Positions 1 through 64,000 of a stretch of DNA of 64,000 bases are shown here, piece after piece (position 1 is the first letter of the stretch; each line of letters begins with the position of its first letter). The DNA comes from Oceanicola sp. 22II-s10i (GTDB lineage: Bacteria; Pseudomonadota; Alphaproteobacteria; Rhodobacterales; Rhodobacteraceae). The stretch spans positions 124,001 through 188,000 of the forward strand of contig NZ_AQQU01000006.1 of NCBI RefSeq assembly GCF_002210105.1. Reading direction: 5' to 3'. A model generated the notes under the pieces. That model was not told the origin of the DNA and made no database searches. It saw only the letters and a program-made list of their open reading frames with translations. Made by a program: the position numbers and the translations under genes.

Positions 1-789
1 AAGGCCAACCCGGTCGAGGGCGGCAAGCAGGCGGTGGCGGAGACCTATCGCAACCTGACCGCCGTCGGGGCGCTGCCGCTGGCGACGACCGACAACCTGA
101 ACTTCGGCAACCCCGAGAAACCGGCGATCATGGGTCAGTTCGTCGGCGCGATCCGGGGCATCGGCGAGGCGGTAAAGGCGCTCGACATGCCCATCGTCTC
201 GGGCAACGTGTCGCTCTACAACGAAACCGACGGTCAGGCGATCCTGCCGACCCCCACGATCTGCGCCGTCGGCCTGATCGCGGACAGCGGAAACGCCATC
301 CTCGGCACCGCCCGCGAGGGCCATGTCGCCCTGCTGGTCGGCGAGACGAAGGGCCATCTGGGCCAGTCCGCCCTGCTGGCCGAGGTCTATAACCGCGTCG
401 AGGGCGACGCGCCGCCTGTGGACCTTGCCGCCGAGAAGCGGAACGGCGATTTCATCCGCGCCAACCACGCCTTCATCCGCGCCTGCACCGACCTCAGCGA
501 CGGCGGCCTCGCGCTGGCCGCGTTCGAAATGGCCGAAGCGGCGGGCACCGGGGTCAGCATCGACACCGCCGACACCGCGCAGCTGTTCGGCGAGGATCAG
601 GCGCGCTACCTGATCGCCTGCGGCTTCGATCAGGCCGAGGCGCTGATGGTCGCCGCCGGCAAGGCGGGCGTTCCGATCGCCAGCGTCGGCAAGTTCGGCG
701 GCAGCACGGTCAGCTTCGGCGGCAGTTCGGCCCCGCTCGAAGAGCTTCAGGCGATCTATCGCGGCACCTTCGGCAAGGTCTTCGACTGA
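1..789 (+). CDS. purL: Phosphoribosylformylglycinamidine synthase subunit PurL, C-terminal part (5' end outside window)
   Basis: The reading frame is open from base 1, so the gene starts upstream; 262 residues remain of a family normally about 720 long. PurL converts FGAR to FGAM in purine synthesis, as a cytoplasmic complex with PurQ and PurS. Visible motifs are [11 protein letters not shown] near the start of the fragment and [12 protein letters not shown] near fragment residue 160, both typical of the second AIRS-like half. It is followed by the BolA and glutaredoxin genes on the same strand. Identity is secure; only the missing N-terminal part cannot be judged. Confidence 0.95.
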
Positions 790-855
790 CCCCCGGCTTG
801 CGCGACCGTCCGGGGCGAATTACATCTATCGTGAAGTAACCAAGGGGACCCGAGC

Positions 856-1089
856 ATGTCATTGATGGCGCACGACATCGAGGAAATGATCCGTTCGAGC
901 TTTCCGAACGCGAAGATCGAGGTTCAGGGCGACGACGGACGGCACTTCTCGGCGATGGTCGAGGACGAAAGCTTTCGCGGCATGAACCGGGTCCAGCAAC
1001 AGCGCGCGGTCTATGCCGCGCTCAAGGGCAAGATGGACGGCTCCAACGGCGAACTGCACGCACTGGCCCTGACGACACGGGCGCCCTGA
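856..1089 (+). CDS. BolA/IbaG family protein
   Basis: This is a 77-residue BolA-fold protein. The segment FRGMNRVQQQ followed by VYAAL, and the end GELHALAL, resemble the IbaG/YrbA type rather than classical BolA, which has an Arg-His pair where this protein has Gln-Gln. BolA-like proteins bind [2Fe-2S] clusters together with CGFS monothiol glutaredoxins and help traffic Fe-S clusters. The gene lies 53 bp upstream of exactly such a glutaredoxin, which supports the role. An AAGGGGACC stretch ahead of the ATG serves as a ribosome binding site. Confidence 0.88.
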   Translation: MSLMAHDIEEMIRSSFPNAKIEVQGDDGRHFSAMVEDESFRGMNRVQQQRAVYAALKGKMDGSNGELHALALTTRAP

Positions 1090-1142
1090 GCCCCGACAGA
1101 ATTCTGAAAGGCGCGGGATGCGCCGAGGAAAGGACTGAACGA

Positions 1143-1505
1143 ATGACCGACGTCAAGACTTCGATCGACGAAACCGTCAAGGCCAACGACGTGGTGCTTT
1201 TCATGAAGGGCACCAAGGAAATGCCGCAGTGCGGGTTCTCCAGCCGCGTGGCCGGTGTGCTGAACTACATGGGCGTGGAGTTCACCGACGTGAACGTCCT
1301 TGCCGATCAGGACATCCGTCAGGGGATCAAGGATTATTCCGACTGGCCGACCATCCCCCAGCTCTACGTGAAGGGCGAATTCGTCGGCGGCTGCGACATC
1401 ATCACCGAGATGACGCTCTCCGGCGAGCTGGACCAGCTGTTCGAGACGAACGGCATCACCTACTCCAAGGACGCAGCCGAGAAGATCCGCGCGGCCAACG
1501 CCTGA
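1143..1505 (+). CDS. grxD: Monothiol glutaredoxin, Grx4/GrxD type
   Basis: The 120-residue protein carries the CGFS active site at about residues 30-33 (KGTKEMPQCGFS). It also has the glutathione-binding WPTIPQLY segment and a GG-CD motif near the C terminus. Monothiol glutaredoxins of this type bind a glutathione-coordinated [2Fe-2S] cluster with BolA partners and pass it on to apo-proteins. Placement directly after the IbaG-like gene fits a two-gene Fe-S module. A strong hairpin terminator follows the stop codon. Confidence 0.95.
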   Translation: MTDVKTSIDETVKANDVVLFMKGTKEMPQCGFSSRVAGVLNYMGVEFTDVNVLADQDIRQGIKDYSDWPTIPQLYVKGEFVGGCDIITEMTLSGELDQLFETNGITYSKDAAEKIRAANA

Positions 1506-1527
1506 TCCTTCCGGCTTCCGACATGAA

Positions 1528-1553
1528 AAACGGGGCGCAACCGCGCCCCGTTT
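1528..1553. terminator. Bidirectional Rho-independent terminator between grxD and zapA
   Basis: AAACGGGGCGC and GCGCCCCGTTT form a perfect 11-bp stem with a four-base loop, flanked by A-rich and T-rich sequence. It lies between two convergent genes and can serve both. Confidence 0.9.
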
Positions 1554-1580
1554 CTCGTTTTTCCAGCAGCGGTCAGACGA

Positions 1581-1976
1581 TCAGCCCGCCCGCGCCTTGT
1601 CCTCAAGCATCTCTGCCATGGCCTCGATCTGCGCGGCCAGATCGCCCAGGGTCTCGTTCATATGCGTCGGGATGACCGGCACCTCGACCTTTCTGGGTTC
1701 CTGCTTGCTGGCGCGGAGCTTTTCCATCTCGGCCCGCAGCCGCCCCAGTTCATCGTCCAGTTCGCGCAGCTTGTCCTCGACCCCCGCCGTGCGGTCGGCC
1801 AGCATCAGCCCGGCCATGAGCAGCATGCGCGGTTCCGGGATGCGGCCGATCTGTTCCGTCAGGACCGTCGCCTCGGCATCCAGCATCCGGGCGGCGGACA
1901 GCAGGTAATGCTCTTCGCCCTCGGCGCAGGCGACTTCGAACTGGCGGCCGCCGATGGTGATCTCGATCTCGGGCAT
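1581..1976 (-). CDS. zapA: Cell division protein ZapA
   Basis: This 131-residue ZapA homologue would bind FtsZ and help bundle filaments in the division ring. Residues 1-45 (MPEIEITIGGRQFEVAC and following) form the typical ZapA head, and about residues 60-95 are a heptad-rich coiled coil. Its start overlaps the stop of the upstream coiled-coil gene as TGATG, so the two are likely translationally coupled. The transcript would end at the shared terminator with grxD. The family is recognised from the head domain and gene order. Confidence 0.85.
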   Translation of the reverse strand: MPEIEITIGGRQFEVACAEGEEHYLLSAARMLDAEATVLTEQIGRIPEPRMLLMAGLMLADRTAGVEDKLRELDDELGRLRAEMEKLRASKQEPRKVEVPVIPTHMNETLGDLAAQIEAMAEMLEDKARAG

Positions 1977-2488
1977 CAGGCTTCTCCCGCGGCTGTGGAG
2001 CTGACGACCAGCGGCGTGAGGGCCGCGACGATGGCCTCGGCCTCGCTCCGGTCGACGGCGCGGCTGGCGCGCAGGGCTTCCAGTTCGGCCAGCATCGACT
2101 TGTTGATCAGGTGCGGCTCACGCACGCCGGCGCGGTTCGCTTCGCGCAGCGCCTCGTTGCTGTCGCGCAGCTGATCGTTGGAAATCCGCAGACGCTGCAG
2201 ATCCTGATCCAGCTGCATCATCGCGCCGCGCTGGTCGGCCAGCGCGCGTTCCAGTTCCGCCCTCGCCTTTTCCTGCCGGGCGGCGAGCGTGTTCAGCCGC
2301 TCCTGCAGCTGCGCACTGGTGAGTTTCTCATCCTCAAGCGCCTGTTTCAGCGCCTCGATCTCTGCAGGCTCGACAACCGGTTCGGCCGCCGCCCGCGCGT
2401 CGATCGCCTCGACCGCGGTGCCGATCCGCTCGATGGCGGCGGCGATGCGGCCCTGCAAGGCGTCGAAACGTGCCTCGCTGTCATTCAT
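1976..2488 (-). CDS. Coiled-coil protein of unknown function upstream of zapA
   Basis: I do not recognise a named family. The 170-residue protein is largely helical and charged, with a long predicted coiled coil (about residues 45-115) rich in Glu, Gln, Arg and Leu. There is no signal peptide or membrane segment, so it should be cytoplasmic. The ATG at 2488 is chosen because GGAAGGGG lies about nine bases before it; an in-frame start nine codons upstream lacks comparable support. Coupling with zapA (TGATG overlap) suggests a role near the divisome, but that is inference. Confidence 0.7.
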   Translation of the reverse strand: MNDSEARFDALQGRIAAAIERIGTAVEAIDARAAAEPVVEPAEIEALKQALEDEKLTSAQLQERLNTLAARQEKARAELERALADQRGAMMQLDQDLQRLRISNDQLRDSNEALREANRAGVREPHLINKSMLAELEALRASRAVDRSEAEAIVAALTPLVVSSTAAGEA

Positions 2489-2696
2489 GGATCGACCCCT
2501 TCCTTGGTTCCCCATCCGGGGCGCTGCGACCGAATCGCCGTGCCCGGAACACCGTTCCGCAGTCTAACCAATGACTTCGCCAATCCCAACCGGAAGGCGA
2601 GCCGGCCGAAAGCAGCCTTCCGCCCTTCCCCGCCCTTGCTATTCACGTCCCGGCTGGTAAATGCGCGGTCAGCCCCGTTGCCGAGAGGAGTCCCCG

Positions 2697-4712
2697 ATGG
2701 ACATCGCTGCCCTGCGAAATGCCCACCCCGAACACTGGAACATGGCCACCGCGATCCGCGTTCTGACACTGGATGCAGTCGCCGCCGCGAATTCCGGGCA
2801 TTCCGGGATGCCCATGGGGATGGCCGACGTGGCGACCGTGCTGTTCACCAAGCACATGAAGTTCGACGCAGCCGCGCCGAACTGGATCGACCGCGACAGG
2901 TTCATCCTGTCCGCCGGCCACGGTTCCATGCTGCTCTACTCCCTGCTTTACCTCACCGGCTACGAACAGTTCCCGATCGAGGAAATCCGCAACTTCCGCC
3001 AGCTCGGCGCACGGACGGCGGGCCACCCCGAGAATTTCCTCGCCCAGGGGATCGAGACGACGACCGGCCCGCTGGGTCAGGGCATCGCCAACTCGGTCGG
3101 CTTCGCCATGGCCGAGGAGATGCTGCGCGCCCGCTTCGGCAAGAAGGTGATGAACCACCACACCTACGTCATCGCCGGCGACGGCTGCCTGATGGAGGGC
3201 GTCAGCCAGGAGGCCATCGGCCTGGCAGGGCGGCATGAGCTGGGGCACCTGATCGTGTTCTGGGACAACAATAACATCACCATCGACGGCAAGGTCGATC
3301 TGGCCGACCGCACCGATCAGGTCGCGCGCTTCAAGGCGTCGGGCTGGCACGTGCAGGAAATCGACGGCCACGACCCCGAGGCCATCGACGAGGCGATCCG
3401 CGCCGCCAAGGCGACCAAGGCGCCCTCGATGATCGCCTGCAAGACCCACATCGCCATCGGCCACGCCGCGCAGGACACCTCCAAGGGCCATGGCGCGCTG
3501 ACCGACGCCAAGCAGATCGAGGCCGCGCGGCAGGTCTATGGCTGGACCGCCCCCGCCTTCGAAATCCCCGCAGACATCAAGTCCGCATGGGAAGAGGCCG
3601 GCCGCCGCGGCGCCAAGGACCGTTTCGCATGGGAAGAGGGCTTTGCCGCCCTGTCCGACCGCAAGCAGGCCGAGATCAACCGCGTCTTTGCCGGTGAAGC
3701 ACCCAAGAAACTGGCCTCGGTCATCCGCGCGCTGAAGAAGCAGGCGGTCGAGACCGAGCCCAAGGTCGCCACCCGCCGCGCCTCGGAAATGGTGCTGGAG
3801 GTGGTGAACCCGGTGATGCCGGAAACCGTCGGCGGGTCCGCCGACCTGACCGGGTCGAACAACACCAAGACCGCCGACATGGGCGTCTTTGACGTCGACA
3901 ACCGCGAAGGCCGGTTCGTCCACTGGGGCATCCGCGAACACGGCATGGCCTCGGCGATGAACGGGATGGCGCTGCACGGCGGGATCCGGCCCTACTCGGG
4001 CACCTTCATGTGTTTCACCGACTACGCCCGCCCCGCGATGCGGCTCTCGGCGCTGATGAAGCAGCCGGTGGTCTACGTGATGACCCACGATTCCATCGGT
4101 CTGGGCGAAGACGGCCCGACGCACCAGCCGGTCGAACATCTGGCCATGCTGCGCGCGACGCCGAACATGCTGGTCTTCCGCCCCGCGGACGTGGTCGAGA
4201 CCGCCGAAGCGTGGGAAATCGCACTGACCCAGACCGACACGCCGTCCGTGCTGTCGCTGACGCGCCAGAACGTGCCGACCGTCCGCAAGGACAACAAGGC
4301 GCGCAACATGGTGGCGCAAGGTGGCTACATCCTGGCCGAAGCCGAGGGCAAGCGGCAGGCGATCCTGATCGCCACCGGCTCCGAGGTCGAGATCGCGCTC
4401 AAGGCGCGCGACCTGCTGCAGGCCGAGGGGATCGGCACCCGCGTCGTGTCCATGCCGTGCTGGGAACTCTTCGCGGCGCAGGACGAGGCGACCCGCAAGC
4501 GCGTGCTGCCCGCAGGCCCCGTCCGCGTGGCGGTCGAGGCCGGTGTCGACATGGGCTGGGACCGCTGGCTCTGCGGCGAGCGCGGGCGCGAGAACAAGGC
4601 GGGCTTCGTCGGCATGACCGGCTTCGGCGCCTCCGCCCCGGCCGAGGTTCTGTACGAACATTTCGGCATCACTGCCGAAGCGGTGGCCGAAAAGGCGAAA
4701 TCGCTGCTCTGA
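2697..4712 (+). CDS. tkt: Transketolase
   Basis: Transketolase transfers two-carbon ketol units between sugar phosphates in the pentose phosphate pathway, using thiamine diphosphate. The 671-residue length is normal. Thiamine/metal-site motifs include [10 protein letters not shown] near the N terminus, GHGSMLLYS, and [13 protein letters not shown] with a following DNNN. The central pyrimidine-binding domain has [10 protein letters not shown]. The ATG at 2697 is preceded by GAGAGGAG; an in-frame ATG 12 codons earlier is less likely. It is divergent from the zapA pair, and gap lies downstream on the same strand. Confidence 0.97.
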
Positions 4713-4785
4713 CCGGCGCGGGGCGTCTGGACGCCCCCGCTGACCCGCCTAAGGTGGGGCCCGACCGCGAACGGAAGGACCCCAC

Positions 4786-5721
4786 ATGGCGCAGATACTG
4801 CTCTTTGCCCCGAACGCCGAAGATTTCGCCCGCGAAATCAAGGCACTGAACCCCGAACTTGAGATCGCGACCGCCCGCAAGGGCGACGAGGCCAAGGCGC
4901 TCGGGGCGGATACCGAGATCCTGATCACCATGGGCGCCGGCCTGACCGACGAGGTCCTCGCGGCGATGCCCCGGCTCAAATGGATTCAGGCGCTGTCCGC
5001 AGGCACCGACCATATCCAGAAGCTGACACTGCCCGAAGGCGTCGCGCTGACCTCGCTGGCCGGTGCGCACGGGCCGCAGATGTCGGAATACGCCATCCTG
5101 ATGATGCTGACCCTGCCCCGCCGCTTCCGCGAGACGCTGGCGCACCAGAAGGATCACGCATGGACCCGGTGGCCGGTGCCGATCCTGACGGGAAAGACGC
5201 TCTGCATCTTCGGACTCGGCGCGATCGCCGAAGCGCTGGTGGACCGCGCCCAGCCCTTCGGGATGAACATCACCGGCGTGTCGGACGGGCGGACCGAGAT
5301 GGCGGGCCTCTCCCGCATCTACCGGTACGACGAACTGGAACAGGCGGCGGCGGATGCGGATTTCCTGTGCATCCTAGCGCCCTTGACCGAGAAAAGCCGG
5401 GGCAGCGTGGATGCCAAGGTGCTCAAGGCGCTTGGCCCCGACGGCTACCTGATCTCGCTCGGGCGGGGCCCGGTGATCGACGAGGATGCGCTGGCCGACG
5501 CCCTGCGCGACGGCATCATCGGCGGCGCGGGGCTCGACGTCTTCGCCAAGGAGCCGCTGCCCGCCGACAATCCGCTCTGGGACATGGAGCGGGCGATCAT
5601 CACCCCGCATATCGGCGGGTTCTCGGACAGCTATGCGATACAGGGCGCGCCGATCATCACGGGCAACCTCGCCGCGTGGAAGACAGGCGGCGCGGACGCG
5701 TTGAAGAACCGCGTCCTCTAG
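4786..5721 (+). CDS. Glyoxylate/hydroxypyruvate reductase-type D-2-hydroxyacid dehydrogenase
   Basis: This is a 311-residue NAD(P)-dependent 2-hydroxyacid dehydrogenase closest to the GhrA type, which reduces glyoxylate or hydroxypyruvate. The nucleotide-binding glycine motif GLGAIAEAL is at about residues 143-151. The catalytic triad is visible as Arg227 (SLGRGPV), Glu256 (AKEPLP) and His275 (TPHIGG). GGAAGGAC precedes the ATG. Its last four bases overlap the convergent DoxX gene. The exact substrate cannot be told from sequence alone. Confidence 0.85.
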   Translation: MAQILLFAPNAEDFAREIKALNPELEIATARKGDEAKALGADTEILITMGAGLTDEVLAAMPRLKWIQALSAGTDHIQKLTLPEGVALTSLAGAHGPQMSEYAILMMLTLPRRFRETLAHQKDHAWTRWPVPILTGKTLCIFGLGAIAEALVDRAQPFGMNITGVSDGRTEMAGLSRIYRYDELEQAAADADFLCILAPLTEKSRGSVDAKVLKALGPDGYLISLGRGPVIDEDALADALRDGIIGGAGLDVFAKEPLPADNPLWDMERAIITPHIGGFSDSYAIQGAPIITGNLAAWKTGGADALKNRVL

Positions 5722-6113
5722 CCCAGCCGGAACCGACCGGCCCCGTGGGCGGCGAGAACCAGACAGCCGCCCGCGATGGCCCAGTTCTTGACGAAAATCG
5801 TCATCTGCCAGGGATCGTCCGGCAGGAAGTGGAAGGCCGAGGTCACGCCGCAATACACCGCCAGCGCGGCGGCCACCGGCCGGACAAAGACCCCGGCGAT
5901 CAGGGCCACCCCCGTCAGCGCGTTGAACACCAGCGCGGGCCAGACCAGCCAGACCGGCCAGCCAAAGCCCGCCAGCAACCCCTCGACCGGCGCGGGATCG
6001 GTCGCCTTCTGCACCGCGCCCCCCAGAAACAGCGTGGCGATCAGGATGCGCCCGACCAGCACGGCCAAATCCGCCGCCGTGCCCCCTGTCGCTCTGTGAT
6101 CCCGTTCCACCAT
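5718..6113 (-). CDS. DoxX family membrane protein
   Basis: This protein of about 131 residues has four hydrophobic segments (about 15-32, 52-68, 70-92, 108-124) and the arrangement of the DoxX/DoxD family of small inner-membrane proteins. RILIATLFLGGAVQK near the N terminus matches the family's usual start. DoxX proteins are implicated in redox and stress functions, but the activity is poorly defined. An alternative ATG lies four codons upstream at 6125. The gene sits convergent to the hydroxyacid dehydrogenase and divergent from gap. Confidence 0.72.
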   Translation of the reverse strand: MVERDHRATGGTAADLAVLVGRILIATLFLGGAVQKATDPAPVEGLLAGFGWPVWLVWPALVFNALTGVALIAGVFVRPVAAALAVYCGVTSAFHFLPDDPWQMTIFVKNWAIAGGCLVLAAHGAGRFRLG

Positions 6114-6272
6114 GCCCCACCACATAGCGCAGCCTGCGCGAACGGTTAGCGCCACCATCGCCGATTGATCCAAGGTTATCGCTAACACACTGGAAAACAT
6201 CGGCTTTCGCGCTTTATTTCCGTGACCTTTTCGGCCTATACCGCCCCCGAATTCCCTGACAGGAGAGCCAAC

Positions 6273-7274
6273 ATGACCGTCACCATCGGCATCAACGGGT
6301 TCGGACGCATCGGCCGCTGCACGCTGGCCCATATCGCCGAAAGCGCCCGCAACGACGTTCAGGTCGTCAAGCTGAACGCCACCGGCCCGATCGAGACCTC
6401 GGCCCACCTCCTGCGCTACGACAGCGTGCACGGCCGGTTCGGCGGCAAGATCACGACCGACGGCAACACCATGGACATCGGCCGCGGCCCGATGGAGGTG
6501 TTTTCCACCTATGATCCCAACGAGCTGGACTGGTCCGGGGTCGACGTCGTCCTCGAATGCACGGGCAATTTCAACGACGGCGACAAGGCCAAGGTGCACC
6601 TTGAGCGCGGCGCCAAGAAGGTGCTGATCTCGGCCCCGGCCAAGAACGTGCAGAAGACCATCGTCTTTGGCGTGAACCACCGCGACCTGCAGGCCGGGGA
6701 CACGATGATCTCGAACGGGTCCTGCACCACCAACTGCCTCGCCCCGCTGGCCAAGGTGCTGAACGACGCCATCGGCATCGAATCGGGCATCATGACCACG
6801 ATCCACGCCTATACCGGCGACCAGCCGACGCTGGACCGGCGGCACAAGGACCTCTACCGCGCCCGCGCGGCGGCGATGTCGATGATCCCGACCTCGACCG
6901 GCGCGGCGAAGGCGCTCGGCGAGGTGCTGCCGGAGCTGAAGGGCAAGCTGGATGGCTCGGCCATCCGCGTGCCGACACCCAACGTCTCGGCGGTGGACCT
7001 AACCTTCCTCGCCGGCAATGACGTGACCGAGGCCGACGTGAACGAAGTCGTGCGCGAGGCCGTCGCGGGCCCGATGTCCGCCGTCATGGGCTACGATCCG
7101 GAACCCAAGGTCTCCATCGACTTCTCCCATACCGAGGAATCGTCGATCTTCGCCCCCGACCAGACCAAGGTCATCGGCAAGCGGCTGGTCCGCGTGCTGG
7201 CGTGGTATGACAACGAATGGGGCTTCTCATGCCGGATGGCCGACGTGGCCGCCGCCATGGGCCGCCTGAACTGA
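6273..7274 (+). CDS. gap: Glyceraldehyde-3-phosphate dehydrogenase, type I
   Basis: This NAD(P)-dependent enzyme of central carbon metabolism is 333 residues long. It shows the Rossmann start TIGINGFGRIGR, the catalytic cysteine in NGSCTTNCLAP (the family usually has NASCTTN), the phosphate-binding stretch after PTSTGAAKA, and WYDNEWGFS near the C terminus. The ATG at 6273 follows AGGAGAG at 6261-6267. A hairpin terminator lies 25 bases after the stop. Association with tkt upstream fits coordinated sugar-phosphate metabolism. Confidence 0.97.
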   Translation: MTVTIGINGFGRIGRCTLAHIAESARNDVQVVKLNATGPIETSAHLLRYDSVHGRFGGKITTDGNTMDIGRGPMEVFSTYDPNELDWSGVDVVLECTGNFNDGDKAKVHLERGAKKVLISAPAKNVQKTIVFGVNHRDLQAGDTMISNGSCTTNCLAPLAKVLNDAIGIESGIMTTIHAYTGDQPTLDRRHKDLYRARAAAMSMIPTSTGAAKALGEVLPELKGKLDGSAIRVPTPNVSAVDLTFLAGNDVTEADVNEVVREAVAGPMSAVMGYDPEPKVSIDFSHTEESSIFAPDQTKVIGKRLVRVLAWYDNEWGFSCRMADVAAAMGRLN

Positions 7275-7298
7275 CCGATCCGCATGTGCAGCGATCGT

Positions 7299-7329
7299 GA
7301 AGCGCCCCAGCCCTGTGCCGGGGCGTTTC
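7299..7329. terminator. Terminator after gap
   Basis: GAAGCGCCCC pairs with GGGGCGTTTC, a 10-bp stem with one G-U pair and a loop of about 11 bases. It lies between gap and the convergent serine hydrolase gene. Confidence 0.8.
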
Positions 7330-7333
7330 GCGT

Positions 7334-8347
7334 TCAGGCGGCGGCTTCGCTGACGGGCCCTTCGATCAGGTCCTGCAGCGCGCCGAAATAGCCGTCCGAC
7401 CGGGCAGGCTGCAGCGGATCCGAGGTGATCGCCAGCGTTACGCCCGCCTCGGGCATCACGCAGATCACCTGCCCGCCATAGCCCCGCGCCAGCAGGTAGC
7501 GACCGCGCCCCTGCCCGCCCAGGAACCAGCCATAGCCATAGCCCAGCCCCGACCACGGCGACCGCGCGCGCGGCTCGGCCGAGGTGTCGAGCCACGCCTG
7601 GCTGACCACCCGCGTCCCGTTCCATTCGCCGCCCTGCCGCACCATCTCGCCGATGCGCAGCATCGCGCGGGGGCTGAGCGCCATTTCGTTGCCGCCCATG
7701 TAGCGACCCTGCGGATCGCGGGTCCACGGCGGGATGTCGATCCCCAGCGGACGGCCCAGCCACGACCGCGCCAGCGACAGCAGGCTTTCGCCCGTCGCCT
7801 CGGACAGCGCGGCGCCCAGCACGTGGAACGAGCCGGTGGAATAGAGCATGCGCCCGCCCGGCTCGGCCTCGAAATCCCGCGACAGGGCATCTGCAACCCA
7901 ATTGCCGCTGGCAACCCAACCGCCATAGTTCGGGCCCGACGTCCGCTCCAGCCCGGCCCGCATGGTGACGAGGTCCTCCATCGTCAGCGCCGCCACCCGG
8001 TCGTCGGCGCCACGCGGGATCAGCCGGGGGGCCACATCGCCCAGCGTCGCCGTCACGCCCGGCAGCGCGCCCTTGTCGATCGCCACGCCGAGAAGCAGGG
8101 CCACGATGCTCTTGGACACCGATTTCACGTTTGCGGGGCGGTCCAGCCCCGGCCCGCGCGGCGCGGATTCCAGCACCGTCTCCCCGTCCTGCGCCACCGC
8201 GATGGCGTGCAGCTGCGAAAAGCCCTCGGCGGCCTCGGCCACCGCGCGCCAGCGGTCCTCCTGCGCGCGCAGGGGCGCCCCGAGGCTGGCGAAGGCGGCG
8301 CTGGTGACCAGCAGGTGACGGCGGGTGATGGGTATGGCGTGTCTCAT
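7334..8347 (-). CDS. Exported serine hydrolase, beta-lactamase/class C fold
   Basis: The 337-residue protein belongs to the beta-lactamase-related serine hydrolases (esterase or peptidase-like). The SxxK catalytic pair is Ser76-Val-Ser-Lys79. The class C-type tyrosine is in MLYSTGSFH near residue 155, and a glycine-rich GYGYGWFLGG segment follows later. The N terminus has two arginines before a hydrophobic stretch (TRRHLLVTSAAFA), so Tat or Sec export is likely. The ATG at 8347 gives this signal peptide; a longer in-frame start would bury it. Substrate unknown. Confidence 0.82.
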   Translation of the reverse strand: MRHAIPITRRHLLVTSAAFASLGAPLRAQEDRWRAVAEAAEGFSQLHAIAVAQDGETVLESAPRGPGLDRPANVKSVSKSIVALLLGVAIDKGALPGVTATLGDVAPRLIPRGADDRVAALTMEDLVTMRAGLERTSGPNYGGWVASGNWVADALSRDFEAEPGGRMLYSTGSFHVLGAALSEATGESLLSLARSWLGRPLGIDIPPWTRDPQGRYMGGNEMALSPRAMLRIGEMVRQGGEWNGTRVVSQAWLDTSAEPRARSPWSGLGYGYGWFLGGQGRGRYLLARGYGGQVICVMPEAGVTLAITSDPLQPARSDGYFGALQDLIEGPVSEAAA

Positions 8348-8535
8348 GACATTGGATTTGCACCGACCGCCCCGGCGATCAATTCCCGCCACGCCAGCAT
8401 GGCATCACATGCACGTCAGCCGGTTCTCTGCCGGATGTTGCGCCTGCACGCCAAGCCCCGCACCATCTCTGCGCGGTGGCTTGATCCGCGGACCGGGCTG
8501 AGGCATAGCCGACATGCAATCCAGCCGGACGGCCA

Positions 8536-8679
8536 ATGACCAATCAACTCGCCATCGCACTCGGGCTTCTGATCGCGCTCTTTCTGGGTCTGGATGCTAT
8601 TGTGTTCGGCTGGTCCAACACACTGTTTCTGGCCAAGAAATTTGCGGATTTCGTGGAATGGCTGGCATTCTGGCGCTAG
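8536..8679 (+). CDS. Small 47-residue membrane protein between gap and a hydrolase gene
   Basis: A 47-codon frame runs from ATG 8536 to TAG 8679. It encodes a hydrophobic helix (LAIALGLLIALFLGLDAIVF) followed by an amphipathic C-terminal part ending EWLAFWR. From memory, very similar short proteins occur near gap in other Rhodobacteraceae, so I treat it as a real gene; this needs a search. It would be a single-pass inner-membrane protein with an aromatic, charged C-terminal tail. The ribosome binding site is weak (GGACGG). Function unknown. Confidence 0.65.
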   Translation: MTNQLAIALGLLIALFLGLDAIVFGWSNTLFLAKKFADFVEWLAFWR

Positions 8680-8731
8680 ACTGCACCGATAATGGGCCGG
8701 AATAGGCCCGATCTGAGCGAGGTAGAGAGAA

Positions 8732-9694
8732 ATGGCGAACCTGCCGGCCGGCGTGTTGATAATGGCGAGCATCGTCATTGTCGTGGGCCTGATCCTGCTG
8801 GGCCTGGTGATCTACACCTGGCTCAAGAAGCGCGAGGTCGAAAAGGTCGTGCCGCCACGCGGCAGCTTCGTCGAGATCTCCTCCGGTCGCCTGCACTACC
8901 TGACCACCGGCAAGGGCCCGGACATCGTCATGATCCACGGCCTCGGCGGTCAGATGGGGAATTTCGACACCGGGCTGGCCGAGGATCTGGCGCGCGATCA
9001 CCGCGTGACCCTGATCGACCGCCCCGGCGCGGGCTATTCCGAACGCCGCGCGGGCACCGCGACCAGCATCACCGCCCATGCGGAACTGATCGAAGAGGCC
9101 ATCAAGGCGCTCGGCATCGAACGCCCGCTGATCGTCGGCCATTCGCTCGGCGGTGCCATCGCGCTCGGCATCGGGCTGCGCGGGCGGCAGCCGGTGCGCG
9201 GTCTGGCGCTGCTGGCCCCGTTCACCCTGCCGGTCGACAGCTTTTCCGAAGCCTTCGACGCGCTCAACATCCCGTGGGACTGGCTGCGCCGGTTCACCGG
9301 CTGGACCTTTGCCGTGCCCACGATGATCCGCAGGCCGGAACCGGTGCAGGAACTGATCTTCGGCCCCGAAGAGGTGCCGGACAGCTATCTGGTCGAGGGC
9401 GGTGGACTGCTGTCCCTGCGTCCGGCCCATTTCATCGAGACCAGCCGCGATTTCGTGACGGCCAATGACGACATGCCGGCGATGCAGCGGCAGTATCACA
9501 AGCTGACGCTGCCGATCCGCATCCTCTACGGCGCGCAGGACCGGATCCTCGACCCGGAACTGCACGGCACAACGTTCGTGTCGCGCTATCCGCAGATGGG
9601 GCTTGAGATGATCGACGGCGGGCACATGATCCCAGTGACCCGCCCCGAGGAATGCGCGGCGTTCATCCGCCGCGCCAGCCAGTCGATGAAGTGA
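8732..9694 (+). CDS. Membrane-anchored alpha/beta hydrolase
   Basis: The 320-residue protein starts with one transmembrane helix (about residues 8-29) followed by basic residues, then an alpha/beta-hydrolase domain. The oxyanion segment is MIHGLGG, the nucleophile Ser138 lies in GHSLGG, the acid is probably the Asp in YGAQDR, and the His is in DGGHMIP near the C terminus. The fold is secure but the substrate is not. The gene follows the 47-residue membrane protein by 52 bases on the same strand and may share its transcript. It is convergent with coaD. Confidence 0.82.
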   Translation: MANLPAGVLIMASIVIVVGLILLGLVIYTWLKKREVEKVVPPRGSFVEISSGRLHYLTTGKGPDIVMIHGLGGQMGNFDTGLAEDLARDHRVTLIDRPGAGYSERRAGTATSITAHAELIEEAIKALGIERPLIVGHSLGGAIALGIGLRGRQPVRGLALLAPFTLPVDSFSEAFDALNIPWDWLRRFTGWTFAVPTMIRRPEPVQELIFGPEEVPDSYLVEGGGLLSLRPAHFIETSRDFVTANDDMPAMQRQYHKLTLPIRILYGAQDRILDPELHGTTFVSRYPQMGLEMIDGGHMIPVTRPEECAAFIRRASQSMK

Positions 9695-9703
9695 GGCCGC
9701 GCC

Positions 9704-10201
9704 TCAGGTCTTGCCCAGCTTGGCCAGCAGACGTTCGTTGACGGCGGGCGTCACGAAGGCCGAGACATCGCCGTCGAGCCGGGCGATTTCCTTGACCAGC
9801 TTGGAGGCGATGGACTGGTGCTTGGCCTCGGCCATCAGGAACACCGTCTCGACGCTGGAATCCAGAACGCGGTTCATGCCGACCATCTGGAACTCGTATT
9901 CGAAATCCGACACCGCGCGCAGGCCGCGCACGATCACGCCCGCACCCACATCGCGGGCGCAGTTGATCAGCAGGTTCTCGAAGGGATGCACGACGATCTC
10001 GATGCCGGTCTCCTTGGCCAGCTTCACGCATTCCGCTTCAAGCATCTCGACCCGTTCCTCGAGCGAGAACAGCGGTCCCTTGTCGCGGTTGATGGCGACG
10101 CCGATAACCAGCCTGTCGACCAGGGCGGTCGCCCGGCGAATGATGTCGATATGTCCCAGTGTAATGGGGTCGAAGGTGCCGGGATAAAGGCCGATGCGCA
10201 T
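9704..10201 (-). CDS. coaD: Phosphopantetheine adenylyltransferase
   Basis: CoaD makes dephospho-CoA from 4'-phosphopantetheine and ATP, the penultimate step of coenzyme A synthesis. The 165-residue length is typical. The N terminus GLYPGTFDPITLGH contains the nucleotidyltransferase TxGH motif, and ISSTxxR-like residues are replaced here by the usual CoaD C-terminal features. The ATG at 10201 gives the conventional start MRIGLYPG; a longer in-frame ATG 11 codons upstream is unlikely. It stands alone between convergent and tandem neighbours. Confidence 0.95.
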   Translation of the reverse strand: MRIGLYPGTFDPITLGHIDIIRRATALVDRLVIGVAINRDKGPLFSLEERVEMLEAECVKLAKETGIEIVVHPFENLLINCARDVGAGVIVRGLRAVSDFEYEFQMVGMNRVLDSSVETVFLMAEAKHQSIASKLVKEIARLDGDVSAFVTPAVNERLLAKLGKT

Positions 10202-10291
10202 TACCGTCTCCGCGTCGTGAGGTTTGCGGCGCACGCAACAATATTACGCTGGGGAATGCAAGGGCAGCAGCGGGGTTTCACAACCGCGATG

Positions 10292-10726
10292 TCAGCGACC
10301 CATGATCATGTCTTCCAGCGCGGTCTTCTCGTGGCTCAGCTCGCTGAGCTTGGCCTTGACCACGTCGCCGATGGTCACGATGCCCACCAGAACTCCGTCA
10401 TCCGTCACCGGCATGTGGCGGAACCGGCCTTCGGTCATCTTTCCCAGAACCTGGTCGGCGGTGTCGTCGCGCCCGCAGCAGACCGGATCGGGCGTCATCA
10501 GCGCCTTGGCCGGTTCCGTCATGCACGACGGCCCCCGCGCCGCAAGGGCGCGGACGATATCGCGTTCGGACAGGATGCCATCGGCCTTCCGCCCGTCGGA
10601 AGACACCACCACGCCCCCGATCCTGTGCTCCGACAAGAGCCGCGCGACATCCGTAATGGTGGTATCGGGCCGCGTGGTGATCACGGTCTCGCTGCCCTTG
10701 GATCTCAGAATCTGCTGAACGAGCAT
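10292..10726 (-). CDS. Tandem CBS-domain protein
   Basis: This 144-residue protein consists of two CBS domains (about residues 8-65 and 72-130), a module that senses adenine nucleotides or binds nucleic acid. Typical segments are RIGGVVVSSDGR with LSERDIVRAL in the first domain and RFRHMPVTDDG with GIVTIGDVV in the second. No catalytic domain is attached. It lies 73 bases downstream of the LysR gene on the same strand, but no functional link is evident. Confidence 0.87.
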   Translation of the reverse strand: MLVQQILRSKGSETVITTRPDTTITDVARLLSEHRIGGVVVSSDGRKADGILSERDIVRALAARGPSCMTEPAKALMTPDPVCCGRDDTADQVLGKMTEGRFRHMPVTDDGVLVGIVTIGDVVKAKLSELSHEKTALEDMIMGR

Positions 10727-10799
10727 GGTGGTGTCTCCCTATGGGGTCCCGGACTCCTCCTTTCCGGGTCTCCGAGGCTCTGCCACCTGCGACAATCTG

Positions 10800-11690
10800 T
10801 CAAGTCAGAGCTTCGAGCCGCGCGATTTCACGCCGGATCCCGTCGGTCAGCAGCGCGGTAAAGCGGTTCATCCGCTCCAGCCGCGTGTCGTCCGCATGGC
10901 GCACGAGGTAGAACGACCGGGTCAGCGCGATCGCGTCGCCCAGCACCTTCTCGACGCCCGGCGCCGACGGCAGTGCGAAATCGTGGACGATGCCAAGCCC
11001 CCCGCCCTGCCGGATCCAGCTGAACTGCACCATGACCGAATTCGACGCCAACGACACCCGTTCGACCCCGAGCTCGGCCAGATAGTCGAGCTCCTTGTCG
11101 AAGATCATATCGGGGATGTAGCCGATCATCCTGTGTCCGCTCAGATCCTGCGGTTCGCGGATCGCGTCCTGCCGGTGCAAATAGTCCCGCGACGCGGCAA
11201 GATGCAGGTGGTAGTCGCTGATCTTCTGCACCGTCAGCCGACCCGCCGTCGGGGCCGAGACGGTGATCGCCATGTCCGCCTCTCGCCGCGTCAGGTTGAA
11301 CAGGCGTGGCAAGGCGACGATCTGCACCTCCAGATCCGGGTTGTCCTCGACGATCGCGGCGCAGACCTGTGGCAGCAGGAAGTTCGCCACCCCGTCCGGC
11401 GCGCCCAGCCTGATCTGTCCGGACAGCTTGCCCGACTGGCCGCGCAGTTCCTCCTCGGCCGCCAGAATCGCCTGCTCGGCCACTTCGGCGTGGCGGATCA
11501 GGCGTTGCCCGGCCTCGGTCGGCGCATAGCCCTGCGGAGATTTCGCGAAAAGCGTCTGGCCGATCTCTTCCTCGAGCCGTCCGATGCGGCGTCCTGCAGT
11601 AGCCGGATCGACCCTCAGCCGCTTCCCGGCGCCCGAGAGGCTTTCCTCCCGCACCACGGCGAGGAACATTTTCAGATCGTCCCAGTTCAT
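10800..11690 (-). CDS. LysR-family transcriptional regulator, divergent from mmsA
   Basis: The 296-residue protein has an N-terminal winged helix-turn-helix (about residues 1-60; NWDDLKMFLAVV, then DPATAGRRIGRLEEEIG) and a periplasmic-binding-like effector domain. The start at 11690 is preceded by AGGGTGG; in-frame starts further upstream are less convincing. LysR regulators commonly control divergently transcribed neighbours, here mmsA of valine catabolism. A box upstream of mmsA recurs upstream of the other valine operon, so this regulator is a candidate for both. That assignment is inferred, not shown. Confidence 0.88.
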   Translation of the reverse strand: MNWDDLKMFLAVVREESLSGAGKRLRVDPATAGRRIGRLEEEIGQTLFAKSPQGYAPTEAGQRLIRHAEVAEQAILAAEEELRGQSGKLSGQIRLGAPDGVANFLLPQVCAAIVEDNPDLEVQIVALPRLFNLTRREADMAITVSAPTAGRLTVQKISDYHLHLAASRDYLHRQDAIREPQDLSGHRMIGYIPDMIFDKELDYLAELGVERVSLASNSVMVQFSWIRQGGGLGIVHDFALPSAPGVEKVLGDAIALTRSFYLVRHADDTRLERMNRFTALLTDGIRREIARLEALT

Positions 11691-11720
11691 CAGGCCACCC
11701 TGCATTCTCGCAAAGCATGT

Positions 11721-11768
11721 TTGAAGGATTTCCCCTTTCACCCTGCAAAATGCAAGCCTAGCATCCCG
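11721..11768 (+). promoter_or_regulatory. Candidate valine-catabolism control box upstream of mmsA
   Basis: This 48-bp stretch matches 15076-15123, upstream of the acyl-CoA dehydrogenase operon, at 34 of 48 positions by eye. Shared blocks are TTG, TTTC, CCTTTCA, GCA-N3-TGCAAG and CTAG-N-AT-N-CCG at identical spacing. The central TGCA-N3-TGCA is an inverted repeat. It probably contains promoter plus operator. Confidence 0.6.
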
Positions 11769-11788
11769 CGCGAGAAAGGGAGGTCCCC

Positions 11789-13288
11789 ATGAATGAACTG
11801 ACCCACTACCTGAACGGTTCCCACACCAAGGGCACGTCCGGCCGTTTCGCCGACGTCATGAACCCCGCAACGGGCGAGGTTCAGGCCAAGGTGCCGCTGG
11901 CATCCGCGGCCGAAGTCGACAAGGCGGTCCAGATCGCCGCCGCCGCCCAGCCCGACTGGGCAGCGACCAACCCGCAGCGCCGCGCGCGGGTCCTGATGAA
12001 GTTCGTGGACCTTTTGAACCGCGACATGGACAAGCTGGCCGAGGCGCTGAGCCGCGAGCATGGCAAGACCCTGCCCGACGCCGCCGGCGACGTGCAGCGC
12101 GGGCTTGAGGTCGTCGAATACTGCATCGGCGCGCCGCAGATGCTGAAGGGCGAGTACACCGACAGCGCCGGGCCCGGCATCGACATGTACTCCATGCGCC
12201 AACCCCTTGGCGTCACGGCGGGAATCACGCCGTTCAACTTCCCCGCCATGATCCCGATGTGGATGTTCGCCCCGGCCATCGCCTGCGGCAACGCCTTCAT
12301 CCTGAAGCCGTCCGAACGCGACCCCTCCGTCCCGCTGATGCTGGCGGAACTGCTGGAAGAGGCGGGTCTGCCCAAGGGCATCCTGCAGGTCGTGAACGGC
12401 GACAAGGAAGCGGTGGATGCCATCCTCGACCACCCGGTGATCCAGTCGATCGGCTTTGTCGGCTCCACCCCGATCGCGGAATACATCTATGGCCGCGGCT
12501 GTTCGAACGGCAAGCGCGTGCAGTGCTTCGGCGGCGCCAAGAACCACATGATCATCATGCCGGACGCCGACATGGACCAGGCAGCCGATGCGCTGGTCGG
12601 CGCGGGCTATGGCGCGGCGGGCGAACGCTGCATGGCGATCTCGGTCGCCGTCCCGGTGGGTGACGAAACCGCCGACCGTCTGATCGAAAAGCTGGTCCCC
12701 CGCATCGAGAAGCTGAAGGTCGGCCCCTACACCGCCGGCAACGATGTGGATTACGGCCCTGTCGTCACCAAGGCCGCCAAGGAAAACATCCTGCGCCTCG
12801 TCCAGACGGGCGTGGACCAGGGTGCGAAACTGGTGGTCGACGGGCGTGACTTCAAACTTCAGGGCTACGAGGACGGCTTCTTCGTCGGCGCGCACCTCTT
12901 CGACAACGTCACGCCGGACATGGACATCTACAAGACCGAGATCTTCGGCCCGGTCCTGTCCACCGTCCGCGCGGGCAGCTACGAAGAGGCGCTGAAGCTG
13001 GCGATGGACCACGAGTACGGCAACGGCACCGCGATCTTCACCCGTGACGGCGACACCGCCCGCGATTTCGCCAACCGGATCAACATCGGCATGGTCGGCG
13101 TAAACGTCCCGATCCCGGTGCCGCTGGCCTACCACACCTTCGGCGGCTGGAAGAAATCCGTGTTCGGCGACCTGAACCAGCACGGGCCGGATGCCTTCAA
13201 GTTCTACACCCGGACCAAGACCATCACCGCCCGCTGGCCCTCGGGCCTGAAGGAAGGTGGCGAGTTCCACTTCAAGGCGATGGACTGA
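11789..13288 (+). CDS. mmsA: CoA-acylating methylmalonate-semialdehyde dehydrogenase
   Basis: MmsA oxidises methylmalonate semialdehyde to propionyl-CoA (and malonate semialdehyde to acetyl-CoA), the last step of valine degradation. The 499-residue protein shows the aldehyde dehydrogenase fold, with PFNFPAMIPMWMF in the cofactor domain and the catalytic cysteine in AAGERCMAIS at about residue 280. GAAAGGGAGG precedes the ATG. It is transcribed away from the LysR gene. The remaining valine genes form a second unit about 1.9 kb downstream. Confidence 0.96.
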   Translation: MNELTHYLNGSHTKGTSGRFADVMNPATGEVQAKVPLASAAEVDKAVQIAAAAQPDWAATNPQRRARVLMKFVDLLNRDMDKLAEALSREHGKTLPDAAGDVQRGLEVVEYCIGAPQMLKGEYTDSAGPGIDMYSMRQPLGVTAGITPFNFPAMIPMWMFAPAIACGNAFILKPSERDPSVPLMLAELLEEAGLPKGILQVVNGDKEAVDAILDHPVIQSIGFVGSTPIAEYIYGRGCSNGKRVQCFGGAKNHMIIMPDADMDQAADALVGAGYGAAGERCMAISVAVPVGDETADRLIEKLVPRIEKLKVGPYTAGNDVDYGPVVTKAAKENILRLVQTGVDQGAKLVVDGRDFKLQGYEDGFFVGAHLFDNVTPDMDIYKTEIFGPVLSTVRAGSYEEALKLAMDHEYGNGTAIFTRDGDTARDFANRINIGMVGVNVPIPVPLAYHTFGGWKKSVFGDLNQHGPDAFKFYTRTKTITARWPSGLKEGGEFHFKAMD

Positions 13289-13297
13289 GCCAAAATC

Positions 13298-13321
13298 GGA
13301 GGGCGCGCCATCGCGCCCTCC
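13298..13321 (+). terminator. Probable terminator after mmsA
   Basis: GGAGGGCGCG pairs perfectly with CGCGCCCTCC around a four-base loop, ten bases after the mmsA stop. There is no T-run on the plus strand, so termination may be Rho-assisted or incomplete. Confidence 0.55.
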
Positions 13322-13446
13322 GCGCCCTGCCCGGAAAATAAGACACCGTCGAATTACGGCACCGTCGCTGCTCTTACGGCTTCCAAACCCTTGTAGCCGC
13401 AGTAAGGATAAGCTCCGCACACCATTGTGAACCGGAGATTTCCTTG

Positions 13447-13971
13447 ATGCGTTTCCTGAAAAACCTGATCCTCGGATGCCTGCTCGTCACGGCTCAGCCG
13501 CTACTGGCGCAGAATATCGACACGAACCGCTATTATCGGCTCAACACCCAGTTCAAGGGCCCCGACATGCCGCTCGACGTGATCAACGGCGGCAACCGGA
13601 ACAACGACACCCGCCTGTCGCTCTGGGGCGACTTTTCCGGCCAGTACTGGCGGCTGACACCCGCCGACGGCGGGATGTGGCGGCTGACCACGATGTTCCG
13701 CGGCGCCAATATGTGCCTGGACATCTACAACGGCGGGCCGCGCAACAACCAGCCACACCTGACGCCCTGTGCGAATTTCACGGGCCAGCTCTGGCGCATC
13801 ACGCCGGCGGGCGACGGCTATGTCCGCCTGTCCACGCAGTTCCGTGGCCCGGACCAGTGCCTCGACATCTTCAACGGCGGGCCCGAGGACAACATGCCCC
13901 ACCTGACCCGCTGCGCCAACTTCAGCGGGCAGTTCTGGCAGCTCGAGCCGACCGATCGCTGGGTAAACTGA
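13447..13971 (+). CDS. Secreted ricin-type beta-trefoil lectin-like protein
   Basis: The 174-residue protein has a signal peptide (about residues 1-22, ending LLAQ) and then three tandem repeats of about 46 residues, the number needed for one beta-trefoil. Each repeat carries a LD-I/V-x-NGG segment and a GQ-x-W motif (GQYW, GQLW, GQFW). Repeats two and three each have a Cys pair that could form disulfides; repeat one has Pro and Trp instead. Ricin-type domains usually bind carbohydrate. No enzyme domain is attached. ATG 13447 is preferred over an adjacent TTG. Confidence 0.75.
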   Translation: MRFLKNLILGCLLVTAQPLLAQNIDTNRYYRLNTQFKGPDMPLDVINGGNRNNDTRLSLWGDFSGQYWRLTPADGGMWRLTTMFRGANMCLDIYNGGPRNNQPHLTPCANFTGQLWRITPAGDGYVRLSTQFRGPDQCLDIFNGGPEDNMPHLTRCANFSGQFWQLEPTDRWVN

Positions 13972-14001
13972 TCTGACGGCCCGAACCGCGAGAACATCCA
14001 C

Positions 14002-14424
14002 TCAATGCGCGGCGCCGGGGTCCGACAGGCCGCCACGCCTCAGCCCGGTGACCGCGATTTCGGCGGCAGGGACCTGCACCGGCGGCAACCGAACGGGCAC
14101 CGGCTCGCGCTGGCGCATCGCATCGGCCTCGACCAGCCGGTGCGCCCGCGAGCGTCCACATTCGAAACTGCCCGCCCGGAACGCGCGGCAGGCGGTCGGT
14201 CGCGCCTCGTAGACGGCGCAGGCCAGCGCACCCGACTCCGTCAGCGTCAACTGCGCGCAATGGCCGTTCTCCATGCGCATGTAAGTGCGCCCGTCGATAC
14301 GGTTCAGCGCGTTTTCGGGCAGGCCACGGGTCAGGTCTTCGGGGAACAGAGCGATATACCGGTCGTGCTTGCCGAAACAGCAGGCACCACAGGCCAGACA
14401 CTCCACAGCGGATGTGTTTTTCAA
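14002..14424 (-). CDS. YkgJ-family cysteine cluster protein
   Basis: The core CLACGACCFGK, together with the later Cys residues in ENGHCAQL, ACAVYEARPTACRAF and ECGRSR, matches the YkgJ/CxxCxxCC family, thought to bind zinc or an Fe-S cluster. The start is uncertain. The frame is open back to a GTG at 14586, but family members begin close to the cysteine motif. I chose TTG 14424 with a GGA upstream; GTG 14406 is also possible. Function unknown. The gene is convergent with the ricin-like gene. Confidence 0.65.
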   Translation of the reverse strand: MKNTSAVECLACGACCFGKHDRYIALFPEDLTRGLPENALNRIDGRTYMRMENGHCAQLTLTESGALACAVYEARPTACRAFRAGSFECGRSRAHRLVEADAMRQREPVPVRLPPVQVPAAEIAVTGLRRGGLSDPGAAH

Positions 14425-14617
14425 TTCTGGGGATCCGACACGCCGGCCGGCGGCTACAGGACCGACGGCGATGCGCTGAGCAGATGATACAACGCCGCAC
14501 GCAGGCTGAGAAGTGGGGTCATGCGCGCGCGTGCCGACAGCATTTCCGCATGAATACTTGACGTTATGCCCGAAAGCTGACGACACTGGCCGCCCGCCGG
14601 ATCAATCCCGAGACCAC

Positions 14618-15037
14618 ATGCCCGTCACCTACCGCATCCTGCCGCGCCGCGGCCTTGTCTACGTCCGCTTCGAAGGACATGCCCGCGTCGCCGAAAGTTT
14701 CGAGGCACTCGGCCGCTTTGCGCAGGATCCGTTGTTCCGCCCCGGCCTCGCCCAGCTGATCGACCTGAGCGCCGTGACCGGGTTCGAACCGGACTACGTT
14801 GCCCTGTTCCGGCTGCACGCGCAGAAGACCGAGATGTTCGTGCCGCAGGCCGCCGAGACCGTGAACGTCTACATCGCGCCCACGGAACCCGCACAGCGCC
14901 TGTCGCACCAGATCCTCAAGAGCTGGCAGGGCATCCCCGGACTTGTCCACAGGGTCGTCGCCTCCGAAACCGAAGCGCTTCACATTCTGGGCCTCGATGC
15001 CCGAAGCATCGCTGCACTAATGGCCGAAGAAGTCTGA
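14618..15037 (+). CDS. Uncharacterised 139-residue cytoplasmic protein
   Basis: I do not assign a family. The protein begins YRILPRRGLVYVRFEGHA, alternating beta strands and helices, with a conserved-looking QLIDLSAVTGFEPDY at about 46-60. The overall pattern resembles STAS/SpoIIAA-like folds seen in other alphaproteobacterial hypothetical proteins. No membrane segment or signal peptide is seen. ATG 14618 is used; an in-frame start 35 codons upstream would give a low-complexity extension. It precedes the valine operon by about 110 bases with its own spacer, so no functional link is claimed. Confidence 0.6.
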   Translation: MPVTYRILPRRGLVYVRFEGHARVAESFEALGRFAQDPLFRPGLAQLIDLSAVTGFEPDYVALFRLHAQKTEMFVPQAAETVNVYIAPTEPAQRLSHQILKSWQGIPGLVHRVVASETEALHILGLDARSIAALMAEEV

Positions 15038-15075
15038 TCCTGCGGGCCCGACGCCCGCAAAAACGCAAAACCCTT

Positions 15076-15123
15076 TTGTGCCCTTTCGCCTTTCAGCCCG
15101 CATTCTGCAAGACTAGGATGCCG
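15076..15123 (+). promoter_or_regulatory. Candidate valine-catabolism control box upstream of acyl-CoA dehydrogenase operon
   Basis: Second copy of the box at 11721-11768, with the same internal spacing and 27 of 35 identities in its downstream core. It lies 24-71 bases before the TTG start codon, consistent with promoter plus operator. Confidence 0.6.
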
Positions 15124-15146
15124 GGGGAGCAAAGAGGGAGGAAAGG

Positions 15147-16289
15147 TTGGACTTCGCATTATCCGAGGAACAACAGGCGATTTTCGACATGGCCCATGCC
15201 TTCGGGCAGGCCGAGATCGCCCCCCACGCCCGCAAGTGGGAGGCCGAGGGCACGATCCCCAAGGCCCTCTGGCCCAAGGTCGGTGAGCTTGGCTTCGGCG
15301 GGCTCTACGTCAGCGAGGAGAACGGCGGCGCGGGCCTGTCCCGGCTGGACGCCACGCTGGTGTTCGAGGCGCTGTCGATGGCCTGTCCTTCGGTCGCGGC
15401 GTTCCTGTCTATCCACAACATGTGCGCGCGGATGATCGACGCCTTCGCGGACGCCAGCCTGCGCGACCGCGTCCTGCCCGGCGCGATCTCGATGGACACC
15501 GTGCTGAGCTACTGCCTGACCGAACCCGGCTCCGGCTCCGACGCCGCCGCGCTCAAGACCCGCGCCGAGCGGACGAACGAAGGCTACCGGCTGAACGGCA
15601 CCAAGGCCTTCATCTCGGGCGGCGGCTATTCCGACGCCTATGTCGTGATGTGCCGCACCGGCGATGCGGGGCCCAAGGGCGTCTCGACGCTCTATGTCGA
15701 GGACGGCGCGGACGGCCTGTCCTTCGGCGGGCTGGAGGACAAGATGGGCTGGCGCAGTCAGCCGACCCGGCAGGTCCAGTTCGACAATTGCGAGGTCCCC
15801 GCCACCAACCTCGTCGGCGAAGAGGGCAAGGGCTTTACCTACGCCATGATGGGCCTCGACGGCGGGCGGCTGAACATCTCGGCCTGTTCGCTCGGCGCCG
15901 CGCAGGCCGCGCTGGACGCGACGCTGGCCTACATGGGCGAGCGCAAGGCCTTCGGCCAGCCGATCGACCAGTTCCAGGCGCTGCAGTTCCGCCTCGCCGA
16001 TATGGAGATCGAGTTGCAGGCCGCCCGCACCTTCCTGCGGCAGGCAGCGTGGAAGCTGGACCAGAAGGCCCCGGACGCCACCAAGTTCTGCGCCATGGCC
16101 AAGAAGTTCGTCACCGAAGCGGGCAGCCGCATCACCAACCAGTGCCTGCAACTGCACGGCGGCTACGGCTATCTGTCCGACTACGGGATCGAGAAGCTGG
16201 TCCGCGACCTGCGGGTACACGAAATCCTTGAAGGGACGAACGAGATCATGCGCCTGATCACCGCCCGCCACATGCTGGCCGCCCGATGA
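15147..16289 (+). CDS. Acyl-CoA dehydrogenase, probably isobutyryl-CoA dehydrogenase
   Basis: The 380-residue flavoprotein would oxidise isobutyryl-CoA to methacrylyl-CoA in valine degradation, judged from its operon with 3-hydroxyisobutyryl-CoA hydrolase and mmsB. Family motifs are CLTEPGSGSDAA (FAD/substrate), RKAFGQPIDQFQ and the catalytic-base region LEGTNEIMRLI near the C terminus. Translation appears to start at TTG 15147, directly after the strong GGGAGGAAAGG; no ATG is suitably placed. The stop overlaps the next start by four bases (ATGA). Confidence 0.9.
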   Translation: MDFALSEEQQAIFDMAHAFGQAEIAPHARKWEAEGTIPKALWPKVGELGFGGLYVSEENGGAGLSRLDATLVFEALSMACPSVAAFLSIHNMCARMIDAFADASLRDRVLPGAISMDTVLSYCLTEPGSGSDAAALKTRAERTNEGYRLNGTKAFISGGGYSDAYVVMCRTGDAGPKGVSTLYVEDGADGLSFGGLEDKMGWRSQPTRQVQFDNCEVPATNLVGEEGKGFTYAMMGLDGGRLNISACSLGAAQAALDATLAYMGERKAFGQPIDQFQALQFRLADMEIELQAARTFLRQAAWKLDQKAPDATKFCAMAKKFVTEAGSRITNQCLQLHGGYGYLSDYGIEKLVRDLRVHEILEGTNEIMRLITARHMLAAR

Positions 16290-17320
16290 CCGACGACATC
16301 CTGATCCGCATCGCGGGCCGCGCGGGCCGCATAACGCTCAACCGTCCCAAGGCGCTGAACGCGCTGACCTACGACATGGCCAACGCCATCGAGGCCGCGC
16401 TGGACGACTGGGCCGGGAACGACTCCGTCGCGCTGGTCGTGATCGACGCGGCGGGCGACCGGGCCTTCTGCTCCGGCGGGGATATCGAGGAACTCTATAA
16501 TCGCGGCCGCGCCGGGGATTTCGACTATGGCCGGACCTTCTGGCGCGACGAATACCGGCTGAATCTCAAGATGGCCGAATATCCCAAGCCCATCGTCACC
16601 CTGATGCAGGGCTATGTCATGGGCGGCGGCGTCGGGGTCGGGTGCCACGCCTCGCACCGGGTCGTCGGCGACAGCAGCCAGATCGCCATGCCGGAATGCG
16701 GCATCGGGCTGGTGCCGGACGTCGGCGGTTCGCTGATGCTGGCCCGCGCGCCGGGACGGCTGGGCGAATACCTCGGCCTGACAGCCGCCAGGATGGGCGC
16801 GGGCGATGCGATCCGCGCGGGTTTTGCCGACCACTACCTGCCCGAAGGCGAATGGCCCGCCCTGACCGCCGAGATGGAACGGACCGGCGACATCGCCGCC
16901 GTCGAGCGCGCTGCCGTCACCGCCCCTGCCGCGGCCCTCGCCGAGCATCAGGAGGTGATCGACCGCCTCTTCACCTCGGGCGACCTGCCCTCCATCGCCG
17001 TTTCCAGCGATGCGGAATGGGACGAGTTCGCCAAGGGCGTCCGCAAGGCCCTGCTGCGCAATTCGCCGCTCGCGATGGCCTGCACGCTCCGGATGCTGGC
17101 CAACCTGCGCAAGGAGGCCGGGGGCATGCGCGAAGCACTGAGCCAGGAATACCGTTATGTCTACCGCGCGATGGAGCACGGCGATTTCCTGGAAGGCATC
17201 CGCGCCCAGATCATCGACCGCGACCGCAACCCGCGCTGGAAACACGCGCTGACCAGCGTCCCCGACGCCGATGTCGCGCGCATGCTCGCCCCGCTCGGGG
17301 ATGACGAGTTGACATTCTGA
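16286..17320 (+). CDS. 3-hydroxyisobutyryl-CoA hydrolase (enoyl-CoA hydratase/isomerase family)
   Basis: The 344-residue crotonase-fold protein has FCSGGDIEELY at about 61-71, YVMGGGVGVGCHASHRV, and MPECGIGLVPDVGGS. These fit the HIBCH type, which hydrolyses 3-hydroxyisobutyryl-CoA to the free acid in valine catabolism. The length, longer than plain hydratases, also fits. It is coupled to the preceding dehydrogenase by an ATGA overlap and is followed after 13 bases by mmsB, giving three consecutive valine steps. A plain enoyl-CoA hydratase is the less likely alternative. Confidence 0.88.
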   Translation: MTDDILIRIAGRAGRITLNRPKALNALTYDMANAIEAALDDWAGNDSVALVVIDAAGDRAFCSGGDIEELYNRGRAGDFDYGRTFWRDEYRLNLKMAEYPKPIVTLMQGYVMGGGVGVGCHASHRVVGDSSQIAMPECGIGLVPDVGGSLMLARAPGRLGEYLGLTAARMGAGDAIRAGFADHYLPEGEWPALTAEMERTGDIAAVERAAVTAPAAALAEHQEVIDRLFTSGDLPSIAVSSDAEWDEFAKGVRKALLRNSPLAMACTLRMLANLRKEAGGMREALSQEYRYVYRAMEHGDFLEGIRAQIIDRDRNPRWKHALTSVPDADVARMLAPLGDDELTF

Positions 17321-17333
17321 GGGAGGACCCACC

Positions 17334-18206
17334 ATGAAGATCGGATTTATCGGCCTCGGCAACATGGGCGCACCCATGGCCGCCAACCTTGCCAAGGCGG
17401 GTCACGAGGTGACCGGCTTCGACACCGCAGACGTCAGCGTCGACGGCGTCACCCGCGCGGGCACCGCGGCAGAGGCCGCAGCGGGGCGCGAGGTCGTCAT
17501 CACCATGCTGCCGAACGGCAAGATCCTGCGTGCCGTGGCGGACGAGATCCTGCCGGCGATGGATGCGGGCGCCGTCTTCCTCGACTGCTCCACGGTCGAC
17601 GTGGAAAGCGCGCGGGCCGTCGCGGAACAGGCTGACAAGGCCGGGCTTCTCGCCCTCGACGCCCCCGTCTCGGGCGGCACCGGCGGGGCGGTCGCGGGCA
17701 CGCTGACCTTCATGGTCGGGGGCAGCGACGACGCCTTCGCCAAGGCGAAACCGCTGTTCGACATCATGGGCCAGAAGGCCGTGCATTGCGGCCCCTCGGG
17801 CAACGGACAGGCGGCCAAGATCTGCAACAACATGATCCTCGGCGTCACCATGATCGCCACCTGCGAGGCCTTCGCGCTGGCCGACAAGCTGGGCCTCGAC
17901 CGTCAGGCGATGTTCGACGTCGTCTCGACCTCCTCGGGCTATTCCTGGACGATGAACGCCTATTGCCCCGCCCCCGGAGTCGGGCCGCAATCGCCCGCCG
18001 ACAACGGATACAAGCCCGGTTTCGCCGCCGACCTGATGCTCAAGGACCTGCGCCTGTCGCAACTGGCCGCCGCCGCCGTGGATGCCGACACGCCCATGGG
18101 TCAGGCCGCCGCCGCGCTCTACGAACAGTTCGTCGAGAAGGAGGACGGCGCGGGCCGCGACTTCAGCGCCATGTTGCCCCGGTTCGAAAAGCGCGGACGG
18201 GGATAA
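17334..18206 (+). CDS. mmsB: 3-hydroxyisobutyrate dehydrogenase
   Basis: MmsB oxidises 3-hydroxyisobutyrate to methylmalonate semialdehyde, the substrate of MmsA. The 290-residue protein has the N-terminal NAD motif IGFIGLGNMGAPMA, the DCSTVDVESAR segment, the substrate-binding APVSGGTGGA and the catalytic-lysine region GNGQAAKICNN. GGGAGGACC precedes the ATG. It is the last gene of the three-gene valine operon; no strong terminator with a T-run follows, only the inverted repeat at 18252-18279. Confidence 0.94.
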   Translation: MKIGFIGLGNMGAPMAANLAKAGHEVTGFDTADVSVDGVTRAGTAAEAAAGREVVITMLPNGKILRAVADEILPAMDAGAVFLDCSTVDVESARAVAEQADKAGLLALDAPVSGGTGGAVAGTLTFMVGGSDDAFAKAKPLFDIMGQKAVHCGPSGNGQAAKICNNMILGVTMIATCEAFALADKLGLDRQAMFDVVSTSSGYSWTMNAYCPAPGVGPQSPADNGYKPGFAADLMLKDLRLSQLAAAAVDADTPMGQAAAALYEQFVEKEDGAGRDFSAMLPRFEKRGRG

Positions 18207-18225
18207 GCTGCGCCGAAAACGCATC

Positions 18226-18253
18226 TTAACATTACGAAAGCAGAATGTATGAT
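18226..18253 (+). promoter_or_regulatory. Sigma-70-type promoter for the DUF2892 gene
   Basis: TTAACA (18226-18231) and TATGAT (18248-18253) each match the consensus hexamers at five of six positions, with a 16-base spacer. Transcription would begin near 18260, inside the inverted repeat. Confidence 0.55.
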
Positions 18254-18279
18254 CCCCGGTGTAACAATTCACCGGGGAT
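18252..18279 (+). promoter_or_regulatory. Perfect 10-bp inverted repeat over the transcription start and ribosome binding site
   Basis: ATCCCCGGTG and CACCGGGGAT are perfect arms around an eight-base loop. The left arm touches the -10 hexamer and the right arm contains GGGGA, the likely ribosome binding site for the ATG at 18285. It could be a repressor operator, or an RNA hairpin masking translation on read-through from mmsB. Confidence 0.6.
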
Positions 18280-18284
18280 TTTCC

Positions 18285-18488
18285 ATGTTTTCCAAAAATG
18301 TCGGTGGCCTCGACCGTATCCTGCGCATCGTCGTCGGCCTTGCCCTGATCGCGGGCTTTTTCCTGAACACCGAAGCATCGCTTCGCTGGGTCTACCTGAT
18401 CGGTATCATCCCGCTTGTGACAGGCCTTGTCGGGACCTGCCCGATCTATTCCCTGTTCGGTTTCAGCACCTGCCCGCTCAAGAAGTGA
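18285..18488 (+). CDS. DUF2892-type small membrane protein
   Basis: The 67-residue protein matches the DUF2892/YgaP-like membrane family: MFSKNVGGLDRILRI, then two hydrophobic helices (about 14-30 and 35-55) and TCPIYSLFGFSTCPLKK at the end. The family's inner-membrane domains often accompany rhodaneses and have a conserved TCPxY; a separate rhodanese gene occurs at 22900. The role is unknown but may relate to sulfur or metal stress. The start follows GGGGA, which sits inside an inverted repeat. Confidence 0.8.
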   Translation: MFSKNVGGLDRILRIVVGLALIAGFFLNTEASLRWVYLIGIIPLVTGLVGTCPIYSLFGFSTCPLKK

Positions 18489-18544
18489 TCGGCGAAAGCC
18501 CACCGAAGATCGATGGGCAGAGGGAACCCGCGCACGGTCGGGGC

Positions 18545-18589
18545 CGTTTCTCCTGCAACTCTGCCGTCACAGGCCAGACAGGAGAAACG
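18545..18589 (+). promoter_or_regulatory. Hairpin sequestering the ribosome binding site of the next gene
   Basis: CGTTTCTCCTG (18545-18555) is perfectly complementary to CAGGAGAAACG (18579-18589), an 11-bp stem with a 23-base loop. The right arm holds AGGAG, the ribosome binding site for the ATG at 18592, so the folded RNA should block initiation. Confidence 0.6.
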
Positions 18590-18591
18590 CA

Positions 18592-19017
18592 ATGCAACGT
18601 GTTATCGCAGCTACCGCAATCGCCCTGATGATGGTGCCCGGCGCCGTCGCCGCCAAGGACAAGGGGCACGGCAAGGGACACGGCAAACGCCATCAGGTCG
18701 AGCGCAGCTACCAGGAAGCCAACCGCTTCTGCCCGCCGGGCCTGGCCAAGAAGTCGCCCGCCTGTGTCCCGCCCGGTCAGGCCAAGAAACACGACTCGCG
18801 CCGCGACCGCGATGAGGATCGCCATCACCACCGCTACCGGGCCGGTGACCGGATCATCGACTACAACGACCTCGTTCTGATTCGTGATCCGGGCCGCTAC
18901 GCGCTCGATCCCTACGGCACCTACTACCGCTCCGGGGACTACGTGATCCGCGTGGACCGCCAGACCAACGAGGTTTTGTCGCTGATCGGTCTGGCAACCG
19001 CCATTCTGGGCGGATAA
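18592..19017 (+). CDS. Exported histidine/lysine-rich protein with RcnB-like C terminus
   Basis: This 141-residue protein has a signal peptide (cut near AVAA, residue 21) followed by a His-, Lys- and Gly-rich stretch (GHGKGHGKRH), then FCPPGLAKK and PPGQAKK. The C-terminal part YRSGDYVIRVDRQTNEVL resembles RcnB-type periplasmic proteins. The His-rich segments could bind metal. Similar proteins are sometimes labelled excinuclease subunits in databases, which the sequence does not support. A strong AGGAG precedes the start but lies in a hairpin stem. A related gene follows. Confidence 0.7.
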   Translation: MQRVIAATAIALMMVPGAVAAKDKGHGKGHGKRHQVERSYQEANRFCPPGLAKKSPACVPPGQAKKHDSRRDRDEDRHHHRYRAGDRIIDYNDLVLIRDPGRYALDPYGTYYRSGDYVIRVDRQTNEVLSLIGLATAILGG

Positions 19018-19056
19018 CCGCTTTCGCCCGCAAATCTGACGACTAAAGTAAGAAAA

Positions 19057-19551
19057 ATGCTGACCATTATTCGCATATCGGCCGTTGCCGCGGCCATGAC
19101 CCTGCCAGCCGTGGCGCAGGCGCAATGCCTGATAAACGCCGGCAACGCCCGCTGCGTAAGCGCCGACAGCCGCAATGTGGGCAGCACCAGCCTGTTCAAC
19201 GGACCGGGCGGGTTTTCCCGGACTCAGACAACGGCTTCGGCGCCCGCCGACACGTCCCGGCCGCGCGAGATCTCGAGCGCCCGCTTCGTCACCGCGCCGG
19301 TGCGGACCGGACCGGCCTACGTGTCAGCCTACGGCCCGCGCGACATCCCCGTGCCCGCTATCGCCACCTATGCCCCCGGCGAAACGCTCCCCGAAAACGT
19401 GTCCATCCTGTTCAACCGTGACCGCCACGGCCTGCCCGCACCGCGCGACGGCTGGACCTATTTCCGGCTGGGCAACGAAATCTTCCGCGCGGACCTGCAA
19501 AGCCGGAAGGTCATCGACCGCGTAAACGACCACATGTCCGTCCGGTTCTGA
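19057..19551 (+). CDS. Exported protein with RcnB-like C-terminal segment
   Basis: The 164-residue protein has a signal peptide (about 1-22, ending AVAQAQ), two nearby Cys residues in the mature N terminus, and a Ser/Thr/Ala/Pro-rich middle that looks disordered. The C-terminal YFRLGNEIFRADLQSRKVID parallels the end of the preceding gene's protein (Y-x-R-x-G-x-x-I-x-R-x-D-x-Q-x-x-V), so the two may be distant tandem paralogues. It starts 39 bases after its neighbour's stop, probably in one operon. Function unknown. Confidence 0.6.
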   Translation: MLTIIRISAVAAAMTLPAVAQAQCLINAGNARCVSADSRNVGSTSLFNGPGGFSRTQTTASAPADTSRPREISSARFVTAPVRTGPAYVSAYGPRDIPVPAIATYAPGETLPENVSILFNRDRHGLPAPRDGWTYFRLGNEIFRADLQSRKVIDRVNDHMSVRF

Positions 19552-19573
19552 GGCCCGTCCTCGCCGCATCTGT

Positions 19574-19807
19574 TCAGTAGTTCCCCGGCGGGTCACTCGC
19601 GGGGAAGCTCTGATCGACCTCCTCGTCGACACGATCCCACCGACGCGGCGGGTTCCGCATCTGTCCCGGCCCCGCATCACGCACGGTATCGTGGCGCGAC
19701 CGTCGTGCGCTCTTGCCCATACCTCTGGCCATGGCGCGTGATACCTGCCGAGCGGCGATCCCGATCAACATTCCAAGTGCGAAGCGTTTCACCATTCGTC
19801 CGACCAT
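19574..19807 (-). CDS. Small basic protein with C-terminal SFPASDPP motif
   Basis: The 77-residue protein begins with a hydrophobic, basic segment (MVKRFALGMLIGIAARQVSRAM) and ends with an acidic stretch followed by SFPASDPPGNY. The SFPASDPP tail is common at the C termini of unrelated-looking small proteins in alphaproteobacteria; its role is not known to me. ATG 19807 is preceded by GGAGG at good spacing and is preferred to an upstream in-frame start. It lies 68 bases downstream of uvrA on the same strand, so it may be co-transcribed with the SOS-controlled gene. Confidence 0.6.
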   Translation of the reverse strand: MVGRMVKRFALGMLIGIAARQVSRAMARGMGKSARRSRHDTVRDAGPGQMRNPPRRWDRVDEEVDQSFPASDPPGNY

Positions 19808-19875
19808 GATGTCCTCCGTTAAGGTCTTTCCCCTCAACGCGGAACGGGCGGACGGGGTTCAACGCCCCTCAGACG

Positions 19876-22740
19876 TCACTCGGCGGCCGCCCGCCGGGGT
19901 CTGAGCATTTCCTTGAGGAATCGTCCGGTGTGCGAGGCTTCGACCTCGGCCACTTCCTCGGGCGTGCCGGTGGCGACGATGGTCCCACCGCCGTTCCCGC
20001 CCTCGGGCCCGATGTCGATCAGATGATCCGCCGTCTTGATGACGTCGAGATTGTGCTCGATCACCACGACCGAGTTTCCCTGATCCACCAGTTCGTGCAG
20101 CACTTCGAGCAGTTTGCGCACGTCCTCGAAATGCAGACCCGTCGTGGGCTCGTCGAGGATATAGAGCGTCCGCCCGGTGGACCGTTTCGCCAGTTCCTTC
20201 GACAGCTTCACCCGCTGCGCCTCGCCGCCCGAAAGCGTCGTCGCCTGCTGGCCCACCTTGATGTAGCCCAGACCGACCCGCATCAGCGCGTCCATCTTTT
20301 CGCGGATGCTCGGCACCGCGGTAAAGAACTCCTGCGCATCTTCGACCGTCATATCAAGAACGTCGGCTATGCTCTTGTTCTTGAACTTGATCTCCAGCGT
20401 CTCGCGGTTGTACCGCGCGCCCTTGCAGGTCTCGCAGGTCACGTAGACGTCGGGCAGGAAGTGCATCTCGATCTTGATGACCCCGTCGCCCTGGCACGCC
20501 TCGCAGCGCCCGCCCTTGACGTTGAAGCTGAACCGGCCGGGCTTGTAGCCCCGCGCCTTGGCCTCTGGCAGGCCCGCGAACCAATCTCGGATCGGGGTGA
20601 AGGCCCCGGTGTAAGTGGCCGGATTCGAACGCGGAGTCCGCCCGATGGGCCGCTGGTCGATGTCGATGACCTTGTCCAGATGCTCCAGCCCCTTGATCGT
20701 CTCGCAGGGCGCGGGCGTCTGCCGCGCACCGTTCAGCCGCATGGAGGCCGTCTTGAACAGCGTCTCGATGGTCAGCGTGGATTTACCGCCGCCACTAACC
20801 CCCGTCACGCAAACGAATTTTCCCAGTGGGAAGTCGGCCGTCACGTCCTTCAGGTTGTTCCCGACCGCCTTGACCACGGTGATCTTCTTCTTGTTCCCCT
20901 TGCGCCGCTCGGCCGGCACCGCGATCTCACGCGCGCCGGACAGGTACTGCCCCGTCAGGCTGGCGGGATCCGCCGCGATTTCGCCCGGCGTGCCCTTGGC
21001 CACGACCTGCCCGCCGTGCACCCCGGCCCCCGGCCCGATGTCAAAGACGTAATCGGCCTCGCGGATCGCCTCTTCGTCATGCTCGACCACGATCACGGTG
21101 TTGCCCTGGTCGCGCAGGTTCTTCAGCGTGGTCAGCAGCCGCCCGTTGTCCCGCTGGTGCAGCCCGATCGAGGGTTCGTCCAGCACATAGAGCACGCCCG
21201 TCAGGCCGGACCCGATCTGGCTCGCCAACCGGATGCGCTGGCTTTCGCCGCCGCTCAGCGTGCCCGAATTCCGCGACAGCGTCAGGTACTCCAGCCCCAC
21301 GTTGTTCAGGAAGCCGAGCCGCTCGCGGATTTCCTTCAGGATCGCCCGCGCGATTTCGTTCTTCTGCTTGGACAGGCTTTCCGGCGCGCCCTCGACCCAG
21401 TCGAGCGCCTTGCGGATCGACATCTCGACCACCTGCCCCACGTGCAGCCCGCCGATCTTGACCGCCAGCGCCTCTTCGCGCAGTCGGTAGCCGCCACAGG
21501 CGCCGCAGGGCCGGTTATTCTGGAACCGCTCGAACTCCTCGCGCACCCAGGACGAATCCGTCTCGCGATAGCGGCGCTCCATGTTCGGGATCACGCCCTC
21601 GAAGGTCCGCGTCACCTGGTAGACGCGCCCGCCCTCGTCGTAGCGGAACAGGATCTCCTCCTCGCCCGAACCATAGAGGAACACCTGCTGCACCTTCTCG
21701 GGCAGGTCCTTCCATCGCGCGTTCCTGTCGAACCCGTAATGTTTGGCCAGCGCCTCGATCGTCTGCAGGAAATAGGGCGACTTGCCCTTCCGCCACGGCG
21801 CCAGCGCCCCGTCCGCGATCTTGAGCTGCGCGTCGGGCACAACCAGACGTTCGTCAAAGAACAGCTCCACCCCCAGCCCGTCGCAGACGGGGCAGGCGCC
21901 GAAGGGCGCGTTGAACGAGAACAGCCGCGGCTCGATCTCGGGGATGGTGAAGCCACTGACCGGACAGGCGAAATTCTCGGAGAAGGTGATCCGCTCCGGC
22001 TCGCCCTCGCCCTCTTTCGGCGCGGTTTCCAGCACCGCGATCCCGTCGGCCAGATCGAGCGCGGTGCGGAACGAATCCGCCAGCCGGGTCTCGGTCCCCG
22101 CGCGCACGACGATCCGGTCGACAACCACGTCGATGTCATGGCGGAACTTCTTGTCCAGCGTGGGCGCATCGTCCAGCTCGTAGAACGCGCCGTCGACCTT
22201 GACCCGCTGGAAGCCCTGCTTGCGCAGCTCCGCGAATTCCTTGCGATACTCGCCCTTGCGGTCGCGGATGATCGGCGCCAGCAGATAGGCGCGGGTCCCC
22301 TCTTCCATCGCCATCACGCGATCGACCATGTCCTGCACCTGCTGCGCCTCGATCGGCAGTCCGGTGGCGGGGGAATAGGGCGTCCCCGCGCGGGCAAAGA
22401 GCAGACGCAGGTAGTCATAGATCTCCGTCACCGTCCCGACGGTCGAACGCGGGTTCTTGGACGTCGTCTTCTGCTCGATGGAAATCGCCGGGGACAGGCC
22501 GCTGATATGGTCGACGTCGGGCTTTTCCATCATGTCGAGGAACTGGCGCGCATAGGCAGACAGCGATTCCACATAGCGGCGCTGCCCCTCGGCATAGATC
22601 GTGTCGAACGCCAGCGACGATTTCCCCGACCCCGACAGGCCGGTGATCACCACCAGCTGATCGCGGGGGATGTCGACGTCGATGTTCTTGAGGTTGTGCT
22701 CGCGCGCCCCGCGAACCTCGATGTGCTTCAGCTCGGCCAT
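19876..22740 (-). CDS. uvrA: Excinuclease ABC subunit A
   Basis: UvrA is the damage-recognising ATPase of nucleotide excision repair and loads UvrB. The 954-residue protein contains both ABC modules: [12 protein letters not shown] near residue 34 and [11 protein letters not shown] in the second half, two LSGGE signatures, and [12 protein letters not shown]. Zinc-finger cysteines are seen in CPVCDGLG and in CEACQGDG with CETCKGA. GGGGGTG lies before the ATG. An exact LexA-type box 66-80 bases upstream indicates SOS control. Confidence 0.98.
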
Positions 22741-22805
22741 GACACCCCCGGCAATGAGTGGTTAAGAAATAGTTGAAGCGCGGGGGCGTTCCAACAGGAA
22801 AATGA

Positions 22806-22820
22806 GAACATTTGCAGAAC
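22806..22820 (-). promoter_or_regulatory. LexA (SOS) box upstream of uvrA
   Basis: On the uvrA strand the sequence reads GTTC TGCAAAT GTTC, an exact GTTC-N7-GTTC, the LexA-binding pattern known for Rhodobacter and other alphaproteobacteria. It lies 66-80 bases before the uvrA start. Confidence 0.85.
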
Positions 22821-22835
22821 TGATTACATGAAGCC

Positions 22836-22864
22836 TTCACATTCAAATAACTGAATGCTATATG
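22836..22864 (+). promoter_or_regulatory. Probable promoter for the rhodanese gene
   Basis: TTCACA (five of six to TTGACA) and TATATG (four of six to TATAAT) are separated by 17 bases, with the ATG 36 bases further on. It lies next to the LexA box, so SOS control might extend to this gene. Confidence 0.45.
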
Positions 22865-22899
22865 CACGGCAACGCAGCATCTCCCGACCGGAGTCCTTC

Positions 22900-23259
22900 A
22901 TGTTCCAGTTCCTCAACCGCACCCCGTCCGCCCCCGCACTGTCCGCCGCCGACGCCATCGCCGCGGGCGACGAGGTGATCCTCGTCGACATCCGCGAACT
23001 CGGCGAAGTCCGCGCCTCGGGCATGGCAAGGGGCGCCATCCACATCCCGCTGATGATGCTTCAGTTCCGCGCCGATCCGCGGCATCCCGATTACGATGCG
23101 CGGCTGAAGCCGGATGCGAGAATCTGCCTTTACTGCGCGTCAGGGGGCCGTGCCGGCTCCGCGCTCGGCATCATGCGCCAGCTTGGATACTCCGACGTTC
23201 ACAACATCGGCGGCCTCGCCCACTGGGCCCGCGCCGGGGGCGAGGTCGTCAAGGCCTGA
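22900..23259 (+). CDS. Rhodanese-like domain protein
   Basis: The 119-residue protein is a single rhodanese domain with the active-site loop YCASGGRAG, whose Cys is about residue 82. LVDIRELGEV and AIHIPLM are standard segments before it. Such single-domain proteins carry sulfane sulfur as a persulfide or act in sulfur relay. The start at 22900 follows CCGGAG; an in-frame ATG 15 codons upstream would overlap the -10 region of the predicted promoter. It is divergent from uvrA and ends at a bidirectional terminator. Confidence 0.88.
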   Translation: MFQFLNRTPSAPALSAADAIAAGDEVILVDIRELGEVRASGMARGAIHIPLMMLQFRADPRHPDYDARLKPDARICLYCASGGRAGSALGIMRQLGYSDVHNIGGLAHWARAGGEVVKA

Positions 23260-23280
23260 CCCCGGACCACCGCGACGACC

Positions 23281-23304
23281 AAAGGGGCCGCAATCGGCCC
23301 CTTT
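23281..23304. terminator. Bidirectional terminator between rhodanese gene and lpd
   Basis: AAAGGGGCCG and CGGCCCCTTT form a perfect 10-bp stem with a CAAT loop, followed by T residues, between convergent genes. Confidence 0.9.
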
Positions 23305-23323
23305 TCGCTGCAGTATCTCCCGA

Positions 23324-24718
23324 TCAGATGTGGATGGCCCGCCCGTAGGCCGCCAGCACCGATTCGTGCATCATCTCGCTCAGCGTCGGATGCGGGAAGA
23401 CGGTGTTCATCAGGTCCTCTTCGGTCGTCTCAAGCTGCCGCCCGACGACATAGCCCTGGATCAGCTCGGTCACCTCGGCGCCCACCATATGCGCGCCCAG
23501 CAACTCGCCCGTCTTCTCGTCGAAGACGGTCTTCACCATCCCCTCCGGCTCGCCGAGGGCGACGGCCTTGCCGTTCCCGATGAACGGGAAGCGCCCGACC
23601 TTGACCTTGTAGCCCTGCTCCTTGGCCTTCGCCTCGGTCAGCCCGACGCTGGCGACCTGCGGATGGCAATAGGTGCAGCCCGCGATGCTGGACGGCTTGA
23701 CCGGATGCGGATGCCCGCCCGCGATCAGTTCGGCAACCATGACACCTTCGTGGCTCGCCTTGTGCGCAAGCCACGGCGCGCCCGCGATGTCGCCGATGGC
23801 ATAGAGCCCCTCGACCCCGGTGCGGCAGAATTCGTCCGTCACCACATGGGTCCGGTCCACCTTGACGCCCAGTTCCTCCAGCCCCAGCCCCTCGACATTG
23901 CCGACGATCCCGACGGCGCTGATCACGGTGTCGAACTCCAGCTTCTCGACCTTGCCGCCGGTCTCGATATGCGCCGTGACCTTGCCCTTCGCGCGGTCCA
24001 GCTGCTTGACCATCGCCTTTTCCATGATCGTCATGCCCTGCTTGACGAACTGCTTCTTGGCGAAGGCGCTGATTTCCTCGTCCTCGACGGGTAGCACGCG
24101 GTCCATAACCTCGACCACCGTCGTGTCGGCCCCCAGCGTGTTGAAGAAGCTTGCGAATTCGATCCCGATCGCGCCCGACCCGATGACCAGCAGCTTCTTC
24201 GGCATCCGCACCGGCTTGAGTGCATGGCGATAGGTCCAGACCAGATCGCCATCCGCCTCCAGCCCCGGCAGTTCCCGCGCGCGCGCGCCGGTGGCCAGCA
24301 CGATGTGCTTGGCCGTCAGATCCTCGGTCCCGGCGTCGGTCTTGACGCTGACCTTGCCCTTGGCGGGCAGCGTCGCCGCGCCCATCACGACATCGACCTT
24401 GTTCTTCTTCAGCAGGTGCTTGACCCCGCCTTCCATCTGCTTGGCCACGCCGCGCGACCGGCCCACGACGGCCTCAAGATCGAAACCGATCTTTTCCGCA
24501 GACAGACCATAATCCTTGGCCCGCTCCATGAAGTGGAACACCTCGGCCGAGCGCAGCAGCGCCTTGGTCGGGATGCAGCCCCAGTTCAGGCAGATGCCGC
24601 CCAGATGCTCGCGTTCGACCACGCAGGTCTTCAGCCCGAGCTGCGCGGCACGGATCGCCGCCACATAGCCGCCGGGGCCCGCCCCGATCACGATCATGTC
24701 GTAGGATTTCGCAGCCAT
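23324..24718 (-). CDS. lpdA: Dihydrolipoyl dehydrogenase
   Basis: This FAD enzyme (E3) reoxidises lipoyl groups of 2-oxoacid dehydrogenases or the glycine cleavage system. The 464-residue protein starts YDMIVIGAGPGGYVAAIRA and has the redox disulfide in GGICLNWGCIPTKALL (about residues 35-50). The NAD site is VIGSGAIGIEFASFF, and the C terminus has the catalytic His-Glu in HPHPTLSEMMHESV. ATG 24718 gives the conventional start. No E1/E2 genes are adjacent, so the partner complex cannot be assigned from this window. Confidence 0.96.
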   Translation of the reverse strand: MAAKSYDMIVIGAGPGGYVAAIRAAQLGLKTCVVEREHLGGICLNWGCIPTKALLRSAEVFHFMERAKDYGLSAEKIGFDLEAVVGRSRGVAKQMEGGVKHLLKKNKVDVVMGAATLPAKGKVSVKTDAGTEDLTAKHIVLATGARARELPGLEADGDLVWTYRHALKPVRMPKKLLVIGSGAIGIEFASFFNTLGADTTVVEVMDRVLPVEDEEISAFAKKQFVKQGMTIMEKAMVKQLDRAKGKVTAHIETGGKVEKLEFDTVISAVGIVGNVEGLGLEELGVKVDRTHVVTDEFCRTGVEGLYAIGDIAGAPWLAHKASHEGVMVAELIAGGHPHPVKPSSIAGCTYCHPQVASVGLTEAKAKEQGYKVKVGRFPFIGNGKAVALGEPEGMVKTVFDEKTGELLGAHMVGAEVTELIQGYVVGRQLETTEEDLMNTVFPHPTLSEMMHESVLAAYGRAIHI

Positions 24719-24784
24719 CGGCCCCTCCGCTCGCAAGATAGTTTGACGTTAAACTACTTTTCGGAGGCCATCAATAAAGCGAAA

Positions 24785-24811
24785 GACCCCGCAACGCAAT
24801 GTCGCGGGGTC
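24785..24811 (-). terminator. Terminator after the DUF924 gene
   Basis: On the minus strand GACCCCGC pairs with GCGGGGTC around an 11-base loop and is followed by TTTCGCTTT. It lies 62 bases after the stop. Confidence 0.75.
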
Positions 24812-24872
24812 CTGCCGAATCTCCAAGGGAAATCTGCTGTCGCGGCATCCGGGGCGCAACGCGCCCCGCGCC

Positions 24873-25448
24873 TTACTCTGCCGCCTGCAGCGCGCGGACC
24901 GTGTGACCGTATCCGCCCTGCTCCAGATAGGCGCCTTCCAGCGCCGTGGTGGACCGGTTCAGCGCCTCGTTCCGATAGGGGAACCGGCCGAACTTGCGGA
25001 TCACCTCGCGGTGCGCCTTGGCGTGGAACAGGTTGTCGGACGACTCCGGCATCCGCTCCTTCATCAGCCGCACGCAGCGGTCCTGATCCGACAGGTTCTC
25101 GGAATGCATCAGCGGCAGGTAGAAGAACTGCCGCGCCGGCGCGTCGATCTTGAGGTCCCACTTGTTCTCGATCGCGATCTTCGCGGCCGCCAGCGCGAAC
25201 CGGTCGGTCGCAAAGGCCTTGCCCTCGCCCCGGAACATGTTGCGCGGGAACTGGTCCATCAGGATGATGTAGGCCAGCGCACCTGACGGATAGGTCAGCC
25301 AAAGGCCGTATGAGCCATCCACCGCAGCCTGCCAGGCCGGGCCGAATTTCTCACGGATTTCATCGTCGAGACCGTCCCAGGGCTGATACCACCCCTTGGG
25401 GCCGACCTCGTCCAGCCAGTAGGCTAGGATTTCCTCGGGATTCACCAT
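24873..25448 (-). CDS. DUF924 family protein
   Basis: The 191-residue protein belongs to the DUF924 family, all-helical TPR-like cytoplasmic proteins without known function. Characteristic segments are ILAYWLDEVGPKGWY at the N terminus, IILMDQFPRNMFRG at about residue 65, FFYLPLMHSE, and FGRFPYRNEALNR. GGAGGAGTGG lies before the ATG at 25448. It has its own terminator and stands alone between lpd and an MFS gene. Confidence 0.88.
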   Translation of the reverse strand: MVNPEEILAYWLDEVGPKGWYQPWDGLDDEIREKFGPAWQAAVDGSYGLWLTYPSGALAYIILMDQFPRNMFRGEGKAFATDRFALAAAKIAIENKWDLKIDAPARQFFYLPLMHSENLSDQDRCVRLMKERMPESSDNLFHAKAHREVIRKFGRFPYRNEALNRSTTALEGAYLEQGGYGHTVRALQAAE

Positions 25449-25552
25449 CGTGCCACTCCTCCGCACAGGCGTCTGTTTTCCGGAGCGTTACACGATTTTC
25501 ACATTCGATCCACGGAGGAAATCCGTACCTTGGGCGCTAACATACGAATAAT

Positions 25553-26827
25553 TCAGGCAGATTTCTGCTGATTGTCGTCCTGTGCCGCCTCTTCGGTCTG
25601 TTCCGCGGCCCATTCCTGCGCCGCCTCGACCGCCACGGGGCTCGCCTGCATAAGGACGGTGGTATGTGCCCCCTGCTCCTCCACGCTGCGCGACGGGCGC
25701 CGTGTCATCCGCCATGCGGCATAGGCGGCCAGTGCGATCAGCAGCACGCCGACGAAGATCCAGAAGCCCGGCGGTCCGAACGCCTCGATCAGCCAGCCTG
25801 CGATCAGCGGCCCGGAAATCGCCCCCAGTCCGTTCATGAAGATCATCCCGCCCGAAGCCGCCGCCATGTTCTCGCTGTCGAGGAAGTCGTTGGCATAGGA
25901 GATCAGCAGCGAATAGAGCGGGTTCGACATGCCCCCCACGATCACCGCCGCCACCAGCAGCATGACATAGTAGCCGCCCAGCACGGCCCCCAGCACAGCT
26001 CCGAACCCGCCGACGGCCGACACGATCATGATCAGCACCCGCCGGTCCATCCGGTCCGACAGCCACCCCAGCGGATACTGCGCCACCGTCGCGCCCACGT
26101 AGAACATCGCGATGAACAGCGAGATCTGCGCCACGCTCAGCCCCGCCGCCGCGCCATAGACCGCGGCCATGCCGAACTGGGCCGAGAACGCGCCGCCCAG
26201 CAGGAACACCCCCACGCAGGACAGCGGCGACACGCCGTAGAGCGCCCTCAGCGACATCGGCTTGGTCGTGTCGAAGGCGGGCGTCGGCGACACCGACAGC
26301 AGGATCGGCGCGAACGAGATCGAGACCAGCACCGAGGGGATGATGAACAGGATGAACCCCGACGGATCGCCCAGCACCAGCAGGCCCTGCGCCGCGATGA
26401 TCCCGATCATCTGCACGATCATGTAGAGCGACAGCGCCTTGCCCCGGTTCTCGTTCGTGGCGGCGTTGTTCAGCCAGCTTTCGGCGGTCACGTAGACGCC
26501 CGAGAAACAGAACCCGATCACCACGCGCCCCAGCGTCCAGGCCCATGGGTTCGCGAAGGCGGGATAGAGGATCAGCACCGCCGAGATGAACGACCCGAGC
26601 GCGGCAAAGACCCTAACATGCCCGACCCTGCGGATCATCTCGGGCGCCAGCCGCGACCCGCCGAGGAACCCGAGGAAATAGGCCGACATCACGATCGACA
26701 TCTCGAGCGTCGAGAATCCCTCGATCTGCCCACGGATACCCAGCAGGGTGCCCTGGATGCCGTTGCCCAGCATCAGCAGCATCAGTCCCAGCAGCAGCGC
26801 CCATGCGGACCCGAGAACCTGCAGCAT
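25553..26827 (-). CDS. MFS transporter
   Basis: The 424-residue protein has about twelve predicted transmembrane helices and the MFS loop motif WLSDRMDRR between helices in the second half, plus RGKALSLYMI after helix four. It ends with a hydrophilic tail rich in Glu, Gln and Ala. The start at 26827 follows AAGGAG; a 40-residue upstream extension in the same frame is charged and unlikely. It resembles YcaD/UMF1-like drug or metabolite exporters, but the substrate is unknown. Confidence 0.83.
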   Translation of the reverse strand: MLQVLGSAWALLLGLMLLMLGNGIQGTLLGIRGQIEGFSTLEMSIVMSAYFLGFLGGSRLAPEMIRRVGHVRVFAALGSFISAVLILYPAFANPWAWTLGRVVIGFCFSGVYVTAESWLNNAATNENRGKALSLYMIVQMIGIIAAQGLLVLGDPSGFILFIIPSVLVSISFAPILLSVSPTPAFDTTKPMSLRALYGVSPLSCVGVFLLGGAFSAQFGMAAVYGAAAGLSVAQISLFIAMFYVGATVAQYPLGWLSDRMDRRVLIMIVSAVGGFGAVLGAVLGGYYVMLLVAAVIVGGMSNPLYSLLISYANDFLDSENMAAASGGMIFMNGLGAISGPLIAGWLIEAFGPPGFWIFVGVLLIALAAYAAWRMTRRPSRSVEEQGAHTTVLMQASPVAVEAAQEWAAEQTEEAAQDDNQQKSA

Positions 26828-26981
26828 CGCGTCGCTCCTTTCCTGACCCTCAGCCTCGCGCGCCCCTTGCGCACCTGTCGGCCCGTTTCGCGACACGACA
26901 TGCCGCTTTTGCCCCTGCTGCCACGCAGGCCGCGCCGGTGCAACCACCGCAGGGTGCGAACCCGCCCTGACCCCGCGCGAT

Positions 26982-27043
26982 CCCCGGCTTCATCTGGCCG
27001 GATAAACTCCCGCCGGAGGCTTCGCCCGCGCCCCGCGGGCGAA
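26982..27043 (-). repeat. Degenerate copy of the 3' hairpin-plus-core element, downstream of queA
   Basis: On the minus strand, 25 bases after the queA stop, a perfect 10-bp stem (TTCGCCCGCG/CGCGGGCGAA) is followed by a GGAGTTTATCCGGCCAGATG core and AAGCCGGGG. The order is as in the copies at 53342 and 59030, but the stem sequence is different. Confidence 0.6.
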
Positions 27044-27068
27044 ATCCCCACTGACCAAACGCACCGCC

Positions 27069-28115
27069 TCAGGGCACGAGCAGCGACGCATCCCCGTAGG
27101 AAAAGAACCGATAGCCCTCGCGCACCGCATGGTCATAGACCCGCAGCATCCTGTCCCGCCCCATCAGGGCCGAGACGAGCATCAACAGCGTGCTCTTCGG
27201 CAGGTGGAAATTCGTCATCAGCGCATCCGTCACGCGGAACTCATATCCCGGATAGATGAAGATATCCGTATCGCCGCGCCATGGCGCGATGGCCCCGCCC
27301 GCCGCCGCGCTCTCGATCAGCCGCAGGGCGGTGGTGCCCACGGGGATCACCCGTCCGCCCGCCGCCTTCGTGGCCGCGATCGCGGCGGCGGCGGCCTCGG
27401 TCACCTCGCCCCATTCGGCGTGCATCCGGTGGGTGGTCACGTCCTCCACCTTCACCGGCAGGAACGTCCCCGCGCCGACGTGCAGCGTCACGTGGGTCAT
27501 CTCCACCCCCGCCGCCCGCACCCGCGCCAGCAACTCATCGTCGAAATGCAGCGATGCCGTCGGCGCGGCGACCGCGCCCGCATGTCTGGCCCAGACCGTC
27601 TGGTAATCCTCACGGTCCTGCGCATCCGCAGGCCGTTTCGCGGCGATGTAGGGCGGCAGCGGCATCTGCCCCGCCTCGGCCAGTGCCGCGTCGAAATCCG
27701 CGCCTTCGCAGTTGAACCGCAGCACCCCCTGCCCGCCATCGCGCGCCTCGAGACGCGCCGTGAGGCGCGGCGAGAACCTGATCTCCTCCCCGTCACGCAC
27801 CTTGCGCAGCGGCTTCAGCAGCGCCGCCCAGCATCCGTCCGCGCGTGGTTCGGTCAGAGTGACCTCGATCCGCGCCGCCGTCTCGCCCGCCTCGCCGGCC
27901 CGCAGACGCTCCCCGAACAGCCGCGCCGGGATCACCTTGGTGTCGTTCAGCACCAACCTGTCGCCGGGCCGCAGCCAGTCGGTCAGGTCGCGCACCACCG
28001 CGTCTGTGATCCGGTCCCCTTCGGCCACCAGCAGCCGCGCCGACGACCGCGGCCGTGCGGGCCGGGTGGCGATCAGCCGCTCGGGCAGGTCAAAGTCGAA
28101 ATCGTCGAGTTTCAC
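27069..28115 (-). CDS. queA: S-adenosylmethionine:tRNA ribosyltransferase-isomerase
   Basis: QueA forms epoxyqueuosine in tRNA from the preQ1 base and SAM. The 348-residue protein shows [23 protein letters not shown] and [12 protein letters not shown] near the N terminus. Further on are [15 protein letters not shown] and the [15 protein letters not shown] segment near the C terminus, all standard for QueA. Its ATG overlaps the stop of the large AsmA-like gene by four bases, so the two are coupled. It is followed by the degenerate 3' element. Confidence 0.96.
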
Positions 28116-31100
28116 TGGCTGGGGGCCTGGCTCAGCTGCGGGGGCGGGCGGCGGAAAATGTCGCGGAACATGCCGGGTGTCAACACGGACAGCGGGTTCA
28201 CCGACACCGACGGATCGGCGGCGGCCCCGCGCACCGTGTAGCTGAAGCCGAACAGCCCCTCGCCCTTGCGCGTGAACAGCGACCCGATCCCGTTGACCAC
28301 GTAGATCGGCGACACCACCCCCTGCATGTCCATCAGCCCGCGCGCGAAATCATAGACCCCGTCCATCGAGATCCCCAGCGACGCACCGACCGCGCTCGAT
28401 TCCGCGACGATCAGCTGGCGCGGGGTCAGCCTGAACCGCGCGTCGATGTCGTTGAAGACGATCCCCTTGCCCGACAGCTGCTCCAGCAGGCCCACGACGG
28501 AAATCGCGCTCAGCAGTTCCGCCATCGCGGGTGCCTCGGTGATCCGCAGCCCGTTGACGCGCAGCACCCCGTCATAGGTCCCTTCGCCGCCCACAGGGGT
28601 CAGCGTCAGGTCCATCGCCCCCTCGCGACCGGCCTTCAGCAGCTTCATCGCGGCCAGCACCCGGCCCGCGTCCTGCGCGGTGATCCGCACCGCGCTGCGT
28701 TTGCCCTGCGGCACCACCGCGCCCGCGATCTCGGCCAGGCCGTTGACCTTGCCGGAAAAGCGCCCGCTCATCCCGCCAGTGGTGTCGAACTGCCCCCGGA
28801 AATCCATCAGCGCGATCGTGTCCGAAATCTGCAGCTGATCCAGCGCCAGGGTCATCGGCGTGCCTTTGCCCGACCCGCCGCTGCCGAAATCCAGCCGCCG
28901 CATGTCGACCCGACCGCCCGCGATCTCGATCGCTGGGCTTCTCCCCGCGCCGCGTCCGCGCATCACCACCGGCGCATCCAGCCAGTCGCCGATCCGCACC
29001 CGGTCGAACCGGGCCGCCGCCAGCGTGCCCTGGGGCGTCATCTCGACCCGCCCCTTGGCGACAAGCCCCGGCACCTCGACCGCCACGCTCTCGATCCGCG
29101 GCGGCGAGGCGAGCGCACCCGACACCGACAGCCGCCCGGCCGAGGATCGCGGCTTGGACCATTTCACATCGGCCAGCGCCAGACCGACGCCAGACAGGTC
29201 CGAGTCCAACCGGAACCGCGGCGCCTCGCCCTTTTTCAGATCGACGGTCAGCTCGGCGCTGCCCTGCCCCGACAGTGCCCCCGGCGGCAGGCCGATACGA
29301 AACTCGTCGACGAAACGCTCTGACAGTTCCACCTTGCCCTGCCAGCGCCCGGTGCCGTCGGATCGCGCGCCGATCCCGGCCTCGTAGCGTCCGTCGAATG
29401 GCACAGCCCCGATCCGCCCCTGCCCGGCGATCGCCAGCATGTCGTCCTTCAGCGATAGGTCCATCCGGCTGGCCGCGATGGTGCGCCCCGGCACCAGCAG
29501 GTCACTGCGCAGATCACTCAGCACCCCGGTGACGGCGATCGGGAAATCCGTCGGCTTCTGCCCCTTCTTCAGGATGAAATTCGACCGCGCCGTCAACCGC
29601 ATCCGCCCGTCTGCCATCGTCACCGGACGCCCGGCCTTCTGCATCATCTGCAACGGCGGCTGATCCAGCAGCGACAGCGTCGCGGTGATCGTGCCCTCGG
29701 TCTCGACCTTCAACTCGGCCGGCGCGGGCTTGATCCGGTTGTCCAGCACCACGAATTCCGTGCCCTTGAGCGAGACCTTCCCGCCCTGTGGCGCGACGAC
29801 ATGGCCGTCCTCGACCACCGCCACGAAGCGGTTGCGCAGCAGGCTGGCATGGCCCCGCATCTCCTTGCCATGCGGCATGCCCTTGAGCAGCGTCATCTCG
29901 ACACCGTCGAAGTCGAAGCCCAGGAATACGTCCGGCCTGCCCCCCGGCGTCAGCCGCAGCGCCGCCTGCACGTTGGACAGCGCGCCCGCAAAGACGTTCT
30001 GTTCCATCCACGCCTTGGTCTTCTGCCCGAAGGTCTGCGGCCAGAGCGCCAGCAGGACCTCGGGCGTGACCCGGTCGCGCCGCGCCTCGGCGGTCACGTC
30101 CCAGCCCTCGTCCGAGGCGCGCACCTCTCCCGAGATCGCGATCCGCTCGCCCGCGTGTCCAAGGCTCAGCTGCCCGACCGTCAGGCGGAACGGCTCCAGC
30201 ACCAGCCGCATGTCGGCCCGCACGTCGTCGAACCTCAGCGGCTCCGGCAGCATCTCTTCTGACCGCGCCGTGAACTCGCTGACGCGCATCTGGCCCACCA
30301 TCTCGGCGGGCCGTCCGCCCTCGGTCCCGATCAGCCGCACGCCGCCCTCGGCCCGGACGGTCAGGTAGCGGCTGTCGAACCAGAACTCGTCGAAGGTCAG
30401 CGCCTGCCGCGCCGGGTCAAATGTGAAATAGCTCCGCGCCTCGTTGAACGGGATCGGCCGCGTGCCCGGACTGGGCTGAAGCGCCCCGTCCCGGCTCTGC
30501 AGCGTCACGCTCATCGGCCCCAGCCGTCCCTCGCGGTCCGTCTCGACCCGCATCGCGCCCGACACCGGCGCGTCCAGCGCCCCGAGCCAGGCCAGCGCCG
30601 CGCTCTGCGTTGCCAGATCCTCGGCCGCCATGTCCTCGAAGTTCATCCCGAACCGCGCCGCCTTGTCGCCGATCCGGCTGGCGTAGCTGACCGTCAGCGT
30701 CGACGCCCACGCCCGACCGCCGAGCAAGGCGAAGTCCCCGCGCAGTTCCAGATCCTCGCCGCGGCGCGTCATCACCACGCGCCCGCCGTCGACGGTCCAC
30801 GCCCGCCCTGACCGCGCGTCCTCGTAGCGCAGCGTCAGCGCCGTCGCCTCGATCCGCTTCAGCTCGCGCAGACCCGGCGTGTCGAGCAGCAGCTCGATCT
30901 GATCGGCCAGCGCGCCCATGTCATCGCCGGTCGCCTGACGCGTCGCGCCGCCGGCCCCGGTTTCGCTCAGGGCCAGGTCGAAGCCGCCTTCCGCATCCCG
31001 CCTGAGCCGCATCTGCGCGCCCGTCAGGTAGATCGAATCCGGCTGGACCCGGCCTTCCAGCAGCGGCCCGAGTGCGACCGTCCCCTCGATGTCCGACAGT

Positions 31101-31447
31101 GTCAGCCGCGCCGCACTGCCCTCGCGGCTCACCCGCAGATCGCCCAGCCTGAGCCGTGGTGTTCCGTTCTCGCCAAGGATCAGCGCGATTTCACCGAATT
31201 CCACGTCCAGCCCGCTGAGCGAGGTGTCCAGCCGTGCCTTGATCCGCTCGCGCATCCAGCCGGGCGCGACAAGGGGCTCGCCGCTCATCATCATCCCGGC
31301 GACCAGCGCGCCCGACACGAAGATCACCACGAAGACGCTCGAGACCACCAGCCACAGAACATGCCTGATGCCGGGCCGCCGACGCCGCGCGGCCCGGTCA
31401 CGGCCCGTCGTCTCGGGGCCGTCCGGTGTGGTCCTGTCCTCAGTCAC
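28112..31447 (-). CDS. Large AsmA/YhdP-like (DUF3971-type) envelope protein
   Basis: This 1111-residue protein has one N-terminal membrane helix (about 28-50), then a very long beta-rich region with few charged helices, ending in an AsmA-like C-terminal domain. Bacterial proteins of this class (YhdP, TamB, AsmA) span the periplasm and are proposed to transfer phospholipid to the outer membrane. The C-terminal [13 protein letters not shown] tail resembles alphaproteobacterial members. Start is a GTG at 31447 with a weak ribosome site. It overlaps queA by ATGA. Confidence 0.78.
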
Positions 31448-31579
31448 GCGTGTCCGCCCGACCCTTGTTGTCTGCCCGATCTTCTTTTCAGCCGTGTGTT
31501 ATCCCTTCCGGCACCCTTTATTCTCGGGGCAGAGGCCCTAAAATAAAACTCACAAATCAGGCAGAGGAGAGGCGCAGAA

Positions 31580-32041
31580 ATGCCCGACAAAGGGGAAAAG
31601 GCACCGGAATTCACCCTTCCGCGTGACGGAGGCGGCGAAATTTCGCTCAGCGATTTCGCGGGCAAGCCGGTGGTCCTGTATTTCTATCCCAAGGACGACA
31701 CGCCCGGATGCACGCTGGAAAGCAAGGATTTCACCGCCGCCGGTGACGCCTTCGCCGCCGAGGGCGCGACCATCATCGGCGTGTCCAAGGACAGCGTCGA
31801 AAGCCATGACAAGTTCCGCGACAAGCACGCGCTGTCGGTTGTCCTGGCGTCTGACAAGGACGGCGACGTCTGCGAACGCTACGGCGTCTGGGGCGAGAAG
31901 AACATGTACGGCAAGACCTTCATGGGCATCACCCGCGCGACCTTCCTGATCGGCCCCGACGGCACGATCGCCGAGGCCTGGCCCAAGGTGAAGGTCGACG
32001 GCCACGTCGACGAGGTCCTCGAAAAGGTCAAGGCACTCTGA
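31580..32041 (+). CDS. bcp: Thioredoxin-dependent peroxiredoxin, Bcp/PrxQ type
   Basis: The 153-residue peroxiredoxin has the peroxidatic Cys44 in KDDTPGCTLES, with VVLYFYPKDD before it. Several Bcp proteins place a resolving cysteine five residues later; here that position is not Cys, so it would act as a one-Cys type or use a more distant thiol (Cys near residue 95, DVCERYG). It reduces hydroperoxides in the cytoplasm. GGAGAGG precedes the ATG. The gene is divergent from the AsmA-like gene. Confidence 0.92.
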   Translation: MPDKGEKAPEFTLPRDGGGEISLSDFAGKPVVLYFYPKDDTPGCTLESKDFTAAGDAFAAEGATIIGVSKDSVESHDKFRDKHALSVVLASDKDGDVCERYGVWGEKNMYGKTFMGITRATFLIGPDGTIAEAWPKVKVDGHVDEVLEKVKAL

Positions 32042-32051
32042 ACCGGCACCG

Positions 32052-32072
32052 GCCCCGCCCGCAAGGCGGGGC
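32052..32072 (+). terminator. Weak terminator-like hairpin after bcp
   Basis: GCCCCGCC pairs with GGCGGGGC around a five-base loop ten bases after the bcp stop; only two T residues follow. Confidence 0.45.
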
Positions 32073-32147
32073 TTACAGCCCACGGGCTTGCGCCATCCGG
32101 CGCGCGCCCCTACATCGCGCCACATCCGACGCGAAAGGCACGTGACA

Positions 32148-32249
32148 ATGGACATGAACCTGAACCCGCTCGCCCTCATGGCTTCCCCGGTTCAGGTTTC
32201 GCATGTCCGCCTTCATCACGCTTCGCTCCCTCACCCTCACATCTCCTGA
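32148..32249 (+). CDS. Possible 33-codon leader peptide overlapping the ABC-F start
   Basis: A short frame from ATG 32148 to TGA 32249 precedes and overlaps the ABC-F gene in another frame. AAAGG stands about 12 bases before its ATG. Its first part covers both arms of the hairpin at 32157-32198, so ribosomes translating it would unfold that hairpin. This resembles translation-attenuation leaders known for some ABC-F resistance genes. There is no independent proof that it is translated; the predicted peptide has no recognisable features. Confidence 0.35.
32157..32198 (+). promoter_or_regulatory. Hairpin over the ribosome binding site of the ABC-F gene
   Basis: AACCTGAACC (32157-32166) and GGTTCAGGTT (32189-32198) are perfect 10-bp arms with a 22-base loop. 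The right arm includes CAGG, the only ribosome-site-like sequence before the ATG at 32203. Confidence 0.55.
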
Positions 32250-33831
32250 CGGCCGCGCCCTCGCCGCCGACATCACGCTGACCTTCGGCCACGACCGCAC
32301 CGGCATCGTCGGTGCGAACGGCACGGGCAAGTCCACGCTGCTGCGCCTGCTGAACGGTGACATCCCCCCGCCCGGCGGAGAGATCGTCCGCACCGGCATC
32401 GCCGCATTGATGGAACAGGACGGCCTGTCGACCGATGCGACGCTGTCCGACCTCCTCGGCACCGCCGCCATGCAGGCCACGCTCGCCCGGATCGAGTCCG
32501 GCGACGCCACCCCGGACGACTTCGACCAGGCCGACTGGTCCCTGCCCGCGCGTCTCGACGCGCTCAGCCAGCGCACCGGTCTGCCGCCCGAGGCACTGGA
32601 CCGCCCCGTCGGCACGCTTTCCGGCGGTCAGCGCATCCGCGCGGCGCTGGCGCGGCTGATCTGGCAGGCGCCCGACCTGATCCTGATGGACGAACCCACC
32701 AACAACCTCGACGCGCCGGGCCGCGCGCTGATCGCCGAGACGCTGGACACATGGCCCGGCGGTGCGGTGGTGGCCAGCCACGACCGCGCGCTGCTGGAGC
32801 GGATGGACCGCATCCTCGAACTCACCCCGACCGGATGGCACCTGCATGGCGGCGGATGGTCAGACTTCGCCGCCATCCGCGCGGCCCGGAGCGAGCGTGA
32901 GGCGGCGGAGCGTGACCGGGCCGAGCACGAGCTCGCCCGCACCCGTCGCGCCGTGCAGCAGCAGCGCGAGAAGCAGGAGAAACGCGATGCGCGTGGCCGC
33001 GCGACGCGGGCGCGGGGCGATATGCCCAAGATCCTGCTGGACGCGCGGAAGGAACGGGCCGAGGGCACCTCGGGCCGGGGACGGCACCTTGGCGCGCGCC
33101 TCGAAGCGCAGGCCGATGCCGCGCGGCAGGCCGCCGCGGAACGCATCGCGCCGGACCGGGCCCTGCGGATGGCGACGCCCGACGCGCGGACGCACGGACG
33201 CTGCCTGACCCTGACGGCCGTCACCTTCGCACGCGGGTACTTCGCCCTGGGCCCCGTCGACCTGACCCTGAACGCGGGCGAACGCGTTGCCCTGTCCGGC
33301 GATAACGGCGCGGGCAAGTCGACGCTCCTGTCGCTGATCCGCGGCACCCTTACCCCAGCCACTGGCCATATCGACCGTCCCGCGCGGATCGCCCTGCTCG
33401 ACCAGCATCTCGCCACGCTCGACCCCGAGGACACGGTCCTCGACGCCCTGCGCGCCGCGCATGCGGCGCTGAGCGAGAACGACGCCCGCGCAACGCTCGC
33501 CCGCTTCGCCTTCCGCAACACCGAGGCGCTGCGCCGGATCGGCACGCTCAGCGGCGGCGAACGCCTGCGGGCGGGACTGGCCGCCGCGCTCGGCGGCACG
33601 GAGCCGCCCGACCTGCTGATCCTGGATGAGCCGACGAACCACCTCGACATCGAGGCGGTCGAGGTCCTGGAACAGGCGCTGGCCGACTACCCCGGCGCAT
33701 TGCTGGTGGTCAGCCATGACGCCGCTTTTCTGACCGCGCTCGGCCTGACACGGCGATTGACCCTTGGGAAAGGCGCAATCAGCGATGAAATGATGGGCAC
33801 CGACATTTGCACCGGCGCGGGACCGACGTAA
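32203..33831 (+). CDS. ABC-F family ATPase
   Basis: The 542-residue protein has two ABC modules and no membrane helices. Walker A motifs are GANGTGKST and GDNGAGKST, signatures [14 protein letters not shown] and [15 protein letters not shown], Walker [13 protein letters not shown] and [13 protein letters not shown] charged, Arg-rich helical linker joins them. ABC-F proteins act on ribosomes, in translation quality control or antibiotic protection; which applies here is unclear. Possible leader control upstream (hairpin and short frame) would favour a ribosome-responsive role. Confidence 0.9.
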
Positions 33832-33866
33832 AACCGATCTGAACGCGACGTCGGGAAAAACCTGCA

Positions 33867-34682
33867 ATGAGCAATGCCAAGTCCCTCGCCCAGATGGCGA
33901 CCGAGGTTCTGACCACCGCCAACGGGCGTGCCAAGACTGCCCTGTCGCATGCACACGCCGCCGCATGGCGCGCATCGCGCGAGGCCGGTCAGCCCATCCC
34001 GATCGGCACCGCCAACCCGCCGCTGAAACCCTCGCGCCCCGACCGGCCCGAGCTGCTCGCCCCCCGCGACGTCCCCCGCCGCAGGCCGGGATCCGAGGCC
34101 GGGCGGATCGCCATCCTGCATGCCGTGGCCCATATCGAACTGAACGCCGTGGACCTCCACTGGGACATCGTCGCCCGCTTCACCGACGTGCCCATGCCGA
34201 TCGGCTTCTACGACGACTGGGTCAAGGCAGCGGACGAGGAATCCAAGCATTTCAACCTTGTATGCGACTGCCTTGAAGCGCTCGGATCCCACTACGGCGC
34301 ATTGCCCGCCCATGCCGGCATGTGGCGCGCGGCCGAGGACACGGCCACCGACATCTTCGGCCGGCTCGCCGTGGCGCCGATGGTGCTGGAGGCGCGCGGC
34401 CTCGACGTGACCCCCGGCATGATCGAGATCTTCGAAAAGGCCGGCATCGACCATGCGGTCACTGCGCTCCGCACAATATATGCCGAAGAGGTTGGTCACG
34501 TGGCCTACGGATCGAAATGGTTCCACTATCTGTGCGGTCGCCACGAAAAGGACCCCCAGCCCTTGTTCCACGAGCTGGTGCGGCACTATTTCCACGGCGC
34601 CCTCAAGCCCCCGTTCAACGAGGAAAAGCGCGCCGAAGCCGGCCTGCCGCCCGACTTCTACTGGCCCCTCGCGGACCGCTGA
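33867..34682 (+). CDS. DUF455 family ferritin-like protein
   Basis: The 271-residue protein belongs to DUF455, ferritin-like helical proteins with a putative dimetal site. The expected Glu/His ligands are seen in AHIELNAVDLHWD (about residues 88-100), DEESKHF, LEARGLDVTP and YAEEVGHVAYG. Substrate and activity are unknown, though the fold suggests an oxidase or oxygenase. It starts 35 bases after the ABC-F gene on the same strand and could be co-transcribed. The first 60 residues are poorly conserved and basic. Confidence 0.85.
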   Translation: MSNAKSLAQMATEVLTTANGRAKTALSHAHAAAWRASREAGQPIPIGTANPPLKPSRPDRPELLAPRDVPRRRPGSEAGRIAILHAVAHIELNAVDLHWDIVARFTDVPMPIGFYDDWVKAADEESKHFNLVCDCLEALGSHYGALPAHAGMWRAAEDTATDIFGRLAVAPMVLEARGLDVTPGMIEIFEKAGIDHAVTALRTIYAEEVGHVAYGSKWFHYLCGRHEKDPQPLFHELVRHYFHGALKPPFNEEKRAEAGLPPDFYWPLADR

Positions 34683-34895
34683 AACCGTGTTTCGGGCACC
34701 TTCCGCCACGCGAGAGGCGAAGCGTAACCGGCGGGAATCGGCGGATTCTTGCCACTCGCTCCCCTTATAGGCGACTTGCCACCACCACCCGGCCAAAAGG
34801 GTTGATCCATACCCTACCCCCCGGTAACACCGTTTTGACCGCGCGGGTTGGGGAATTCGGCGGGTCGAACGAAGGGGCAATAGGGGCACGTCCTT

Positions 34896-36230
34896 GTGAC
34901 AAATTCACTCTCGATGCGCATGAATGCATTTCTGGAACGACACTTCCCGGAACGCCGACTTTTCCTGAAATCCGAATCCGAAACCCGCTTCATCCGGCTC
35001 AAGCCCGGAATGCAGGTTGCCGCAATCGCCGGTGTTTCCGCCGTCGTCGGCTGGTCCATCATCGCCACGGCGATCCTGCTGATGGACTCGATCGGGTCCG
35101 GCAATTTCCGCGAACAGGCCCGGCGTGACCAGCAGGTCTACCAGGAACGGCTGAATGCGCTGGCCGCCGAACGCGACACCCGCGCCGACGAGGCGCTGGA
35201 GGCGCAGGGGCGGTTCAACTCGGCCCTGTCCCGGATTTCCGACATGCAGTCCGAACTGCTGGCCTCGGAAACCCGCCGGCGCGAGCTCGAGACCGGGATC
35301 GGCGTGATCCAATCGACCCTGCGCCGCACGATGAACGACCGCGACACCGCCCGCAAGGAACTGGACGGCCTCAAGGTCGCCATGGCCGAGAACGGCGGCA
35401 CGGTCGGCAACGGCGGCACCGCGATCAGCGACAGCACCGTCGATTTCCTGACGACCGCACTGGCAGACACGGCCGGCGAACGCGACAAGGTCGTCGCCGA
35501 CGCCAAGGACGCGCTGCTGCAAGCCGATGCCATGGCCGCCGAACTGGCGCTGGTCCGCGACCAGAACGACGCGATCTTCCGTCAGCTCGAAGAGGCGATG
35601 ACCGTATCGGTCGCACCGCTGGACAAGATGTTCCGCGCCGCGGGCCTGAACACCGACAGCCTGATCGCACAGGTCCGCCGCGGCTATTCCGGCCAGGGCG
35701 GCCCGCTGACCCCGATTTCCCTGTCCACCATGGGCGAGATGCCCTCGCCCGACGCCAGCCGCGCCAACCGCCTGCTGAACGAGATGGACCGGCTGAACAT
35801 CTACCGCATCGCCGCGCAGAAGGCCCCTTTCGCCCTGCCGGTGAAAAGCTCCTACCGCTTCACCTCCGGCTACGGCTATCGCCGCGACCCCAAGACCGGC
35901 GGCCGCCGGATGCACGAGGGCGTCGATTTCGCCGGGCCCGTGGGCACCCCGCTCTACGCCACCGGCGACGGTGTGGTCGTTCATGCCGGCTGGCAGTCGG
36001 GATACGGCCGCCTGGTCAAGATCCGGCACGAGTTCGGGATCGAAACCCGCTACGCCCACATGTCTCGCGTTAACGTGAAGGTGGGCCAAAGGGTATCGCG
36101 CGGCGAACGTATCGGTGATATGGGAGCTTCAGGACGGGTGACCGGCCCCCATGTGCATTACGAAGTGCGCGTTGGCGGTCAGCCCGTGAACCCGATGATC
36201 TATATCAAGGCCGCTACAGATGTTTTCTAA
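34896..36230 (+). CDS. M23 (LytM) metallopeptidase with DUF5930 N-terminal region
   Basis: The 444-residue protein has a short cytoplasmic start, one membrane helix (about 40-64), a coiled-coil periplasmic stretch (about 70-235) and a C-terminal M23 endopeptidase domain (about 315-440). All zinc ligands are present: His340 and Asp344 in RMHEGVDFAG, and His421 in GPHVHYEV, with His419. It should cut peptidoglycan cross-links. GTG 34896 is used since AGGGG precedes it; ATG 34914 is the alternative. Its end overlaps the bactofilin gene by 11 bases. Confidence 0.88.
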   Translation: MTNSLSMRMNAFLERHFPERRLFLKSESETRFIRLKPGMQVAAIAGVSAVVGWSIIATAILLMDSIGSGNFREQARRDQQVYQERLNALAAERDTRADEALEAQGRFNSALSRISDMQSELLASETRRRELETGIGVIQSTLRRTMNDRDTARKELDGLKVAMAENGGTVGNGGTAISDSTVDFLTTALADTAGERDKVVADAKDALLQADAMAAELALVRDQNDAIFRQLEEAMTVSVAPLDKMFRAAGLNTDSLIAQVRRGYSGQGGPLTPISLSTMGEMPSPDASRANRLLNEMDRLNIYRIAAQKAPFALPVKSSYRFTSGYGYRRDPKTGGRRMHEGVDFAGPVGTPLYATGDGVVVHAGWQSGYGRLVKIRHEFGIETRYAHMSRVNVKVGQRVSRGERIGDMGASGRVTGPHVHYEVRVGGQPVNPMIYIKAATDVF

Positions 36231-36741
36231 AAGCAAGATCAACGAGCCCGGTCCCAAGGGCAACGAAACTCCGGCCCCGGCGGCACCTGCCGACACTGCG
36301 TCCAAGCCTGCCTCCCCGGCGCCCGGCAGCGATTTCCGCGCCTCGGCCCCCAAGGCCAAGCCGCCGGCATCGGTGCTGTCGTCCGACCTGCACATCACCG
36401 GCAACGTCAAGACGACCGGCGACATCCAGATCGAGGGCACGATAGAGGGCGACATCCGCGCGCACCTGCTGACCATCGGCGAAGGCGCGACCGTCAAGGG
36501 CGAAGTGACCGCCGATGACGTGGTCATCAACGGCCGCATCGTGGGCCGCGTCCGTGGCCTCAAGGTCCGCCTGACCTCCACCGCGCGGGTCGAGGGCGAC
36601 ATCATCCACAAGACCATCGCGATCGAATCCGGCGCCCATTTCGAGGGCTCGGTCCAACGCCAGGACGATCCGCTTTCCGGCAACAAACCTGCGGCTGCGC
36701 CGCGCACCGCGCCGCAGCCGCAGGCACAGAAAGACGCCTGA
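36220..36741 (+). CDS. Bactofilin (polymer-forming cytoskeletal protein)
   Basis: The 173-residue protein has a Pro/Ala-rich disordered N terminus (about 1-48), the central right-handed beta-helix bactofilin domain (about 50-140, with hydrophobic periodicity such as GDIQIEGTIEGDIRA and GKVTADDVVI-like turns), and a disordered C tail. Bactofilins self-assemble into membrane-bound filaments and often recruit peptidoglycan hydrolases. The start lies inside the M23 peptidase gene, so the two are translationally coupled and probably act together in cell shape. Confidence 0.92.
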   Translation: MFSKSKINEPGPKGNETPAPAAPADTASKPASPAPGSDFRASAPKAKPPASVLSSDLHITGNVKTTGDIQIEGTIEGDIRAHLLTIGEGATVKGEVTADDVVINGRIVGRVRGLKVRLTSTARVEGDIIHKTIAIESGAHFEGSVQRQDDPLSGNKPAAAPRTAPQPQAQKDA

Positions 36742-36765
36742 GCACATCGCCACGGCGTGACATTC

Positions 36766-36790
36766 GGGCGTCCCGACGGGGCGCCCTTTT
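36766..36790 (+). terminator. Rho-independent terminator after bactofilin
   Basis: GGGCGTC pairs with GGCGCCC (one G-U) around a seven-base loop and is followed by TTTTTCTTT. Confidence 0.8.
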
Positions 36791-36895
36791 TCTTTGCCTA
36801 TCTTCCGGCACCTGCCGGCCGCCTTCCCTTGATCGGCCCGCCAGACTGGCCCAGACTTACCGAAACCGGGGCGTCCTCCGGACAGAGGCAGCACA

Positions 36896-38263
36896 GTGAA
36901 CCGTCATCTCATCGTCGCGGGACTTCCCGGCTCCGGGCATGAAACGCTCGCCACCTTCGTCGCGCAAAGCGTCGAGGGCGTGACGTTTCACGGCACGGAC
37001 GTCCCCGCGCTATCGGTGCTCGGTCAGGGTGTCGCCGCCACGCAATGTCCCGACGACCTGTTCCGCCTGCCCGAGATCGCGCTGGCGGCGCGCGAACGGG
37101 ACATCCGCCTCGACATCATCGTCGCCCTTCGCGATCCCCGCGACCTGCTGGTGCTCTCGGGCGAGTCAGGCGACATCGACGGTCAGACCATCGACCTGGT
37201 CCAGCAGCTGATCGACGGGATCGGCCAGTCCGGCCTGCTGCAGGGCGTAATCCTGCCGGTCCGGATCGAGGACCTGACAACCGCCCCGGACGACACCGCT
37301 GACACCATCGCCCGGAGGCTCGCCCTGCCACGGCGCGCCGCCACGCGGCCGACCGAACCAACGCCTACACTCTGGATCTCACCCGAGACGGGCGCGCTGC
37401 TGTTCCGCACCTTCACGGCCCACCCACAGCTTCTCGACCTGCTGATCCGTCAGGGCTATGCCACCGACCCGCAATGGTTCACCGAACTCGCCGCCCGGCA
37501 CAGCACGCCCACACGCTCCACCGTGTGGAAGGCCAGGGGCGCCGCCGGTGATTTCGACATTCTGCACGAGGATGACACCCTGCGCGTGACCTGCCTCGAC
37601 GGGCCGGGCGATACGGCCATCATCACCTTCATCGGTGTCGGCCTCGACATCGGCGGCATCGACCAGCAGAGCGAGGAATTCCGAAAGCTCGGCCCCGGTC
37701 TCGGCCCTCAGGCCTTCGTCTTCGACAAGCACCGGAGCTGGGGCAACGGCATCGACATGCAGGCGATCACCCGCGCCACCGCCCCGCTGCGCGAAGGCCG
37801 TCAGGTCGTGACGCTTGGCCTCAGCATGGGCGGCTTCCTCGCCATCCTCGCCTCGGGCCCGCTGGGGGCCGGTCGCTGCATCGCCTTCGCCCCGCAATAC
37901 GCGATGCACCCGGACATCGTCCCGTTCGAACGGCGCTGGCGGGCCTATACCGACCCCATCACCGACTGGCGCGTCCGCTCGCTCGACGGTGCCTTCGTGA
38001 CCGGATGCGACTACTACGCCCTGTTCCCGCATGACCCGCGCGATCTGCAGCACATGCGGTTGTTTCCCGATCTGCCGAATGTCCACCGCTTCGCCATCGG
38101 CGCGCGGGACCACAATGTCGCGACGGCGCTCAAGCGGAACGACCTGCTCTACCCGGTGATCTGGTCGGCCATGCGCGGCGCAGCGCCGGAGGACATGCCC
38201 CTGCCGTCCACGCCCTCGGACGGCATCTGGCAGGTCACCCTGCCCGACGCACCAGATCCCTGA
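36896..38263 (+). CDS. Sulfotransferase-like domain fused to an alpha/beta hydrolase
   Basis: The 455-residue protein seems to have two parts. Residues 1-175 look like a degenerate sulfotransferase or P-loop domain: GLPGSGHET at 9-17 has His where a P-loop would have Lys, and VALRDPRDLLVLS at about 76-88 resembles the 3'-phosphate-binding motif of PAPS sulfotransferases. Residues 215-455 form an alpha/beta-hydrolase-like domain with nucleophile Ser310 in GLSMGG and a likely catalytic His406 in GARDHNV. Start is GTG. Possible role: surface glycan or capsule modification; this is inference. Confidence 0.6.
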   Translation: MNRHLIVAGLPGSGHETLATFVAQSVEGVTFHGTDVPALSVLGQGVAATQCPDDLFRLPEIALAARERDIRLDIIVALRDPRDLLVLSGESGDIDGQTIDLVQQLIDGIGQSGLLQGVILPVRIEDLTTAPDDTADTIARRLALPRRAATRPTEPTPTLWISPETGALLFRTFTAHPQLLDLLIRQGYATDPQWFTELAARHSTPTRSTVWKARGAAGDFDILHEDDTLRVTCLDGPGDTAIITFIGVGLDIGGIDQQSEEFRKLGPGLGPQAFVFDKHRSWGNGIDMQAITRATAPLREGRQVVTLGLSMGGFLAILASGPLGAGRCIAFAPQYAMHPDIVPFERRWRAYTDPITDWRVRSLDGAFVTGCDYYALFPHDPRDLQHMRLFPDLPNVHRFAIGARDHNVATALKRNDLLYPVIWSAMRGAAPEDMPLPSTPSDGIWQVTLPDAPDP

Positions 38264-38267
38264 AGCC

Positions 38268-38852
38268 TCAGGCCTCCAGCTCGGCGTCCCAGTAGAGGAA
38301 GTCCATCCAGCTGTCGTGCAGGTAGTTCGGGGGAAACTTGCGCCCCATGTTGCGCAGCTCCTCCGCCCCCGGCTGGCGTGGCGCGCGCCGCAGGCTCATC
38401 CCCGCGCGGCGGAGCGACTTCGACCCCTTGCGCAGGTTGCAGGGCGCGCAAGCCGCCACGACGTTTTCCCAGGAGGTGATCCCGCCGCTGGCGCGCGGCA
38501 CGACGTGGTCGAAGGTCAGATCCCCCACCGATCCACAGTACTGGCAGCGGAATTCGTCCCTCAGAAAAAGATTGAAGCGCGTGAAGGCCACGCGCTTCTG
38601 GGGTTTGACGTAATCTTTCAGGACGACCACCGAGGGGATCCTGATCTCGGTACTCGGGCTTCGGACCCAGGCGTCGTATTCCGCCACGATGTCCACCCGG
38701 TTGAGCCAGGCCGCCTTGATCGCCTCCTGCCAAGGCCAGAGACTGAGAGGATAGTAGGAAAGCGGTCTGAAATCCGCGTTCAGGACCAGCGCGGGGTGCT
38801 TTTTCAGCGCCGCCGGGTCCCTTACGAATTCCGTCCTGAAGTCACCGTCCAT
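38268..38852 (-). CDS. HNH endonuclease family protein
   Basis: The 194-residue protein has an HNH motif flanked by zinc-binding cysteines: FRCQYCG (Cys103, Cys106), FDHVVPRASGG (Asp115-His116), WENVVAAC (Asn130, Cys135) and CNLRKG (Cys138). The N-terminal region LVLNADFRPLSYYPLSLW is characteristic of a widely distributed chromosomal HNH family of unknown role. It is not obviously part of a restriction or toxin system, since no methylase or immunity gene is near. A 20-bp palindrome lies in its likely 5' leader. Confidence 0.88.
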   Translation of the reverse strand: MDGDFRTEFVRDPAALKKHPALVLNADFRPLSYYPLSLWPWQEAIKAAWLNRVDIVAEYDAWVRSPSTEIRIPSVVVLKDYVKPQKRVAFTRFNLFLRDEFRCQYCGSVGDLTFDHVVPRASGGITSWENVVAACAPCNLRKGSKSLRRAGMSLRRAPRQPGAEELRNMGRKFPPNYLHDSWMDFLYWDAELEA

Positions 38853-38892
38853 CGTGCACGCTCTCCCGCCCGATCAGCCCTGCCGGGGCTTC

Positions 38893-38912
38893 GGGGCGGG
38901 ACGTCCCGCCCC
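38893..38912 (-). promoter_or_regulatory. Perfect 20-bp palindrome in the HNH gene leader
   Basis: GGGGCGGGAC and GTCCCGCCCC abut as a perfect palindrome 41-60 bases before the HNH start. It lies downstream of the predicted promoter, suggesting a repressor operator or a leader hairpin. Confidence 0.5.
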
Positions 38913-38925
38913 TGCCATTAAGTTC

Positions 38926-38953
38926 ACTATATATCGGGTCTTCCCAAGGGCAA
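38926..38953 (-). promoter_or_regulatory. Possible promoter for the HNH gene
   Basis: On the minus strand TTGCCC (38953-38948) and TATAGT (38931-38926) are 16 bases apart. The -10 is a five-of-six match, the -35 is poor. The surrounding AT-rich patch stands out from the GC-rich background. Confidence 0.4.
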
Positions 38954-39116
38954 GTCCCACGATATACGCGATCACGCAAACCACTTACGGTGCCAGCGTA
39001 ACGGGCAGATGACGCATATGCAGATAGCGCGCCGTCCCCCGATGACACGGCCTCTGCCGCCGCCTAACGTGATCCCTGCACAGTCCCCCTCCGCGGGGCA
39101 TCACAGGAGACACCCC

Positions 39117-39302
39117 ATGCCGCTGATCCAGGTTTCCATGCTGTCGGGCCGCACGCCCGAGATGAAAGAGAAGCTGATCCAGAAACTGACCGAGGCCACG
39201 ATGGAGGCCCTCGGCTCCAACCCCGACTCGATCTCGGTGATCCTGACGGATGTCGAACGGCATGACTGGGCCAAGGGCGGCGTGCCGCTCTCCAAGAAAT
39301 AG
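39117..39302 (+). CDS. 4-oxalocrotonate tautomerase family protein
   Basis: The 61-residue protein has the diagnostic N-terminal proline (Met-Pro-Leu-Ile-Gln) that acts as catalytic base after Met removal, followed by GRTPEMKEKLIQKLTEA and SVILTDVERHDWAKGG. This size and motif set fits the 4-OT/DmpI tautomerase group. ATG 39117 is required to expose Pro1; the frame extends upstream without a stop but would mask it. ACAGGAGA precedes the start. Substrate unknown. Confidence 0.9.
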   Translation: MPLIQVSMLSGRTPEMKEKLIQKLTEATMEALGSNPDSISVILTDVERHDWAKGGVPLSKK

Positions 39303-39392
39303 CCACCTCCGGACGCAAATACCTGTCACCTGCGGCCCGGCGCTTGCCGGGCACGACCCGGCGTGCATCGCTCGTTCGCGGGAGGATCTCGC

Positions 39393-40025
39393 ATGACCGA
39401 CAGGACCGAAGCACTGGAAGCCCGCATCGCCACGCTCGAGGCGCGCATCGCGCGGCTCGAGGACACCGACACCATCAAGCGCCTGCAACGCATCTACGGC
39501 TACTACCTCGACAAGGCGCTCTGGGACGAGATGGTCGCGCTCTTCACCGAGGATGGCGAGGCCGAGATCGGCGGCTTCGGCGTGTTTCGCGGCAAGGCGC
39601 GGATCAGGCAGCTCTTCCGCGACAAGATCGGACAGGGCAAGGACGGCCTGCCGCACGGCCGCCTGCTGAACCACCTGCAGCTGCAGGGCGTGGTGACCGT
39701 GGCCGAGGACGGGCAGACGGCCAAGGGCCGCTGGCGCGCCTTCGTCATGTTCGGACAATACGGCGAGGGCTCTCACTGGGCCGAGGGCCCCTACGAGATG
39801 CAATATGCCAAGGGGGCCGACGGCGTCTGGCGCATATCCCGCCTGCACTGGTTCTCGACCTTCTACACCAATTACAAGACCGGCTGGGCCGAGGAATCCC
39901 GCCCGCGCAAACCGGTCGACCCCGCCTTTCCGCCCGACGCGCCCCCGACGATCGAATACGAGAACTACCCGACGCCGTTCACGCCGCCCTTCCACTACGA
40001 CAATCCCGGCCGGTCGCAGGACTAG
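39393..40025 (+). CDS. SnoaL-like/NTF2-fold protein
   Basis: The 210-residue protein starts with a short coiled coil (EALEARIATLEARIARLE), then an NTF2-like domain of the SnoaL_4 type (IKRLQRIYGYYLDKALWDEMVALFT, FRGKARIRQLF, GRLLNHLQLQGVVTV, WRISRLHWFSTFY). Such domains are found in polyketide cyclases, dehydratases and dioxygenase small subunits, and the active site is too variable to assign. The C terminus is Pro-rich. GGGAGG precedes ATG 39393. Confidence 0.8.
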   Translation: MTDRTEALEARIATLEARIARLEDTDTIKRLQRIYGYYLDKALWDEMVALFTEDGEAEIGGFGVFRGKARIRQLFRDKIGQGKDGLPHGRLLNHLQLQGVVTVAEDGQTAKGRWRAFVMFGQYGEGSHWAEGPYEMQYAKGADGVWRISRLHWFSTFYTNYKTGWAEESRPRKPVDPAFPPDAPPTIEYENYPTPFTPPFHYDNPGRSQD

Positions 40026-40056
40026 GCGTCGCCCCGCGGCGCTCTACGTTTCCCTT

Positions 40057-40497
40057 ATGACCGACGACATCCTGCCCCCCGCGCCACCGTTCCCCGGCGT
40101 CCTCGAAGCGGCGCTCTACGCCCCTGACCTCGATGCGGCCGAAGCCTTCTACGGCGGAACGCTCGGGCTGGAAAAGATCGCCCGCGTCTCCGACCGCCAC
40201 GTCTTCTTCCGCGCAGGCCATACTGTCGTGCTGATCTTCAACCCGGCCCGCACGCGCGAAGGCCCTTCGAATCCCGACATGCCCGTGCCGCCGCACGGCG
40301 CCGAGGGGCCCGGACACCTCTGCCTTGCGGCAGACGCGCTCGGTGTTCAAGCGTGGTGGGAACGGCTGACGGCGGCAGGCATCGCGATCGAAGCGGATTT
40401 TCACTGGCCGAACGGCGCCCGCTCGATCTATTTCCGCGACCCCGCCATGAACTCGGTCGAAATCGCCGAGCCACGCCTCTGGTTCCCCGACGAATAG
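40057..40497 (+). CDS. VOC-family (glyoxalase/bleomycin-resistance) protein
   Basis: The 146-residue protein is one VOC domain: LEAALYAPDLDAAEAFYGG at the start, HVFFRAG in the middle, GPGHLCLAADA and the final NSVEIAEPR, with His and Glu in the usual metal-ligand places. It may be a glyoxalase, dioxygenase or resistance protein; the family cannot be narrowed from the sequence. It lies 31 bases after the SnoaL-like gene and could share its transcript. A 3' hairpin element lies between it and the convergent monooxygenase gene. Confidence 0.85.
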   Translation: MTDDILPPAPPFPGVLEAALYAPDLDAAEAFYGGTLGLEKIARVSDRHVFFRAGHTVVLIFNPARTREGPSNPDMPVPPHGAEGPGHLCLAADALGVQAWWERLTAAGIAIEADFHWPNGARSIYFRDPAMNSVEIAEPRLWFPDE

Positions 40498-40532
40498 ACA
40501 CGACCCGCCTACACCGACCGGGCCGCATATCG

Positions 40533-40618
40533 CGCAGGTCCCCTGCTTCTTCTGGTTCCAAATACTTTCGGGGGTGAATTGCGGGCCAAGCCCGCAAGAG
40601 GGGGCAGACAGCCCCCTC
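40533..40618 (-). repeat. 3' hairpin-plus-core element downstream of the monooxygenase gene
   Basis: On the minus strand two stems (GAGGGGGC/GCCCCCTC and GCGGGC/GCCCGC) are followed by a GTATTT core and AGAAGAAGCAGGGGACCTGC. It begins 46 bases after the stop of the gene at 40665-40967 and is related to copies at 53342 and 59030. Confidence 0.7.
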
Positions 40619-40664
40619 ATCCCGCCCTGACCGATCCGCCCCGCCGCCGGGGCATAGCGACCCG

Positions 40665-40967
40665 TCAGCCCAGATCGCGGATCCTGTCCGGCTCGATCAT
40701 CTTCAGCTTGCGGTTCGTCACGCCGAGCGGCGCCATCCGCTCGCGGTGCGCGGTCATGTTCGGATGCGCGCCGTGTTCCTTGAGGCAGTCCTTGTCCTCC
40801 CACTCCTCGTAGACGCGGAAGACATGCGGCTGGTCGACGCTCTGCCAGAAGCGGTAGTCGATGCAGCCGCGCTCGGACTTCGTGGCCTCCTGCGCCAAGG
40901 CGAAATTCTTCTTGGCCTGTTCTTCGTTTCCGGGGGCAACTTCCATCGTGCCGCTGATGATGATCAT
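40665..40967 (-). CDS. ABM-family putative quinol monooxygenase
   Basis: The 100-residue protein is an antibiotic-biosynthesis-monooxygenase (ABM) dimeric alpha-beta-barrel protein: MIIISGTMEVAPGNEEQ, ERGCIDYRFWQSVDQPHVF and VYEEWEDKDCLKEHGAHPNM are typical of YgiN-like quinol monooxygenases. These act on small aromatic or quinone compounds in the cytoplasm. ATG 40967 gives the standard start. The gene is divergent from the GAF-domain gene. Confidence 0.85.
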   Translation of the reverse strand: MIIISGTMEVAPGNEEQAKKNFALAQEATKSERGCIDYRFWQSVDQPHVFRVYEEWEDKDCLKEHGAHPNMTAHRERMAPLGVTNRKLKMIEPDRIRDLG

Positions 40968-41111
40968 GACCTGACCTCCCTGTCTCGTGGATCGGGCGCA
41001 GCCTTCCACAGCGGTTCAAGGGGGTAAAGCGCAAGCACGCGTTGTGCATATGCGTGCGGTTGCGATCCGGCGCGCCGCGCGCAAGCATGTGCGGGACAGA
41101 AGGAGTGGATC

Positions 41112-41585
41112 ATGTCCGGCGCGGCCCTTGCCAAGTTCATCACCTCACTCGGGGCCGCCCCCGACCGGCAGGCGGGGTTCGACGCGCTCGGAACGCTGGT
41201 GGACGAAGCGCTCGGCACGCGGCTCTTCACGGTCATGGTTCTGGACCGGCCCCGCGCCGTCGCCTCGCGCGCCTGGACCAACATGCCCGACGCCTACCCC
41301 GCCTCGGGCGAGAAACCGATCGAGCCGAACGACTGGCTGGCGGGGATCCAGCGGGGCGAAAGCTTCGTGCGCAATTCCATCGACGAGATCGCCGAGGTCT
41401 TCCCGGACTGGGAGTTGATCCGCAGCCTCGGATGCCACTCGGTGCTGAACATGCCGGTCCGTGCGCGGGGCCAGATCGTCGGCACGCTGAACCTGCTGGA
41501 CGGGCCCGGCCATTTCACCCGCGACCGCGTCGCCGCCTGCGAGGCGATCCTGCGGCTGCCCGGTACGGCCTGTTTCCTGCTGTAA
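41112..41585 (+). CDS. Stand-alone GAF-domain protein
   Basis: The 157-residue protein is essentially one GAF domain: an N-terminal helix, GTRLFTVMVLDRP, then NDWLAGIQRGESFVRN and the C-terminal HSVLNMPVRARGQIVGTLNLLD, as in free-methionine-sulfoxide-reductase-like or small-ligand GAFs. The Cys arrangement of fRMsr is not clearly present (one Cys at GCHSVLNM). No output domain is attached, so the role is unknown. AGGAG lies before the ATG. Confidence 0.8.
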   Translation: MSGAALAKFITSLGAAPDRQAGFDALGTLVDEALGTRLFTVMVLDRPRAVASRAWTNMPDAYPASGEKPIEPNDWLAGIQRGESFVRNSIDEIAEVFPDWELIRSLGCHSVLNMPVRARGQIVGTLNLLDGPGHFTRDRVAACEAILRLPGTACFLL

Positions 41586-41613
41586 GCTGTCGGAGCGACC
41601 GGAGAAGCCCGGC

Positions 41614-42279
41614 TCAGAGGCCGAGCTTGTCCCGCATGAAGGCGAGCGCAACGGACAGCCCGTCCGGTGCAATGCCGTGGCCGGTGCCCTTCATGATATG
41701 GGCGTAGACTTCCTTGAACCCGGCGGCCTGCAGCGCCTCGGCGGCGGCGGGCAGCGACTGCACCGGCACCACCTCGTCCGCGTCGCCATGCACCAGCAGC
41801 ACCGGCATCCGACTGACCACCTCGTCGGCCAGCGCCTCGGGATTCAGCAGCCGCCCGGAAAAGGCGACCACGCCCGCCACAGGGTCTTCACGGCGCGGCG
41901 CGACATGCAGCGACATCATCGTGCCCTGGCTGAAGCCGAACAGGACCACCTGTTCCGGCAGCACGTCCTCGTCCACCATCAGCGCGTCGAGAAAGGCGTT
42001 GATGTCGGCCACCGCCGCCTCGCGCCCCGCCTCGGCCTCTTCCTCGGACGACCCGTCCATCCACGGGATCGGAAACCACTGATAGCCGAAGGGCGCACCC
42101 GGCACGCTTTCCGGCGCGTCCGGCGCGACGAACAGGGTGTCGGGCATGTGTTCGCCCAGCACGTCGGCAATCCCCAGCAGGTCCGCGCCGTTCGCGCCAT
42201 ATCCGTGCAGGAAGACGACGATGGATCGCGTGTCCCCCGACAGCGGCTCCTTCCGGCCCGCGTTCAGAACTCGTGTCAT
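41614..42279 (-). CDS. Phospholipase/carboxylesterase family alpha/beta hydrolase
   Basis: The 221-residue protein matches the carboxylesterase/phospholipase (YpfH/LYPLA-like) family: IVVFLHGYGANGADL, the nucleophile Ser117 in GFSQGT, the acid around HGDADEVVP (Asp168), and His201 in GTGHGI. The substrate class (short acyl esters or thioesters) is inferred from the family. The start ATG lies within the end of the glycosylase gene (four-base overlap), so the two are translationally coupled. Confidence 0.88.
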   Translation of the reverse strand: MTRVLNAGRKEPLSGDTRSIVVFLHGYGANGADLLGIADVLGEHMPDTLFVAPDAPESVPGAPFGYQWFPIPWMDGSSEEEAEAGREAAVADINAFLDALMVDEDVLPEQVVLFGFSQGTMMSLHVAPRREDPVAGVVAFSGRLLNPEALADEVVSRMPVLLVHGDADEVVPVQSLPAAAEALQAAGFKEVYAHIMKGTGHGIAPDGLSVALAFMRDKLGL

Positions 42280-42905
42280 AGGGTCCCCTCCCGTTTCTTC
42301 TCGGCCGCGTAAAAGGCCCAGAGCATCCGCGCCGCCACCGCCCGCCACGGGCTCCAGCGGCCGGCCATGTCCCGGATCGCACCCGCGTCCGGCCGGTCCG
42401 ACAAGCCGTAGAGGATCCGCGCGCCCTCCTGCAAGGCCAGATCGCCCGCCGGAAAGACATCCGCCCGGCCCAGCGCCGCAAGGGCATAGATCTCCGCCGT
42501 CCACGGCCCGATCCCCGGCAGCGCAACCAGCGTCGCGATGGCCGCGGCGTCCGGCATGTCGCGCAGCGCGTCGAAATCGACCCCCGTCCCGGCGATCCCC
42601 AGCGCATAGCGGATCTTGGGCCGCGACAGGCCGACGCCCCGCAGCCCTTCCTCGCCCGCCGCCAGCACCGCCTCCGGCGCGGTCAGGCCCGCCCCCTCCA
42701 CCCGCGCCCAGATCGCGGCGGCCGAGGCGACCGAGACCTGCTGCCCCACGATCGCCTGCATCAGCGCCACGAAACCGTCCGGCCTGCGCCGCAGCGGCGG
42801 CAGGCCGCAGCGCTCCAGCGCCCGCGCCATGCCCGTATCCCGCGCGGCCAGCCAGTCGGCGCCTTCCCGCACGTCCTCCATGCTCTCGATCAAGCGTCCC
42901 GTCAC
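42276..42905 (-). CDS. DNA-3-methyladenine glycosylase, AlkA-like HhH-GPD protein
   Basis: The 209-residue protein has the helix-hairpin-helix GPD core: MQAIVGQQVSV, LSRPKIRYALGIA, and ALPGIGPWTAEIYALAALGRADVFPAGDLALQ, which includes the catalytic Asp of the glycosylase family. It excises alkylated purines in base excision repair. GTG 42905 is chosen as start; ATG 42950 or ATG 42881 remain possible. The region 42906-43176 upstream holds no gene I can recognise. Confidence 0.83.
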   Translation of the reverse strand: MTGRLIESMEDVREGADWLAARDTGMARALERCGLPPLRRRPDGFVALMQAIVGQQVSVASAAAIWARVEGAGLTAPEAVLAAGEEGLRGVGLSRPKIRYALGIAGTGVDFDALRDMPDAAAIATLVALPGIGPWTAEIYALAALGRADVFPAGDLALQEGARILYGLSDRPDAGAIRDMAGRWSPWRAVAARMLWAFYAAEKKREGTL

Positions 42906-43176
42906 CGCGCGGCGGTCCCTGCGGCGGGAATGGCCCCCCGCGTCCGGCATTCGGACCGAGCGGCGGGCGTGGCGGGCCCTGCGCCGGGGCGCAGTGCATT
43001 TCGGGCTCTCCGTTTCATCGGGCCGAGGATAGCCGCCGCATCCTCCGGCGCCAGACTTTTCCGCTCCCTCGCCGCGAACCGGCCCGGCGGGCGACAGCAC
43101 TGCACAATTCGCTTGGCGCGACTCGGGCGAAATCCTAGAGACTTCACGTCAGCTTCTGTCACCGCCACACCCCAGC

Positions 43177-43731
43177 ATGAGCCAGACGGACCCGTTCACC
43201 ACACCGCAGGACGAAATCAGGGCATGGCACCGCCATCGCGCGGGGGCCGGATCGGGCCTGAGCCTGACGCCCGACCTTCTGACGTTGGCCCAGTCCGGCG
43301 CCGCGATCCTCTTTGCCGCCCGCACCGCAGAGGGCCGCCCGACCAGCGGCACAGGCATTTCCTGCCGCGCCCTCGCCCCCGACCGGCTGCGCATGGTGCT
43401 GAGCGCCGGGGCCAACCGCCCTGTGCTCGAGGCGCTGAGGCACGGCAGCCGGATCGCCGTCACCTTCACCGGCTCGCAACAGCATCACCAGTCGTTCCAG
43501 ATCAAGGCCGGCACCGCCGACATCCTGCCCGTCCGGCCCGATGACCTGCCCGAGATGGAGCGCCAGTCGCAGCTGTTCTGCGAGGGGCTGGGCAGCATCG
43601 GCTTTACACGCGAACTGGCCGAGGGGTGGCTGCTGGTCGATCCCGACGACCTGATCGCGATGGAGGTCACGCCGGAACGCGTCTTTACCCAGACCCCCGG
43701 CCCCGGCGCGGGGGCGGAGCTGTTGCCGTGA
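43177..43731 (+). CDS. Pyridoxamine-5'-phosphate-oxidase-like (FMN-binding split barrel) protein
   Basis: The 184-residue protein has the split-barrel pattern: SGAAILFAARTAEGRPTSG, then LRMVLSAGANRPVLEALRHG, IAVTFTGSQQHHQSFQIKAG and a C-terminal helix-strand. It likely binds FMN, F420 or heme; the classical PNPOx catalytic residues are not obvious. Its stop overlaps the GTG start of the following split-barrel/GAF gene, so the two products are made together and may form a heterodimer or a ligand relay. Confidence 0.75.
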   Translation: MSQTDPFTTPQDEIRAWHRHRAGAGSGLSLTPDLLTLAQSGAAILFAARTAEGRPTSGTGISCRALAPDRLRMVLSAGANRPVLEALRHGSRIAVTFTGSQQHHQSFQIKAGTADILPVRPDDLPEMERQSQLFCEGLGSIGFTRELAEGWLLVDPDDLIAMEVTPERVFTQTPGPGAGAELLP

Positions 43732-45062
43732 CCCCGACCCTCGACATGCTGCGCCGTTCGCTCGAAGGGGTCTATGCCTCGGTCCTGGCCACCTGCGACG
43801 AGGACGGCCTGCCCAACGTCTCGATGATCAGCCAGGTGCACTACCTCGATCCCGACCACGTCGCGCTGTCCTACCAGTTCTTCAACAAGACCCGCGAGAA
43901 CCTGCTGAGAACGCGGATGGCCACCGTGCAGGTCGCCGATCCGGCGAACTTCGCCCAGCACCGCATCGAACTCGACTATCTGGAAACCCGCACCGGTGGG
44001 CCGGTGTTCGAGACGATGAAGGCCAAGCTGGCCGGGATTGCCTCGCATCACGGGATGGAAAGCGTGTTCCGCCTGCTCGGCGCCGACATCTTCCGCGTGC
44101 GCAGCATCGAACCGGTGCCGGGCCCGGCGATGGAGCCCTGCGCGGCGGCGAACGGCCTGCTGGCCGCCGTGCGGCTGGCCTGCACCGCGCTGGAGGCCGC
44201 CGCCGATCTGGACGACCTGCTCGAAACCGGCACGGCCTGCCTCGAGACGCAGTTCGGTATCGCCCATTCGATGATCCTGATGACGGAGGACGACGAGGAC
44301 CGGCTGTTCACCGTCGCCTCGCGCGGGTATCGCCGGTCCGGCATCGGGTCCGAGGTGGCCTTCGGCGAGGGCGTGATCGGGGTCGCCGCCAGCGAAGGCG
44401 TCCCGATCCGCATCTGCCACATGACCAGCGATTACCGCTATGGCGCGACGATCAGCGAAACCGCGCGGCAGGCGGGGCTGATCGGCCGCAGCATTCAGGT
44501 CATCCCATTTCCCGGCCTGCCGAACCCCGGCAGCCAGATCGCGCTGCCGCTCCGCTCGGGCTCGCGTCTGCTGGGCGTGCTCTTTGCCGAAACCGAACAG
44601 GTCATGCGGTTCGACCACGAGGTGGAGGATGCGCTGGCCGTGATCGCGATGCACCTCGGCGCGCGGATCGCGCAGTTCCTGCGCGACGATGCGGACGACG
44701 AGGAACCGGTCGAGCCCGAGGCGCGTCCCGCCGAAGGCTCCGTCGCGCTGCGTTTCCATCCGCATGACCAGAGCGTGTTCCTCGACAACGACTACCTGAT
44801 CAAGGGTGTCGCGGGCGCAATCCTGTGGCGGCTGGTGCGGGAACATGCGGACACCGGCCGGACGGAGTTCACGACCCGCGAACTGCGCCTCGACGCCTCG
44901 CTGCGTCTGCCCGCCCATGCCGAAAACCTCGACGCCCGCCTGATCCTGCTGCGCAAGCGGCTGGAGGAACGTGGCGCCTGCCTGCGGATCGAGAAGTCGG
45001 GCCGGGGCCGGTTCCGGCTGAACATCCTGTGCGGGCTGTCGCTGATGGAAATGGCCGACTGA
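43728..45062 (+). CDS. Split-barrel flavin-like domain + GAF + C-terminal winged-helix-like domain: putative one-component regulator
   Basis: The 444-residue protein joins three modules. Residues 1-135 are a PNPOx-like split barrel (GVYASVLATCDEDGLPN, VALSYQFFNKTRENL). Residues 140-318 are a GAF domain (VAFGEGVIGVAASEGVPIRI; SQIALPLRSG, LLGVLFAET). After an acidic linker (319-338), residues 340-435 resemble an OmpR/PhoB-type winged helix, ending LRIEKSGRGRFRLNI. A flavin- or ligand-sensing transcription factor is inferred. GTG start overlaps the upstream stop. Phased TTAGCA repeats lie just downstream, before an FAD oxidase gene. Confidence 0.7.
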   Translation: MTPTLDMLRRSLEGVYASVLATCDEDGLPNVSMISQVHYLDPDHVALSYQFFNKTRENLLRTRMATVQVADPANFAQHRIELDYLETRTGGPVFETMKAKLAGIASHHGMESVFRLLGADIFRVRSIEPVPGPAMEPCAAANGLLAAVRLACTALEAAADLDDLLETGTACLETQFGIAHSMILMTEDDEDRLFTVASRGYRRSGIGSEVAFGEGVIGVAASEGVPIRICHMTSDYRYGATISETARQAGLIGRSIQVIPFPGLPNPGSQIALPLRSGSRLLGVLFAETEQVMRFDHEVEDALAVIAMHLGARIAQFLRDDADDEEPVEPEARPAEGSVALRFHPHDQSVFLDNDYLIKGVAGAILWRLVREHADTGRTEFTTRELRLDASLRLPAHAENLDARLILLRKRLEERGACLRIEKSGRGRFRLNILCGLSLMEMAD

Positions 45063-45087
45063 ACGTGACGCAGGGGCACCTCGTCAT

Positions 45088-45146
45088 TTAGCAATTTCTT
45101 AATATTAATTAGCATCCTTTAGCATTCGGATAAGGTTTTCTTAGCA
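45088..45146 (+). promoter_or_regulatory. Helically phased TTAGCA direct repeats upstream of the FAD oxidase gene
   Basis: Exact TTAGCA occurs at 45088, 45109, 45119 and 45141, spacings 21, 10 and 22 (about 2, 1 and 2 helical turns), with a partial copy TTAATA at 45099. The patch is AT-rich within GC-rich DNA. OmpR/PhoB-type regulators bind direct repeats at one-turn spacing, and such a domain ends the gene just upstream. Confidence 0.6.
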
Positions 45147-45309
45147 AGCCTTGTCGATCCGCCGGGCGTATCAGCCCCTCAGCGGCAGCGACGCGGCCCG
45201 GACGATCAGAACCGGCGCAGAACCCCCGCAAAACCTTTTGAAACCAATCGCTTCGGCGCCGACCTATTGGCGGCGCATGGCGATACCCACGCTTATGATG
45301 GAGACAATT

Positions 45310-46683
45310 ATGAACGAAGATACTCTCAGAACCCGTTTGAAGGGACAGCTTGTGACGGCGTTCGAACCCGGCTTCGGCGCTGCCGCCGACGACCTGATCT
45401 GGAACGGCCGCAAACCCGGCGTCCGGGCGCGCTATATCGTCCGCGCCGCCAACGTGGCCGACGTGCAGACCGCCGTCCGCTTTGCCGCCGCCAACGGCTT
45501 CAGCGTGTCGCCGCGCAGCAGCGGCCACCACTTCACCGGCATCTCGACACAGGCGACCGTGGTCATCGACCTCGAGGCGCTGAACCACCTGCGCATCGAC
45601 GCCGAGGCGATGGTCTGCGAAGCGGGCCCGACCGTCACCAACGCCCGGCTGAACGCCGAACTGACGGCGCGCGGCCTTGCCTTTCCGGTGGGCCATTGCG
45701 CCAGCGTCGCCATCGGCGGCTACCTTCTGGGCGGCGGCGTCGGCTGGAACTCGGGCGAATGGGGCATCGCGTGCTTCCTGATCGAGTCGGTCGACATCGT
45801 GACCCCCGACGGCGTCCTGCGCCGGGTCAGCGCGACCGAGGAACCGGACCTGTTCTGGGCCGCCCGCGGCGCGGGGCCGGGGTTCTTCGGGATCGTGACC
45901 AGCTACCGCCTGCGGGTGAAGAAAGCGAAGCCCGCGATCATGTCGGCGGTGCGCGTCTATGGCGCGGATCACCACGGGGCGGTTTCCGGCTGGGTCCGGC
46001 AGGCGATCCGCCGGGCGCCCGCGAACCTCGAACTGTCGCTCAAGGTGTCGACCGAGGTCTCGCCGGTCGGGCCGATGGTCGCCATCGCCGTCATCGCCAC
46101 GGCCTTCGGGTCGAGCGAGGCGGAATCGCGGGCGATCCTGTCCGAATTCGGCCGGGGCGCCCCGGCGGGCGCATTCATCGAAGTGCCCGAGATGCCGACC
46201 TCGATCGCCGGTCTCTACGACATGACGGGCGCGGGCACGCCCAAGGGGCACCGCTTTGCCGTGGACTCTCTCTGGTCGGACGCGCCGGTCGCGGATGTCC
46301 TCGCCGGGATCGTGGCCACCATGCAGAAGGCGCCATCGGCCAAGAGCTTCGCGGTCCTCTCGCCCAGTTCCCCCGCCGCCGCGGTACCGGGCGAAGCCGC
46401 CTTCTCGCGGATCGGAAGCATCTTCGGGGCGATCTACACTGTCTGGCAGGACGAGGAGCAGGACGCGCGGCAGATCGGCTGGCTGCGGTCCGGCATGGAC
46501 AGCCTGCAACCGCTCAAGGCGGGGGTCTACGTGGGCTACGGCGACATCGACGTGCCCGCGCGGCGCAAGGAAATCCATTCCCGCCCCGCCGAACTGCGCC
46601 TTGCCGAGATGCGCCGCCGGTATGACCCGCGCGGCCTGTTCGGTCAGGCCCTCGGCCACACCACCAGCGCGCAGGCCGCCTGA
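45310..46683 (+). CDS. Berberine-bridge-type FAD-linked oxidoreductase, probably bicovalent FAD
   Basis: The 457-residue protein has the PCMH FAD domain with PRSSGHHFTG, where His73 is the usual 8-alpha attachment residue. PVGHCASVAIGGYLLGGGVGW follows, with Cys130 at the position that forms the second covalent link in bicovalent flavoenzymes. The C-terminal RRRYDPRGLFG is the BBE motif. It would oxidise a sugar, alcohol or amine-like substrate using oxygen. GGAG stands seven bases before ATG 45310. No signal peptide is evident. Confidence 0.88.
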   Translation: MNEDTLRTRLKGQLVTAFEPGFGAAADDLIWNGRKPGVRARYIVRAANVADVQTAVRFAAANGFSVSPRSSGHHFTGISTQATVVIDLEALNHLRIDAEAMVCEAGPTVTNARLNAELTARGLAFPVGHCASVAIGGYLLGGGVGWNSGEWGIACFLIESVDIVTPDGVLRRVSATEEPDLFWAARGAGPGFFGIVTSYRLRVKKAKPAIMSAVRVYGADHHGAVSGWVRQAIRRAPANLELSLKVSTEVSPVGPMVAIAVIATAFGSSEAESRAILSEFGRGAPAGAFIEVPEMPTSIAGLYDMTGAGTPKGHRFAVDSLWSDAPVADVLAGIVATMQKAPSAKSFAVLSPSSPAAAVPGEAAFSRIGSIFGAIYTVWQDEEQDARQIGWLRSGMDSLQPLKAGVYVGYGDIDVPARRKEIHSRPAELRLAEMRRRYDPRGLFGQALGHTTSAQAA

Positions 46684-46706
46684 GGATCGCGCAAGTCAAG
46701 GAAAGG

Positions 46707-46732
46707 AACGGCCGGGCCCATGCCCGGCCGTT
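46707..46732 (+). terminator. Terminator after the FAD oxidase gene
   Basis: AACGGCCGGGC and GCCCGGCCGTT form a perfect 11-bp stem with a four-base loop, followed by TCCCTTG; it is 23 bases after the stop. Confidence 0.8.
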
Positions 46733-46812
46733 TCCCTTGTCCGAGGGGCCGGATCCGGCCGATCCGGTCCCACCCCTTTCGCACGCGGCCCGTCGTGCGC
46801 ATATAGTGCGAC

Positions 46813-47664
46813 ATGACCGAATCACTTCCCACTCCGCCCGGCGGCTGGCCGGTGCTCGAACCCGGATGGGTCTGGCTCTGCGGTGCGGGGCCCGGCGATC
46901 CGGGCCTGCTGACCCTGCACGCCCTCAACGGGCTGCGGCAGGCCGACGTGGTGGTCTACGACGCGCTCGTGCAGAAGACGATCCTCGACTGGGCGCCGCA
47001 GGCCGAACATATCTACGCCGGCAAGCGCGGCGGCAAACCTTCGGCCAAGCAGCGCGACATCTCTCTCCGGCTCGTGGACCTCGCCCGCGCGGGCAAGCGT
47101 GTGCTGCGGCTGAAGGGCGGCGATCCCTTCGTTTTCGGACGCGGCGGGGAAGAGGCGCAGACCCTGATCCAGCATGGCGTCTACGTGCGCATTATCCCCG
47201 GCATCAGCGCGGGGATCGGCGGGCTGGCCTATGCCGGCATCCCGGTCACGCACCGCGACGTGAACCAGTCGGTGACCTTCGTCACCGGGCATGACCAGAC
47301 CGGCGCGACGCCAAGCTCGCTGAACTGGCGCGCGATCTCGGACGGGTCGCAGGTGATCGTGATCTACATGGGCATGAAACACGTGGAACGGATCGCGGCG
47401 GACCTGCTGGCGGCAGGTCGCCCGGCGGACGAACCCTGCGCGGTTGTCTGCGCGGCCACCACCCCGGACGAACGGGTGCTGGAAACCACGCTGGGCCGGA
47501 TGGCGGCGGACATCGCCGCCGCCGAGTTGGAACCGCCGGCAATCCTCTGCGTCGGACGCTCGGTCCTGATGCGGCAGGTGCTGGACTGGCAGGCGCTGGC
47601 ACGGGGCGAGGCGCCGCGCGACCTCGATCCGCTGGGACGCGGACGGCCGGCCGAGGCATCATGA
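46813..47664 (+). CDS. cobA: Uroporphyrinogen-III C-methyltransferase
   Basis: CobA adds two methyl groups from SAM to uroporphyrinogen III to give precorrin-2, feeding cobalamin and siroheme synthesis. The 283-residue protein shows GAGPGDPGLLTLHAL at about 23-37, VVYDALV, the LRLKGGDPFVFGRGGEE motif and PGISAGIGGLAYAGIPVTHR. Its end overlaps the next gene by ATGA, so it is coupled to a CobB homologue. A multifunctional CysG is excluded because no N-terminal dehydrogenase/chelatase domain is present. Confidence 0.94.
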   Translation: MTESLPTPPGGWPVLEPGWVWLCGAGPGDPGLLTLHALNGLRQADVVVYDALVQKTILDWAPQAEHIYAGKRGGKPSAKQRDISLRLVDLARAGKRVLRLKGGDPFVFGRGGEEAQTLIQHGVYVRIIPGISAGIGGLAYAGIPVTHRDVNQSVTFVTGHDQTGATPSSLNWRAISDGSQVIVIYMGMKHVERIAADLLAAGRPADEPCAVVCAATTPDERVLETTLGRMAADIAAAELEPPAILCVGRSVLMRQVLDWQALARGEAPRDLDPLGRGRPAEAS

Positions 47665-48926
47665 CAGCACTGATATTCGCCGCGCCCGCATCGGGGGCCG
47701 GCCTGTCGACCGTGACACTGGCGCTGCTGCGGCACCTGACGCTGACCGGTCACGACATCCGCGGCGCGAAGTCCGGTCCCGATCACGTCGACCCGCGTCT
47801 GCACGAGGTCGCCTGCGGGCGCATCTGCCACAACCTCGACGCATGGGCGATGTCGCCCGAGCGGATCCGCGAGCTGGCCTCCGGCCCGGAACTGCTGCTG
47901 ATCGAGGGGGCCGCCGGGCTGTTCGACGGCGCGCCGGACGGGCGCGGCGCGGTGGCGGACCTGGCGCGGATGCTGCGCCTGCCGGTGGTTCTGATCGTCG
48001 ATGCCGGCCGGATGGCGCAGTCGGTCGCGCCGCTTTGCACCGGATTTGCAAAGCACGATCCCAACGTTCGAATAGAGGGCGTGATCCTCAACAACGTTGG
48101 GTCCCCCCCGCACGAGGCGATGCTGCGCGGCGCGCTGAAAGCGGCCGGACTGACCGTGCTGGGCGCCCTGCCCCGGCATTCCGGGATCGCCATGCCGCGA
48201 CGAACCGGCCCGCTGCAGGCGGATGAGCGCGCGGATCTGGAGGCGGTCCTGAACCGCGCGGCAGAATGGGTGGCCGAGGGCACGGATATCGACGGACTGC
48301 TGGCCCTTGCCGCGCCGCATGCGACGCGCAGGTCGGACACCCGGCTGACACCGCCCGCGCAGCGCATCGCGGTGGCCCGCGACGCCGCCTTCGTCCAGAC
48401 CTATCCGCATATCCTCGCCGACTGGCGGCGCGCCGGGGCCGAGATCGTCCATTTCTCGCCTCTGGCCAACGAAAAGGTGCCCGATGCCGGGTTCATCTAC
48501 CTGCCTGGCGGACCGGTCCAGGATCACGCGGGGCGGATGGCCGAAAACGGGATCTTCGTGAAGAGCCTGCACCGCGCCGCCGAAAGCGTGCCGGTCCATG
48601 GCGAGGGCGGTGGCTACATGGCCCTTGGCCGGTCGCTCACCGACGCGACGGGCGCGACGCACCGGATGGCGGACCTGCTGGACCTCGACGTTTCATTCGC
48701 CACGCCGCGCCTGCACCTCGGCTACCGGCACCTGACCGATCTGGGCGGGCCCTTCGGCGGCCACCTGACGGCGCATGAGCATCATGCGGCCACCACCCTG
48801 CGCGCCGAGGGCGATCCGCTCTACGCCGCCCACGACGCCACCGGCGCCGCGCTGCCACCGATGGGCCTGCGCAAGGGGCACGTCTCGGGCTCGTTCGCCA
48901 ACGTCATCGACCGCGCCGCCCCCTGA
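47661..48926 (+). CDS. CobB/CbiA-like cobyrinate a,c-diamide synthase homologue lacking two key residues
   Basis: The 421-residue protein aligns by eye over the whole CobB length: N-terminal ATPase (IFAAPASGAGLSTVT), GPDHVDPRLHEVACG, and a C-terminal glutamine-amidotransferase part (PVHGEGGGYMALG). CobB amidates cobyrinate with glutamine and ATP. Two expected residues are absent: the P-loop lysine (Leu at position 15) and the amidotransferase cysteine (Gly316 in GEGGGYM, where the family has GECGGYM). The frame is intact. It may be inactive or use free ammonia. Confidence 0.75.
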   Translation: MTALIFAAPASGAGLSTVTLALLRHLTLTGHDIRGAKSGPDHVDPRLHEVACGRICHNLDAWAMSPERIRELASGPELLLIEGAAGLFDGAPDGRGAVADLARMLRLPVVLIVDAGRMAQSVAPLCTGFAKHDPNVRIEGVILNNVGSPPHEAMLRGALKAAGLTVLGALPRHSGIAMPRRTGPLQADERADLEAVLNRAAEWVAEGTDIDGLLALAAPHATRRSDTRLTPPAQRIAVARDAAFVQTYPHILADWRRAGAEIVHFSPLANEKVPDAGFIYLPGGPVQDHAGRMAENGIFVKSLHRAAESVPVHGEGGGYMALGRSLTDATGATHRMADLLDLDVSFATPRLHLGYRHLTDLGGPFGGHLTAHEHHAATTLRAEGDPLYAAHDATGAALPPMGLRKGHVSGSFANVIDRAAP

Positions 48927-49033
48927 CCGCCTGCGCGACTGTGCGCCACCGCACTGTCCGGGCGACGCTTCGTCACTTGCACCGGCCACGCGCCGGGACT
49001 ACCGCTTGGCCGAAGACATGCAGGATCCTCCAT

Positions 49034-50242
49034 ATGAGCCAAGATTCCCGCGCGAGGCGCAACGTGACCGTGCTGGTTCTGGCCCAGGCGATCCTCGGAT
49101 CCCAGATGCCGATGATCTTTACCATCGGCGGTCTGGCGGGCCAGTCGCTCGCCTCGAACATCTGTTTCGCCACCATGCCGATCTCGATGATCGTCATGGG
49201 CTCCATGCTGATGGCCACTCCGATGTCGGCGGTGATGCAGAAATACGGCCGCCGCGCCGGGTTCTGGCTGGGCACGCTCGGCGGTACGCTTGGGGGGCTG
49301 GTCGGGGCTTACGGGCTCTATACCGCATCCTTCCCGATCTTCCTGCTCGGCAGCCTGCTGACCGGCGTCTACATGTCGGCGCACGGCTTCTACCGCTTCG
49401 CCGCCGCCGACACCGCCTCGGACGAATTCCGGCCCAAGGCGATCTCCTACGTCATGGCGGGCGGCCTCGCCTCGGCGATCATCGGGCCGCAGCTGGTCAA
49501 GGTGACGGCGGACGCGATGGTGGTGCCCTTCATGGGGACCTACCTGGCCGTCATCACGCTGAACGTGGTCGGATCGCTGCTGTTCCTCGTCCTCGACATC
49601 CCGAAACCGCCCGCCCCCGCGCCGGACGCCCCGCGCGGCCGGACCCGGCGCGAACTGCTGGCCACCCCGCGTATCGCGGTGGCGGTGATCTGCGCCATGG
49701 TCTCCTACGCGCTGATGAACCTCGTCATGACCTCGACGCCGCTGGCGGTGGTCGGCTGCGGCTATGACAAGGCCAACGCCGCCGACGTCGTGTCGAGCCA
49801 CGTGCTGGCGATGTTCGTGCCGAGCTTCTTCACCGGCCACCTGATCGCCCGCTTCGGCACCGAACGGATCATGGCCGCCGGCCTGGCGATCCTCGCCGCC
49901 GCGGGCGCCGTCGCACTCTCCGGCGTGGCGCTGGAAAACTTCTTTGTCGCGCTGGTCCTGCTGGGCATCGGCTGGAACTTCGGCTTCATCGGCGCGACCA
50001 CGATGCTGGCCGGATCGCACACCGCGGATGAACGCGGGCGCGTGCAGGGGCTGAACGACCTGATCGTCTTCGGCGGCGTGACGCTGGCGTCCTTCGCCTC
50101 GGGCGGGCTGATGAACTGTTCCGGCGGCAACCCGGTCGAGGGCTGGACGGCCGTGAACCTCGCCATGGCGCCGTTCCTCGTGCTGGCCGGTGGTGCGCTG
50201 ATCTGGCTGATGCTGCGGCCCAAGGACGAAGTCCCGGCCTGA
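49034..50242 (+). CDS. MFS transporter
   Basis: The 402-residue protein has about twelve hydrophobic segments, consistent with a major facilitator. MPMIFTIGGLAGQSL and a GFLGGTLGG-type helix occur in the first half and a GHLIARFGTERIM loop in the second. The start ATG 49034 places one short hydrophilic N terminus before helix one. Some segments recall YfcJ/YhhS-like exporters, but the substrate is not known. It is convergent with the squalene-synthase-like gene, and the stops are five bases apart. Confidence 0.83.
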   Translation: MSQDSRARRNVTVLVLAQAILGSQMPMIFTIGGLAGQSLASNICFATMPISMIVMGSMLMATPMSAVMQKYGRRAGFWLGTLGGTLGGLVGAYGLYTASFPIFLLGSLLTGVYMSAHGFYRFAAADTASDEFRPKAISYVMAGGLASAIIGPQLVKVTADAMVVPFMGTYLAVITLNVVGSLLFLVLDIPKPPAPAPDAPRGRTRRELLATPRIAVAVICAMVSYALMNLVMTSTPLAVVGCGYDKANAADVVSSHVLAMFVPSFFTGHLIARFGTERIMAAGLAILAAAGAVALSGVALENFFVALVLLGIGWNFGFIGATTMLAGSHTADERGRVQGLNDLIVFGGVTLASFASGGLMNCSGGNPVEGWTAVNLAMAPFLVLAGGALIWLMLRPKDEVPA

Positions 50243-50247
50243 CCGCC

Positions 50248-51030
50248 TCACCAGCGTCCGGTCGCCGCCTGCCACGCCATCGCGGCGCGGTCCCGGAAGG
50301 CCCCCGGCTCCAGCAATCCCGCGGCCACGTCTCCTGGACGGCGCGCCGCCTGTTTCAGCACCGCCACCGCCCCCGCAAGCGGCAACATGGCCGCCGCCGG
50401 AATCGCCGCGCGCTGACGCCGCGTCTCGGCCAGCATCCCGAGCGCCTGTGTCGCCAGCGCCGCCACCGCCTCGGGCCGCCCGTCGGGCAGCGGATGGCGG
50501 CCCGCCTCTTCCAGCGCCGGGATCGCCCGGAACCAGTTCGCAAGGCCAAGCGCCGTGCCCGCCTTGCGCGCCGCCGCCTCGCCGCCGCCCTGCGCGCCAA
50601 GCATCCGCGCCGCGACCTGCATCAGCAGCCCGGAGGTGGCGTCGAGATAGGACCAGAGCTCCGACGCCTCGCCGAATGGCGCGTGTTCCAGATCGGTCCG
50701 CCGCGCCTCGATCAACCCGTCGAGCAGCCGCGCGCCCTCGGCCTCCAGGGCGCGCGACAGCGGCGTCACGACCTCGTGCCGCCGGACCTGGCCGCCTGAC
50801 GCGATCTCCTCCAGCGCATCGCGCCACCATTGCAGGCGCATCTCGGCGATCATCGCCTCCTTTGTGACCCACGGGGCGCGGGCGACTTCCACGTTGAAGG
50901 CGTAGAGCGGGAAAAGCTTCACCCGCGCCTCGACCGGCGCCACCATCGCCGCACGGAACCGGTGCGGGTCGGCGCGCTCCACGATCTGCGCGCAGGAGGT
51001 CAGGTTGGTGTCAAACTCAACGGAAGCCAT
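50248..51030 (-). CDS. Squalene/phytoene synthase family protein, NDUFAF6-like
   Basis: The 260-residue, mostly helical protein belongs to the squalene/phytoene synthase superfamily (PLYAFNVEVARAP, MRLQWWRDALEEI, LWSYLDATSGLLMQ). The Asp-rich motifs needed for prenyl condensation are not clear, and its length and segments resemble the alphaproteobacterial relatives of NDUFAF6, a complex I assembly factor. That role is inferred. It starts inside the end of the upstream hydrolase gene (14-base overlap). Confidence 0.75.
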   Translation of the reverse strand: MASVEFDTNLTSCAQIVERADPHRFRAAMVAPVEARVKLFPLYAFNVEVARAPWVTKEAMIAEMRLQWWRDALEEIASGGQVRRHEVVTPLSRALEAEGARLLDGLIEARRTDLEHAPFGEASELWSYLDATSGLLMQVAARMLGAQGGGEAAARKAGTALGLANWFRAIPALEEAGRHPLPDGRPEAVAALATQALGMLAETRRQRAAIPAAAMLPLAGAVAVLKQAARRPGDVAAGLLEPGAFRDRAAMAWQAATGRW

Positions 51031-51994
51031 TCAGAAACCCGCCTATCAGCTCTGCCGTCTCGGGCCGCGGCACCACGTCGAGGTGCCCCGCCGCTTCGAT
51101 CAGTTCGTACCGCCCTTTGTCCGTCACGCCGGACATCAGCGGCTCATACCCTTCGGCGACGAAAGCCTCGTCCCCGGTCCCCGCGATCAGCAGGAACGGC
51201 GGCAGGGCGGCCACGTCCTTCAGGTAGTCGCCGCGCGGGGCGTAGGAGGTGTTCAGCCGGTAGGAATAGGCGGTCGTCGCAAGATGCCCCTGCGGGCCGT
51301 CCAGAACGGCCTGCGGCATGTTGAACTGGATCGCCGTCAGATGGTTCAGCACTCGGATGCCGACCGCGTTCAGCATGGTCAGCCCGATGATCCGCCGTGT
51401 CAGGGGCCGCGCCCAGCCCCCGGAATTGGGCCGGGTCACAGGCGCGTTGTATTTCAGGAACGGCGCCATCAGCACCGCGCCGTCGATCATCCCGCCATAG
51501 GCGCCACCCGCGAAACGCACCACCAGCCCACCGCCCGAGGAATGCCCGGCCAGGACCACTTGTCGCCCGTCGCGATGGACGGCGGCGATCAGGTCGGCGA
51601 GATCGTCCTCGAACTGGCCGATATAGTCGACATCCCCCCGGCGCACCGGATCGGCGCCATGGCCGCGCAGGTCCGGCACGACAATCTGCGCCTGCCCCTC
51701 CAGCGCGCGGGCAAGCGCGTCGAACTGTCCGCCATGCCAGCCAGAGCCATGCACCAGAACCAGCAACGGCGCGCCCGCTGGCCCCGGCAGATGCCTGACC
51801 GACAGCGCCGTTCCGTCGCGCATGGTGACGGGCATTGTGGCCAGTGGCGCGGCCCCGCCGCCAGTGATGCGCGAGAAGTCCAGCCCGCCCGTGGCGGCCC
51901 GGTCATCCGGCGACTGCGACAGGATCAGCCCGAGCGCGATGATGCCGGGCACGATCACCAGCAGGGCGAGAGAGATGAGCAGTTTGACGATCAT
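51017..51994 (-). CDS. Membrane-anchored alpha/beta hydrolase
   Basis: The 325-residue protein has an N-terminal membrane helix (about 3-25) and an alpha/beta-hydrolase domain. LVLVHGSGWHGGQ holds the oxyanion region, VVPDLRGHG follows, the nucleophile is Ser152 in AGHSSGG, the acid is likely in GTGDEAFV and the His is in AAGHLDVV. A lysophospholipase-like activity is possible. ATG 51994 follows GGAG. Its 3' end overlaps the NDUFAF6-like gene; the pair may be one operon. Confidence 0.83.
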   Translation of the reverse strand: MIVKLLISLALLVIVPGIIALGLILSQSPDDRAATGGLDFSRITGGGAAPLATMPVTMRDGTALSVRHLPGPAGAPLLVLVHGSGWHGGQFDALARALEGQAQIVVPDLRGHGADPVRRGDVDYIGQFEDDLADLIAAVHRDGRQVVLAGHSSGGGLVVRFAGGAYGGMIDGAVLMAPFLKYNAPVTRPNSGGWARPLTRRIIGLTMLNAVGIRVLNHLTAIQFNMPQAVLDGPQGHLATTAYSYRLNTSYAPRGDYLKDVAALPPFLLIAGTGDEAFVAEGYEPLMSGVTDKGRYELIEAAGHLDVVPRPETAELIGGFLNGFR

Positions 51995-52198
51995 ATGTGT
52001 CTCCGGCGACAGCCCTCGCCCGTCCCGGCCGATTCCGCAACCCTGCTGCACCTGCGAAAGGCCGGGAGGAAGAATCTTCGACACTTGAGCGACTCTGCGC
52101 AAATTTCTTCCCCGAAAGGACATCAGGCCGACCAACTTGCACGGCTTTTCGATCAGGCCGATGATTTCATTGCGTTACAACGTATCGGAGGAGACCCC

Positions 52199-53320
<1,122 letters not shown>

Positions 53321-53341
53321 CCGGGGCGTCGGTCCGGCGTG

Positions 53342-53428
53342 GAGGCCGGGGGCTCTGCCCCCGGACCCCCGAAGTATTTTTGACCAGAAGAAGCAGGGGA
53401 CCTGCGAGACGCTCCGCAAGGTGCGGCG
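53342..53428 (+). repeat. 3' hairpin-plus-core element after ald
   Basis: A perfect stem CCGGGGGC/GCCCCCGG with a TCT loop (53346-53364) is followed by GTATTTTTG, AGAAGAAGCAGGGG and CGCTCCGCAAGGTGCGGCG. It is almost identical to 59030-59117 and related to 40533-40618 and 26982-27043. It lies between the convergent ald and cimA. Confidence 0.8.
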
Positions 53429-53433
53429 CGCGG

Positions 53434-55083
53434 TCAGGTGGGTTCGGTCTGCTTCTCAGGGGTCGCGGCGGCTTTCGTTTCGCGCAGCAGCTTCCAGCGG
53501 ATCGCGTCGGTCAGGGCCTCGAAGCTGGCGTCGACTATGTTGGGCGAGACGCCGACCGTGGACCAGCGGCGGCCCGCCGCGTCCTCGCTGTCGATGATGA
53601 CCCGCGTGACGGCCTCGGTGCCGCCCTGCGTGATCCGCACCTTGAAGTCGACGAGGTGCATGTCGGCGATCATCTCCTGCAGCGGGCCCAGATCCTTGGC
53701 GAGCGCCTTGGACAGCGCGTTGACGGGACCGCGGTCGGAGCCGGTATCGTCCACACTTTCGCTGACCGACATGCGGCGTTCGCCGTCGACCTCGATCACC
53801 ACCACCGCCTCGGACAGGCTGACCCGCTTGCCGGCGGCGTTCCGGCGGCGCTCGACCGTGACGCGGTAGCGTTCCACCTCGAAGAAGCGGGGCATGTCGC
53901 CCAGTTCCTCGCGCGCCAGCAGTTCGAAGCTGGCCTGTGCGCTGTCGTAGGTGTAGCCGCGGTCCTCGCGCTCCTTCACCTCGCTCAGCAGGCGGCCGAG
54001 GGCCGGGTCCTTGGCGCCGACCTCGATCCCGGCCTCGCTGAGGCGGCGGCGCAGGTTCGACTGGCCGGCCTGGTTCGACATCGGGATGACGCGTTCGTTG
54101 CCGACGAGGGCCGGGTCGATGTGTTCGTAGGTCTCCGGCGCCTTGAGGATCGCGCTCGCGTGCAGCCCCGCCTTGTGCGCGAAGGCCGAGGCGCCGACAT
54201 AGGGCGCCTGCCGGGTCGGCACGCGGTTCAGGATGTCGTCGAGCTGGCGCGAGACGGCGGTGAGGGATCGCAGCGCCTCCGGCGTGACCCCGATGTCGTA
54301 GCGGCTGCGGTAGGGCTCCTTGAGCATCAGCGTCGGGATCAGCGTGACGAGATTGGCGTTGCCGCAGCGCTCGCCCAGCCCGTTCAGCGTGCCCTGGATC
54401 TGGCGCGCCCCCGCATCCACCGCCGCGAGGCTGCCCGCCACCGCGTTGGCCGTGTCGTTGTGGGTGTGGATGCCCAGACGGTCGCCGGGGATGCCTTCGG
54501 CGATGACCTCGGACACGATGCGCCCGATCTCGGCCGGCAGCGTGCCGCCATTGGTGTCGCAGAGCACGATCCACCGGGCACCGGCCTCGTGCGCCGCCCG
54601 GATGCACTCCAGCGCATAGGCGCGGTTGGCCTTCCAGCCATCGAAGAAATGCTCGGCGTCGAACAGCGCCTCGCGGCCGTGCGCCACGAGGTGGGCGATG
54701 GAATCGCGGATGGTGTCCACGTTTTCGTCCAGCGTGATGCCGAGCGCGGTGGTGACGTGGAAATCGTGGGTCTTGCCGACGAGGCAGACGGTCCCGGTGC
54801 CCGCGTTCATCACGGCGGCGAGGACGTCGTCATTCTCGACCGACCGGCCCGCGCGCTTGGTCATGCCGAAGGCGGTCATCCTGGCCCGCGTCGCCGGGGC
54901 CGCGTCGAAGAAGGCGCTGTCGGTCGGGTTCGCGCCCGGCCAGCCGCCCTCGATATAGTCGACGCCGAGCCGGTCCAGTGCCTCGGCGATGCGGATTTTC
55001 TCGGGGGTGGAGAACTGTACGCCCTGCGTCTGCTGTCCGTCACGGAGGGTGGTGTCGTAGAGGTAGAGGCGGTCTTTGGTCAT
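53434..55083 (-). CDS. cimA: Citramalate synthase
   Basis: CimA condenses pyruvate with acetyl-CoA to (R)-citramalate, a threonine-independent route to isoleucine. The 549-residue protein starts with the HMGL-like motif YLYDTTLRDGQQTQG and shows GGWPGANPTDSAFF, IHTHNDTANAVA and a C-terminal LeuA-type regulatory domain (about 420-530). The long CimA type is preferred over 2-isopropylmalate synthase because of GGWPGANP and length. GGGGAGACC precedes ATG 55083, which overlaps the stop of the upstream 83-codon frame. Confidence 0.92.
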   Translation of the reverse strand: MTKDRLYLYDTTLRDGQQTQGVQFSTPEKIRIAEALDRLGVDYIEGGWPGANPTDSAFFDAAPATRARMTAFGMTKRAGRSVENDDVLAAVMNAGTGTVCLVGKTHDFHVTTALGITLDENVDTIRDSIAHLVAHGREALFDAEHFFDGWKANRAYALECIRAAHEAGARWIVLCDTNGGTLPAEIGRIVSEVIAEGIPGDRLGIHTHNDTANAVAGSLAAVDAGARQIQGTLNGLGERCGNANLVTLIPTLMLKEPYRSRYDIGVTPEALRSLTAVSRQLDDILNRVPTRQAPYVGASAFAHKAGLHASAILKAPETYEHIDPALVGNERVIPMSNQAGQSNLRRRLSEAGIEVGAKDPALGRLLSEVKEREDRGYTYDSAQASFELLAREELGDMPRFFEVERYRVTVERRRNAAGKRVSLSEAVVVIEVDGERRMSVSESVDDTGSDRGPVNALSKALAKDLGPLQEMIADMHLVDFKVRITQGGTEAVTRVIIDSEDAAGRRWSTVGVSPNIVDASFEALTDAIRWKLLRETKAAATPEKQTEPT

Positions 55084-55327
55084 GAGAGGTCTCCCCACAC
55101 GCGCGCCCCGCGCGGAATCAAGGCGAAGCCGCCGCGCAGCGCATGCCCGTCCCGGCGGGTATGCGCTTTGTCGCCCGCGCGCGAACCATTGGCGTGGTCG
55201 CTGCCACGGCGCCATAAAGCGCGCGGTTCAGTCGTTGGCTGCGCATCCCCACGGGCATGCACCGCGCGGCTCGCGTTGTCAGTTCGGAGCGGCGGCAGGA
55301 CAGGTTTGGGATTGCCTTGTGTGAAAG

Positions 55328-55331
<4 letters not shown>
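55080..55331 (-). CDS. 83-codon gene coupled between cysS and cimA, function unknown
   Basis: This frame begins with an ATGA overlap to the cysS stop and ends with an ATGA overlap to the cimA start, so it fills the gap between them exactly. The protein is basic and rich in Arg, Gly and Ala, with no membrane segment or known motif (segments include [19 protein letters not shown] and [15 protein letters not shown]). Its composition is not clearly protein-like, so a chance open frame is possible. The double four-base overlap is the main support. Confidence 0.45.
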
Positions 55332-56797
<1,466 letters not shown>

Positions 56798-57001
56798 AGC
56801 AAGGCGTCCTTACACACGGGTTCCCCCGCGGGCCTTTTCTGATCCATCTGTGGAAACGAAGAAGCGGCCCGCGTGACGATGTCAGCAGGCGATAATGCAG
56901 CAAATGATGATGCGGCGGGTCTTCATGGGGCGAAGGCATACTCCCCCTACCTGCATCTGCCAAGCCTTGATTTGCATACCGTCCCGCCCCACCATCCTCC
57001 C

Positions 57002-57349
57002 GTGAGCCGCGCGTTCGTCCGTTCCGTCTGTGAACCCCTGCCGGGGGCCGAGGTCTCCGATCCATGGGGCGGAGGGCATGATGCGTGGAAGGTCGGCGGC
57101 AAGATGTTCGCCTGTATCGGCTCGATGGACCAGGGCGTCGCGGTCAAGACCGCCGATCCGGAGTTCGCCGCCATGCTGATCGAGAACGGGGACGCGCAGA
57201 AGGCGCCCTACTTTCACCGGTCGTGGGTGCTGATCCCGTGGGGTTCGGACGAAGGCTTCATGCGGGACCGGCTGTTCGTCTCCTATGACCTGATCCGGTC
57301 GAAGCTGCCGAAGACGATCCGCGCCGTCCTGCACGACCGCGACGGCTAG
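57002..57349 (+). CDS. MmcQ/YjbR family protein
   Basis: The 115-residue protein has the DNA-binding-like YjbR fold motifs SRAFVRSVCEPLPGAEVSD, WGGGHDAWKVGGKMFAC and KAPYFHRSWVLIPWG. Members are small cytoplasmic proteins, some of which bind DNA; the exact role is unknown. GTG 57002 gives the usual family start; the frame is open to an ATG at 56873 but that 43-residue extension is not typical. It is convergent with a metallophosphoesterase gene (four-base overlap). Confidence 0.8.
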   Translation: MSRAFVRSVCEPLPGAEVSDPWGGGHDAWKVGGKMFACIGSMDQGVAVKTADPEFAAMLIENGDAQKAPYFHRSWVLIPWGSDEGFMRDRLFVSYDLIRSKLPKTIRAVLHDRDG

Positions 57350-58104
57350 AGTTCGCTGATCCACCCCGTGCCGACCGCCCGCGCCCATGCCTCGCGGCCA
57401 TTGTCCCGCGCGGCGGCGACCATCCGCGCGGTGTCATAGGGCACCTGCCGGAAGGTGACGCGCCAGCGGGGGCCGTCGCGGGCCAGCACGGCGTAGGACG
57501 CGTCGGGCGTGCCGGTCTCCACCACATGCGGATAGGGTGCGACGTCGTCGTAACCGGGACAGCCGACCGAGCCGGGGTTGACCAGCATCCGCCCGCCGCC
57601 GAGATGCAGCGCTACCGGCAGATGGGTGTGCGCGCAGAGGATCAGCCCCGCGTCGATGCCCTCGGCAAAGCGCTCGATCTCCGCCCGGTCGCGCAGGGTG
57701 ACGCCGCCCGCCTCGGTCGCGCGGTGCGACCAGTAGGTGTTGTCGTCCTGCGGCGTGGCGTGACAGGCATAAACTCCGTCGAATGAAAGGCTTGCGGGCA
57801 GCGCGCGGATCCAGTCGAGGGCCGCCTCCGGCAGCGCCTGATGGGCGATCCGGTCCGAGGGCCACATCGCCTCGGGCGCCTGTTCGATCAGGTAGCGGTC
57901 ATGGTTGCCGCGCAGCGCGTGGAATCCGGCCCCCGAAAGCTGCGTCCATGTGCCGGCCGCGTCCAGCGGGCCCGAGAAGTGATCGCCGAGGTTCAGCACC
58001 GCACCGATGCCCCGGCCAGCCATGTCGGCCAGAACCGCCTGCAGGGCGTCGGCGTTTCCATGAATGTCGGCGATCAGGGCGATCCGGTCGGGCAACTTTT
58101 CCAT
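57346..58104 (-). CDS. Calcineurin-like metallophosphoesterase
   Basis: The 252-residue protein contains the full metal-ligand set: ALIADIHGNADAL (Asp, His), LNLGDHFSGP (Asp), LRGNHDRYL (Asn, His), YACHATPQDD (His) and LCAHTHLPVAL (His, His). It is close to the YfcE/serine-threonine-phosphatase-like group; substrates range from phosphoproteins to cyclic nucleotides. No signal peptide is seen, so it is cytoplasmic. The end overlaps the convergent YjbR gene. Confidence 0.9.
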   Translation of the reverse strand: MEKLPDRIALIADIHGNADALQAVLADMAGRGIGAVLNLGDHFSGPLDAAGTWTQLSGAGFHALRGNHDRYLIEQAPEAMWPSDRIAHQALPEAALDWIRALPASLSFDGVYACHATPQDDNTYWSHRATEAGGVTLRDRAEIERFAEGIDAGLILCAHTHLPVALHLGGGRMLVNPGSVGCPGYDDVAPYPHVVETGTPDASYAVLARDGPRWRVTFRQVPYDTARMVAAARDNGREAWARAVGTGWISEL

Positions 58105-58209
58105 GACGCGACGCTACGGCCCGCCGGTCCGGGACGGAAGCGGTTTTCGCTTGCCGAGTTCCGGCGTCGCGGCCACCCTGCCCCCGACGCCCAGACAAGG
58201 AGCACCGCC

Positions 58210-59019
58210 ATGCACGATCCCGGCCCCGCCTTCCGCGCCCTGCACCAGCGCGGCAATCCCTTCGTTCTGGCCAATGCCTGGGACCTCGGCTCGGCCAAGG
58301 TTCTGGCGGCCCTCGGGGCGCAGGCGCTGGCGACGTCTTCGGCCGCCCATGCCTTCACCTTCGGCAAGCCCGACGGCGGCGTGACCCGCGACCAGGCGCT
58401 GGCGCATGCCGCCGAGATCGTGGCGGCGACGCCCCTGCCCGTTTCGGGCGACTTCGAGAACGGCTGGGGCGATGACCCGGACACCTGCGCCGAAACCGTC
58501 CGCCTCGCCGCCGAGGCGGGGCTGGCCGGCATCTCGATCGAGGACACCGCCCTGCCCGGCTCCGGCGCCTACGACCGCGACCTCGCCGTCGAGCGCATCC
58601 GCGCCGCCGTTGCGGCCGCCCGCACCCTGCCGCGCGACTTCGTGTTGGTGGCCCGCGCGGACGGCGTGCTGCAGGGAAGTTACGACCTGACCGAGGCGAT
58701 CGCGCGGATCCGGGCGTTCGAGGCGGCGGGGGCGGATTGCGTCTATATCCCGGCGCCGGGCAGCTTCGAGGATCTGGAAACCGTCTGCGCCGCCGTGGAC
58801 TGCCCGGTCAACGCGCTGGCGACCGGGGTGCTGGCCAGCTACACCCGCGAGGATTTTGCGCGGGCGGGCGTGGCGCGGATATCGCTCGGCTCGGCACTGG
58901 CGAGGGTGACGCACCGGGCGCTGATCGACACGGCGAAGGAGATCCTCGACGAGGGGACGTTCTCGGGGCTGAAGAACTCGGTCTCGGGGCGGGTCGTGGA
59001 CGAGATGCTCGGCGGCTGA
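58210..59019 (+). CDS. Isocitrate lyase/PEP mutase superfamily protein
   Basis: The 269-residue TIM-barrel protein has NAWDLGSAKVLAALG, the metal-binding GDFENGWGDD and GISIEDTALPGSG, plus LVARADGVL. The KKCGH-type loop of isocitrate and methylisocitrate lyases is not present, so it is probably a 2-methylisocitrate-lyase-like or oxaloacetate decarboxylase-type member. GACAAGGAG precedes ATG 58210. A 3' hairpin element follows 14 bases after the stop. Confidence 0.83.
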   Translation: MHDPGPAFRALHQRGNPFVLANAWDLGSAKVLAALGAQALATSSAAHAFTFGKPDGGVTRDQALAHAAEIVAATPLPVSGDFENGWGDDPDTCAETVRLAAEAGLAGISIEDTALPGSGAYDRDLAVERIRAAVAAARTLPRDFVLVARADGVLQGSYDLTEAIARIRAFEAAGADCVYIPAPGSFEDLETVCAAVDCPVNALATGVLASYTREDFARAGVARISLGSALARVTHRALIDTAKEILDEGTFSGLKNSVSGRVVDEMLGG

Positions 59020-59029
59020 GCATTGCGGA

Positions 59030-59117
59030 GAGGCCGGGGGCTCTGCCCCCGGACCCCCGGCATATTTTTGGCAAGATGAAGCAGGGGAACCTGCGAGACG
59101 CTCCGCAAGGTGCGGCG
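59030..59117 (+). repeat. 3' hairpin-plus-core element after the lyase-like gene
   Basis: Second near-identical copy of the element at 53342-53428: stem CCGGGGGC/GCCCCCGG, then CATATTTTTGGCAAGATG, AAGCAGGGG and the same CGCTCCGCAAGGTGCGGCG end. It lies between two convergent genes. Confidence 0.8.
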
Positions 59118-59130
59118 AGCGGCTGGCGGG

Positions 59131-60216
59131 TCAGCGCGGGACGGGGAAGACGAAACAGCGGTCGCGGCGCATTGTCAGCCAGAGCGGTTTGCCGGGGCGC
59201 GGCAGGAAGACATTGGGGACCGTTGCGCGGATCAGCGAGCCGTCGTGGTCCATGCGGAATTCGACGAGGCTTTCGTTGCCCATGAAGCGCGCGCGCTGGA
59301 CGATGCCGCGGGCGGGCGTGCCGTCCGAGGCGGTCGGCAGCGGGCCGCGGCCGTCGCGGTCAAAGTCGATCTTGAGATGCTGAGGACGGATCACGATATC
59401 GACCTCGGCCCCGTCGGGCACGCCGGGGGCGAGGAACTGGCCGAAGGGCGTGTCCGTCAGCGCGCCGCGCACCGTGCCGCGTATGACGTTGATGTCGCTG
59501 AAGAACGCCACGGCCTGCAGGTCGACCGGGGCATTGTAGATGTTGTAGGGCGCGCCCTGCTGCACGATCCGCCCGCCGCGCATCAGTGCGATGTCGTCGG
59601 CCATGCGCATCGCCTCTTCCGGCTCGTGCGTGACCAGCAGGACGGCGGTCCCCTCCTCTTTCAGCAGGTCGAGCGTCGCGTCGCGGATGCCGTCGCGCAG
59701 GCGGTTGTCGAGGCCGGAGAACGGCTCGTCCATCAGCATGATCCGCGGCTTCGGCGCCAGCGCGCGGGCCAGCGCAACGCGCTGCTGTTCGCCACCCGAC
59801 AGCTGGTGCGGCCAAGCGTCGATGTAGCGGCCCAGATCCACCCGTTCGAGCATCTCGGCCACGCGCGCCCGTTTGGCCGCCTTGTCGCCCGACAGCCCGA
59901 AGGCCACGTTGTCGGCCACCGACAGGTGCGGGAACAGCGCGAAGTCCTGGAACATCAGCCCGATCTGCCGCCGCTCGGGCGGGACGCGGAAGACGGTGTC
60001 GCAGACCAGTTCGCCATCCACCCAGATCGCGCCCTCGTCCTGCATCTCGACCCCGGCGATCATCCTGAGCGTCGTGGATTTGCCGCAGCCGGAGGGCCCC
60101 AGCAGGCAGGTCACCTGCCCCGGCATCACCCGGAGCGAGACGTGATCCACCACCGCCCGCCCGCCGAAGCGGCGCACGAGGTCGCGGATTTCCAGCCTTG
60201 GGATCTGCCCGGTCAC
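59131..60216 (-). CDS. ABC transporter ATP-binding protein, FbpC/PotA-like
   Basis: The 361-residue protein has Walker A GPSGCGKST at about residue 39, the Q-loop MFQDFALFPHLS, signature LSGGEQQRVALARAL, Walker B IMLMDEPFSGLD and a switch His in VTHEPEEA. The C-terminal part is a TOBE-like domain (about 240-355). This fits ATPases for ferric iron, putrescine or sugar import. No permease or binding-protein gene lies within the window next to it, so the transported substrate is open. The start is GTG 60216. Confidence 0.9.
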   Translation of the reverse strand: MTGQIPRLEIRDLVRRFGGRAVVDHVSLRVMPGQVTCLLGPSGCGKSTTLRMIAGVEMQDEGAIWVDGELVCDTVFRVPPERRQIGLMFQDFALFPHLSVADNVAFGLSGDKAAKRARVAEMLERVDLGRYIDAWPHQLSGGEQQRVALARALAPKPRIMLMDEPFSGLDNRLRDGIRDATLDLLKEEGTAVLLVTHEPEEAMRMADDIALMRGGRIVQQGAPYNIYNAPVDLQAVAFFSDINVIRGTVRGALTDTPFGQFLAPGVPDGAEVDIVIRPQHLKIDFDRDGRGPLPTASDGTPARGIVQRARFMGNESLVEFRMDHDGSLIRATVPNVFLPRPGKPLWLTMRRDRCFVFPVPR

Positions 60217-60296
60217 GTTGCCTCTCGCTCCCGACGAAAACGGTCGGGTTCGGCGGCAGGCTTACCCGCGCCCCGCAACGGAGGCAACCGCGCGTG

Positions 60297-61415
60297 TCAG
60301 CGCAGGGCGAATTCGCCGCTGGCCCGGATCGTGCCGTTCACCTGAACGGACAGGCGATGCACGCCCGGCGTCAGGCGGAAGGTCGTCGCATCGCCCTTCA
60401 TCACGTGCCGCTTGGTCATCACCAGAGGATGGCCGGCGGACAGCCTGGCCTGCTTCAGCTTGAATACCTTGCCGCCGCGCCGCCCCGTCCCCTCGGGGAA
60501 GTCGAGCACCCAGTCCACCAGCACCGGCAGCGCCCGTGGCGCGCTCAGGGTCACGCTGAATTCCAGCGCTTCGCCGATGGCGACCTCGGGCGTCGCGATC
60601 TTGAGCATCACCTCCACCGACGCTTCCGGGTCGAAGCCAAGCATCCCGAGCGCCCGCGCGTCGCCCGCCTTGACCATCCCGCGCAGCGCGTGGCCGGTCA
60701 TCCAGTCCAGCTCCTTCGCGTGCTGCTGGTCAGCCCCCTGCCAGGCCTGAAGCCGGTCGAGAGCCAGGTCCGGCGCCAGTTTCGTGATGTCGTTCAGATG
60801 GTTGGCGACCGAACGCGTGACAAACCGCGTCGGGTCCCCATGCAGCCGGTCGAGCACCGGCAGCGCCCGTTCCACCGGCGTGACGATCCCGATCCCCCAT
60901 GGAAGCTTGGGCCGCGTCCCCTCGCTCGCCAGCCTGCGGACGTGGTAATGGGGATGCCCGGCCCAGCCCTCGATCCGCGCATAGGTCTCATCCGGCCAGC
61001 GGTTCAGGAAGTGCCGGATCGCGTATTCCATTGAGAACCGCTGCGTCACCGCCACGATCAGGTCGAGCGCGCGGTCCCGGTGATCCTCCAGCCCGCGCCG
61101 GACCGCGAAATCGCCATAGGGCGCATGGATGAACTGGCCGAAGTCGTCATCCCGCAGGCTCGGGTCCAAGGGCGGCGGAAGCGCCGTTTCGATGATCCCC
61201 GCCGCGCGATCGAAATCACCGGGCAGCATCTCGTCCAGCACCTCGGCGATCCACGCGATGCGGGCCTTGAGCTCCAGCTCCGGGAACCGGGCGCAGACAC
61301 GGTCCTCGAACGCCGCCGCGTCGAACCCGCTCCACGCGGACGCAAGTGCCCGGCCAAGGCCCGCGACCTTGACCGGGTTGAAGAGCTGGTCCTTGAGCGA
61401 ATAGCCCACGCTCAT
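60297..61415 (-). CDS. AlkC-type DNA alkylation repair protein with C-terminal Ig-like domain
   Basis: The 372-residue protein has HEAT-like helical repeats (about 30-255) with the AlkC hallmark VRRLASEGTRPKLPW (159-173), then an immunoglobulin-like beta domain (about 265-372), as described for AlkC glycosylases that remove N3-methyladenine or -cytosine without base flipping. ATG 61415 overlaps the stop of the upstream short-chain dehydrogenase gene by four bases. A second alkylation-repair gene (AlkA-like) lies at 42276. Confidence 0.85.
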   Translation of the reverse strand: MSVGYSLKDQLFNPVKVAGLGRALASAWSGFDAAAFEDRVCARFPELELKARIAWIAEVLDEMLPGDFDRAAGIIETALPPPLDPSLRDDDFGQFIHAPYGDFAVRRGLEDHRDRALDLIVAVTQRFSMEYAIRHFLNRWPDETYARIEGWAGHPHYHVRRLASEGTRPKLPWGIGIVTPVERALPVLDRLHGDPTRFVTRSVANHLNDITKLAPDLALDRLQAWQGADQQHAKELDWMTGHALRGMVKAGDARALGMLGFDPEASVEVMLKIATPEVAIGEALEFSVTLSAPRALPVLVDWVLDFPEGTGRRGGKVFKLKQARLSAGHPLVMTKRHVMKGDATTFRLTPGVHRLSVQVNGTIRASGEFALR

Positions 61416-62194
61416 CCCATCGTGGAGTTGAACGCCCCGCCATCCAGCAGGATGTTCTGGCCCACCATGAAGTTCACGTAGTCCGAACACATGAAGGCAC
61501 AGACCGCGCCGAAATCCTCGGCCGTGCCGATATGGCCGGTCGGGTTCGCGGCATTGCGCTTGGCGATGGCTTCCTCCTCGGAAATGCCCTCGCGCTTCAT
61601 CGTCGCCTGGGTCAGCGACTTGATCCGGTCGGTGTCATGGCTGCCCGGCAGCAGGTTGTTCATGATGACGCCCTTGCCGCAGACCTGCCGCGCGGTGCCT
61701 GCCACGTAGCCGGTGAGACCGGCGCGGGCCGAGTTCGACAGCCCGAGCTGCCCGATCGGGGACTTCACCGAGGCCGAGGTGATGTTGACCACCCGGCCCC
61801 AGCCCCGGTCGATCATGCCGGGCACCAGCGCCTTGATCAGCGCGATCGGGGTGAGCATGTTCGAATCGAGCGCCTTGATGAAATCCTCACGCTCCCAGTC
61901 CGGCCAGAAGCCCGGCGGCGGGCCGCCCGCGTTGTTGACTAGGATGTCGATCTGGCCGCAGGCCTCCAGCACCTTGGCGCGGCCGTCTTCGGTGGTGATG
62001 TCGGCGGCCACCGCCGTCACCTCGACCCCGTGCGCCTGCCGGATCGCGCCCGCCGTCGCCTCGAGCGCGTCAGCCCCGCGCGCGTTGATGACGAGGTTCA
62101 CGCCCTCGGCCGCCAGCGCCATGGCGCAGCCCTTGCCCAGCCCCTTGGACGAGGCGCACACCAGCGCCGTCTTGCCTTTTATCCCAAGATCCAT
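61412..62194 (-). CDS. Short-chain dehydrogenase/reductase family protein with atypical active site
   Basis: The 260-residue Rossmann protein has a divergent nucleotide motif CASSKGLGKG near the N terminus, DILVNNAGGPPPG at about 83-95 and VVNITSASV with Ser140. The usual YxxxK is replaced by Ser153-Asn-Ser-Ala-Arg157. A subgroup of FabG-like SDRs is known to lack the canonical tetrad, and this seems to belong to it. The C-terminal GQNILLDGG is normal. It is coupled to the AlkC-type gene (ATGA overlap); the reason is unclear. Confidence 0.85.
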   Translation of the reverse strand: MDLGIKGKTALVCASSKGLGKGCAMALAAEGVNLVINARGADALEATAGAIRQAHGVEVTAVAADITTEDGRAKVLEACGQIDILVNNAGGPPPGFWPDWEREDFIKALDSNMLTPIALIKALVPGMIDRGWGRVVNITSASVKSPIGQLGLSNSARAGLTGYVAGTARQVCGKGVIMNNLLPGSHDTDRIKSLTQATMKREGISEEEAIAKRNAANPTGHIGTAEDFGAVCAFMCSDYVNFMVGQNILLDGGAFNSTMG

Positions 62195-62356
62195 TTACCG
62201 TTCCTCCCGGATTTCCTTGAATTTTTGGCGGTTTCCCTCGCGACATTGGCCGGAAGTTATCGAAAACTCGCCTGCCTCTCGCCGCAATTCACATCCAGGG
62301 TGGACAGTAACGCCCCATCCGAGGGTGAGACAGATGGAAATTTGAGCAGGCCCAGA

Positions 62357-63367
62357 ATGACCCACGCCACCCCCAGACCCGCCGCGTCCGTCCCGGTTTT
62401 CCGGGCGTCCGACATCATCGTCGAACACGGCGTCAACATGGGGGACGAACTGTCCTTCGCGGCCGAACTCGTCCACGACGACATCTACTGGTGCAACGCC
62501 CGCGAACCGGTGCGGATCGCACTGGAAACCGAGGATGACGGCACCATCCGCATCGGACCGGGAACCGAGGTCGGCACGACCGGCGCGGTGATCCACCTCG
62601 ACAGTTGCCTGACCTTCATGGGCGACAACGGCGAAACCGCCGAGGTTCTTGTGATGGTCGAAGTCGACAGCACCGGCCACGTGGCCGAGATCTTCGCCCT
62701 GCCCTTCGCCTCGCTCAAGCGCCGGACCGACTACCGCCTGGTCGGGATCGACACCGAGAACCAGCTCCGCCGATTCGCCGAGGTCGCCTGCGTGTCGTTC
62801 ACGCGTGGCACCCGGATCACGATGGCCTCCGGCATGCAGGTCCCGATCGAGGACCTCGAGGTCGGCGACCGTGTCCTGACCCGCGACGACGGCGTGCAGC
62901 AGGTCCGCTGGATCGGCCATTCCACCGTCCGCGCCGTCGGGGAGTTCGCCCCGATCCAGATCAGCGCCGGGACGCTGAACAACGAACACGACCTGCTGGT
63001 CAGCCCGGACCACCGCCTGTTCATCTACCAGCGCGAGGACACGCTCGGCGCCGGCCGCCACGAAGTGCTCGTCCGCGCCCGTCACCTCCTGAACGGCGAC
63101 ACGATCACCCAGCACGAAGGCGGCTTCGTCGAGTATTTCCAGCTGCTCTTCGACAGCCACCAGATCATCTATGCCGAAGGCATCGCCGCCGAGACGCTGC
63201 TGGTCGACACCCGCACCCGTCCCGCTCTGCCCCCGGAACTGGACGCGCGCCTCGCCGCCGCACTGCCCGGCCACCGCGAACGCGCGCATTTCGACTTCGA
63301 GGTGCAGAAATCGCTGCTCGACCGCCCGGACGCGGCACGGTTGCTGAGGGCGGCGTCGGAGCGTTAA
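62357..63367 (+). CDS. Hint-domain (Hint_2-type) protein
   Basis: The 336-residue protein has an N-terminal region (1-140) with beta-strand character and a Hint domain (about 145-285): FTRGTRITMASGMQVPIEDLEVGDRVLTR, VRWIGHSTV and the block VSPDHRLFI. Hint folds can self-cleave, as in hedgehog and inteins. The position normally Cys1 reads Ser147 if aligned at Ser-Phe-Thr, with Cys145 two residues earlier. Many Rhodobacteraceae carry several such proteins, some secreted. No signal peptide is obvious. Function unknown. Confidence 0.82.
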   Translation: MTHATPRPAASVPVFRASDIIVEHGVNMGDELSFAAELVHDDIYWCNAREPVRIALETEDDGTIRIGPGTEVGTTGAVIHLDSCLTFMGDNGETAEVLVMVEVDSTGHVAEIFALPFASLKRRTDYRLVGIDTENQLRRFAEVACVSFTRGTRITMASGMQVPIEDLEVGDRVLTRDDGVQQVRWIGHSTVRAVGEFAPIQISAGTLNNEHDLLVSPDHRLFIYQREDTLGAGRHEVLVRARHLLNGDTITQHEGGFVEYFQLLFDSHQIIYAEGIAAETLLVDTRTRPALPPELDARLAAALPGHRERAHFDFEVQKSLLDRPDAARLLRAASER

Positions 63368-63624
63368 TCGCGCAGCGCCGCGATCAATTCGTCCTTGGTC
63401 ATGTCGGACCGCCCCTCGATCTCCAGTTCTTTCGCCCGGTCGTAGAGTTCGTCCTTCGTCCACTGCTCGTAGGGCGGCGCCTTGCCGCCCTTCTTCGACG
63501 GGTGCATATCCGGGTTGGCCTTCGCATTCGCGATGCGCGCGGCCTTCTCCTTGGAATAGCCTTCGTCCCGAAGGTCCTCGTACAGCTCGTCGTCCTTGAT
63601 TGACGGTCCGTGTGACTTGGCCAT
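63364..63624 (-). CDS. Small Rho-N-like (DUF7218-type) protein
   Basis: The 86-residue protein has two short helical modules. The first contains [20 protein letters not shown]; the second, [17 protein letters not shown] with [12 protein letters not shown], is a Rho termination factor N-terminal-like (SAP-like) motif. Such modules bind nucleic acid. The gene ends inside the stop of the convergent Hint gene. ATG 63624 gives the conserved start MAKSHGPSI; the frame remains open further upstream. Confidence 0.83.
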
Positions 63625-63750
63625 GGTGTGTCCTCTCAAACCTCTCGGGCTCAACCATGCACGGGCCGCCCCTGTTCCGAACTCACGCCATGCCCCGGTG
63701 AAACCGACGTCCCGCCTTGCCGATTTCCGGGGGACTGCTATATCGCGCCC

Positions 63751-64000
63751 ATGCTCGACACCGCCACCAACCGCCCGACCCTGCCGCCCGAGATCGCGCG
63801 CCGCCGCACGTTCGCGATCATCTCGCATCCGGACGCCGGCAAGACCACGCTGACCGAAAAGTTCCTGCTGTTCGGGGGCGCGATCCAGATGGCCGGACAG
63901 GTCCGCGCAAAGGGCGAGGCGCGGCGCACGCGTTCGGACTTCATGCAGATGGAAAAGGACCGAGGGATCTCGGTCTCGGCCTCGGCAATGTCGTTCGATT
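63751..64000 (+). CDS. prfC: Peptide chain release factor 3, N-terminal part (3' end outside window)
   Basis: The first 83 codons of a GTPase are present. The P-loop is in [15 protein letters not shown], followed by [20 protein letters not shown] (G2/switch I), as in RF3, which removes RF1/RF2 from ribosomes after peptide release. The gene runs off the window at base 64000. The start ATG 63751 is the first in frame and matches family starts ([14 protein letters not shown] follows about 17 residues in). EF-G or TypA are excluded by the RF3-specific [10 protein letters not shown]. Confidence 0.95.

Follow-up and report, generated by a model that had tools for sequence, protein, structure and literature searches.

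The window analysed here, a 64,000-nucleotide stretch of the Oceanicola sp. 22II-s10i genome, contains a pair of overlapping genes followed by a short repeat array and a gene for an FAD-dependent oxidase (Table 1). The second gene of the pair, which we refer to as the regulator gene, begins with a GTG that overlaps the stop codon of the upstream partner gene and runs without interruption to a stop codon at 45060-45062. This confirms an earlier note on this DNA, made from the sequence alone, which had described the reading frame as one intact protein of 444 residues. The four TTAGCA repeats that make up the array are helically phased and occupy the region before the oxidase gene, the ATG start of which was chosen in this analysis. 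The predicted oxidase resembles EncM, known for its unusual flavin chemistry, over its full length (E about 1e-36).

Table 1. Features of the locus, with positions counted from the first nucleotide of the window.
Feature	Position	Strand	Description or evidence
Partner gene, stand-alone split-barrel protein, 184 aa	43177..43731	+	HxxxQxK strand, C-terminal QTPGPGAG motif
Regulator gene	43728..45062	+	Split barrel - GAF - winged helix, 444 aa
Split-barrel domain	43728..44117	+	Residues about 1-130; Pfam, structure model, fold and profile matches
GAF domain	44145..44687	+	Residues about 140-320
Flexible acidic linker	44688..44738	+	Residues 321-337; model pLDDT <50 at 323-333
OmpR/PhoB-type winged helix	44739..45050	+	Residues 338-441; recognition helix 398-414, wing 419-433
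Predicted operator	45088..45146	+	TTAGCA at 45088, 45109, 45119 and 45141; steps of 21, 10 and 22 bp
Predicted -10 element TATCAG	45169..45174	+	22 nt past the last repeat
Predicted target, FAD-dependent oxidase (FAD_binding_4/BBE, EncM-like), 457 aa	45310..46683	+	Pfam, EncM match, neighbour survey

Domain organisation, distribution and neighbours of the regulator

Pfam searches with the regulator protein matched GAF_2 at residues 158-312 (39.1 bits; cut-off 28.6), GAF at residues 160-314 (32.8 bits; cut-off 22.4) and, just below its cut-off of 28.1 bits, PNPOx_N at residues 9-79 (27.7 bits). Both PNPOx_N and GAF were matched at E <= 0.01 in all 80 aligned sequences (the window protein and 79 relatives). 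The predicted structure of the full-length regulator (pLDDT 83.3, pTM 0.81) has a GAF fold in the region that matches PF01590 and PF13185 above cut-off, with a low-confidence insertion at residues 238-257. The N-terminal domain belongs by sequence and fold to the PNPOx-like split barrels (PF01243): its fold matches 3in6 (Foldseek E 1.5e-8) and HupZ (6.8e-8), and its sequence profile matches the same two proteins (E 3.8e-4 and 0.03, respectively), with 3in6 as the closest PDB sequence.

The C-terminal part of the protein was not identified by sequence comparison. We found no convincing Pfam or NCBIfam match for residues 335-444, and Trans_reg_C (PF00486) matched none of 80 members at E <= 1 in a Pfam search whose HMMER filters discard most matches above 0.1. 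There was also no significant hhalign profile match to the seven OmpR domains of the same genome, a PDB sequence profile search gave no route to the fold, and Foldseek alone returned no match to this domain at E <= 0.001 (best, 0.081). A search of the full model with Foldseek and VIA-align is uninformative on this part, because GAF, phytochrome and a few barrel rows fill the lists. Structure prediction gave a winged-helix topology both in the full-length model and in a model of residues 336-444 alone (pLDDT 90.6, pTM 0.85), with the N-terminal beta sheet, three helices and C-terminal wing of OmpR/PhoB domains.

The earlier note had proposed the order barrel, GAF, winged helix, an OmpR/PhoB-like fold for residues 340-435, and the absence of a receiver or kinase domain. 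The order is borne out, and the fold, whose absence the note had named as refuting its proposal, holds in both models; Pfam and NCBIfam searches found neither a receiver nor a kinase domain. Only the domain limits shift slightly, to those in Table 1. Noting that split barrels bind FMN, F420 or heme, the note had further suggested that the protein could read redox state plus a metabolite.

As relatives at 39-71% identity retain the whole domain order, we consider the regulator gene to be real. Mean column agreement among aligned sequences is highest in the C-terminal domain (0.74), followed by the barrel (0.70) and the GAF domain (0.64). The distribution of the regulator is patchy. Of the 394 family genomes, 20 contain a near-complete relative (E <= 1e-77); this count includes the genome studied here, one copy cut off where its contig ends and one interrupted by a stop. 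At E <= 1e-40, relatives occur in 12 of 385 genomes of the class, again with this genome included and one incomplete. A scan of genome contigs with C-terminal peptides confirmed at least 583 stretches; the best 80 (L051-L130), which we examined, come, going by their record titles, from alpha-, beta- and gammaproteobacteria and Geothrix. Among the plasmid records listed, 9 of 20 annotate the gene as 'GAF domain-containing protein' and 11 of 20 carry no annotation for it. Decayed copies also occur, either as an isolated C-terminal fragment (L026, G261) or as a regulator split into two frames (L006, G260). One locus from a record titled Oceanobacillus (L075) is 57% identical to the regulator; this genome is probably mislabelled or contaminated.

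The genes that accompany the regulator are mostly related to redox chemistry or electron transfer. Within 8 kb of 81 loci we counted the partner cluster at 64, cytochrome c at 39, the FAD oxidase at 30 (27 on the same strand), E1 dehydrogenase alpha and beta subunits at 17 and 15, and an SO2930-diheme-like cytochrome and a hemerythrin-like protein at 9 each; each label was assigned from one or two representatives of its cluster, and the diheme and hemerythrin matches are below curated cut-offs. The 78 downstream proteins encoded on the same strand include 26 with FAD_binding_4, 15 with Cytochrome_CBB3, 10 with E1_dh and 4 with hemerythrin matches. A cassette of E1 alpha, E1 beta and cytochrome c genes recurs beside the regulator at five loci (L097, L099, L106, L112 and L123). 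In the window, the oxidase gene is followed on the same strand by genes for uroporphyrinogen-III methyltransferase and cobyrinate a,c-diamide synthase (46813-48926), which are absent from the recurring neighbour clusters of the 81 loci.

The partner barrel gene

The partner gene is a near-constant companion of the regulator. Among 8974 open reading frames of at least 80 residues in 80 loci, 78 carry the tail motif near the C-terminus, and all 78 lie immediately upstream of the regulator. The number of loci with such a partner directly upstream rises from 78 to 79 when the QTPGVGAG variant of L115 is included, leaving L098 as the only one without it. Furthermore, all 11 of the more divergent loci that were checked (40-50% identity; L017, L019-L021, L031-L037) have the partner motif ahead of the regulator. 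PNPOx_N matches 10 of 43 partner proteins at E <= 0.1, the window's own copy being unmatched, and the best PDB sequence relative of the partner is 2htd (E 0.013). Compared directly, the partner and the fused barrel of the regulator show a weak profile relation (E 7e-4 in a single comparison, probability 26%), and their conserved residues are unlike: the fused barrel has a strongly conserved NKTRxN stretch, and the partner conserves HxxxQxK and QTPGPxAG. A stand-alone barrel in G182 (L027/L050, 5440-6012, minus strand), which is 33% identical, may be a divergent paralogue; no partner motif was found among the reading frames of the 11-kb stretch examined there.

Related barrels also occur with a different output. 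Operons in three other genomes (L045, L046 and L047) encode the partner barrel and, as a separate protein, a homologue of the fused barrel; next comes a gene that joins a GAF domain to a class III cyclase. The stand-alone barrel is 39-40% identical to the window barrel in L045 and L047, and Pfam confirms Guanylate_cyc for these two; the cyclase reading in L046 comes from sequence inspection. These operons share the partner barrel, a related barrel and the GAF domain with the regulator but encode the barrel as a separate gene and end in a nucleotide cyclase instead of a winged helix. They appear to be a cyclic-nucleotide version of the same two-barrel and GAF sensor. We found no exact pair of TTAGCA repeats in the examined stretches of the three operons. 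L045 (2604-6442) also contains an HD domain and a second cyclase gene.

As split barrels usually dimerise around their cofactor, we infer that the partner and the fused barrel form a heterodimer with one composite site. A flavin or heme would be the favoured cofactor, given that most of the associated genes have to do with redox chemistry or electron transfer; no other step of the proposal is as weak. Split-barrel proteins are often small flavin enzymes, and the partner might instead be such an enzyme (for example, a flavin reductase) that is merely co-transcribed with the regulator and forms no part of it. We regard this as rather unlikely, since 79 of 80 loci keep the partner right in front of the regulator despite free variation of the downstream metabolic genes, and since it is also retained beside the cyclase form. 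It is likewise improbable that both barrels have lost cofactor binding and only dimerise the regulator, with the GAF domain as the sole sensor. The weak PNPOx_N scores, weaker in the partner than in the fused barrel, would fit such a loss; against it stand the conservation of the motifs in both barrels, the retention of both barrels in the cyclase-type operons and the naming of 3in6 as an FMN-binding protein.

Phased TTAGCA repeats beside the regulator

In 100 shuffles of the window we obtained no phased pair like those of the array before the oxidase gene, and the exact pair pattern has three overlapping matches in the 5.1-Mb genome, all at 45088-45146 and nowhere else, compared with two matches to a mirrored control. 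The array lies within the region (45063-45310) that the earlier note had singled out for DNA binding, and thus indirectly supports an action of the regulator there. No sigma-70-type -35/-10 pair was found in 42900-45400, which says little because only 0.3 would be expected by chance. A wide regulon is not supported in this genome, as the exact pair occurs only here (single or imperfect sites would escape the pattern). Autoregulation through a TTAGCA site was also rejected, as the sequence before the partner gene shows no enrichment of TTAGCA. In three genomes (G189, G091 and G575), a pair nevertheless lies 0.5-1.3 kb upstream of the regulator start.

Across 81 loci spanning 1.48 Mb, we found 43 arrays in 41 loci, compared with a mean of 0.9 and a maximum of 4 in 24 letter permutations. 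Of the 43 arrays, 36 have an associated gene as their nearest neighbour on the same strand, and six of these 36 (L079, L099, L111, L112, L115 and L123) are on the strand opposite the regulator, so the array tracks its target instead of the point where the regulator gene ends. At oxidase-type loci there are 42 exact copies of TTAGCA in 260 nt where 0.9 would be expected, with at least one copy in 23 of 26. The hexamer also occurs in all hemerythrin (4/4) and cytochrome (3/3) loci and in those with c13, an unassigned protein (2/2); among the 11 loci with E1 or diheme genes, a single one has it. In loci without an array, 9 of 60 promoters carry phased variants of the type TTAG or TTAAG, a count that has no shuffle control, and the others showed nothing recognisable. 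At L055, L056 and L057, the TAG stop codon of the regulator gene itself shares bases with the first TTAGCA repeat.

Four promoters (L125, L126, L105 and L116) have phased TTAAG-type repeats in place of TTAGCA, and the regulators at these loci have SDNLEARL in the recognition helix, with Gly409 in three of the four. This covariation between recognition-helix residues and repeat type is suggestive, and SDNLEARL and Gly409 could possibly be part of a specificity code.

The spacing within the arrays bears on how they might act. Counted from the last repeat, which was picked as reference with the spacing to the -10 in mind, further copies lie at -22 in 29 of 42 arrays, at -33/-32 in 32, at -43 in 10 and at -11 in 8. 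TA[TGA] follows at +21/22 in 34 of the 42, with at most 5 occurrences at offsets outside this peak. One-component regulators are often repressors, and the same regulator and site might work in this way, with the bound array blocking the promoter until a ligand or oxidation releases it; in the window, with TATCAG taken as the -10, the last repeat would sit at about -40 and thus close to the promoter. We consider repression unlikely, as the array ends at a fixed distance of 21-22 nt upstream of the -10-like box in those 34 arrays without overlapping it. An activator that stands in for the -35 element fits this arrangement better than a roadblock.

We also asked whether the repeats go with the regulator or with the oxidase. 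In 46 further genomes, the exact pair has 47 matches compared with 162 for the mirrored control, so the count alone is uninformative, and the telling feature of the pair is its placement near the regulator, not its number. In the 23 of these genomes that carry the regulator, 19 of 30 matches are no more than 1.3 kb away from it, spread over 11 genomes; the 23 without it have 17 matches, 5 of them in phase. When a looser criterion is applied, an array is present at 15 of 31 regulator loci. Orthologues of the oxidase (E <= 1e-60) occur in 11 of 295 genomes of the family. Ten of these genomes carry the regulator, in each case with the oxidase gene directly downstream on the same contig, and an array is present at seven of the ten loci (absent in G113, G260 and G329). 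The eleventh genome, G137, has the oxidase and a cytochrome c, with no regulator among the family matches or in the 9 kb examined and no array. This disfavours the array as a property of the oxidase gene itself and suggests that its companion is the regulator, not the enzyme, although one case makes for a modest contrast.

It is very improbable that another regulator binds the array and that the winged helix serves merely to keep the complex in one piece or to contact a different protein. In favour of this reading, sequence comparison links the domain to no known DNA-binding family, some winged helices do not bind DNA (the fold list for this one includes ScpB and MCM8) and the array is missing from 3 of the 10 loci with both regulator and oxidase. 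Against it, arrays lie beside the regulator in alpha-, beta- and gammaproteobacteria, are lacking at the one oxidase locus found that has no regulator and in the examined cyclase-operon stretches, and resemble the 10-11-bp tandem direct repeats that OmpR/PhoB domains recognise, as in PhoP (PMC4832192).

Proposed mechanism and relation to known systems

Computation shows the domains and the fold, the pairing of the genes and the array, as well as the link between array and regulator and the fixed distance to the -10-like box. We consider it very likely that the regulator protein is a gene switch, and it appears to control the neighbouring oxidase gene through short DNA repeats. Weighing against this reading are the missing sequence and Foldseek matches of the C-terminal domain and the lack of a recognised array at about half of the regulator loci. 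More specifically, the gene pair probably encodes a two-subunit, one-component activator in which a barrel heterodimer and a GAF domain provide the input and a winged helix acts on the TTAGCA array to turn the oxidase on. The partner and the N-terminal barrel would form the first input, most likely as a heterodimer with a flavin- or heme-type cofactor at the interface, and the GAF domain would form a second, for a small ligand. The state of the cofactor and the GAF ligand would together be the signal that sets the activity of the regulator, and the acidic linker would join these inputs to the winged helix. In the active state, several copies would bind the phased repeats head to tail and help RNA polymerase to the promoter with the predicted -10 element, so that the oxidase gene is activated rather than repressed. 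In related bacteria, the same module probably controls the adjoining genes for cytochrome c, diheme cytochrome, E1 dehydrogenase or hemerythrin.

Each part of this system is of a known kind. OmpR/PhoB response regulators have a receiver domain where this regulator has a PNPOx barrel and a GAF domain, with two split barrels and the GAF domain as its input, and its C-terminal domain differs from theirs in lacking a Trans_reg_C sequence match (80 members) and in having an extra C-terminal strand. PNPOx-like split barrels such as 3in6 and the HupZ/HutZ heme proteins have barrel fold and sequence in common with the regulator, but here two unlike barrels stand side by side and one is fused to a GAF and a predicted DNA-binding domain. 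In contrast to GAF proteins of the PtsP and NifA type, the regulator has no PTS enzyme or AAA+ domain, and its GAF domain contains the insertion noted above. CodY of the Firmicutes resembles the regulator in its one-component organisation, with a GAF input joined to a winged-helix output. CodY is described as a sensor of branched-chain amino acids and GTP (PMC5314169). The closest published analogue that we found for the TTAGCA array is the PhoP site, in which 7-bp direct repeats are set apart by a 4-bp spacer (PMC4832192). In the portions of the open-access literature available, we found no description of the barrel-GAF-winged-helix combination, the paired barrels, the orphan winged helix or the operator.

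Our analysis extends the earlier note by a conserved partner barrel gene, the repeat array, the associated FAD-oxidase, cytochrome and E1 genes, and the cyclase-output operons. We tentatively suggest that these may belong to a family of sensors built on an obligate heterodimer of unlike barrels with a composite flavin/heme site, a GAF domain and exchangeable outputs (an OmpR-like winged helix reading TTAGCA-type direct repeats, or a class III cyclase), which could control redox enzymes across proteobacterial classes and Geothrix. This would assign a function to a family of at least 583 stretches, called 'GAF domain-containing protein' or left unannotated on the plasmids listed. With it come a predicted DNA-binding domain that goes unrecognised by Pfam and NCBIfam, a predicted operator and candidate targets, and a testable case of split barrels that serve as paired signal sensors instead of enzymes.
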